In this document: positions 1 to 26,134 of the stretch, piece after piece
How positions within the stretch are numbered: the stretch's first letter is position 1
Layout: each line of letters begins with the position of its first letter
Virus record (IMG/VR): IMGVR_UViG_3300033143_004990
Location: 1 to 26,134 of that record
Source: a virus
Direction: 5' to 3' (one strand)
DNA length: 26,134 nucleotides
Notes under the pieces: model-generated
The model's input: only the letters and a program-made list of their open reading frames with translations
Databases searched by the model: none
Told to the model about the DNA's origin: nothing
Program-made: the position numbers and the translations under genes

Positions 1-402
1 AATAAAGATTTAATTGAGCTTAATATTGCATTTACTCAAATATTAGATAATTGTACTAATATGAATGGTAAATTTATTTATGCTATGCATAAAAATATTA
101 AAACTATTAAACCGTATTTAGATACTTTAAATGTTACAAGAAATGAAATAATTGAAACATTAGTAGAAAAAGATAAAGATGGTAAACCAATTCTTACAGA
201 AGATGAAGAAGGAAAGCCAAAATTGTCATATAAAGGAAAAAATGAAGAAAAAGCTAAGTCAAAATTTAATGAAGTTTTAAAAACAGAAAATGAAATTCAT
301 TTTCACTTAATAAATTTAAAAGATTGGGAAAGTGTTAATGGATTAAATTTGAATAAAATTACGGGATTGGCTTTATTCATGGATAGAATGTTAACAGAAT
401 GA
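1..402 (+). CDS. DUF1617-like phage protein, 5'-truncated by the window edge
   Basis: The reading frame is open from base 1, so the true start lies upstream; the first ATG in the window is at 61 and should not be taken as the start. The visible 133 residues have a helical, charged N-terminal half, a middle segment rich in D/E/K/G (DKDGKPILTEDEEGKPKLSY) and a C-terminal 'INLKDWESVNGL' segment. This organisation resembles the small DUF1617 proteins found beside phage tail genes, whose function is not known. The family call rests on pattern recognition only. The stop codon overlaps the next start as ATGA, so translation is coupled to the cell-wall-enzyme candidate downstream. Confidence 0.5.
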   Translation, partial: NKDLIELNIAFTQILDNCTNMNGKFIYAMHKNIKTIKPYLDTLNVTRNEIIETLVEKDKDGKPILTEDEEGKPKLSYKGKNEEKAKSKFNEVLKTENEIHFHLINLKDWESVNGLNLNKITGLALFMDRMLTE

Positions 403-1004
403 GAAAGGATATAACAGTACCATTATTAATAAAAGCGATGAATAAGCTTGGACATACTGTGTTTGAGCATGATTTAAGCCCTTACAATTTAAATATTGTA
501 GGTATAAGAGCTGCTAATCCTAAAGTAAATGACTTTAATGGGTTAATGACTGTTTTTTGGAAATATGAAGGTAATTGGAATTTGATAATGATGCAGTGTA
601 CTACATTACCTGGATTATATTGGCTTGTCAATCCTTCCAATCCATTAGGCTGTGCTATTTTAAAAGAAGGTCAATATCGTTCAACATATTCTGTAGACAA
701 ACATTCTGGCAAGTACGATGCTTTGTGCCAGAGGTTGGCTCCCGTCACTGTTTACAGAGATAATGATCGTGATAGAGAATATGATACAATACAAGGAACT
801 GAAAATACAGGTATGTTTGGTATTAATATTCATAGAGCACATCAAGATTATGAATTAGAAACTGTAGATAAATATTCAGCTGGTTGTCAAGTTATACAAG
901 ACCCTGATGAATTTGCAGTGTTTATGGCTGTTGTAAAACAAGCTAAAGAAGTATGGGGTAATAAATTTACCTATACATTAATAAATGAAAACGATTTAAA
1001 TTAG
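399..1004 (+). CDS. Putative cell-wall enzyme with L,D-transpeptidase-like H...SAGC motif
   Basis: A 201-residue protein. Near the C terminus it has GINIHRA (His145) followed by SAGCQVI (Ser160-Ala-Gly-Cys163). A His followed about 15-18 residues later by S/T-x-G-C is the catalytic signature of YkuD-type L,D-transpeptidases, so a role in cutting or remodelling host peptidoglycan is a reasonable inference. The N-terminal part (about residues 8-40) is a short helical segment followed by 'NIVGIRAAN', which I recall from similar proteins in Bacteroidota phages and prophages. No signal peptide is visible, so export would depend on the holin-like gene at 6234 or on packaging in the virion. It overlaps the upstream gene by 4 bases. 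It could instead be a virion-associated protein without enzymatic activity. Confidence 0.5.
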   Translation: MRKDITVPLLIKAMNKLGHTVFEHDLSPYNLNIVGIRAANPKVNDFNGLMTVFWKYEGNWNLIMMQCTTLPGLYWLVNPSNPLGCAILKEGQYRSTYSVDKHSGKYDALCQRLAPVTVYRDNDRDREYDTIQGTENTGMFGINIHRAHQDYELETVDKYSAGCQVIQDPDEFAVFMAVVKQAKEVWGNKFTYTLINENDLN

Positions 1005-1009
1005 AAATT

Positions 1010-1282
1010 ATGGCAAGTAGTTCAGATATATCATTAGACTTAATACAAAAAGGTGTTACAAGAACTCCACAATTTACAAGAGCTGCTGGTGCAGGTACTG
1101 TAGAAAAAGGAGCTCGTTCAGTTACTTTTTATAATGCTGGAGCTGTAAATGCAACTGTATTAGGAACAAATTTATTACCACAAGAAAAAGTAACTATTGA
1201 TGGTGGTGGTCAATCAGACCATTTAAATGAAATAGCTTATGATGGTACAGGAACTGATTTAGTAATCGTAACAATTATATAA
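1010..1282 (+). CDS. Small beta-rich virion protein candidate
   Basis: A 90-residue protein starting 5 bases after the previous stop, behind an A/T-rich AAATT leader. It is rich in Gly, Ala, Thr and Val, with alternating hydrophobic residues (SVTFYNAG, ATVLGTN, KVTIDGGG), which suggests a compact beta-sandwich. I do not recognise a family. Its place directly before a tail-fibre gene in an unbroken plus-strand run suggests a decoration or fibre-associated protein. No signal peptide, membrane segment or catalytic motif is visible. Confidence 0.65.
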   Translation: MASSSDISLDLIQKGVTRTPQFTRAAGAGTVEKGARSVTFYNAGAVNATVLGTNLLPQEKVTIDGGGQSDHLNEIAYDGTGTDLVIVTII

Positions 1283-1284
1283 TT

Positions 1285-2151
1285 ATGGCAATTACAGATT
1301 TTGATAAAATATCAACAGGAGGTGGTGGTGGAGGCGTTACTGGTGTAACGGCAACAGCTCCTATTACATCAACAGGTGGTGCTACTCCAGATATTGGAAT
1401 TACATCTGCAACTCCACTTACAGATGGTTCTATGAGTGCATCTGATAAAAATAAATTAAATGGTATAGCTCCTGGAGCTCAACCAGGTACAGTAACAAGT
1501 GTTGTTGGTACTGCTCCTATTTCAGTTGTTGCTTCACCTACAGCTCCATCTGTGGGAATTACTCAGTCTGGTGTAGGTACTGATGGATATTTAAGTTCAG
1601 TAGATTGGAATACTTTTAATAATAAAGGAGATGGTGTTGTAACAACACTAACAACTATTGGTTCGGGTGCTGCAACTTTAGTAGGTGATACTTTAAATAT
1701 ACCAACTCCAACAGGAACTGGAGATATGTTAGCAGCTACTTATGACCCCACAGGTGTTGCTGCTGATGTTTATGATTATGCTAATGCTTTAGGTATTACA
1801 CAAATAACAGACGATATAATTACAGCTCCTACATTAACTGGAAATGTAGATAATTGGAATCCAACAGGTTTTGCAGATGCCAATATGATTAGAGTAGATG
1901 TAGATGCAAATAATAGAGAAATAACTGGTATGATTGCTCCATCAGCTGGAGTTAATAGAATTGTTAGAATTAATAATCTAAATTCAGGGAGTTTTGATCT
2001 TAAGTTTAAAGAAAATGATGCAAGCTCTGATGCTGCAAACAGATTTTTACTTAGAGATAATGGTGATAAAGCAATTAAACCAAATGAAACAGCTGCTTTT
2101 TGGTATGACCATACATCTTTAAGATGGAGACCTTTAAATAGAATAGGATAA
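1285..2151 (+). CDS. Tail-fibre-like protein with glycine hinge
   Basis: A 288-residue protein. After a 10-residue N terminus comes a run of six glycines (about residues 12-17), then repeated Thr/Gly/Val-rich beta segments (GVTATAPITSTGG, GTAPISVVASP) and two 'SxxDxN' units (SMSASDKNKLNG, YLSSVDWNTFNN) typical of trimeric fibre shafts. The C-terminal part (about 150-288) is non-repetitive and ends in FWYDHTSLRWRPL, possibly a receptor-facing or capping domain. Low-complexity Gly/Thr composition, position in the structural run and absence of enzyme motifs support a host-contact fibre or appendage. Which receptor it contacts cannot be inferred. It starts 2 bases after the preceding stop. Confidence 0.75.
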   Translation: MAITDFDKISTGGGGGGVTGVTATAPITSTGGATPDIGITSATPLTDGSMSASDKNKLNGIAPGAQPGTVTSVVGTAPISVVASPTAPSVGITQSGVGTDGYLSSVDWNTFNNKGDGVVTTLTTIGSGAATLVGDTLNIPTPTGTGDMLAATYDPTGVAADVYDYANALGITQITDDIITAPTLTGNVDNWNPTGFADANMIRVDVDANNREITGMIAPSAGVNRIVRINNLNSGSFDLKFKENDASSDAANRFLLRDNGDKAIKPNETAAFWYDHTSLRWRPLNRIG

Positions 2152-2161
2152 AATTAATATA

Positions 2162-2554
2162 ATGGCAAGAAAATTTTATAAAGAAAATAACGAAGCTATT
2201 CCAGCTATTAAGTTTGAAAATAGTTTACCTACTGGTTTTACTGAAATTACAGATGAAACTGAAATTAAAAGATTGTATAAAATTCAATATGGATATAGAA
2301 TTTCTGATGGTAAAAATTTTGTATTAGATTTTACTACTGAAAAATATGTTGATGTATTAAATGGTACTTATACAGAAGCAGAAGTATTTGCTTTAGAAAA
2401 TCATATTAAAGATTTATATGACCAATTAAATAATGGTTGGTGGTTGACTGCTCAAAATACAAATTCTGTATTAATTTTGGATGGTATTTATAATCAAGCA
2501 ATGAAAGATAGCATTCAAGCTATTATAGATGAATATGTAACGAATAATTATTAA
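2162..2554 (+). CDS. Hypothetical protein in the tail-fibre cluster
   Basis: A 130-residue soluble protein with mixed alpha/beta character and many aromatic residues (YKIQYGYRISDG, NNGWWLTAQN). The C-terminal half is helical and ends NNY. No family is recognised. It lies between two appendage-type genes in the same direction, so it is probably structural or a fibre chaperone, but no motif proves either. The start at 2162 follows an A/T-rich leader (TTAATATA). Confidence 0.6.
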   Translation: MARKFYKENNEAIPAIKFENSLPTGFTEITDETEIKRLYKIQYGYRISDGKNFVLDFTTEKYVDVLNGTYTEAEVFALENHIKDLYDQLNNGWWLTAQNTNSVLILDGIYNQAMKDSIQAIIDEYVTNNY

Positions 2555-2574
2555 CAACACAAAAAAGAAAAAAA

Positions 2575-3174
2575 ATGAGAATTAATGAAGATCCCAGACA
2601 ATTTAACAATTGGATTGAAGCAATTGTAAGAGTTTTTAGATATTTAAATAGTGCTTTTACAAATTTAGATTTATTGTCAGACAAAATTTCAACTGAAAGT
2701 GAATCTTCTACTATCCCGGCACCTTTTTTACAAAAAACAGCTACTCAAATTACTTATGATGATGGTACAATATTACAAGGTTGGAAGTTAACTGGTGGTA
2801 TGCTTTTAACTGGTGCTAATATGTATGCAGAAGCACAAGGTACTTTAACAATACCAGCAGTTCCTGAATTTGAAGGAAGTGAAGGTTTTTACATTGCATA
2901 TGATACAAGAGGTTCAGTAAAGTGTATTAATGAAATAGATGAAAATCAAATTGATATTGTAAATGCATTTGCATCAGGTGCTGATATGACTGATATGACA
3001 ACACAAGTTGCTAATAAATCAGATTACATGGGATTATCATTAGATGATGATGATAATGGAATATATGTAATAATGTTAAATGCTGCTGCTGGTAATGCTA
3101 ATCCAGCTGAAGCTGAAGTATTTTATCAATTTGAATTTTTATGTTACTCAGAAGTAACTCCAACATTAAGTTAA
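2575..3174 (+). CDS. Appendage protein with shared N-terminal module
   Basis: A 199-residue protein. Residues 1-27 (MRINEDPRQFNNWIEAIVRV and the following residues) match the N terminus of the beta-helix protein at 3778 (MITINENPKAFRNWDSAVIR). Both have I-N-E-[DN]-P-[RK]-x-F-x-N-W followed by a hydrophobic helix ending in L-N. A shared N-terminal module on otherwise unrelated proteins of one structural cluster suggests a common docking tag for the virion. The rest (about 45-199) is beta-rich with acidic loops (LDDDDNG) and no recognised domain. It starts after an AAAAAAGAAAAAAA-type purine-rich leader. Confidence 0.65.
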   Translation: MRINEDPRQFNNWIEAIVRVFRYLNSAFTNLDLLSDKISTESESSTIPAPFLQKTATQITYDDGTILQGWKLTGGMLLTGANMYAEAQGTLTIPAVPEFEGSEGFYIAYDTRGSVKCINEIDENQIDIVNAFASGADMTDMTTQVANKSDYMGLSLDDDDNGIYVIMLNAAAGNANPAEAEVFYQFEFLCYSEVTPTLS

Positions 3175-3193
3175 TCATTAAAATTATAATATC

Positions 3194-3781
3194 ATGGAAG
3201 AAAAATTTGCACCCGAATTAACAACTAAAGATAAAAGAGTTCAAGAAATGGCATTTTCTGATGTAAGATTATCAGAAAAAGCAATTACTGAAACAGTAGC
3301 AATTCAACCAAGAATTGCAGTAAAAAATGCTGATGAAGAAATTCCTGTTCCAGAAGATAGTAGATTTGAAGAATTTACTGAAGATGAATTAGCCACTATG
3401 AAAGAAGAAGTGGTTGAGATTAAAGAAGATCCTGGTTCAACTGCTGATGAAAAAGCAGCTGCTGACATTTTAGAAGAGGTTGTTATAAGAGAAAAACAAG
3501 TTAAAGAAAGAGAAAGAACTAAAGTAAAAGTAAGATATGGAGATTCAAGAAATATGTTTAGTTCTATTAAACTATACAAAGCTCCAGAAGTTGGAAGTGA
3601 TTCATATTTGAAAATCTTAAAATATTCTCAATTAAGAGAATTAGGTATTGTATGGTTAGAGGGAAGAGGTTTTTCTGGTGGTTCTTTAGTATTATCAGAT
3701 AATATTAAAAGAAGAGTTGCTGGTTCACCGCTTGCTTTATCAGGTGCAGCTCAACCAGAAGTTAAATATTCTGATTTATGA
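3194..3781 (+). CDS. Acidic hypothetical structural-region protein
   Basis: A 195-residue protein. The first 110 residues are strongly charged and helical (many E/K pairs, for example VVEIKEDPGSTADEKAAADI), probably extended or coiled-coil. The C-terminal 80 residues look more globular (SYLKILKYSQLRELGIVWLEG) and end with small and hydrophobic residues. No family is recognised. Its stop overlaps the start of the beta-helix gene as ATGA, so the two products are probably made in related amounts, and this protein may help to assemble or attach the beta-helix appendage. Confidence 0.6.
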   Translation: MEEKFAPELTTKDKRVQEMAFSDVRLSEKAITETVAIQPRIAVKNADEEIPVPEDSRFEEFTEDELATMKEEVVEIKEDPGSTADEKAAADILEEVVIREKQVKERERTKVKVRYGDSRNMFSSIKLYKAPEVGSDSYLKILKYSQLRELGIVWLEGRGFSGGSLVLSDNIKRRVAGSPLALSGAAQPEVKYSDL

Positions 3782-5361
3782 TAACGATAAACGAAAATCC
3801 GAAAGCATTTAGGAATTGGGATTCTGCTGTTATTAGAATTTATGAAATTTTAAGAGCATTAAATGCCGGAGGTGGCGGTGGTGGACTTTTTGGTTCTACA
3901 TATTTTGTAGCTCCAGAAGGTGAAGATGATACTGCGGCTGTTGGTAGTTTATCTAATCCTTGGAAAACAATAAGTGCTGCAAGGGATCAAGCTGTAGTTG
4001 ATGGTCTTGCTACAAGTTTAATATATGTATTTCCTGGTGTTTATGATGAAACTGAATTACAGTATGATGGTGGAAATATTTATTTAGAGGCAGGAGTATT
4101 AATTCAGCCAAGAGCTCGAATAAATGGAGTTGGTGCTTCAATGGTAGCAGTTAATGTAGGAGAAAAGAAATTTACTTTTGCGGGAAATTGGGCTGTTTAT
4201 TTACTACCTGGAGAACAATTTCAAGTTATAGGTGGGGCAAATGCTGGAAAATATACTATAGCTTCAGCAATAGATAATGGTCCAAATGTAGATGTTTTTG
4301 TTGCTGAAGTAGTTCCTTCAGCTTCTGTTGCTGGTTATTTACGAAATACAAGAGCAGTATTTGTTGTAGGGTATGACCCTATATATGCTCCAATTACATC
4401 TCAAGCTGATAGTTTTAAAGTATTTGGTGAAGGAAGTATTAATATTGTTGAAACATTAGACAATGATTGGTCTGGTGGAGTTATAAATGTTGGTTTTGAT
4501 GGAGATGCTTACTTAGAAGGAGTTGATTATAGACAGCAACAAGGGGTAATGATTTATGTTGAAGATGAAGGAAAATTAACTGTAAATGTAAGTACATTAG
4601 AAGTATATGGAACTGGTGGTTATTGTATTACAGCAAGAGATAAATCAGATACAGCTATCAATGCTGATAGATTAATAAGTAATGGTTCATGGGCTTTTTA
4701 TATTAGACAAGGTGTTGACCCTACATTTACAGGACAATGTGTTATAACAGCTAATAGAATAACACAAACTACTAATTTTCAACCTCTTGCAGTTCAAAAT
4801 ATGTCTGCGGGTAGGGTATTAATAAATTGTCCTATTGTTGAATCTGAAAATTATTCTTTAAATTTTAATGTAATTAGTGGTGGTTCTATTACTTTCAATG
4901 GAAATATAATAGCTACAACTGGAACTGGTAATGGATTAATTGGACAAAATATGTCTGGTGGAGAAATCATTGTGAATGGTAATATTGAAGTAGAAGATGG
5001 TAGAACATTACAGGTATTAGGTGGAATGACTGGTGGAGAAATTTACATTAATGGTGATCAAAAAGTTGTTAATGGAAATGATGTAGAAGCAATTGTTATT
5101 ACAGGAACAAGTTGTGCATATAGATTTAATGGTAGAATTACTAATACTAATGGTGGTGCATTATGTACTGGAATATTAAAAAATGGTGGAGATTGTGTTA
5201 TTGATACTGTTACGATTATTTCAGATACTGATAGTATTGATGCTTCTACCGCACAAAATATAATTGTTAATCATAGTCTTGCAGCAAATCAAGCTCTTGA
5301 TGCCAATATTACTAATATTGTTACAGGAAGTTTGGTTACTATAGACGCAAATGTTAAATAA
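3778..5361 (+). CDS. Tailspike-like parallel beta-helix protein
   Basis: A 527-residue protein and the largest in the structural arm. Domains in order: the shared N-terminal module (1-31), a hinge of six glycines (about 32-37), a YFVAPEGEDD...NPWKTISAA segment that is the usual entry of DUF1565/pectate-lyase-like right-handed beta-helices, an FPGVYDE turn (about residue 81), and a long series of beta rungs with G-G, N-G and I-x-V-N repeats to about residue 500. This architecture is that of phage tailspikes that bind, and often degrade, surface polysaccharide. Catalytic residues cannot be identified from sequence alone. It overlaps the upstream gene by 4 bases and the following tiny ORF by 1 base. 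Confidence 0.75.
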   Translation: MITINENPKAFRNWDSAVIRIYEILRALNAGGGGGGLFGSTYFVAPEGEDDTAAVGSLSNPWKTISAARDQAVVDGLATSLIYVFPGVYDETELQYDGGNIYLEAGVLIQPRARINGVGASMVAVNVGEKKFTFAGNWAVYLLPGEQFQVIGGANAGKYTIASAIDNGPNVDVFVAEVVPSASVAGYLRNTRAVFVVGYDPIYAPITSQADSFKVFGEGSINIVETLDNDWSGGVINVGFDGDAYLEGVDYRQQQGVMIYVEDEGKLTVNVSTLEVYGTGGYCITARDKSDTAINADRLISNGSWAFYIRQGVDPTFTGQCVITANRITQTTNFQPLAVQNMSAGRVLINCPIVESENYSLNFNVISGGSITFNGNIIATTGTGNGLIGQNMSGGEIIVNGNIEVEDGRTLQVLGGMTGGEIYINGDQKVVNGNDVEAIVITGTSCAYRFNGRITNTNGGALCTGILKNGGDCVIDTVTIISDTDSIDASTAQNIIVNHSLAANQALDANITNIVTGSLVTIDANVK

Positions 5362-5477
5362 TGGCTCACGAAAGTAATAATTCAGATGCGGATCAAATTT
5401 ATTTTGAAATGTTTGGTTACTATCCTTGGGAAGTACCACAAAATCCAATTGAACCTCATCCTCCCGAAAATGAATAG
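5361..5477 (+). CDS. Tiny acidic protein, 38 residues
   Basis: The ATG at 5361 shares its A with the preceding TAA (TAATG), the junction type used by other genes here. The product is 38 residues, acidic in the first half (HESNNSDADQIYFEMFGYYP) and proline-rich in the second (PQNPIEPHPPENE). It ends 2 bases before the next start. The tight fit between two genes and the coupled start are the evidence that it is translated. The function is unknown. Confidence 0.55.
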   Translation: MAHESNNSDADQIYFEMFGYYPWEVPQNPIEPHPPENE

Positions 5478-5479
5478 CG

Positions 5480-5875
5480 ATGCAAGAAATGTTTTTAAAT
5501 GTGACTACTCCAGATGACCTACATGTAAATGTAAAAGATGTTGTATATATTGTAGGAATTTTAGTAACTTTATTAACAGCGTGGTTTAAATTAAAGCACG
5601 ATAACGATAGGCAAACTGAAAAAATTAAAGAATTAAGTATCAGAGCTGATCGTTATTATAACGAATGTAAAGAAGAATTTATGAATGCTAAAAATGGCCG
5701 AGTTTCTATTCGTAGAGATGTTGATGATAAGGTTAAAGCTGTTCAAAATGAAGTTACTAAGAATAGAGAAACATTTAGTACAGAAATTACTAATATCAAT
5801 AATAGCTTAACAGCTGTTAAAACAGATACTGCGGAAATTAAAGGTATGATTTCTACGCTTTTAAACAAAAAATAA
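5480..5875 (+). CDS. Membrane-anchored coiled-coil protein, possible lysis or holin-associated protein
   Basis: A 131-residue protein with a short N terminus, one membrane segment at about residues 18-38 (VKDVVYIVGILVTLLTAWFK) and a long charged helical C-terminal part (about 40-130) with regular hydrophobic spacing and no proline. A single membrane span with a coiled-coil tail occurs in holin-associated and haemolysin-like phage proteins. Here the membrane segment is N-terminal, unlike XhlA. Position upstream of a holin-like and a spanin-like gene supports a role at the membrane late in infection, but a tail-associated role is also possible. Confidence 0.6.
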   Translation: MQEMFLNVTTPDDLHVNVKDVVYIVGILVTLLTAWFKLKHDNDRQTEKIKELSIRADRYYNECKEEFMNAKNGRVSIRRDVDDKVKAVQNEVTKNRETFSTEITNINNSLTAVKTDTAEIKGMISTLLNKK

Positions 5876-5900
5876 CTAACTTTAATTAAAATTTTCAATT

Positions 5901-6035
5901 ATGAAAGGTAAATCACATGATGGATGGAGTGGATTAAGAAAAGGTAAAGCTAAAGATATGGCTAAACCAGCTCCACAAGCTAAAACTTACGGTGGTCTTA
6001 AAAATTCTACAGACATTAGGCCTCAGTCTAAGTAA
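5901..6035 (+). CDS. Small basic protein, 44 residues
   Basis: This ORF follows an A/T-rich leader (AAAATTTTCAATT). The product is 44 residues, Lys- and Gly-rich (MKGKSHDGWSGLRKGKAKDM, ending TDIRPQSK), with no hydrophobic core and probably disordered. Its stop overlaps the next ATG as TAATG. It is the first of three consecutive tiny basic ORFs joined by 1- or 4-base overlaps, which argues for real translation. Binding nucleic acid or neutralising DNA charge in the head is an inference from composition. Confidence 0.6.
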   Translation: MKGKSHDGWSGLRKGKAKDMAKPAPQAKTYGGLKNSTDIRPQSK

Positions 6036-6151
6036 TGCCATTTACAAAAATTACTAAGGGTAAAAACAAAGGTAAGTATAGATCTCCTTCTGGAAAGGTA
6101 TGGAGCTCTAAACAAATGCGTGCATACTATGCTAAAAAGAAAAAGAAATGA
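6035..6151 (+). CDS. Small lysine-rich protein, 38 residues
   Basis: The product is 38 residues with 12 lysines, 2 arginines and no acidic residue. It reads KGKNKGKYRSPSGKVWSSKQ in the middle, then MRAYYA and five lysines. I recall the 'YRSPSGK...RAYYA' core in small phage proteins, but no function. It starts inside the previous stop (TAATG) and ends with ATGA overlapping the next gene. The composition fits a DNA-condensing or packaged virion peptide, or a nucleic-acid-binding regulator. Confidence 0.6.
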   Translation: MPFTKITKGKNKGKYRSPSGKVWSSKQMRAYYAKKKKK

Positions 6152-6237
6152 GATATACTTATTCAAAACCTAAAGTAAAAAAGAAAAAGACTTCTAATAA
6201 AAGTAAGAAGTCAAAAACTAAATCTAAGAAAAAATGA
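6148..6237 (+). CDS. Extremely basic mini-protein, 29 residues
   Basis: The product is 29 residues, of which 14 are lysine and one arginine, with no acidic residue (MRYTYSKPKVKKKKTSNKSK and a similar tail). It overlaps the previous gene by 4 bases and the holin-like gene by 4 bases (ATGA both times), so ribosomes can pass along the whole cascade. Protamine-like DNA binding is an inference from composition. The A-rich codon runs (AAAAAGAAAAAGAAA) also make ribosomal or polymerase slippage conceivable. Confidence 0.55.
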   Translation: MRYTYSKPKVKKKKTSNKSKKSKTKSKKK

Positions 6238-6419
6238 AAAATCGTTTATTTTCTAATTATGTTACAACAATCCTGGGATTGTTAATCATTGTTTTTTGTG
6301 GAGTAATGGTCTTTTTGGAGAAATCATCAGTTCAAGATATGGCTGGATGGTTTGCTACTGGATTATTATTCTTAAGATCTAAAGACTCTCTAATTGCGCT
6401 TCCTAAAGAGGATAAATAG
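6234..6419 (+). CDS. Holin-like small membrane protein
   Basis: A 61-residue protein. After a basic N terminus (MKNRLF) it has a strong membrane segment at about 9-29 (TTILGLLIIVFCGVMVFLEK), a polar turn, and a second weakly hydrophobic segment at about 36-48 (DMAGWFATGLLFL) before a charged tail. Size, one or two spans, basic ends and the position directly before a spanin-like lipoprotein gene are those of a phage holin, which would permeabilise the inner membrane at lysis. There is no decisive family motif, so the call relies on topology and context. Confidence 0.6.
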   Translation: MKNRLFSNYVTTILGLLIIVFCGVMVFLEKSSVQDMAGWFATGLLFLRSKDSLIALPKEDK

Positions 6420-6843
6420 CATCCTCTTAATTCTGTTGTTAATAGCCTGTTCGCCACAAAAGAGGTTGAACAGGTTAATTGACAAGCATCCAGAATTATT
6501 ACAACAAGATACTTTAAATTTAGTAATACATGATACTGTAGTAATAGAATCAGTTTCACACGATACTACTACACAGTTAATTTATCATGACTCTACTATT
6601 ATAGTTAATAATGAAAAGGTATTTGCTAAATATTACTATGACACTATAACAAGGGAATTTCATCATTATGTTGAGTGTAAAGGAGATACTGTAACTGTTA
6701 TTAAAGAGATAGCAGTTCCGTTTGAAAAAGTTGTTGTTGTAGAATTGACTTGGTGGGAAAAATGGCGTGATACCATAATAATTGTCGGAATAATTATATT
6801 ATTGTTAATACTTTTTAAGAAGTTTGGTAAAGTATTACTTTAA
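6394..6843 (+). CDS. u-spanin-like lipoprotein with C-terminal membrane segment
   Basis: A 149-residue protein. Its N terminus (MRFLKRINSILLILLLIACS) is a lipoprotein signal peptide with lipobox LIAC and acceptor Cys19, followed by RLNRLIDKHPELL, a segment I recall in Bacteroidota phage spanins. The middle is rich in beta-prone 'DTV/DTI' repeats. A membrane segment lies at about 127-143 (TIIIVGIIILLLILF) before a basic tail. An outer-membrane lipid anchor and an inner-membrane C-terminal span in one chain define unimolecular spanins, which fuse the two membranes in the last step of lysis. The start is TTG at 6394, inside the holin-like gene; no ATG gives the full signal peptide. Confidence 0.75.
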   Translation: MRFLKRINSILLILLLIACSPQKRLNRLIDKHPELLQQDTLNLVIHDTVVIESVSHDTTTQLIYHDSTIIVNNEKVFAKYYYDTITREFHHYVECKGDTVTVIKEIAVPFEKVVVVELTWWEKWRDTIIIVGIIILLLILFKKFGKVLL

Positions 6844-6860
6844 AATAATTATATTTGAGA

Positions 6861-7151
6861 ATGAGTTATAGAGAAGTAGAAGTAGATGTTATAGTAGGAG
6901 ATAAAAAAATACCTTATACATTTAATGTAGATGCTATTAATTATTATCGTACTTTTTCGGATAACTCAGGAACATTAAAGACTATGATATATTTAAAAGG
7001 TTCTTTAAAAGGAGTTATTTTAAATATTGGATATGAGACTTTAAAAAGCCAACTACAACAAAGTAATGAAGTGTATAATTATATACTTTCATTAAGCCCA
7101 GAAGAATTTAAGCATATTAAATCATTAATGGGTAGTATAGAATACAAATAA
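6861..7151 (+). CDS. Hypothetical protein, last gene of the plus-strand arm
   Basis: A 96-residue protein starting at ATG 6861; an in-frame TTG at 6855 would add two residues. The N-terminal half is beta-rich (VEVDVIVGDKKIPYTFNVDA) and the C-terminal half helical (SNEVYNYILSLSPEEFKHIK). No family is recognised. It is the last rightward gene before the terminator at 7197. Confidence 0.6.
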   Translation: MSYREVEVDVIVGDKKIPYTFNVDAINYYRTFSDNSGTLKTMIYLKGSLKGVILNIGYETLKSQLQQSNEVYNYILSLSPEEFKHIKSLMGSIEYK

Positions 7152-7196
7152 TCGCGTTTCTTCATATATCCATAGTAACCTGGATAAGTAAAAAAG

Positions 7197-7223
7197 AAAA
7201 GGAGCTCTCAAAGGCTCCTTTTT
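7197..7223. terminator. Bidirectional Rho-independent terminator between convergent arms
   Basis: The inverted repeat AAAAGGAGC (7197-7205) / GCTCCTTTT (7214-7222) gives a strong hairpin followed by T residues on the plus strand and, read leftward, by TTTTC and a further T-rich stretch. It ends the plus-strand late operon, and its loop contains the stop codon of the minus-strand DnaA-domain gene, so it also ends the leftward transcript. The leftward loop contains CTTTG, as in the intercistronic hairpins elsewhere in the window. Confidence 0.85.
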
Positions 7224-7615
7224 CTTTCTTGAATGAATCTTTTTCTAACCATTCGTACATCTTCAGTTAATCTTGTAATTTTTTTATACAAGTGTTTATC
7301 TGAAAATAAATAATTTTCAATAGATGTTTTAGCGTGTAATACTGTTGCGTGGTCATAACCACCATAAGCATCGCCAATTTTCTTAAGTGTTTGGCTACTC
7401 ATACTATTGTATGCTAAATACATCATTAATTGTCTTGCAAATACATATTTGCGTTTTCTTGATCTTTCGAAAACTTTATCTTTATCAATATCAAATTCTG
7501 AACATACCAGTTCTTTAATGAATTTATATCCATCAAGATTCATTCCTGGTATTGCCATGTATGATATTTTTATTACAGTTTCCGTTTCACATATTTCTTC
7601 ATTAGTAACTGACAT
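7208..7615 (-). CDS. DnaA domain IV-only DNA-binding protein
   Basis: A 135-residue protein. Residues about 48-105 match the DnaA C-terminal DNA-binding domain: SRKRKYVFARQLMMYLAY, then LKKIGDAYGGYDHATVLHA, which includes the D-H-[AS]-T-V-L-H-A signature that reads DnaA boxes. The AAA+ ATPase and oligomerisation domains of DnaA are absent and the length leaves no room for them. Likely roles are binding a DnaA-box-like phage origin, recruiting or blocking host initiator, or repression; the sequence does not separate these. The gene is last in the leftward run and overlaps the HTH gene by 43 bases, which suggests coordinated expression. Confidence 0.85.
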   Translation of the reverse strand: MSVTNEEICETETVIKISYMAIPGMNLDGYKFIKELVCSEFDIDKDKVFERSRKRKYVFARQLMMYLAYNSMSSQTLKKIGDAYGGYDHATVLHAKTSIENYLFSDKHLYKKITRLTEDVRMVRKRFIQERKRSL

Positions 7616-7794
7616 AATTCTTCAGGTTTTATTTCCATATATTGAGCTATATTGATTATATAAGAAAAAGGTATATCTCCTTTGTTAAAATGATGTTGTA
7701 ACAATTGAGGAGATACACCAATAGTACGAGCTAAATCGCTCTTATTGATTTTACATTTTTTGCAAAACTTATGTAAATCAAAAATTATAATCAT
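7573..7794 (-). CDS. Cro/Xre-type helix-turn-helix protein
   Basis: A 73-residue protein. It contains INKSDLARTIGVSPQLLQHH (about 16-35), a helix-turn-helix of the lambda-repressor/Xre type with the usual 'LA..IGVS...L...' spacing, followed by FNKGDIPFSYIINIAQYMEI, matching the fourth and fifth helices. There is no additional domain, so it is a Cro-sized DNA-binding regulator. It overlaps the DnaA-IV gene downstream by 43 bases and starts within the stop of the nuclease gene (ATGA). It may regulate the leftward early operon, but no operator can be assigned. Confidence 0.75.
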   Translation of the reverse strand: MIIIFDLHKFCKKCKINKSDLARTIGVSPQLLQHHFNKGDIPFSYIINIAQYMEIKPEELCQLLMKKYVKRKL

Positions 7795-8645
7795 ATGCTT
7801 CCAAAATAACAGAAATTATTTACATATTCTTTATCGTAATTCTTTAAATTATTTCTATGAACATTTAAAAGGTGTCGGTATTTTTCTCTTCCAGCATCTA
7901 ATGTATCTCCAGAAACTTCATATATACCTACAGTATATGGAAATGTCTTTTCTACATTAATAAACCAAAATTGATTTACACCTACTATATCACAATAAAA
8001 AGCAGCTTGTCTATCTAAATGATATTTATTTACTTCTCTTTTAAAATTATATGGATTAGGAACATCTTTAAAGCCTTTTAAATCAACTATATAGTTTCCT
8101 ACATTAATTGCATCTACTTTGCATTTACAATTAAATCCTTCTAACTTTTTCCAATAAGCAATTTCTTTTTTAGTGTTTTCTAATAATTGTACAGCTTGAG
8201 GTATTTTATCTAATTTCTCTGCAATACATTTAATATCACAATACCAATCAAAAGATATTTCATCTTTATCTTGATTTTCCACTATAAGCTGTACTTTCCA
8301 TTCTTTATAAGCTTTTGTAGCTCTGGGCTTTGCGCCACCTATTTCATCACATTTAGCTTGATCGTCTATATACCAAAATCTTTTATCAAATTCTTCAAAT
8401 TCTAATATATAGCAATGTAAAGCTCTACCGTCTATGTACGCTTGTTTTTGTTGTCTCCAGGCTGGATATTTTATATAAGCATCAAAATGTTCAGGAGAAT
8501 CATTAATGTATTTTAACATTGAATTTGAAATGTACTTAATATCATTATAATATTTAGCATCATTCCATTCCAAAACATTGTTTGGCTCATATTTCTTAAT
8601 TTCATTCATGAAATCTTTGGCTTGACTACTTGGTATTAATCCCAT
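7791..8645 (-). CDS. RecE/exonuclease VIII-like PD-(D/E)XK nuclease
   Basis: A 284-residue protein. GRALHCYILE (residues 73-82) corresponds to the 'GTALHxxxLEP' motif of RecE/exodeoxyribonuclease VIII-like nucleases. Acidic and basic core residues follow in order: E161 (KKEIAYW), D178 (KVDAIN), D188-L-K190 (IVDLKGF) and Q213-A-A-F-Y, with a late strand FWFINVEKTFPYTVGIYEV. These fit the metal-binding D...(D/E)xK centre and the QxxxY motif of this superfamily. The expected activity is 5'-3' resection of double-stranded DNA to feed a single-strand annealing protein, here perhaps the Sak4-like protein at 11571. It overlaps its upstream and downstream neighbours by 10 and 4 bases. Confidence 0.75.
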   Translation of the reverse strand: MGLIPSSQAKDFMNEIKKYEPNNVLEWNDAKYYNDIKYISNSMLKYINDSPEHFDAYIKYPAWRQQKQAYIDGRALHCYILEFEEFDKRFWYIDDQAKCDEIGGAKPRATKAYKEWKVQLIVENQDKDEISFDWYCDIKCIAEKLDKIPQAVQLLENTKKEIAYWKKLEGFNCKCKVDAINVGNYIVDLKGFKDVPNPYNFKREVNKYHLDRQAAFYCDIVGVNQFWFINVEKTFPYTVGIYEVSGDTLDAGREKYRHLLNVHRNNLKNYDKEYVNNFCYFGSI

Positions 8646-9082
8646 TTTCTTTTTTTCTTTGCTTTAAAAGGTTTTTCTCTAACAGGAGGTAGTTCTTGTT
8701 CATATTCATCTCTTGTTAAGAAGAAAAAGTCTTTTTTTCTTTTGTTTAAGTATTTGACAAATAAAGTCAAATCAAATTTCTTTTCTTGACGCACTATAAC
8801 ATATTCAGGAAAATAAGTTAATTTTTTTTTATCTTCTTCTGAAATGTCTACATCTTTTAAAAGATTCTTAACTGCAACATCTTTCCCTTTATAATCAATT
8901 AAGACTTTTTTAGGGGGATCATAAGTTATTGTACAATATTTAGAAGTCCTAAATAAAGCTAACCATTTTTTGACTACAGATACTTTGTAATTTGTCCAAA
9001 TTACTCCTTCTCTATCATAATCATCTAATAGAAATACTTGATTAAGATACTTCGTATTTAAATTGTTTAATAGTTTTGACAT
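8636..9082 (-). CDS. Hypothetical protein in the nuclease cluster
   Basis: A 148-residue basic protein. It has a mixed N-terminal half (YLNQVFLLDDYDREGVIWTN) and a Lys-rich C terminus (PFKAKKKRKWD). No family motif is recognised. It lies between two nuclease genes and overlaps both (41 bases upstream, 10 downstream), so a role in DNA processing is likely from context only. The basic tail would suit DNA binding. Confidence 0.6.
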   Translation of the reverse strand: MSKLLNNLNTKYLNQVFLLDDYDREGVIWTNYKVSVVKKWLALFRTSKYCTITYDPPKKVLIDYKGKDVAVKNLLKDVDISEEDKKKLTYFPEYVIVRQEKKFDLTLFVKYLNKRKKDFFFLTRDEYEQELPPVREKPFKAKKKRKWD

Positions 9083-9593
9083 TTTTATACTTCAATTTTC
9101 TTGGTTTGAAAGATTTGTCTGTTAACAAATATCTTTCTGGTGTAAAAGTTTTATTAAATATTTTATCTGGTGTAACTATTTGTATGTATTTACCGTATTT
9201 ATCCATTACCCACTTAATATTAAGTGTTGCTAATCTTGTCATGTTCTGAAAATCAAAACTCCCTTTTATTTCCCAAATTGATTCATTTCTTTGAGCAACA
9301 AAGGGAGCTGTAATCTTTTCATTATCTTCTAAATTTTGATAAAATAAACCTTTAGCAGAGTAATCCCATTTAACTACAACATCGGGAGTATATGAATGAG
9401 GTTGTAAAATAGTAGTTTCCATTTCTTTATCATCAACTCTTTTCATTGGTTTTATCCAATTATGAGTTATTTTTTTAGATAATGGAAATGAATAATCTTC
9501 AAAATTATAACTATCTACATACCCATGATTTAACAAGGTTTGTAAATACCAATCTATATACTTTTCTTCATTGCTATCAAATGATCTTCTCAT
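9042..9593 (-). CDS. PD-(D/E)XK nuclease, DUF1064/TnsA-like
   Basis: A 183-residue protein. Core motif residues are visible: acidic E9/E10 in a first helix (SNEEKYIDWYLQTLL), P70-D71 in SYTPDVVVKWD, E108-I-K110 in SIWEIKGSFD, and then a basic/aromatic helix and strand (NIKWVMDKYGKYIQIVTP). This order (E...PD...ExK, helix, YGxxIxIV) is the PD-(D/E)XK fold as seen in DUF1064-type phage nucleases and TnsA. A role as an endonuclease in phage DNA recombination, branch cleavage or host DNA attack is likely; the substrate is not determined. It overlaps the genes on both sides. Confidence 0.7.
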   Translation of the reverse strand: MRRSFDSNEEKYIDWYLQTLLNHGYVDSYNFEDYSFPLSKKITHNWIKPMKRVDDKEMETTILQPHSYTPDVVVKWDYSAKGLFYQNLEDNEKITAPFVAQRNESIWEIKGSFDFQNMTRLATLNIKWVMDKYGKYIQIVTPDKIFNKTFTPERYLLTDKSFKPRKLKYKNVKTIKQFKYEVS

Positions 9594-9684
9594 AAAGCTT
9601 CCTTATTTTATCTTCATATTCAATAAATAACCAATCGATTTTTATTTCAAATTCCATAAATAATAGTTCTAACTTTTCTTCCAT
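9577..9684 (-). CDS. 35-residue helical mini-protein
   Basis: A short ORF filling the gap between the HNH and DUF1064-like genes. It overlaps the former by 16 bases and the latter by 17, the same style as its neighbours. The product is 35 residues, acidic and aromatic (MEEKLELLFMEFEIKIDWLF, ending RKLYEKII), probably a single amphipathic helix. There is a second in-frame ATG at 9657. The evidence for translation is positional; the function is unknown. Confidence 0.45.
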   Translation of the reverse strand: MEEKLELLFMEFEIKIDWLFIEYEDKIRKLYEKII

Positions 9685-9929
9685 TTCAGTATTTCTAAAT
9701 GTTTAGCTTTAACTTTTTTATTAAATTCTGGTTTTTTTTCTGCTTCATTATGACAATTTCTACATAAACCAGCTAAGTTTTCAATAAAATCTTTTGTTTT
9801 ACTACCACCCATTCCACGAGCTTCAATATGATGTACATCTACAGCTCTGGAAGAACACATTTCACAAGGTATAAAATCTTGTTCTCCATACCCAAAATGC
9901 TTAAGGTATATCCTGGTGTGTTTCCTCAT
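9669..9929 (-). CDS. HNH endonuclease
   Basis: An 86-residue protein from ATG 9929 (MRKHTRIYLKHFGYGEQDFI); a GTG at 9950 would add seven residues. It has a first zinc pair CEMC, then DVHHIEARGMGGSKT with the catalytic His pair, then NLAGLCRNCHNEAE with the second CxxC and the final His of the HNH metal site. This is a complete small HNH nuclease of the phage type. HNH genes in phages may be free-standing homing enzymes, but one placed inside a packed recombination operon, in register with its overlaps, is more likely a resident replication, recombination or packaging nuclease. Confidence 0.85.
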   Translation of the reverse strand: MRKHTRIYLKHFGYGEQDFIPCEMCSSRAVDVHHIEARGMGGSKTKDFIENLAGLCRNCHNEAEKKPEFNKKVKAKHLEILKWKKS

Positions 9930-10053
9930 TGGTAGAAAATATATTTTCACAAGTTATTTTAATAAATAACCATAAAAGTCTTAATCCCCATCCTATAACT
10001 AAATAGATAGAGATAAATAATGCTGTTATAAATCCTAAAAATCTATATATCAT
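9901..10053 (-). CDS. 50-residue single-span membrane protein
   Basis: The product is 50 residues with a strong membrane segment at about 5-32 (FLGFITALFISIYLVIGWGL), followed by a polar tail (CENIFSTNEETHQDIP). Its 3' end overlaps the HNH gene by 29 bases and its start overlaps the previous mini-gene by 11 bases. The start at 10053 is the only ATG giving this frame. The function is unknown; small early membrane proteins of phages often act on host membrane functions. Confidence 0.5.
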   Translation of the reverse strand: MIYRFLGFITALFISIYLVIGWGLRLLWLFIKITCENIFSTNEETHQDIP

Positions 10054-10180
10054 GATTAATTGCTAAATATTTTAAAACCATTTTATCAGTTACCTGAGCC
10101 GGTTTAATATTATAAAATCTTGATGTTTCAAAATACCATCTGTTTAATTTCTCTTGTAATTTTACAATTTTACTTGCCAT
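10043..10180 (-). CDS. 45-residue hypothetical protein
   Basis: A small basic helical product: MASKIVKLQEKLNRWYFETS, then RFYNIKPAQVTDKMVLKYLA. It overlaps its neighbours by 11 bases on each side. No family is recognised. Amphipathic spacing in the first 20 residues suggests a short helix or coiled coil. Confidence 0.5.
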   Translation of the reverse strand: MASKIVKLQEKLNRWYFETSRFYNIKPAQVTDKMVLKYLAINHDI

Positions 10181-10265
10181 CTTCTTTTGGTTTTAAAGAT
10201 TTTGCTTTTCTTATCGCTTCTGAGGATTCAAAATCCAATTGCATTATTCTGTATCTATCGCTCAT
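10170..10265 (-). CDS. 31-residue protein with duplicated C-terminal tail
   Basis: The product is MSDRYRIMQLDFESSEAIRK followed by AKSLKPKEDGK. Its last residues (LKPKED) repeat the end of the upstream gene's product (DLKPKEDER). The corresponding DNA is a 20-bp direct repeat (10178-10197 and 10263-10282) that also supplies the start codon of the next gene. The overlap is 11 bases on both sides. The function is unknown. Confidence 0.45.
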   Translation of the reverse strand: MSDRYRIMQLDFESSEAIRKAKSLKPKEDGK

Positions 10266-10282
10266 CTTCTTTTGGTTTTAAA
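10178..10282. repeat. 20-bp direct repeat at two gene junctions
   Basis: CATCTTCTTTTGGTTTTAAA occurs at 10178-10197 and again, identically, at 10263-10282. On the minus strand each copy encodes LKPKED at the end of one ORF and, as CAT, the ATG of the next ORF overlapping that end. This suggests a tandem duplication of a stop-start junction. Confidence 0.8.
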
Positions 10283-10455
10283 TCTTCTTCTGTTATACCA
10301 TTTATAGCATAACTTACTTCATTTAAATTTTGTTGTAAAAAAGTTCTTTGACAATTTTCACTATTATTGCCATTAATTGGCATAGTCTGAATATGTTCTT
10401 CTAATTTGTCTAAAAGATTTTCAGCTTTATTTTTAAATTTTTCTAATTTATTCAT
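10255..10455 (-). CDS. 66-residue helical hypothetical protein
   Basis: It starts at ATG 10455, one base after the upstream stop; a TTG at 10467 would add four residues and overlap the NinB-like gene. The product has an N-terminal amphipathic helix (MNKLEKFKNKAENLLDKLEE), a polar middle, and the acidic/basic tail DLKPKEDER that is duplicated in the next gene. No family is recognised. Confidence 0.55.
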   Translation of the reverse strand: MNKLEKFKNKAENLLDKLEEHIQTMPINGNNSENCQRTFLQQNLNEVSYAINGITEEDLKPKEDER

Positions 10456-10456
10456 T

Positions 10457-10900
10457 TTAAAGTCCAATTTGATTCATAAAGATTTCTTCATTAGGATCTG
10501 GAATATCAATTCCTTTAGAAGCCCAATGAGCTTGTATAGACTGTTTAAAGTCATTAAACTGTATAGTATTCATACTTTTAGTAGAAATATCGTTAAAAAC
10601 CATTATTTCAGTTCCTAATACATTTAAAGTACTAAACTTAGAAGATGATATAATAGTTTTATGATAAGCGTGTATTTCTTCTTTAGTAAATAATTCGCCT
10701 TGTATATTGTATAAATCTTGTGTAATTTTCTTTAAAGCAACGCCCCAATACCATCTATTTTGAGCATCAGAACGATTTTTCTTATGTTTCTTAATATTTA
10801 TTACAATATTCTTACCTTCCATTGATGATATAAAAGATTTTACCTTTTCTTCTTCAAGAAAGATTAATTTACCGTTTTCTATTTTAGTTAAAAATTCCAT
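10457..10900 (-). CDS. NinB-like recombination protein
   Basis: A 147-residue protein. The KNRSDAQNRWYWGVALKKIT segment (about 41-60) matches the 'R-S-x-x-Q-N-R-x-Y-W' core of NinB/Orf-like phage recombination proteins. The rest fits as well: a middle EEIHAYHK helix, a STKSMNTIQFNDFKQSIQ segment and a late GIDIPDPNE. NinB-type proteins assist phage homologous recombination by binding single-stranded DNA. Proximity to the SSB-like and Sak4-like genes supports this. It starts after an A/T leader (TTAATTAAATACT) that follows an intercistronic hairpin, so it is the first gene of the final leftward cassette. Confidence 0.7.
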   Translation of the reverse strand: MEFLTKIENGKLIFLEEEKVKSFISSMEGKNIVINIKKHKKNRSDAQNRWYWGVALKKITQDLYNIQGELFTKEEIHAYHKTIISSSKFSTLNVLGTEIMVFNDISTKSMNTIQFNDFKQSIQAHWASKGIDIPDPNEEIFMNQIGL

Positions 10901-10913
10901 AGTATTTAATTAA

Positions 10914-10937
10914 CAAGGCGCACCAAAGTACGCCTTG
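10914..10937 (-). promoter_or_regulatory. Intercistronic hairpin (SSB-like / NinB-like junction)
   Basis: Stem CAAGGCG (10914-10920) / CGCCTTG (10931-10937), extended by TAC/GTG, closes a TTTG loop in the mRNA sense. It lies just after the SSB-like stop and 14 bases before the NinB-like ATG. It is a member of the hairpin family described in the findings and has no T-run adequate for a classical terminator. Confidence 0.8.
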
Positions 10938-10942
10938 CAATC

Positions 10943-11584
10943 TTAGAATGGTAAATCATCTCCTTCAGTATCTCCAATAGAGTTATCATCATCAAAACCT
11001 TTGTCACTTGCTGGCTTGCCTTGTTTGGCAGCAGCTTGTGACGGCTTGTGTTCTGATTCCCAATCAGCTAATCTTTCTTTAAATTGTTCCATCTTAGCCG
11101 GTTTTAAAGGAGTAAAGAAATAAGACTGATTACCTTTAATGGTATCGTGTTCAGCAGCACAAAAACTATATTCAATAGCAGTTTTAATTACTGGCTTATT
11201 GTAATTGTCTTTGTCTTTACCAACATATTCAATTTTCTTAAATAACGCTTTAACTCTGTTACCTATAACAGATTTAATAGCATCTTCACCATCTAAAGTA
11301 TCATTATAACTTGCATTTGCTAAAAATTCTTTAAGTCTTTTTAACTTAAATTCTCTTGCAGTATCAGATTCTTTACCAGTAATTCTATAAAATGTAATGG
11401 TATTTTCTTTCTCAGATTCTACATCTTGTACTGTAAATTCTATAAAAGGATTTCCTTTGTAGTCTTTTTTACTTTCAGATGTTTGATATCCTGTTATCTT
11501 AACAATAAAAACACCAGGCTCGTTTATATACTTGCCTGAGTTTTTAAAGTCTTTTACTAAGTTTAATTCATCATTTAGATTCAT
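10943..11584 (-). CDS. Single-stranded DNA-binding-like protein with acidic tip
   Basis: A 213-residue protein. An OB-fold-like beta region occupies about residues 20-150 (GVFIVKITGYQTSESKKDYK, FIEFTVQDVESEKENTITFY), followed by a low-complexity linker (PSQAAAKQGKPASDKG) and an acidic tail ending DTEGDDLPF. The terminal DDLPF is the partner-docking tip of bacterial and phage SSBs (consensus DDxPF). The domain is closer to the DUF669-type phage SSB group than to E. coli SSB. It would coat single-stranded DNA during replication and recruit recombination proteins. It overlaps the Sak4-like ATPase gene by 14 bases, the usual pairing in phages. Confidence 0.75.
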   Translation of the reverse strand: MNLNDELNLVKDFKNSGKYINEPGVFIVKITGYQTSESKKDYKGNPFIEFTVQDVESEKENTITFYRITGKESDTAREFKLKRLKEFLANASYNDTLDGEDAIKSVIGNRVKALFKKIEYVGKDKDNYNKPVIKTAIEYSFCAAEHDTIKGNQSYFFTPLKPAKMEQFKERLADWESEHKPSQAAAKQGKPASDKGFDDDNSIGDTEGDDLPF

Positions 11585-12263
11585 CTACTTTTTCTTTTTT
11601 TGGTTTAACTTTCTTTTTATCCCATCCATAATATTTATCAACTTCATTTAATATAGAATTAATATCATTCTCCATTATTGGAGGTAACATTTCCATTGGT
11701 GATTTAGCTGATATTCTATTATATCCAGGTTGTTTATTTGTAATAAATCGATATTCTTGCTTATCATTAATTTCTTTAGCTTCAGAATAAACTACTATTA
11801 CAAATTCTTTTTCTACTTTTTTCTTCCAACTACCATCTACAGCTATAAATCTTTCTTCAACTCCAGAATCTCCTTCAACGAATTGATCTATACCTATAAA
11901 AATTATGTATTTATCTGTATTCTTAGACATTTCCATAATTTTCTTGATTTCATTCTTATAATAATCCCATACATCAAAACCATCATATAATGATTTAGCT
12001 TTCATGTAAATAAGCTCTATTAAAGAAGTAAAGCTTTCAATTACTATAATATCAATCTCAGGATTTTCAATTGCTTTAGTTAAAGCAGTTTTAAATAATT
12101 GTAGAGAATTAATTGGTACATTAAGTTTAAATTCAATTCCTTTTCTAAAAGGAAGTGCTTTTTGTTCAGTATTTAGTATTACTGTTCTTTCAGGTGGTAA
12201 ATTACGCATAGAGGTACTTTTACCAGTCCCTGATGGGCCGCAAATAAAAATATTCGGTTTCAT
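11571..12263 (-). CDS. Sak4-like RecA-fold ATPase
   Basis: A 230-residue protein. Walker A is GPSGTGKST (residues 9-17), Walker B is IDIIVIESFTSL (about 70-81, hydrophobic strand then acidic), followed by a KYIIFIGIDQF strand (about 118-128) like the sensor region of RecA-core proteins. A single-domain phage nucleotide-binding protein (AAA_24 type) next to an SSB gene is the hallmark of Sak4-type single-strand annealing proteins. The C terminus is Lys-rich. Its start shares a base with the previous stop (TAATG). A DNA-repair or packaging accessory ATPase is the alternative. Confidence 0.75.
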   Translation of the reverse strand: MKPNIFICGPSGTGKSTSMRNLPPERTVILNTEQKALPFRKGIEFKLNVPINSLQLFKTALTKAIENPEIDIIVIESFTSLIELIYMKAKSLYDGFDVWDYYKNEIKKIMEMSKNTDKYIIFIGIDQFVEGDSGVEERFIAVDGSWKKKVEKEFVIVVYSEAKEINDKQEYRFITNKQPGYNRISAKSPMEMLPPIMENDINSILNEVDKYYGWDKKKVKPKKEKVDESK

Positions 12264-12529
12264 TAATTTTTGTAAATAAGAATTACTAATTCATTTTCTA
12301 TTACTTCTTCGTATTCTTTCTCTTCTTTAGGTACACTTTGAATTTGTTTTGTACCCATGTTAATCATTTCGCAAAATTTGGTTTTACATCTATGCATTGT
12401 AGTTATTTCTACTAATCTTTGCAATAATGCAAAATCTTTCATAGTTGTATTTTCTTTTAAGCGAATATTAACTTCTTTCAAGTAATTATCTTGACGGTAT
12501 TTGTATTTTGATACTTTTTTAAAGTACAT
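12263..12529 (-). CDS. Hypothetical protein between HU-like and Sak4-like genes
   Basis: An 88-residue protein from ATG 12529; a TTG at 12571 would add 14 residues and close the gap to the HU-like gene, so the start is uncertain. The N terminus is basic and aromatic (MYFKKVSKYKYRQDNYLKEV), the middle helical, with cysteines at HRCKTKFCEM, and the C terminus acidic (EEKEYEEVIENELVILIYKN). No family is recognised. It lies in the replication cassette. Confidence 0.55.
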   Translation of the reverse strand: MYFKKVSKYKYRQDNYLKEVNIRLKENTTMKDFALLQRLVEITTMHRCKTKFCEMINMGTKQIQSVPKEEKEYEEVIENELVILIYKN

Positions 12530-12572
12530 AGTTTTCAGATTAAATTTAAAAATATACTTTAATCTTTGCAAA

Positions 12573-12821
12573 TTATTTATACTTTTTTTGGTGTTTTCTT
12601 TTTCTTAAATTTATATTCTTGCCCTCTTTGAGCATTTTATTCTTATACCTTTTTAATAGTTTTATTTTGAAATACCCTTTAAGGTTTATTTCTTCATTGT
12701 TCTGTAAGGCATTACGAAATCCATCAAAGAAATGGAAAACCACAATGTGAACAACAGCTTTATCAATTCCTAATTTCTTAGAAATCTCTGTTATAATTTT
12801 CGAATGCTTGTAATTTTTCAT
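12573..12821 (-). CDS. HU/IHF-like DNA-binding protein, reduced form
   Basis: An 82-residue protein. The order SKIITEISKKLGIDKAVVHI, FFDGFRNALQNNEEINLKGY, FKIKL matches the helix-helix-strand body of HU/IHF ('..LxxxGxxxxxxxxxVxxFxxxxxxxLxxGExVxLxGFGxFxV'). After the first strand the usual DNA-clasping arm with its R-N-P tip is missing and a Lys/Arg-rich tail follows (KEGKNINLRKRKHQKKYK). This suggests a shortened phage homologue that may bind DNA without bending it. The gene overlaps dnaB by 44 bases. Confidence 0.65.
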   Translation of the reverse strand: MKNYKHSKIITEISKKLGIDKAVVHIVVFHFFDGFRNALQNNEEINLKGYFKIKLLKRYKNKMLKEGKNINLRKRKHQKKYK

Positions 12822-14175
12822 TTTCTAAAAATTCAATTTCGGATGCAAACTTTGCAAATTGACTTATATACTTAAGGTTTTCATTTCCAATACCGGTTGA
12901 TCTTCCTTTAGCAATAATTATTTCAACATTTTCTATTTCAGGTATTCTTTCTTCAATTTCATAATAAGCTGCTCTATAAACAAACATTACCATATCAGCA
13001 TCTTGCTCAATGGCTCCTGATTCTCTTAAATCAGATAATATTGGTCTTTTGTTAGCTCTTTGTGTTACAGCTCTTGAGATTTGAGATATAGCTATAATAA
13101 CAATTTTTAATTCTCTGCATAACTGCTTGAATGTTCTTGATATTTTTGCTATTTCTTGCTCTCTTGTTCCGTTTCGTTTTGTGTTTGGAATAGTAACTAA
13201 TTGAAGATAATCTACTATAAAAAATTTACAGTTGTTTTTGATATTTAATTTTCTGATTTTATTACATATATGATTTAAATCTCCAGATTTATCATCAATA
13301 AAATAATTTTCATTTTCAAAATATTTAGCAGAATCATAAAAATCATTCCAATCTTTTTCTTTTAATTGCTTTTTTCTGATTTTACCTAAATGTATGCATC
13401 CATAAGATGCTATCATTCTTGTAAGTAATTGCTCTTTAGACATTTCTAAAGAAAAAATAGCTACAGGTAAGTTTCTAATAATATGATTTTTAGCAATTTC
13501 TAATGCAAATGCAGTTTTACCCATTGATGGAGCTCCAGCAACTATTATTAAGTCTGAAAGTTCCCAACCATATATAAAATTATCTATTTCCTGAATAAAT
13601 GTTTTAATATAATTCTTACCATCTTTATCAGACATATTATCTATTACGCCTTGTAAAGTTTTAATAGGGTTATATTCTTCAACATCTGCATATTCTTGTA
13701 ATTCAACAATTTTATCGGTTATTTTAGAGATAATTTCATCTGGATTAACCATATCATTTGAATCTTCGTTAATCTGATTTGCAAGATTTAGCAATTCTCT
13801 TCTTTGAGAATATGCCATTAATAATTTAATATGTGTTTTAATATGTGCATCAGTTGATACTCTGTCTGCAATTTCATTAATATAATCAATTAATGTAGCT
13901 CCTGTTTTTTCTATAATTCTTGTATTATAACCTTTTGTATTTACTCTATCAGTAACAGTTATAATATCAATTTTTGAATCTTCTGCACATTCTTGAATTG
14001 CTGTAAAAACATATCTTGAAGCTTCTGTAGAAAATCCTTTTATATTTACCTGGTCTGCAAATTCATAATATCTGTCAGGGTAATTAATAAAAGTACCTAA
14101 TACAATTTCTTCTAAATCGTGGTTACTTTGTCCAAAAAATGTACCTTCTTGTAAAAATGTTAATTGGTCGTTCAT
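12778..14175 (-). CDS. dnaB: Replicative DNA helicase, DnaB family
   Basis: A 465-residue protein, full length for the family. The N-terminal DnaB domain is at about 15-125 (NHDLEEIVLGTFINYPDRYY) and the RecA-like motor at about 185-450. Walker A is GAPSMGKT (214-221), followed by FSLEMSKEQL, the family's DnaB motif. Walker B is FFIVDYLQL (318-326), followed by ISQISRAV and SDLRESGAIEQDADMV (381-396), with KGRSTGIG (423-430) carrying the Lys/Arg finger. It unwinds DNA at the phage fork. It is the first gene of a cassette (DnaB, HU-like, unknown, Sak4-like, SSB-like) that starts after the hairpin at 14189. No helicase-loader gene is recognised in the window. Confidence 0.95.
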   Translation of the reverse strand: MNDQLTFLQEGTFFGQSNHDLEEIVLGTFINYPDRYYEFADQVNIKGFSTEASRYVFTAIQECAEDSKIDIITVTDRVNTKGYNTRIIEKTGATLIDYINEIADRVSTDAHIKTHIKLLMAYSQRRELLNLANQINEDSNDMVNPDEIISKITDKIVELQEYADVEEYNPIKTLQGVIDNMSDKDGKNYIKTFIQEIDNFIYGWELSDLIIVAGAPSMGKTAFALEIAKNHIIRNLPVAIFSLEMSKEQLLTRMIASYGCIHLGKIRKKQLKEKDWNDFYDSAKYFENENYFIDDKSGDLNHICNKIRKLNIKNNCKFFIVDYLQLVTIPNTKRNGTREQEIAKISRTFKQLCRELKIVIIAISQISRAVTQRANKRPILSDLRESGAIEQDADMVMFVYRAAYYEIEERIPEIENVEIIIAKGRSTGIGNENLKYISQFAKFASEIEFLENEKLQAFENYNRDF

Positions 14176-14188
14176 ATTATTTTAATTT

Positions 14189-14216
14189 CAAGGCACACCA
14201 AAGATGGCGTGCCCTG
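14189..14216 (-). promoter_or_regulatory. Intercistronic hairpin upstream of dnaB
   Basis: Stem CAAGGCACACC (14189-14199) / GGCGTGCCCTG (14206-14216), with G-T pairs, and loop ATCTTT in the mRNA sense. It begins 5 bases after the stop of the 14222 gene and is followed by GAAATTAAAATAAT and the dnaB ATG. Confidence 0.8.
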
Positions 14217-14221
14217 ATTAA

Positions 14222-14653
14222 TTAGAAATTTTTAAAGATTTTTTCCATTATATTATCTGTAAAAAATCCTTGATCTTCTGCATCTTCTGAAGTTGGCAAC
14301 ATATTATACAGTTCTTTAACTTCAATATACTTATCTTTTAATATAGCTTCATAACAAGATAAGTGCAATGCTTTAATAGGAAATTTATTGTCAAAATATT
14401 CAGTTATTGCTTGACTTCTTTCAATATCTATATTTTTAGGAGAATCTTTATATATTTCATTTATAATATCAGTATCTCCATTATATTTTGCTAAAATATA
14501 AATATCTTTCCCATTTATCTCTCCATACCCATTATATGATTTGTCTATAAATACATTGTTAGGTGTAACTAAGACTATTCCATCATTATATTGAGTATGA
14601 GCATTTTTGATACTCTCTTTACAATGAGAGCAATTCCAGCTAAAAAATCCCAT
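14222..14653 (-). CDS. Phage/plasmid 'GFFSW' family protein with CxxC
   Basis: A 143-residue protein. It opens with MGFFSWNCSHCKESI, an N-terminal signature I recall in a widespread phage and plasmid family (usually GFFSW followed by D/S and SI) of unknown function. Here Cys8 and Cys11 form a CxxC pair. The middle has YNGYGEINGKDIYILAKYNG, also typical of the family. It starts within the stop of the DUF932 gene (TAATG) and so forms a two-gene cassette with it. A metal-binding accessory to the DUF932 protein is one possibility. Confidence 0.6.
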   Translation of the reverse strand: MGFFSWNCSHCKESIKNAHTQYNDGIVLVTPNNVFIDKSYNGYGEINGKDIYILAKYNGDTDIINEIYKDSPKNIDIERSQAITEYFDNKFPIKALHLSCYEAILKDKYIEVKELYNMLPTSEDAEDQGFFTDNIMEKIFKNF

Positions 14654-15759
14654 TATATTGTAACTAATAGTTTACCTGCGATATCTTCAATATCTCTTTT
14701 TCTTCTTGTATTACCTGATTGAACACCTACTTGAGTCATTGCTTGAGTTAGTTTCCAAATAGTATTTCTACCTTGAACACCATGTTCTGGGTTGTTATCA
14801 GAAAGTATATCAGTTAAAGATTTAACTTCATCTTTTCTCATACCCATTTTAGGAAGTTTTTTGATTTCAGTATCAATATTTACTAATCTGGATCCTGCTC
14901 TTTCAATATTTGAAACTTCGTGTAATAGAAATTCAGTATCAAAAGCACTATTAACAATATCTCTTACTAAAGAAGCTTGTGTTTCAGTATCTAATTTATA
15001 AGTTTCATTACTTAAAATTAAATTATCAGGTAATTTTTTACCTAAATGAACTTGTCTAATAAGATTATCTCTTGTCATTCCATTTAAACAAACTACTTGC
15101 ATAGAATATGATTGTACTCTTAAAGCTCCATCTCCATAATCAGAGTTAGAAATTCTAAGTCCAAATACCATATATGTTACACCATTATACTGTGTGTGTA
15201 CAGGTACAACTTCTGGTAAAATAAATTCTATGTAAGTTCTTGTTTCATCATAACAGCAATCCATTAATTGTGCACCTTGATTCACACAAGCATTAAAAAA
15301 TTCAGCATATATTTCAGCTGTATTTAATCTTCTATACTTGTCTGATAATACACCTTTAACTTGATTATCAAGAGTTCTTATAAGAAATCTTTTAGGTTCA
15401 TGATTAATGGTATGTTCATTTAACATTTGAGTAGCTAAATCTCTTTCCCATTGATTTGTACCAGTAGCTAAAGATTTTAGATAGGTTGTTGGTATTCCTA
15501 ATTTATCTCCTAATTGACCTACAGCATGTCTATGAATTTTTTGATAGTTTCCATCAATATTCATTTGCACAGATCCATTAGCGTAAAATAAATTATAGTT
15601 TGTCATACCACCAATTGGCATAATCAAATCTTCAATACCGTTACTTTCTTCTTGAATTTTTCTAATAGTTGGCATTTTATCAGATGCATCACTTAATACT
15701 CTGGTAATTTTTTCTTGCAGAATACTCTGCTCAGTTGGATTAATTGTTTGTATTTCCAT
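14653..15759 (-). CDS. DUF932 phage/plasmid-like protein
   Basis: A 368-residue protein. Recognisable DUF932 segments are AVGQLGDKLGIPTTYLKSL (about 79-97), RFLIRTLDNQVKGVLSDKYR (about 125-144), VFGLRISNSDYGDGALRV and the MQVVCLNGMTR box that normally closes the central beta domain. The family is common on phages, plasmids and integrative elements and often lies beside PRTRC genes, as here; its biochemical activity is not established. It heads a cassette with the GFFSW protein, after the hairpin at 15777 and the leader TTTTAATAATATATT. Confidence 0.85.
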   Translation of the reverse strand: MEIQTINPTEQSILQEKITRVLSDASDKMPTIRKIQEESNGIEDLIMPIGGMTNYNLFYANGSVQMNIDGNYQKIHRHAVGQLGDKLGIPTTYLKSLATGTNQWERDLATQMLNEHTINHEPKRFLIRTLDNQVKGVLSDKYRRLNTAEIYAEFFNACVNQGAQLMDCCYDETRTYIEFILPEVVPVHTQYNGVTYMVFGLRISNSDYGDGALRVQSYSMQVVCLNGMTRDNLIRQVHLGKKLPDNLILSNETYKLDTETQASLVRDIVNSAFDTEFLLHEVSNIERAGSRLVNIDTEIKKLPKMGMRKDEVKSLTDILSDNNPEHGVQGRNTIWKLTQAMTQVGVQSGNTRRKRDIEDIAGKLLVTI

Positions 15760-15776
15760 AATATATTATTAAAACA

Positions 15777-15799
15777 AAGAGCACCAAAGAGGTGCCCTT
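15777..15799 (-). promoter_or_regulatory. Intercistronic hairpin (ThiF / DUF932 junction)
   Basis: Stem AAGAGCACC (15777-15785) / GGTGCCCTT (15791-15799) with two G-T pairs, and loop TCTTT in the mRNA sense. It lies 3 bases after the ThiF stop and 17 bases before the DUF932 ATG. Confidence 0.8.
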
Positions 15800-15802
15800 G
15801 CT

Positions 15803-16567
15803 TTAAAGTTTGATAGGATTTACAGCCATTGTATCTAAATTCATAAAAACACCATGTTGAGCGGTTCTATAATTTCTAAATAACTTCCATAATAAATTCA
15901 TACCAAATTCTGCTAATGTTGAATTAACTAATAAATCTTGTTTATTTAAAGCTTCTAAAGTACTACAGCTTGGAGTATCTTCATTTTCTTTTAATTTACC
16001 AATAGTTTTTTCCATTTCTATTATAGTAGGCATTGTAGGGTTATTAGCACCTTCAGGTTGGTTTATATGACCCATAGTTCCTAAAATTGCTTGTCCAAAA
16101 TTATCTCCATTTCCAAAATCTAACCAATAATGGCAAGTATTATATGGACTTCTTGTTCTCAAATAGCATTTAGCTTTTTGAATGTCTTTTCTAATTTGAA
16201 CATTATCTACACATGTTATTATAATATTAAATGGTATGCTTGGGTTATCAAAATCAATTTCAAACTTTCCTGGAATACTATCCCAATTAGTACTATAAAA
16301 TCTGTTAATTCTTTCTATTGTTACATCTGCTTTAAATCTGTCTAAATCTGTTTCAGAGAATAATTGTCTACCAATATTTGCTCTTGAAACTTTATCAGGA
16401 TCATAGCATCTAACAAAAAATCCTGGGTGACCTAAGCCAATTAATCCAGCATTCATTCTTCCTAAAATAGCTAACACTGAACTACCAGTACCTCCAGCTC
16501 CTATAACTGCTATAGTTACTTTATGTACTGGTGCTATCAATGTTTGCTCCATATAATGATATTTCAT
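15803..16567 (-). CDS. PRTRC system ThiF (E1-like adenylyltransferase)
   Basis: A 254-residue protein. VIGAGGTGSSVLAILGRMN (residues 21-39) is the Rossmann ATP-binding loop of ThiF/MoeB/E1 enzymes. Asp56 (YDPDKVS), Asn64-x2-Arg67 (NIGRQLF), Lys79 and Asp121 (ITCVDN) are the conserved adenylation residues, all present. The later YWLDFGNG, GQAILG, DTPSCSTLEALNKQDLLVNS (Cys201) and HGVFMNLD segments are specific for the PRTRC ThiF group. Family knowledge predicts activation of the C-terminal glycine of a ubiquitin-like protein with ATP; Cys201 is the candidate thioester cysteine. It overlaps PRTRC B by 4 bases. Confidence 0.93.
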   Translation of the reverse strand: MKYHYMEQTLIAPVHKVTIAVIGAGGTGSSVLAILGRMNAGLIGLGHPGFFVRCYDPDKVSRANIGRQLFSETDLDRFKADVTIERINRFYSTNWDSIPGKFEIDFDNPSIPFNIIITCVDNVQIRKDIQKAKCYLRTRSPYNTCHYWLDFGNGDNFGQAILGTMGHINQPEGANNPTMPTIIEMEKTIGKLKENEDTPSCSTLEALNKQDLLVNSTLAEFGMNLLWKLFRNYRTAQHGVFMNLDTMAVNPIKL

Positions 16568-17244
16568 ATTATATCTTTTAGCTTTTTTTTACGATAATTT
16601 GTTAAGTTTTTAGAATCTCCAAAACCATTTTTATCCCAAATAACATTAATATTGTTTTTGAAATTCTGATGGTTTAAATGTGTAAATTTTGATCTAAAAA
16701 ATAGTTGTTCTATATGTTGTATCAATTTTTCTAAATTGCATATATTCCAATCTATACTTGCATTTCCCATACATACTTTACCATCATTATATATATTATG
16801 AAATGGTGCATAAAAAAGATTAGTTTCTAATCCTTTAAAACATTTATAGGCATATACAGATAGCTTAGTATCTTTTATTTTAAATATTAAATTAGGTACA
16901 CATTTAAATTCCTTAGAAATATTATGTTTTTCATCAAAATTCAAATTAATATGACTCTTTTTAAAAGTCCATATTAAATTTAATTCTTGATTATTTGTAT
17001 TAAAATAAATAACATTCTTAGGTATTAATCCTTTAAATTCATATTTACTTTTATCTAAACCTTCTATTTCTTTTAACAGTTTTCCTAAAATTTTGATTCG
17101 TGCTGGTTTACCAGGTCCAAATGTAAATTTGTTTTCTTGTAATTCTCTAATTGCGTGTTCTTCTATATAAGTGTTAACTGTTTTTTCAGTTTTATACACA
17201 ACTAAACTCATTACGGGTTTCATATACTCGGGAATTTCATTCAT
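16564..17244 (-). CDS. PRTRC system protein B (candidate E2-like conjugating protein)
   Basis: A 226-residue protein. FGPGKPARIKILGKLL (about 42-57), a beta-rich core, and then APFHNIYNDGKVCMGNASI (146-164) and LFFRSKFTHLN (181-191) are the conserved blocks of PRTRC B. The H149-N150-I-Y-x-D-G-x-V-C158 stretch resembles the H-P-N...G-x-I-C-L active-site region of ubiquitin-conjugating E2 enzymes, with Cys158 in the catalytic position. I recall PRTRC B being classed as E2-like in comparative genomics. It starts inside the end of the F-like gene (8-base overlap) and overlaps ThiF, so the candidate E2 and E1 are translated together. Confidence 0.85.
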   Translation of the reverse strand: MNEIPEYMKPVMSLVVYKTEKTVNTYIEEHAIRELQENKFTFGPGKPARIKILGKLLKEIEGLDKSKYEFKGLIPKNVIYFNTNNQELNLIWTFKKSHINLNFDEKHNISKEFKCVPNLIFKIKDTKLSVYAYKCFKGLETNLFYAPFHNIYNDGKVCMGNASIDWNICNLEKLIQHIEQLFFRSKFTHLNHQNFKNNINVIWDKNGFGDSKNLTNYRKKKLKDII

Positions 17245-18262
17245 ATATTAAATACATACTTGCTAACCAATTTCTATAATTTTCAGGAAATTCATCCTTT
17301 TTGTTTTTATTAAAAGGATTTTTAGCTGTTATTTGACATTCTTTATAAAATGGTAATATATCATAGTTTTGATAGTAATGATTTGCTTGTTCTTCATATC
17401 TATTAAAGACAACATCAGCTTCATCTACATTCCATAATAAATTAGCATAATATTCTGGTCCAAACCAAAAATCATCATCTTCATTAACGATAGTTTTATA
17501 AGGTATATAATTATTAAAATCTTCTGTAATAATTTCAAACCCTTCTTCTATCCAAGCTAATATTTTCTGATCTTTATAGTTGTTAATTTTTATTTTACTG
17601 AGCATTTCTCTTAAAGATTTCTCAGTATGATTAGATTTTTGAAAATTAATTTTTTGCTCTAAAGGCATTACGGTTTTTTTATAAAATTTAATCGTTTCAA
17701 AAGCTTTTTTAATTTCATCTTTATCTAAATCTTCTACCCAGTCATTAATATAATCTTCACATATATCTACAATATAATCCATACCATGTAGAAAAGGAAT
17801 ATGAAAATGTTGTACTAAATAGGAGAAATACTCCCAAATGAAATTTTGCCAATCTTTTTTAAGACCCATAATCCAATATAATTCACTACAAAATCCATTG
17901 TAATTTGTAGTGTTATCTTCAGCTGTCCATAATTCATAATCTCCATCATCATTTTTAGAAATTTTCCAGATATCTAAATCTTTTGTTATTTCTTTTAATA
18001 GATAATGATTGAAATCATATATATTCATATTAGGCACATCATCTTTGATATAGTGTTTACCTATAGGATATAAAAAATTAAGTAACTTAGTAGGTTCCTC
18101 TTTAAAGATTAATTCAGATTTAGCTTTTAATATAGGGGTTTTAAGAGTGAAGAAGGAGTTTTCATTCTTTCTTCCATAATGACATTTACTTTGTCTTTTT
18201 CTTCTTGCAAAATAATTATTGCGATACTGTGCCTCTGTTGAGGATAACATTTCTTTTTGCAT
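17237..18262 (-). CDS. PRTRC system protein F-like
   Basis: A 341-residue, mainly helical protein with many aromatic residues (for example WQNFIWEYFSYLVQHFHIPF at about 137-156, and WFGPEYYANLLW). Assignment to PRTRC F rests mainly on gene order: cassettes usually read E-C-F-(ParB)-A-B-ThiF, and this gene sits between C and B. I cannot point to a diagnostic motif. It starts at ATG 18262 after the hairpin at 18298. A shorter out-of-frame ATG at 18297 is closer to the hairpin but opens only a 56-residue frame. It is the first gene of the F-B-ThiF cassette. Confidence 0.6.
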   Translation of the reverse strand: MQKEMLSSTEAQYRNNYFARRKRQSKCHYGRKNENSFFTLKTPILKAKSELIFKEEPTKLLNFLYPIGKHYIKDDVPNMNIYDFNHYLLKEITKDLDIWKISKNDDGDYELWTAEDNTTNYNGFCSELYWIMGLKKDWQNFIWEYFSYLVQHFHIPFLHGMDYIVDICEDYINDWVEDLDKDEIKKAFETIKFYKKTVMPLEQKINFQKSNHTEKSLREMLSKIKINNYKDQKILAWIEEGFEIITEDFNNYIPYKTIVNEDDDFWFGPEYYANLLWNVDEADVVFNRYEEQANHYYQNYDILPFYKECQITAKNPFNKNKKDEFPENYRNWLASMYLIYE

Positions 18263-18297
18263 TTAGTCAGTTTTTTAAATAAATCTGTATGTTTCAT

Positions 18298-18330
18298 AAT
18301 CAGGGAACAACAAAGCGTTGCTCCCTAATT
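18298..18330 (-). promoter_or_regulatory. Intercistronic hairpin dividing the PRTRC cassette
   Basis: A 14-bp stem (18298-18311 with 18317-18330, two G-T pairs) closes a GCTTT loop in the mRNA sense. It starts 2 bases after the stop of the 18332 gene and splits the PRTRC genes into E-C-x-x and F-B-ThiF units. Confidence 0.85.
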
Positions 18331-18331
18331 A

Positions 18332-18559
18332 TTACTTCTTTGCAAAAAGATATTTCTTTAAATTTATGTCTTTACACATAGTAGTTTTAGTTGATAATTT
18401 TACTTTTTCACAACATAAATAACTTGTGTTCTTTCCGTAATTATCTGATACATAAGTGTCAAAATCGAATCTTGCAAATTCTGCATATCTTGCAAATTCT
18501 ATAGATTCTATAACAACACTTGCAGTAGCATATTCAAATATGATAATGTATTGTATCAT
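18332..18559 (-). CDS. Hypothetical protein inside the PRTRC cassette
   Basis: A 75-residue protein. The N-terminal half is hydrophobic and beta-prone (MIQYIIIFEYATASVVIESI) and contains an internal repeat EFARYAEFARF, encoded by a 14-bp direct repeat (18469-18482, 18487-18500). The C-terminal half is Lys-rich with three cysteines (YLCCEK, TMCKDI). No family is recognised. Its start overlaps the previous stop (ATGA). Confidence 0.6.
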   Translation of the reverse strand: MIQYIIIFEYATASVVIESIEFARYAEFARFDFDTYVSDNYGKNTSYLCCEKVKLSTKTTMCKDINLKKYLFAKK

Positions 18560-18726
18560 TTTTTCTTATTTAGATATTTTTTGAAATATTCAAGATTAAA
18601 ATTTGCACAAGTTTTTTTCAAGTGCATACAAATAGTATGAGATACATCTGCAAATGTTTCTGGAGATGTATGTTTCTTGACCTCTAATAGAGAGTCAGCT
18701 ACGATGATGAAATCTTTTCTTGTCAT
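18556..18726 (-). CDS. 56-residue phage protein between PRTRC C and the 75-residue gene
   Basis: This ORF is exactly bounded by its neighbours. Its ATG shares a base with the PRTRC C stop (TAATG) and its stop forms ATGA with the next start. The product begins MTRKDFIIVADSLLEVKKHT and ends with a NFNLEYFKKYL segment. This resembles a common small phage family beginning 'MTKKDFxxIAxxL' and ending 'NPxFDxxxF', whose function is unknown. Confidence 0.65.
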   Translation of the reverse strand: MTRKDFIIVADSLLEVKKHTSPETFADVSHTICMHLKKTCANFNLEYFKKYLNKKK

Positions 18727-18929
18727 TAGCCTTTTGTTCCTACATTATTTTTAAAAGTATAAACGCATTTTTCATTTTCAATTTTTGGACCTTCTACAGT
18801 AGCTGTAGTTAATTCCGGAAATTGACCTGAATAAAAATCTAAAACTTCATTGACAGTCATATCTTGCGAAGGATCTGCCAGTTCAGTTTTATTGAGTAAA
18901 AAGATTCTTTCAATTTTAGTTGCTTTCAT
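18726..18929 (-). CDS. PRTRC system protein C (candidate ubiquitin-like modifier)
   Basis: A 67-residue protein. FLLNKTELADPSQDMTVNEV (10-29), then DFYSGQFPELTTATVEGPKI (31-50), CVYTFKNNVGTKG (55-67). The 'FYsxxyPELTTAxVEGP' and terminal 'VGTKG' blocks are diagnostic of PRTRC C. The strand-helix-strand order and size fit a beta-grasp (ubiquitin-like) fold, and I recall this family being proposed as the Ubl of PRTRC systems. The protein ends in Gly67, so its C terminus would be ready for adenylation by ThiF without proteolytic trimming. It shares single bases or short overlaps with both neighbours, directly behind PRTRC E. Confidence 0.9.
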   Translation of the reverse strand: MKATKIERIFLLNKTELADPSQDMTVNEVLDFYSGQFPELTTATVEGPKIENEKCVYTFKNNVGTKG

Positions 18930-19762
18930 TAGTATGTAAATGTTGATTGTGAACTATTAAATCTATTATCTCTTTCTTGTCTTATCATTTCTTCTTGTTC
19001 ATCAGAAATTGGTTGAATATCATTGCCTACAGAATTATTTTCTTGAATAGGTGGAGTTTTATATTCTTCAATATTAGCTTCATCTACTCTTGCTTCAAAT
19101 TCTTTATCTTGCCTATGCATTTCTTCATCTACATTTTCCATTTCTTTTTGAAACTTTGGTGTTCCATCAGGATAAGTAGATTGAACTGGTTCAGCTTTTG
19201 GTACATCAGGTAATGGTTGTATTTCTTCAACAACAGGTTCTTTAGGTGCTTCAACTTGACTAAACATATCTGGTTGAGAGTTATTTGCATCACATTCTTT
19301 AACAAGTTGTGTAGCTTTACTAAACTTAGGATCATCTTTAAGAATTTGATTACAGATAAATTTACATTTATCATATTCTTTTTCATCCCAATATTTTTGA
19401 GCTTTCTCAAGTTGTTTAATTGAATGTTCTCTAACTTTCTTTTGCTTATCTTTTTCTGCTTTAGCAATTTCAGATTCTTCTTTAGCTTTTTCAACAGCTT
19501 TTTCGTGCTCATGCATATTTCTTAATAATCCACTTGATTTTTCTAAAGGAGTTTTTAGAAGCTGAAAAAATTGAGCATCAAATTCATCTACAGTTCCAGT
19601 AAATAATATTGGTTGTAAATAATCTTTTGCATTGTCTTTGACTTTCTTTAATGGATTAACAGATACACATAATTCAGTTTCATTATTCTTTCGAATAGTA
19701 ACATTAAGTGTTTCTGATACCAATAATAAGTCATTAATTTGTTTAAAAAAGGTTGTATTCAT
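18929..19762 (-). CDS. PRTRC system protein E, extended form
   Basis: A 277-residue protein. The first 85 residues match PRTRC E: a short N-terminal helix (TTFFKQINDLLL), beta strands (TLNVTIRKNNETELCVSVNP) and PILFTGTVDEFDAQFFQLLK. The family is usually shorter. Here follow a charged coiled coil (about 85-120), one TPR-like helix pair (KAQKYWDEKEYDKCKFICNQ, then ILKDDPKFSKATQLV, about 119-153) and a long Pro/Glu/Gln-rich disordered tail. The TPR-like part suggests protein-protein contacts. It is the first gene of the E-C-x-x cassette, after the hairpin at 19779 and a TTTTAAAAATATATATAT leader. Confidence 0.8.
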   Translation of the reverse strand: MNTTFFKQINDLLLVSETLNVTIRKNNETELCVSVNPLKKVKDNAKDYLQPILFTGTVDEFDAQFFQLLKTPLEKSSGLLRNMHEHEKAVEKAKEESEIAKAEKDKQKKVREHSIKQLEKAQKYWDEKEYDKCKFICNQILKDDPKFSKATQLVKECDANNSQPDMFSQVEAPKEPVVEEIQPLPDVPKAEPVQSTYPDGTPKFQKEMENVDEEMHRQDKEFEARVDEANIEEYKTPPIQENNSVGNDIQPISDEQEEMIRQERDNRFNSSQSTFTY

Positions 19763-19778
19763 ATATATATATTTTTAA

Positions 19779-19810
19779 AACTTAACCCACAACAAAGTGT
19801 GAGTTAAGTT
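19779..19810 (-). promoter_or_regulatory. Intercistronic hairpin upstream of PRTRC E
   Basis: A 13-bp stem AACTTAACCCACA (19779-19791) / TGTGAGTTAAGTT (19798-19810), with loop CTTTGT in the mRNA sense. It is followed by the leader TTTTAAAAATATATATAT and the ATG of PRTRC E. Confidence 0.85.
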
Positions 19811-19824
19811 GTATGCGTGCATAC
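19811..19824. promoter_or_regulatory. GTATGC-GT-GCATAC inverted repeat
   Basis: A perfect 6-bp inverted repeat with a 2-base centre lies between the stop of the 19827 gene and the hairpin upstream of PRTRC E. It has the form of a dimeric repressor operator, but no cognate regulator can be assigned; it may only extend the hairpin structure. Confidence 0.35.
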
Positions 19825-19826
19825 TT

Positions 19827-20204
19827 TTAATCAAATAGATTTCTATTCAAATTATTTCTTTGTTTAGTTAAAGCAGATGCTACAGAAAATATAGCTTTTG
19901 CTCTTTTTTCTAAAGACTCTATGTACCTGTTAATATCTTCGACATTATTAGTTACATAATATCCTTTAGAACTACTTACTAAACAACTAACTTTATCATA
20001 TAATCTAATATGATTTATAATCTTCCTTATACGAGCTCCATTAACATCTTTATAATTAGATCTTAATTTTCTACACATTTCAGCATTGGTAATAGCATTA
20101 CTTTTACCTATTCTTCTTTGTAGTCCTCTAATCATTGCAGGCATTAATATATTTTTCTCATAATCATTTAAGGGTGCTGTATGATCTTCAAATCCTGGTA
20201 TCAT
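19827..20204 (-). CDS. Winged-helix-like phage regulatory or replication protein
   Basis: A 125-residue protein from ATG 20204 (MIPGFEDHTAPLNDYEKNIL), preceded by GGAGAAGAA; an ATG at 20234 would add ten residues. NAITNAEMCRKL (about 39-50), ARIRKIINHIRLYDKVSCLV (about 60-79) and SSSKGYYVTNN (about 80-90) form a helix-turn-helix with a beta wing, as in small phage proteins that I recall as winged-helix replication or regulatory factors. The C-terminal helix (IESLEKRAKAIFSVASAL) could be a dimerisation or helicase-contact helix. It ends before the hairpin that precedes PRTRC E. Confidence 0.65.
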   Translation of the reverse strand: MIPGFEDHTAPLNDYEKNILMPAMIRGLQRRIGKSNAITNAEMCRKLRSNYKDVNGARIRKIINHIRLYDKVSCLVSSSKGYYVTNNVEDINRYIESLEKRAKAIFSVASALTKQRNNLNRNLFD

Positions 20205-20400
20205 TTCTTCTCCATTTTTCAATATCATCAACATTATCTCCTAATATCTCTTTACTTGCTCCCCATTGTTCCCAAGATTCATAGCATTTGCATCCATAAA
20301 TAGTATGGATTTTATTGCTTTCATCTTTGCGAATAAACACTATTTCAGCGTGTTTTTCTTCTTTTGTGGGTTTTCTAATTTCAATAAGCTTTGTTGCCAT
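20188..20400 (-). CDS. Hypothetical 70-residue phage protein
   Basis: A 70-residue soluble protein with an N-terminal IEIRKPTKEEKHAEIVFIRK strand-turn-strand, then TIYGCKCYESWEQWGASKEI. The YGC...YESWEQWG segment is reminiscent of small phage proteins in Bacteroidota, of unknown function. It overlaps the winged-helix-like gene by 17 bases and begins just after the stop of the 20403 gene. Confidence 0.6.
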   Translation of the reverse strand: MATKLIEIRKPTKEEKHAEIVFIRKDESNKIHTIYGCKCYESWEQWGASKEILGDNVDDIEKWRRNDTRI

Positions 20401-20402
20401 AA

Positions 20403-20648
20403 TTATGATATTTTAGGAAATGTTAAAGATTTATTATCACGAGATTGACCAAACAATGCTCCAGCATCATTACCTTCATCATCACTTGATGGAAATAATA
20501 ATGAACCATCACTTAATTCTAATACAATAGATTTATTGTGCCAGCCCATACCTTTCATTTCTTGATCAGTTAAATATCTTACATCTACAATAGTTCTTCC
20601 TTCCAGATGTTTTCTTGCGTAATTTTCCCAATAATTATTATTTTCCAT
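20403..20648 (-). CDS. Hypothetical phage protein with SDDEGNDAGAL motif
   Basis: An 81-residue protein from ATG 20648 (MENNNYWENYARKHLEGRTI); an upstream in-frame ATG at 20690 would add 14 residues and overlap the neighbouring gene further. VRYLTDQEMKGMGWHNKSIV, LELSDGSLLFPSSDDEGNDA and GALFG match a small family I recall from many phages ('R-Y-M-T-x-x-E-x-x-x-x-G-W ... PSxDDEGNDAGAL'), function unknown. The conserved acidic cluster could bind metal. Confidence 0.65.
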   Translation of the reverse strand: MENNNYWENYARKHLEGRTIVDVRYLTDQEMKGMGWHNKSIVLELSDGSLLFPSSDDEGNDAGALFGQSRDNKSLTFPKIS

Positions 20649-20766
20649 CTTTCTTTTTTTTCTGCTTTCCAAAATCTCTTCGGTCAACAAATTCTTGTTC
20701 TTTCTTAGTCATACTTGTGTATGTACCAGTTTTCTCGTAAAAGTCGCTTAAACGACCTGTATTCAT
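20638..20766 (-). CDS. 42-residue basic mini-protein
   Basis: MNTGRLSDFYEKTGTYTSMT, then a charged helix KKEQEFVDRRDFGKQ and a lysine-rich end. It overlaps the upstream gene by 4 bases (ATGA) and the downstream gene by 11. The neat junctions support translation. The function is unknown. Confidence 0.5.
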   Translation of the reverse strand: MNTGRLSDFYEKTGTYTSMTKKEQEFVDRRDFGKQKKKKDGK

Positions 20767-21002
20767 TTTTCTTGCCATTTTGCTTTTTCTTTTTTAGCTA
20801 TTTCGAAGATATCATCTTCTGTATCTTCAATATTATTAACTCTTTTTTTAATATCTTCTTTAACTCTATATCTTCTTTCTTCTTCTGCACAAGCTTGACA
20901 AGATAAATATGCTTCATAATCGCTTCCTACATATAGATCGCAAGTATGTCCTGTTCCACCTGTTGCAGCTAATAAAAATGTATCTTCTTCAAATTGACCC
21001 AT
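20763..21002 (-). CDS. Hypothetical protein with CxxC
   Basis: A 79-residue protein. The N-terminal half is MGQFEEDTFLLAATGGTGHT, then CDLYVGSDYEAYLSCQACAE; the C-terminal half is a charged helix (RYRVKEDIKKRVNNIEDTED). Cys residues in CDLY and CQAC could form a small metal site. No family is recognised. The ATG lies 36 bases beyond the inverted repeat at 21038-21071. Confidence 0.6.
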   Translation of the reverse strand: MGQFEEDTFLLAATGGTGHTCDLYVGSDYEAYLSCQACAEEERRYRVKEDIKKRVNNIEDTEDDIFEIAKKEKAKWQEK

Positions 21003-21004
21003 TA

Positions 21005-21106
21005 TTAAAACTTTAGAATAATTAGTATAAAAAGTAAAAGAATAAGCAAAGTGTTAACAATGCTTATTCTTAATGCTTTTCTTGCTGTATAGCTACCTCT
21101 TCTCAT
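21005..21106 (-). CDS. 33-residue single-span membrane peptide
   Basis: MRRGSYTARKALRISIVNTL followed by a continuous Leu/Ile/Phe membrane stretch to the C terminus. It has a basic N terminus and one span. Its start overlaps the stop of the 21103 gene as ATGA and its stop lies 2 bases before the next ATG, which supports translation. The inverted repeat at 21038-21071 lies within it, so part of the sequence may also serve as an RNA hairpin. Confidence 0.45.
   Translation of the reverse strand: MRRGSYTARKALRISIVNTLLILLLFILIILKF
21038..21071 (-). promoter_or_regulatory. Hairpin with CTTTG, overlapping a membrane-peptide ORF
   Basis: An 11-bp perfect inverted repeat AAGAATAAGCA (21038-21048) / TGCTTATTCTT (21061-21071). 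The mRNA-sense loop ends in CTTTG, as in the intercistronic hairpins. Unlike those, it lies inside a possible coding frame. Confidence 0.6.
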
Positions 21107-21303
21107 GGTTGAACATTTGATGAGGTTTGTAATTTAATTTCTTTTTTATCGTAGTTATTAACTAAAGGTGCTACTTTATGTCCAATTCCACTATTATATT
21201 TAGTAGAACAGCTTGTAGTAGCCATAATTGATAAAATAATTCCTGCTATCCATAGTACTGATACTATTCCAGCAAATACTGATTGTAATGATAAGTTTTT
21301 CAT
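21103..21303 (-). CDS. 66-residue membrane protein
   Basis: A membrane segment lies at about residues 9-28 (VFAGIVSVLWIAGIILSIMA) and is followed by TTSCSTKYNS and a polar tail (HKVAPLVNNYDKKEIKLQ). The Cys after a hydrophobic stretch could be a lipobox (MATTSC), but the preceding residues are not ideal. It begins after the degenerate hairpin at 21324 and the leader GAATTTTAAAAACTATAACAA. Confidence 0.55.
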   Translation of the reverse strand: MKNLSLQSVFAGIVSVLWIAGIILSIMATTSCSTKYNSGIGHKVAPLVNNYDKKEIKLQTSSNVQP

Positions 21304-21323
21304 TTGTTATAGTTTTTAAAATT

Positions 21324-21340
21324 CAAACCACAACAAAGAA
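21324..21340 (-). promoter_or_regulatory. Degenerate copy of the intercistronic hairpin
   Basis: The 3' arm and leader of the hairpin family are present in the mRNA sense (TTCTTTGTTGTGGTTTG, then AATTTTAAAA), but the 5' arm, which would overlap the end of the 21341 gene, does not pair. This is probably a decayed or truncated copy. Confidence 0.5.
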
Positions 21341-21643
21341 TTATCTGCTTTTTAAATCTGGAGGAAAATAGTTATCAGGATCAATAATATTAATTTGTCC
21401 TAATCTATACATTTTGCCTACTACTAAACTATCAGTAGTTATTATAATTTCAGCTTTTTTAGTTTTTGGATTATGTAAATGATACATATTTACACGCACT
21501 TCTTGTACGACCTGGTATTTAGAACAACCTATAAATAGAAATATTAATAATATTGTAAACAGCTTATTTTCCATATATTTTCTTAAAAAGAATAACAAAA
21601 CTAAGAGAGTAACCCATATTAGTATTGTTATAAAAGTAGTCAT
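21341..21643 (-). CDS. Small lipoprotein or membrane protein
   Basis: 100 residues from ATG 21643, or 77 from ATG 21574. The long form has a first membrane segment (TTFITILIWVTLLVLLFFLR), then MENKLFTILLIFLFIGCS, a lipoprotein signal peptide with lipobox FIGC. The short form alone is a typical small phage lipoprotein, with the mature part KYQVVQEVRVNMYHLHNP and a beta-rich domain. The ATG at 21643 lies 15 bases after a terminator hairpin, like other starts here, so both may be used. A role in altering the host envelope, for example superinfection exclusion, is a guess. Confidence 0.6.
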   Translation of the reverse strand: MTTFITILIWVTLLVLLFFLRKYMENKLFTILLIFLFIGCSKYQVVQEVRVNMYHLHNPKTKKAEIIITTDSLVVGKMYRLGQINIIDPDNYFPPDLKSR

Positions 21644-21657
21644 AATTTATGATACGG

Positions 21658-21687
21658 AAAAAAAAGGGAGCTGTTACACTCCCTTTT
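21658..21687 (-). terminator. Strong Rho-independent terminator, leftward
   Basis: AAAAGGGAG / CTCCCTTTT stem with loop TGTAACAG, followed in the leftward direction by eight T residues (plus-strand A run 21658-21665). It is the strongest classical terminator in the window. It ends the transcript that reads through the gene-free stretch 21688-21955. Confidence 0.85.
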
Positions 21688-21955
21688 ATGTTGAACAAAT
21701 CAACGCACAAATTAGGCTGAATAGTTGGTAGTTATCACTTTTACTATTCATTACAGGTGTTATAAACCACTCGACCTACCTAAATTAATATGTAATAGAG
21801 TTATTCGGGTACTATCTTTCAAGCTACACTATATTCACCTCCATCCCCCATGAAGTTATCGTAGTTGGATTATTACATTTTTAGTTTTAAGAGCTATTCT
21901 TTTAGAATGTAACATAAACACCCCTGTCCATCTAACAAACTATAGGAAATAGCTC
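21688..21955 (-). ncRNA. Candidate structured non-coding RNA
   Basis: About 270 bases without a plausible ORF lie between the stop of the 21956 gene and a strong leftward terminator. Paired segments: 21887-21898 with 21948-21959 (12 bp perfect, reaching into the upstream stop codon), 21790-21797 with 21871-21878 (8 bp), 21719-21725 with 21743-21749 (7 bp), and 21690-21694 with 21700-21704 (5 bp). Segment 21727-21731 pairs with 21776-21780, crossing the 7-bp helix, which would make a pseudoknot. 21873-21879 can pair alternatively with 21906-21912. It has no tRNA T-arm and is not recognised as a known RNA class. The boundaries are approximate. Confidence 0.5.
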
Positions 21956-22270
21956 TTAATCTTTTGGTTTAATATCAAGATCATCTAATGTTTTAACATC
22001 AAATCCAAGCATATTAGTTAAAGTACTATCAAATTTATCTTTCCACTTTTTATCATCTCTATCTTCTGAATTATCTTCTTCTAATAAAGCTTCTAAAGTT
22101 CTAAATTTTTTAATAATTTCTTCTAATATAACTGTTAGAGAAGAAGCTCTCTTGACATAATAATATTTATCTGACCCATCATTTGGTTTTGCGTCTAATT
22201 CTTTTAATCTTGTTTCAGCATGGTCTATACACCATCCTAAATTGTCTTGTAAATTTTCTTTTGTTATCAT
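21956..22270 (-). CDS. Hypothetical helical acidic protein
   Basis: A 104-residue, mostly helical protein: MITKENLQDNLGWCIDHAET, SLTVILEEIIKKFRTLEALL, and an acidic end (VKTLDDLDIKPKD). No family is recognised. It starts at ATG 22270 after the hairpin at 22296 and a TTTTACAATATAATTTTAAATAT leader. Its stop codon lies inside the first helix of the downstream RNA candidate. Confidence 0.6.
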   Translation of the reverse strand: MITKENLQDNLGWCIDHAETRLKELDAKPNDGSDKYYYVKRASSLTVILEEIIKKFRTLEALLEEDNSEDRDDKKWKDKFDSTLTNMLGFDVKTLDDLDIKPKD

Positions 22271-22295
22271 ATATTTAAAATTATATTGTAAAACT

Positions 22296-22334
22296 AAAGG
22301 ACAACAACGGAATTTTTTTACGCTGTTGTCCTTT
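22296..22334. terminator. Intercistronic hairpin, terminator-like on the plus strand
   Basis: A 14-bp stem AAAGGACAACAACG (22296-22309) / CGCTGTTGTCCTTT (22321-22334) with an 11-base A/T loop. On the plus strand it is followed by T residues; leftward it is followed by AGTTTTA and the leader of the 22270 gene. This is the longest-loop member of the hairpin family. Confidence 0.7.
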
Positions 22335-22416
22335 TTATCCTATAATGCTCTAATTGGATTATAGTTTTTGCAAATTTGTGCTTAAGATTGGTTCTTTAGA
22401 AATAGAACTATGTATG

Positions 22417-22737
22417 TTATTTTATTTCACAAGTGTATTCGATTTTTAAGTTAATACTATCTAATGAGCTGTAATAATTCTTCTTATAAAAGAATAATAG
22501 CTTATTATTTACAATAATAGGTTTAGCTAATACTTTCTCTCCATTAAGATTGATCATTGCTTTTTTTATTCTCCCTTTATTATCCAGTTTCATCTGGATA
22601 GAGTTTAAAACACAATGTCTTTTCAATAGTGAATATAGCTTTCCGGCTATCTTATAGTCGTTTTTTTTAAGCTTAAGTGAAATAGTTTCCAGGCTTTTTA
22701 ATTGGTTTTCCATCAATAAGTGCGCTAATTTTGCCAT
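22417..22737 (-). CDS. Hypothetical basic protein
   Basis: A 106-residue protein. It has an N-terminal helical part (MAKLAHLLMENQLKSLETIS, LKLKKNDYKIAGKLYSLLKR) and a C-terminal beta-rich part (MKLDNKGRIKKAMINLNGEK, KLLFFYKKNYYSSLDSINLK). No family is recognised. It is separated from the preceding hairpin (22801) by an unusually long A/T-rich leader of about 60 bases. Confidence 0.6.
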   Translation of the reverse strand: MAKLAHLLMENQLKSLETISLKLKKNDYKIAGKLYSLLKRHCVLNSIQMKLDNKGRIKKAMINLNGEKVLAKPIIVNNKLLFFYKKNYYSSLDSINLKIEYTCEIK

Positions 22738-22800
22738 AATTTAATAATTTATAGGTTTAAAATATAATTGTAAAAAATGCAGATTATTATATAAATAAAA

Positions 22801-22831
22801 AGCAAGACACAACAAAGTGTTGCGACTTGCT
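22801..22831 (-). promoter_or_regulatory. Intercistronic hairpin upstream of the 22417 gene
   Basis: AGCAAGACACAACA (22801-22814) / TGTTGCGACTTGCT (22818-22831) with one mismatch and a loop including ACTTT in the mRNA sense. It lies 22 bases after the stop of the 22854 gene. Confidence 0.8.
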
Positions 22832-22853
22832 CTAAAACGCACATTATGTTTTA

Positions 22854-23165
22854 TCATTCTATCTTACCTTTTTTAATAAATTTCTGCACTTCAAATAGTA
22901 GTATTTTATCGTTTACTATTTGTTTTAATCTCCATTTTCTAAAATCGATAAATAGCAAAAATGTTAGCTTGATTACACTGTTATCAAAATAATGCTCCAT
23001 TTTAATATCTAATTTCTTTAATTTCATTAACTCAAGTTTTAAATGATACAAGAACATATTATACTCTTCTATAATATTTAGCATGTAGTAAAAACGAAAT
23101 AATAAAAGTAGAAATATCGGTATAAATGAAATAAGTAATATTCCTGGGATCTCAATTGTTTCCAT
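22854..23165 (-). CDS. Hypothetical membrane protein
   Basis: A 103-residue protein. A membrane segment lies at about 8-28 (GILLISFIPIFLLLLFRFYY), followed by a basic, helical cytoplasmic part (LKLELMKLKKLDIKMEHYFD and a Lys-rich end). A second hydrophobic stretch (VIKLTFLLFIDF) may contact the membrane. No family is recognised. The gene follows the G+C-rich structured element at 23227-23308, which may be its leader. Confidence 0.55.
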   Translation of the reverse strand: METIEIPGILLISFIPIFLLLLFRFYYMLNIIEEYNMFLYHLKLELMKLKKLDIKMEHYFDNSVIKLTFLLFIDFRKWRLKQIVNDKILLFEVQKFIKKGKIE

Positions 23166-23226
23166 ATTAGATTTTTAGGGGTTTATAATAATTTGATTTT
23201 CTATTTACAATTTACAAAAAATATAT

Positions 23227-23308
23227 CCTCGATCAGCCCGCCTGTAACATAAGAGGTTTATTCACGAGCCTATTGGCCTGCGAATGAAAGCGTGTGATGG
23301 AAGTCCAT
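23227..23308. other. G+C-rich structured element in a gene-free stretch
   Basis: About 82 bases of roughly half G+C by hand count, in surroundings of clearly lower G+C, with no ORF. Paired segments are CCTC/GAGG (23227-23230 with 23253-23256, enclosing a small CAG/CTG helix), CACG/CGTG (23263-23266 with 23291-23294, enclosing an AGCC/GGCC hairpin) and ATGG/CCAT (23297-23300 with 23305-23308). It lies between a terminator (23351-23384) and the ATG of the 22854 gene. It could be an independent small RNA, a leader with a regulatory fold, or an origin-like site. No known class is recognised. Confidence 0.45.
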
Positions 23309-23329
23309 TTTAAAATCATAAAAAAATAA

Positions 23330-23345
23330 TCATAACAAAGTATGA
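23330..23345 (-). promoter_or_regulatory. Short member of the CTTTG hairpin family
   Basis: A 5-bp stem TCATA (23330-23334) / TATGA (23341-23345) with loop CTTTGT in the mRNA sense. It lies immediately downstream of the terminator at 23351 and before a T-rich stretch. It is the shortest stem of the family and less certain. Confidence 0.5.
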
Positions 23346-23350
23346 CGCAT

Positions 23351-23384
23351 AAAAAAGGGTACACATTTAGTAATGCATACCCTT
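23351..23384 (-). terminator. Rho-independent terminator after the 23406 gene
   Basis: A 13-bp stem (23355-23367 with 23372-23384, two G-T pairs) with a four-base loop, followed leftward by six T residues (plus-strand A run 23351-23356). It starts 21 bases after the stop of the 23406 gene and so ends that transcript. Confidence 0.85.
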
Positions 23385-23405
23385 ATTATTGAATTTAAAA
23401 TTAAC

Positions 23406-24215
23406 CTATGATAGATTATCTTTTTTATAGGATTTAATTTTCTGACCTTTGTAGTTACTATTTTCGTCAACACCTACTTCAAGTATTACAAACTTATTTA
23501 CATAAGGTTGCATTAACTCTACAATAGCATTTACGAATGAAGGAACTTTATCAGAATTAATTCCCATAGCGATGTAATATTCTTTAGAAATTACCTCTTT
23601 TTCTACACCATTTTCATCTTGTACTTTGTGAAACACATCTTTAGATGGATTCTTTATTAAGTCGCAATCAGCGTCTAATGTAGAACGAATTTCTTGAAGT
23701 CTTAATGCTTTTAATTTAGCATATCTATCTCCAATACTTTTACCTTCAGGTATTTTTCCATTAGCAAAATCTTGTTCAGCTTGAGCATATAATGCTTGAC
23801 AATCCAATTCCCAATACTTTAATGTTTGTACTGTTTGTGGCTCTTCGCCTGGATTAGCAGTTTGCTGAACAGAAGTCATAATTGGATAAGTGATTTCAGG
23901 AATTTTACCTTCAGAAATTGCTTTAGAGAAAAACAATTCATCAGTTGCAATACTTCTCATAAGGTATCTCAACCTTTGAAAAGAATTTTGTAAATTTCTG
24001 TAATTTGAAGTTCTTAAATAATCATCAATACCCATTTCAGGATTTAGATTATTTACGAAATCAAATTTAACACTTAAACTCCCATTCTTCTTATTAGAAT
24101 GGCTTTCAATTGACTTTAAAAAATGTTTACCATTTTTGGTTTCACGAATGTTCTTTAAATTTTCAGACATTCCGCCTAAAGTTAAATTGTTTAAGAAATC
24201 TTGTTCTGTATTCAT
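23406..24215 (-). CDS. Hypothetical 269-residue protein
   Basis: The largest gene in the right-hand early region. It is soluble and mixed alpha/beta: NTEQDFLNNLTLGGMSENLK, a helical middle (RNLQNSFQRLRYLMRSIATD), a TYPIMTSVQQTANPGEEPQT linker, a long helix (CQALYAQAEQDFANGKIPEG, DRYAKLKALRLQEIRSTLDA) and a C-terminal beta/helix part (VNKFVILEVGVDENSNYKGQ). No family is recognised. It forms a single-gene unit with its own upstream hairpin (24238) and a strong terminator (23351), which suggests independent and probably high expression. Confidence 0.7.
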   Translation of the reverse strand: MNTEQDFLNNLTLGGMSENLKNIRETKNGKHFLKSIESHSNKKNGSLSVKFDFVNNLNPEMGIDDYLRTSNYRNLQNSFQRLRYLMRSIATDELFFSKAISEGKIPEITYPIMTSVQQTANPGEEPQTVQTLKYWELDCQALYAQAEQDFANGKIPEGKSIGDRYAKLKALRLQEIRSTLDADCDLIKNPSKDVFHKVQDENGVEKEVISKEYYIAMGINSDKVPSFVNAIVELMQPYVNKFVILEVGVDENSNYKGQKIKSYKKDNLS

Positions 24216-24237
24216 AATATATAATTTTATTGATTAA

Positions 24238-24273
24238 ACAAGGAACAACAAAGCAATGCTTGTTATCCCTTGT
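24238..24273 (-). promoter_or_regulatory. Intercistronic hairpin upstream of the 23406 gene
   Basis: ACAAGGAA (24238-24245) / TCCCTTGT (24266-24273), with further pairing inside (AACAA/TTGTT). The mRNA-sense apex contains GCTTTG. It is followed by TTTAATCAATAAAATTATATATT and the ATG at 24215. Confidence 0.75.
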
Positions 24274-24279
24274 GATTTC

Positions 24280-24690
24280 TTAAAAATATGTTTCTTCTTC
24301 ATAATCATAGTTAATGCATTTACATTTCAATTTTTGTGCTTTAACTTTACTATTATGTTCTTGTACCCATTTATCATATATAGCATACTTTCTATTAATA
24401 TTTTTCAAAATATTATAATTGTTATAATATTTAGATTTTTTAATAAATATATTATCTCTTCTATGCTGATATATAGATTTCATTATTCTATTAACAAACT
24501 TTTTATCTATAACTGCATAAAGAGCATATAATTTAAATACTTTATAATGTTTATTGGTTGATTTGACTTTCTTTACATATAAGTAACTCATATCATAACC
24601 AAAACACCAATAAACATTATTATTTAAAAGATGCTCAACTTGAAAAGGTTCTTCAAGAACTCTAATTTTAGAAAATTTTATTTTTCTCAT
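24280..24690 (-). CDS. Hypothetical basic aromatic protein
   Basis: A 136-residue protein from ATG 24690 (MRKIKFSKIRVLEEPFQVEH). An in-frame ATG at 24726 lies inside the preceding hairpin and is less likely. The protein is rich in Lys, Tyr and Asn (WCFGYDMSYLYVKKVKSTNK, KYYNNYNILKNINRKYAIYD) and ends with CKC...DYEEETYF. No family is recognised. It starts after the UUCG-loop hairpin at 24709 and a GAATTTTAAATTATTAGCT leader. Confidence 0.6.
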   Translation of the reverse strand: MRKIKFSKIRVLEEPFQVEHLLNNNVYWCFGYDMSYLYVKKVKSTNKHYKVFKLYALYAVIDKKFVNRIMKSIYQHRRDNIFIKKSKYYNNYNILKNINRKYAIYDKWVQEHNSKVKAQKLKCKCINYDYEEETYF

Positions 24691-24708
24691 AGCTAATAAT
24701 TTAAAATT

Positions 24709-24732
24709 CAACCAACACCGAAGCATTGGCTG
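24709..24732 (-). promoter_or_regulatory. Intercistronic hairpin with C(UUCG)G tetraloop
   Basis: A 10-bp stem CAACCAACAC (24709-24718) / GCATTGGCTG (24723-24732) with TTCG as the mRNA-sense loop, closed by C-G. cUUCGg is the exceptionally stable RNA tetraloop known from phage T4 intercistronic hairpins. Confidence 0.85.
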
Positions 24733-24738
24733 AAAACA

Positions 24739-24840
24739 TTATTGTGTTAAATATGCATATAACACAACAGAAATAACAGTTATAATGAATATAACCATTG
24801 CCTCTGCACCTGCTGTTTCAACTGGAGTTTTCTTTTTCAT
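24739..24840 (-). CDS. 33-residue single-span membrane peptide
   Basis: MKKKTPVETAGAEAMVIFII, then TVISVVLYAYLTQ. It has a basic N terminus, one membrane span and no cytoplasmic domain. It starts after a CTTAAAATTAATGTT leader, 10 bases after the upstream stop, and its own stop is directly followed by the UUCG hairpin, which supports expression as a gene. The function is unknown. Confidence 0.5.
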   Translation of the reverse strand: MKKKTPVETAGAEAMVIFIITVISVVLYAYLTQ

Positions 24841-24850
24841 AACATTAATT

Positions 24851-25123
24851 TTAAGAGATTAGATACCTTTGTCTTTTACTTACACAATCAAAAATGCATA
24901 ATATCTTTTTGACAACAACTTTAGTCATAATATTATCAGGATTTTTGATAAGTAAAGTGCAATTATTATTACAGCTTTCATCTACATATTTAATCTTATG
25001 TTTATCTAACATAATCTTAATAATATTGTAAACTTCTTCAGCATAATTTATTGCACAAAATTCATCTTCATTACCTCTTATCATTAACTTATGAGGGTAA
25101 ATCTTTAAATCGAAAGTTTTCAT
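24851..25123 (-). CDS. Hypothetical 90-residue protein
   Basis: It starts at ATG 25123 (MKTFDLKIYPHKLMIRGNED) after the hairpin at 25139 and a leader matching the common pattern; an ATG at 25144 would add seven residues but would lie at the hairpin edge. A helix (AEEVYNIIKIMLDKHKIKYV) is followed by DESCNNNCTLLIKNPDNIMT and a basic end. Four cysteines in all. No family is recognised. Confidence 0.6.
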   Translation of the reverse strand: MKTFDLKIYPHKLMIRGNEDEFCAINYAEEVYNIIKIMLDKHKIKYVDESCNNNCTLLIKNPDNIMTKVVVKKILCIFDCVSKRQRYLIS

Positions 25124-25138
25124 AATTATAATTTTTAA

Positions 25139-25169
25139 ATTCAAGGAACAGCGAAGCGATCCCTTGAAT
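25139..25169 (-). promoter_or_regulatory. Intercistronic hairpin with TTCG in the loop
   Basis: A 10-bp outer stem ATTCAAGGAA (25139-25148) / TCCCTTGAAT (25160-25169), with an apex containing CTTCG in the mRNA sense. It lies between the stop at 25175 and the start at 25123. Confidence 0.8.
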
Positions 25170-25174
25170 AAAAA

Positions 25175-25459
25175 TTAGTTTAGATTAAATAACTCATTAC
25201 CCATACAATCATATTGTTGTATTTTATAATGTAAATCATTATCATTCTTTAATGCATATTCTCTAATTAATTCCTTATTAGCATATGCATTATGATACTT
25301 AAAGATTATTGCTGGGTCTATATCCTTTTGATACATAAAGTTTTTAATCTCTTTAAATGTCATAAATGGATTCATATCAGAATAATCTTTCCATAGCTCG
25401 TTTTCTATTTCATTAATAGTTTTACAAGCTGTCGTGTAGTAATCGAAATAATTTCTCAT
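25175..25459 (-). CDS. Hypothetical 94-residue protein
   Basis: A largely helical acidic and aromatic protein: MRNYFDYYTTACKTINEIEN, MTFKEIKNFMYQKDIDPAII, YALKNDNDLHYKIQQYDCMG. No family is recognised. It begins after the hairpin at 25476 and the leader GAATTTAAAATTATACTATT, and forms a single-gene unit between hairpins. Confidence 0.6.
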   Translation of the reverse strand: MRNYFDYYTTACKTINEIENELWKDYSDMNPFMTFKEIKNFMYQKDIDPAIIFKYHNAYANKELIREYALKNDNDLHYKIQQYDCMGNELFNLN

Positions 25460-25475
25460 AATAGTATAATTTTAA

Positions 25476-25503
25476 ATTCAAGGCACAATTAAGTGCCCTG
25501 AAT
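25476..25503 (-). promoter_or_regulatory. Intercistronic hairpin upstream of the 25175 gene
   Basis: An 11-bp stem ATTCAAGGCAC (25476-25486) / GTGCCCTGAAT (25493-25503) with one G-T pair and a TTAATT loop instead of CTTTG. The stem shares CAAGGCAC with the copy upstream of dnaB. Confidence 0.85.
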
Positions 25504-25638
25504 AAAAATGGTTTTCTCATTATATGCTTACCAATAGCATATAAGATATTATAACTTGATGTAGCTATAATTACAGACTTCTACAATAAGGATTACTTAT
25601 CTAAAATCAGATAGCACCTAAGTACTATCTGAATGTTA
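25504..25638. other. Gene-free stretch with two inverted repeats
   Basis: There is no ORF. TTATATGCT / AGCATATAA (25520-25528 with 25536-25544) and TCAGATAG / CTATCTGA (25607-25614 with 25625-25632) are perfect inverted repeats. The second lies just past the stop of the 25639 gene and may close that transcript; the first may be an operator or part of a leader. Confidence 0.5.
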
Positions 25639-25902
25639 TTAGCTTTGATATTCTAACTTTGCAAGTTGGGTTAATAGCTCTTTATTATAATTGGCTATCT
25701 TCCAACACTTAGCTTTAATATCTTTTGCTACATTGTAATTGCGAAGTAAAACTTCATCAAATGACAATAACTCTCTTTCTTCTTCTTTATCAAGAAATGG
25801 ATTCCATAATGGAATATGCATTAATACATTTAATGCAATGTTCATATCAACAGAAGAAGCAAGTTTATACTCTTTAAGGAGTTTAGCAGTTTCTTTATTC
25901 AT
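25639..25902 (-). CDS. Hypothetical 87-residue protein
   Basis: A helical protein: MNKETAKLLKEYKLASSVDM, NIALNVLMHIPLWNPFLDKE, NVAKDIKAKCWKIANYNKEL. No family is recognised. It starts at ATG 25902 after the hairpin at 25923 and the leader GAATTTAAAATTTTGAGCT. Confidence 0.6.
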   Translation of the reverse strand: MNKETAKLLKEYKLASSVDMNIALNVLMHIPLWNPFLDKEEERELLSFDEVLLRNYNVAKDIKAKCWKIANYNKELLTQLAKLEYQS

Positions 25903-25922
25903 AGCTCAAAATTTTAAATTCA

Positions 25923-25962
25923 TTGAACATCAAAGTTCATTCAACAATAGTACTCTATTGTT
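25923..25962 (-). promoter_or_regulatory. Intercistronic hairpin pair upstream of the 25639 gene
   Basis: TTGAA (25923-25927) / TTCAA (25940-25944), or alternatively GAAC/GTTC within it, with CTTTG near the apex in the mRNA sense. Directly beside it AACAATAG (25943-25950) / CTATTGTT (25955-25962) makes a perfect 8-bp hairpin with a 4-base loop. The two share bases 25943-25944 and cannot both fold fully. Confidence 0.65.
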
Positions 25963-26134
25963 TATAAGTTTCATACTCTACTTAACATAATCACTTGCTA
26001 TTGTCATATATTTCTTATAACTTCGCTAACGCATTCGCACACAGCAATCGCTGACACAACACTAACATAGCTTTTGTAACTCGTACAAGCCAATGAGAGT
26101 AACCTCTTGGTGTTAACGCATAGCAAACTACAAT
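25963..26134. other. Gene-free window end with higher G+C
   Basis: No ORF longer than about 17 codons follows a start here. From about 26025 the sequence becomes richer in G+C and CG dinucleotides (CTTCGCTAACGCATTCGCAC, CAATCGCTGAC), like the element at 23.2 kb. It may be part of a structured RNA or regulatory region that continues beyond the window. Confidence 0.4.

Follow-up and report, generated by a model that had tools for sequence, protein, structure and literature searches.

Gene content of the cassette

The stretch analysed here (the window) comprises 26,134 nucleotides of the IMG/VR record IMGVR_UViG_3300033143_004990. On its minus strand lie, in this order, the genes for PRTRC proteins E and C, two small open reading frames (ORFs), an F-like gene, B and ThiF, in the neighborhood of phage replication genes (Table 1). 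The initial annotation had read the locus as a phage PRTRC cassette with the parts of a ubiquitin-like (Ubl) conjugation pathway. Profile searches assigned four of its five proteins (ThiF, B, C and E) to PRTRC families, and the F-like protein to a separate F family. B passes the Prok-E2_D cut-off and falls below that of TIGR03737 (91.5 bits, E 4.7e-26, vs. 131); its membership is clear, but it has diverged. ThiF shows, in addition, a distant similarity to ThiF/MoeB proteins. In sequence searches of the PDB, no match to ThiF, B or C fell below E 0.02.

Table 1. Features of the cassette and its flank (positions are those of the window)
Feature	Position	Strand	Remarks
PRTRC protein E	18929..19762	-	277 aa; PF19556 110 bits (cut-off 26), TIGR03741 60 bits (cut-off 38)
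QPDMF, clamp-binding-like motif	19262..19276	-	E residues 163-167; position checked
PRTRC protein C, putative Ubl modifier	18726..18929	-	67 aa, VGTKG end; PF14454 Prok_Ub 88 bits (cut-off 25), TIGR03738 76 bits (cut-off 46)
Gly67 of C	18729-18731	-	
Small ORF	18556..18726	-	56 aa; between C and F
Small ORF	18332..18559	-	75 aa; between C and F
F-position protein	17237..18262	-	341 aa, mostly helical; Bacteroidota-type F family
PRTRC protein B, E2-like	16564..17244	-	PF14460 Prok-E2_D 80 bits (cut-off 25); structure model
Cys158 of B	16771-16773	-	
Asn150 of B	16795-16797	-	
His189 of B	16678-16680	-	
PRTRC ThiF, E1-like, predicted adenylating enzyme	15803..16567	-	TIGR03736 235 bits (cut-off 145)
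Cys201 of ThiF	15965-15967	-	
DUF932-like protein (context)	14653..15759	-	after ThiF; phrog_1362 E 1.3e-56; PF06067 below cut-off
DnaB-like replicative helicase (context)	12778..14175	-	same strand as cassette; PF03796 284 bits

Pfam and NCBIfam searches with the F-like protein stayed empty up to E 1, also for TIGR03742 (PRTRC_F), and the only PHROG match was at E 0.36. An iterated search from a Parabacteroides plasmid protein recovered it, and profile-profile comparison with a family built without phage members placed it in the Bacteroidota-type F family (99.4% probability, E 1.5e-21), which itself matches Proteobacterial F weakly (43% probability). No clear structural counterpart was found for its model (pLDDT 80.5): Foldseek returned no significant match and the best VIA-align Z was 2.8. 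We conclude that the locus is almost certainly an intact PRTRC cassette, of the Bacteroidota type that lacks JAB, and we infer that the phage probably infects a member of the Bacteroidota.

The two small ORFs are absent from the initial annotation. They recur in 8 loci from four distinct phages (W/G1/L028, G2/L029, G3/L030 and L031, where W is the window, G1-G3 are its three related contigs and L numbers denote other cassette loci), always between C and F.

The ThiF residues listed in the initial annotation were found as given (GAGGTGS at 23-29, D56, N64, R67, K79, D121 and C201), and so was a 67-residue C. Among 158 aligned ThiF rows, D56/N64/R67/K79/D121 were present in 154 (four gaps) and C201 in 157 (one gap). 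In B, H149, N150 and C158 occupy the positions claimed for an E2-like active-site region. Asn150 (147/148 rows, one gap) and Cys158 (147/148) are conserved together with a downstream His189 (138/148), but His149 is not (14/148). His149 apart, the catalytic residues are kept across ~150 relatives. The spacing from Asn150 to Cys158 is 8, the same as the HPN-to-Cys spacing of E2 enzymes. Iyer et al. (2006; PMC1779556) had already noted the Asn, the Cys and the downstream His in operon type 6d.

The B model (pLDDT 91.3) gave no significant match in Foldseek alone (best E 0.28). In VIA-align, the first 22 matches, and 24 of the first 25, were E2 or UEV structures by title. The best of them was 1yf9 (Z 5.6, rmsd 4.0, 123 aligned), a modest score; VIA-align examines only Foldseek's own candidates, and a Z below 8 may reflect just a common arrangement. 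The predicted likeness of B to E2 folds was borne out with modest scores, and together with the Prok-E2_D match it supports a UBC-like fold with the Cys after the Asn. C is Ub-like by its PF14454 profile and its free C-terminal Gly67.

Phage context and the C terminus of C

In the window, PHROG matches comprised DnaB, Sak4-like, exonuclease VIII-like, tail-fibre and endolysin-type proteins. Virion structural and endolysin-type proteins are encoded on a 59.9 kb contig that matches the window over 25.6 kb (99.9% identity). The DUF932-like protein follows ThiF in the window, G1-G3, L005-L007 and L031. A terminase search of 50 of the 78 viral loci (L028-L105) was positive in 12; it was negative in G001-G003, which are fragments. 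When 8 kb of the window was compared with phage DNA there was no match, and a single-sequence scan of genome contigs gave no relative, which led to an alignment-based scan.

C, B and ThiF occur together in 72 kept IMG/VR contigs. Burkholderia phage BgVeeders33 (L010) carries E-C-F-B-A-ThiF; its cassette shares the phage setting and the order E-C-F-B-ThiF with the window but has JAB (A), a longer C (129 aa) and a Proteobacterial-type F. Phage carriage of PRTRC is therefore not unique to the window. The BgVeeders33 annotation calls its ThiF a dinucleotide-utilizing enzyme and the other five cassette genes hypothetical.

A (JAB), ParB and D had no match in the window or in its three related contigs, all of them fragments (43-60 kb), whereas each of these searches gave matches in control records; D was also searched in two plasmids. 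The initial annotation had presented the absence of ParB, D and JAB as a feature of the phage. The absence stands for the window, but that of JAB and ParB is no phage peculiarity, because cassettes with the Bacteroidota-type F commonly lack both JAB (present in 4/80) and ParB (1/80) on plasmids, chromosomes and phages alike. JAB and ParB are hence not required for this form of the cassette. The Parabacteroides distasonis plasmid NZ_OY725769.1 (L009) has the same E-C-F-B-ThiF order with no JAB or ParB in between (ThiF 42% identical); it differs in not being in a phage and in lacking the 56- and 75-aa ORFs.

With the PRTRC cassette as defined by TIGR03734-03739, 03741 and 03742, which we take as operon type 6d of the 2006 description as far as that text covers it (PMC1779556), the window shares E, C with a terminal Gly, a helical F-position protein, an E2-like B with Cys and downstream His, an E1-like ThiF and the gene order. 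That description includes JAB. The window cassette is unlike the standard one in that it is phage-borne, has no JAB, ParB or D found, a diverged F and B and two extra small ORFs.

The initial annotation had reasoned that Gly67 at the extreme C terminus removes the need for a processing protease. In agreement with this, C extends past its Gly only in JAB-bearing cassettes: among the 148 cassettes with non-identical ThiF, 63 had both JAB and a tail, 79 neither, 6 JAB alone and none a tail alone. The C of one locus, L239, ends in Ala rather than Gly. The JAB profile was built from four A proteins, and 70/70 matches carry the JAB motif. The ThiF tree omits ten rows with identical ThiF, as well as G1, G2, G3 and L028, which are the same contigs. 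For the tree of JAB and tail, rows were thinned to 87, and five rows (L013, L080, L081, L083, L086) that were fragments or sat on very long branches were left out; from 11 extra plasmid loci (ten picked for diversity, plus L186), the 8 with a profile-found C were used. Both traits follow lineage with few independent switches, so the pattern falls short of significance on the tree: the supported branches gave only four independent pairs, of which none contradicts the rule (~1.4 without difference; p 0.25). It provides genomic support, not significant on the tree, for the view that C matures at its Gly and serves as a modifier.

DnaN neighbors and the tail of E

DnaN lies in or directly beside the cassette in 19 of the 22 loci with a DnaN-profile match, and in 16/19 after removal of L106, L135 and L139, which repeat L032, L051 and L053. 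It is located between C and F in L053 and overlaps the ThiF end in L057, in flanks that otherwise differ. Four of five representatives tested hold all three Pfam clamp domains over the cut-off, and L038 holds two. A DnaN-only scan of viral contigs yielded 80 loci, 12 of them with PRTRC genes, which in 11 cases lie directly behind DnaN; L200, L203, L204 and L239 were absent from the earlier kept set of 80 loci. Since the query derived from cassette-linked clamps, its eight closest matches are biased; the remaining 72 viral DnaN loci include 4 with PRTRC genes. No DnaN was detected in the window's phage or in G1-G3, which are incomplete contigs, and the clamp link therefore rests on other cassettes and on a motif in E.

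E consists of an N-terminal family domain (about residues 1-110) and a long variable tail. The pattern Q-x-x-[LM]-F occurred in the tails of 16/68 E clusters vs. 1.0 expected (maximum 5 in 300 shuffles), the published clamp-binding consensus in 7/68 vs. 1.2 (maximum 6), and [LMI]F within three residues of the C end in 25/68 vs. 0.5; the looser patterns were formed after seeing the tails, and the published consensus was also taken up after that. Clusters exclude E proteins of <111 or >420 residues. Neither motif form was found in 33/68 clusters, and an LF-type motif was missing from 2/19 clamp-linked E tails. The 947 neighbor-ORF clusters were at expectation (52 vs. 51.8 for Q-x-x-[LM]-F, 31 vs. 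29.9 for the consensus), and ThiF, B, C, F and A showed no enrichment. Clamp-like motif matches in ParB (20/31) were set aside by eye; all but one fall in a conserved internal Cys-rich stretch.

In the window, QPDMF is the sole match to the pattern used among ORFs of at least 60 aa. It fits 4/5 positions of Q-phi-x-[L/M]-[F/L] and deviates at position 2, where the consensus has L, I, V or A. The motif is identical in G2, G3 and L031 despite differing flanking residues.

A proposed role and its alternatives

Judged by its sequence features, the cassette probably performs Ubl conjugation. ThiF would adenylate C at its terminal Gly67 and may carry it on Cys201; B would then receive C on Cys158 and attach it to a protein. 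With its Gly exposed as made, C would enter the cycle with no need of a JAB protease, and where JAB is missing the tag may be left in place. Through QPDMF in its tail, E would bring this machinery to the DNA sliding clamp, and the clamp, or a protein on it, would be the likely substrate. In the window's phage the host clamp is the candidate partner of E, because the available sequence shows no clamp gene of the phage's own. Such clamp targeting is a tentative proposal, which we hold at somewhat below even, and the composite reading, a clamp-directed and protease-free Ubl conjugation system in a phage replication region, falls only just short of an even chance. Tagging of host or phage proteins during replication, as suggested in the initial annotation, gains some support from the clamp link (DnaN beside cassettes and the E motif).

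In eukaryotes, PCNA is ubiquitylated and SUMOylated, so that a Ubl machine is aimed at the replication clamp. PRTRC could, more speculatively, be the bacterial and phage counterpart: E would dock on the beta clamp, ThiF and B would conjugate C either to the clamp itself or to a protein bound to it, and here the host clamp would be used, redirecting replication to the phage. The likeness would be one of logic, as the clamp-targeting parts have no shown homology and the substrate here is hypothetical. If this is right, Ubl modification at the replication clamp exists outside eukaryotes, in bacteria and phages. The operonic clamp and the E tail motif give PRTRC a concrete target, open to simple binding assays.

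The PRTRC operon type and its E1/E2/Ubl reading were already described in 2006 (PMC1779556). The literature covered also includes PMC13254535, PMC7824862 and PMC12751079. In the accessible parts of the open-access literature we found no report of PRTRC function; no title or abstract opening among the PRTRC papers has a phage-borne cassette or a clamp, and searches that combined sliding clamps with Ubl terms gave no title or abstract opening that links the two.

It is unlikely, although worth weighing, that a working conjugation system is aimed at host defence or rival phages, by tagging a host immune protein or protecting the infected cell, as in CBASS Cap2 or Bil. Other bacterial E1/E2/Ubl operons are anti-phage (PMC10097602; Bil, PMC11354881, as far as these texts cover them); CBASS Cap2/Cap3, Bil and multi-ubiquitin operons, known as defence, share the E1/E2/Ubl logic with the cassette and differ in gene sets. 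The E1 part of ThiF gives a weak match to the E1-E2 models of PADLOC (best E 2.7e-6, 24 bits). However, ThiF was the only one of ten window proteins (14222 to 20234) below E 0.001; two others matched unrelated models (E 0.0045 and 0.0069), and the recurrent partners in relatives are DnaN, DnaB and ParB (the PADLOC library was run on window proteins only). The earlier suggestion that the cassette counters host Ubl-based defence found no support.

A comparably small chance attaches to a working conjugation system in which the short hydrophobic end of the E tail contacts some other partner, while DnaN occurs in relatives only as part of the same replication module. Many E proteins terminate in LDLFG, VDLY or DLL and have no Gln, the Gln motif is missing from 52/68 clusters, and DnaB too adjoins some cassettes. 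Against this, DnaN sits inside or directly beside cassettes whose flanks otherwise differ.

Replicon maintenance or partition, with a plasmid-type stability system used while the phage persists outside the chromosome, appears improbable. Plasmids do carry ThiF relatives (367 of 72,556 records) and ParB heads the operon in many Proteobacterial cassettes, but the PRTRC ParB model had no match in the window or G1-G3, ParB is rare with this F type, and no partition family was present among the 30 window proteins scanned with Pfam.

A sulfur carrier or cofactor pathway, with C as a ThiS/MoaD-like carrier and no protein conjugation, would agree with the distant ThiF/MoeB similarity; we consider it very improbable, as an E2-like B with conserved Asn and Cys is found in 162 loci vs. 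172 for ThiF (some loci are cut off), and no thiamine or molybdopterin genes are annotated in the plasmid regions examined.

A decaying passenger with no function, to which the fast evolution of F and B (57% and 67-68% identity between related phages) might point, can practically be dismissed, as in three phages all genes are open and in the same order, dN is well below dS and the catalytic residues are kept. When compared with two related phages, dN/dS was 0.16-0.38 across the five named cassette genes, with E at about 0.36-0.38, which shows that the cassette genes are under purifying selection.

Family assignment and conserved residues of the cassette

In a profile search, ThiF (E1-like), C (the ubiquitin-like protein) and E passed the curated PRTRC model cut-offs, confirming the identity proposed in the initial annotation. 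B (E2-like) passed the Pfam Prok-E2_D cut-off but did not reach the stricter TIGR03737 cut-off. The F-like protein occupies the same place as a family in Bacteroidota plasmids and chromosomes and is a member of it, but falls in no named family; this Bacteroidota-type F is weakly similar to Proteobacterial PRTRC F.

Residues were counted over 148 B rows and 158 ThiF rows, the latter non-identical and in part fragments. The Gly-rich loop, D56, N64, R67, K79 and D121 of ThiF were present in all rows covering them, and Cys201 in 157 rows (1 gap). Asn150 of B was found in 147 rows (1 gap), Cys158 in 147 (the exception, locus L155, has Gln) and His189 in 138. His149 of B, part of the stretch previously read as resembling an E2 active-site region, was present in just 14 of the 148 rows. 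When the window was compared with two relatives, dN/dS was 0.16 for ThiF, 0.20–0.22 for C, 0.31–0.32 for B and 0.36–0.38 for F and E; therefore, the cassette is kept.

In structural comparison B showed likeness to E2 folds: E2 or UEV structures occupied rows 1–22 when VIA-align was run over Foldseek's top 1000 chains, but the best Z was a modest 5.6 (Z < 8 may reflect only a common arrangement), and Foldseek itself returned no significant match for B as modelled by AlphaFold2 (mean pLDDT 91.3). Residues 6–70 of the model showed weak likeness to PC4/Pur-alpha nucleic-acid-binding folds (Z 2.9–3.7, Foldseek probability ≤0.57); this N-terminal part could be a DNA-contact domain, or a common arrangement only.

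Phage context and distribution

The window is the IMG/VR record of 26,134 bases in its entirety. The minus-strand order is PRTRC E, C, a 56-aa ORF, a 75-aa ORF, the 341-aa F-position protein, B, ThiF, a DUF932-like gene, a 143-aa ORF and the DnaB helicase. The longest related contig (G1, 59.9 kb) has 25.6 kb in common with the window at 99.9% identity; its genes include ones for a virion structural and an endolysin-type protein. The cassette order is unchanged in two more related phage contigs (G2 and G3, 52 and 43 kb); where DNA could be aligned across the cassette, the pieces are 74–84% identical. No terminase profile match was found in the three related contigs, all fragments. The nearest plasmid and genome relatives of the window ThiF are Bacteroidota.

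The DUF932-like gene (phrog_1362) comes after ThiF in the window, in G1–G3, in L005–L007 and in L031. In Pfam, the 70-aa ORF upstream of the cassette matched APOBEC3 below threshold (E 0.0011, 19.5 bits, cut-off 27), probably by chance. G1 and G2 end at one common base after 83 nt identical to the window, which continues; G3 is 96% identical to the window over 141 nt at this site. The common end is either a physical site, e.g., a terminus, or an assembly break that the contigs share.

Location of the features considered in the window and in related elements
Feature	Location	Strand
PRTRC cassette, E start to ThiF end	window 19762–15803	minus
B, including residues 6–70	window 17244–16564	minus
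DUF932-like gene	window 14653–15759	minus
70-aa ORF upstream of the cassette	window 20188–20400	
83-nt identity before the common contig end	window 25501–25583	
Common end, 59.9-kb contig	G1 59894	
Common end, 52-kb contig	G2 51972	
Second Ub-like operon, Tunicatimonas plasmid	L011:15059–17259	
Tandem B-ThiF pairs, Deinococcus plasmid	L186:1686–8627	

A ThiF relative was present in 112 stretches of viral contigs; 80 loci were kept, all 80 matching the PRTRC ThiF profile and 72 carrying C, B and ThiF together. Genome contigs gave 103 such stretches, of which 80 were kept, with C, B and ThiF in 71. Among plasmid records, 367 of 72,556 held a ThiF relative, as did 4 of 50,697 phage records, where the identity was just 25–27% in two cases. 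The terminase profile was positive in 12 of the 50 viral contigs tested; the negative ones may be fragmentary, belong to other phages or be misfiled elements. Among 80 cassettes with Bacteroidota-type F, JAB was present in four (L151–L154, whose record titles all say Deltaproteobacteria), and one (L036) matched the ParB profile.

An octopine-dehydrogenase-like gene (tested in L059 alone) and a 691-aa gene lie downstream of PRTRC ThiF in L044, L049 and L059, and both gene clusters recur in two further phage loci. L043, L044, L048, L049 and L059 are located on terminase-matching contigs.

The JAB protease and the C-terminal tail of C

Among 154 cassettes with C, B and ThiF, a table that includes copies of the same contigs, 62 had both JAB and a C with a tail past the Gly, 87 had neither and four had JAB without a tail. 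An apparent tail without JAB, in L156, was rejected as a misalignment, the C of this locus ending in Gly. After removal of duplicates and addition of eight plasmid cassettes (148 cassettes), the counts were 63 with both, 79 with neither, six with JAB alone and none with a tail alone. The association tracks lineage, and JAB switches state five times on a thinned ThiF tree (82 rows). Four independent pairs on supported branches, too few for significance, gave ∼2.6 that fit the rule, 0 contrary and 1.4 with no difference. The C of L239, a clamp-linked locus found later, has Ala rather than Gly as its last residue.

On the simplest reading, C has to expose its Gly, and JAB is required for maturation only if a tail must be removed. 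The proposal that the window C needs no protease agrees with this pattern: it is of the ready-made kind, with Gly67 terminal.

Clamp-binding-like motifs in E, clamp genes and proposed mode of action

The N-terminal part of E is conserved and its tail variable. The clamp-motif consensus printed in PMC13254535 occurred in the tails of 7 of 68 E clusters vs. 1.2 expected (300 shuffles, maximum 6). Looser patterns were devised after inspection of the tails: when position 2 was left free and the last residue fixed as Phe, 16 of 68 clusters matched vs. 1.0 expected (maximum 5), and LF lay ≤3 residues from the C end in 25 of 68 vs. 0.5 expected. Neighbour-ORF clusters (947) matched about as often as expected, and no enrichment was seen for ThiF, B, C, F or A (JAB). 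The window E motif, QPDMF, is identical in three related phages amid divergent surroundings; its Pro at position 2 departs from the published consensus. In E. coli Pol III the motif is QADMF.

A DnaN-type (sliding clamp) gene recurs among neighbours of the relatives' cassettes. All three Pfam beta clamp domains were present in four of five representatives tested, and two domains in the fifth (L038). DnaN lies inside or directly adjoining the cassette in 19 of 22 loci matching its profile, 14 from kept viral and five from genome loci, with L106, L135 and L139 repeating L032, L051 and L053; it is more distant in L064, L066 and L153. Its usual position is upstream of E (at 109 nt in L036); in L041 the E position is taken by an unassigned ORF, which DnaN precedes. 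In L053 and its duplicate L139 DnaN separates C from F, and in L057 it comes just past ThiF. An LF-type motif was found in 17 of the 19 clamp-linked E tails vs. 2.6 expected (maximum 7). The window's own phage group gave no DnaN match within the 43–60 kb covered.

In a reverse scan by clamp alone, 12 of 80 viral clamp loci kept carried PRTRC genes, directly behind the clamp in 11 of these loci (among them L202, where an unassigned ORF intervenes); four of these cassettes were absent from the previously kept loci. PRTRC genes accompanied all eight closest matches, as expected because the query was built on PRTRC-linked clamps, and 4 of the 72 others.

The gene content, the conservation and the motif statistics are observations, and we infer enzymatic activity, binding to the clamp and a substrate: most likely, (i) C would be activated at Gly67 by ThiF; (ii) B would carry the activated C, and some protein would receive the tag; and (iii) E would recruit the ThiF/B/C set to the clamp. 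A role of the cassette in defence or counter-defence is possible; the window ThiF weakly matched E1-E2 models of the PADLOC library, but the other window proteins between 14222 and 20234 gave nothing below E 0.001 in that library. We found no report of PRTRC function in an open-access literature search.

According to Iyer et al. (2006; PMC1779556), operon type 6d combines JAB and E1 with a helical protein, a small Ub-like protein whose C-terminal Gly is conserved, and an E2-like protein that has Cys and, replacing the usual His, one further downstream. We interpret the organism codes given for it (Ppro, Posp. and Rfer) as Pelobacter, Polaromonas and Rhodoferax, and take type 6d as PRTRC because the gene set agrees and these codes match plasmid records found here; the ubiquitin reading of PRTRC is therefore old. 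Burkholderia phage BgVeeders33, one of the four phage records with a ThiF relative, carries a PRTRC set that includes JAB. On a Tunicatimonas plasmid, genes for multiubiquitin, a ThiF-type protein and DUF6527 form a second Ub-like operon ∼7 kb from the PRTRC cassette, and on a Deinococcus plasmid a single E-C pair is followed by two tandem B-ThiF pairs.
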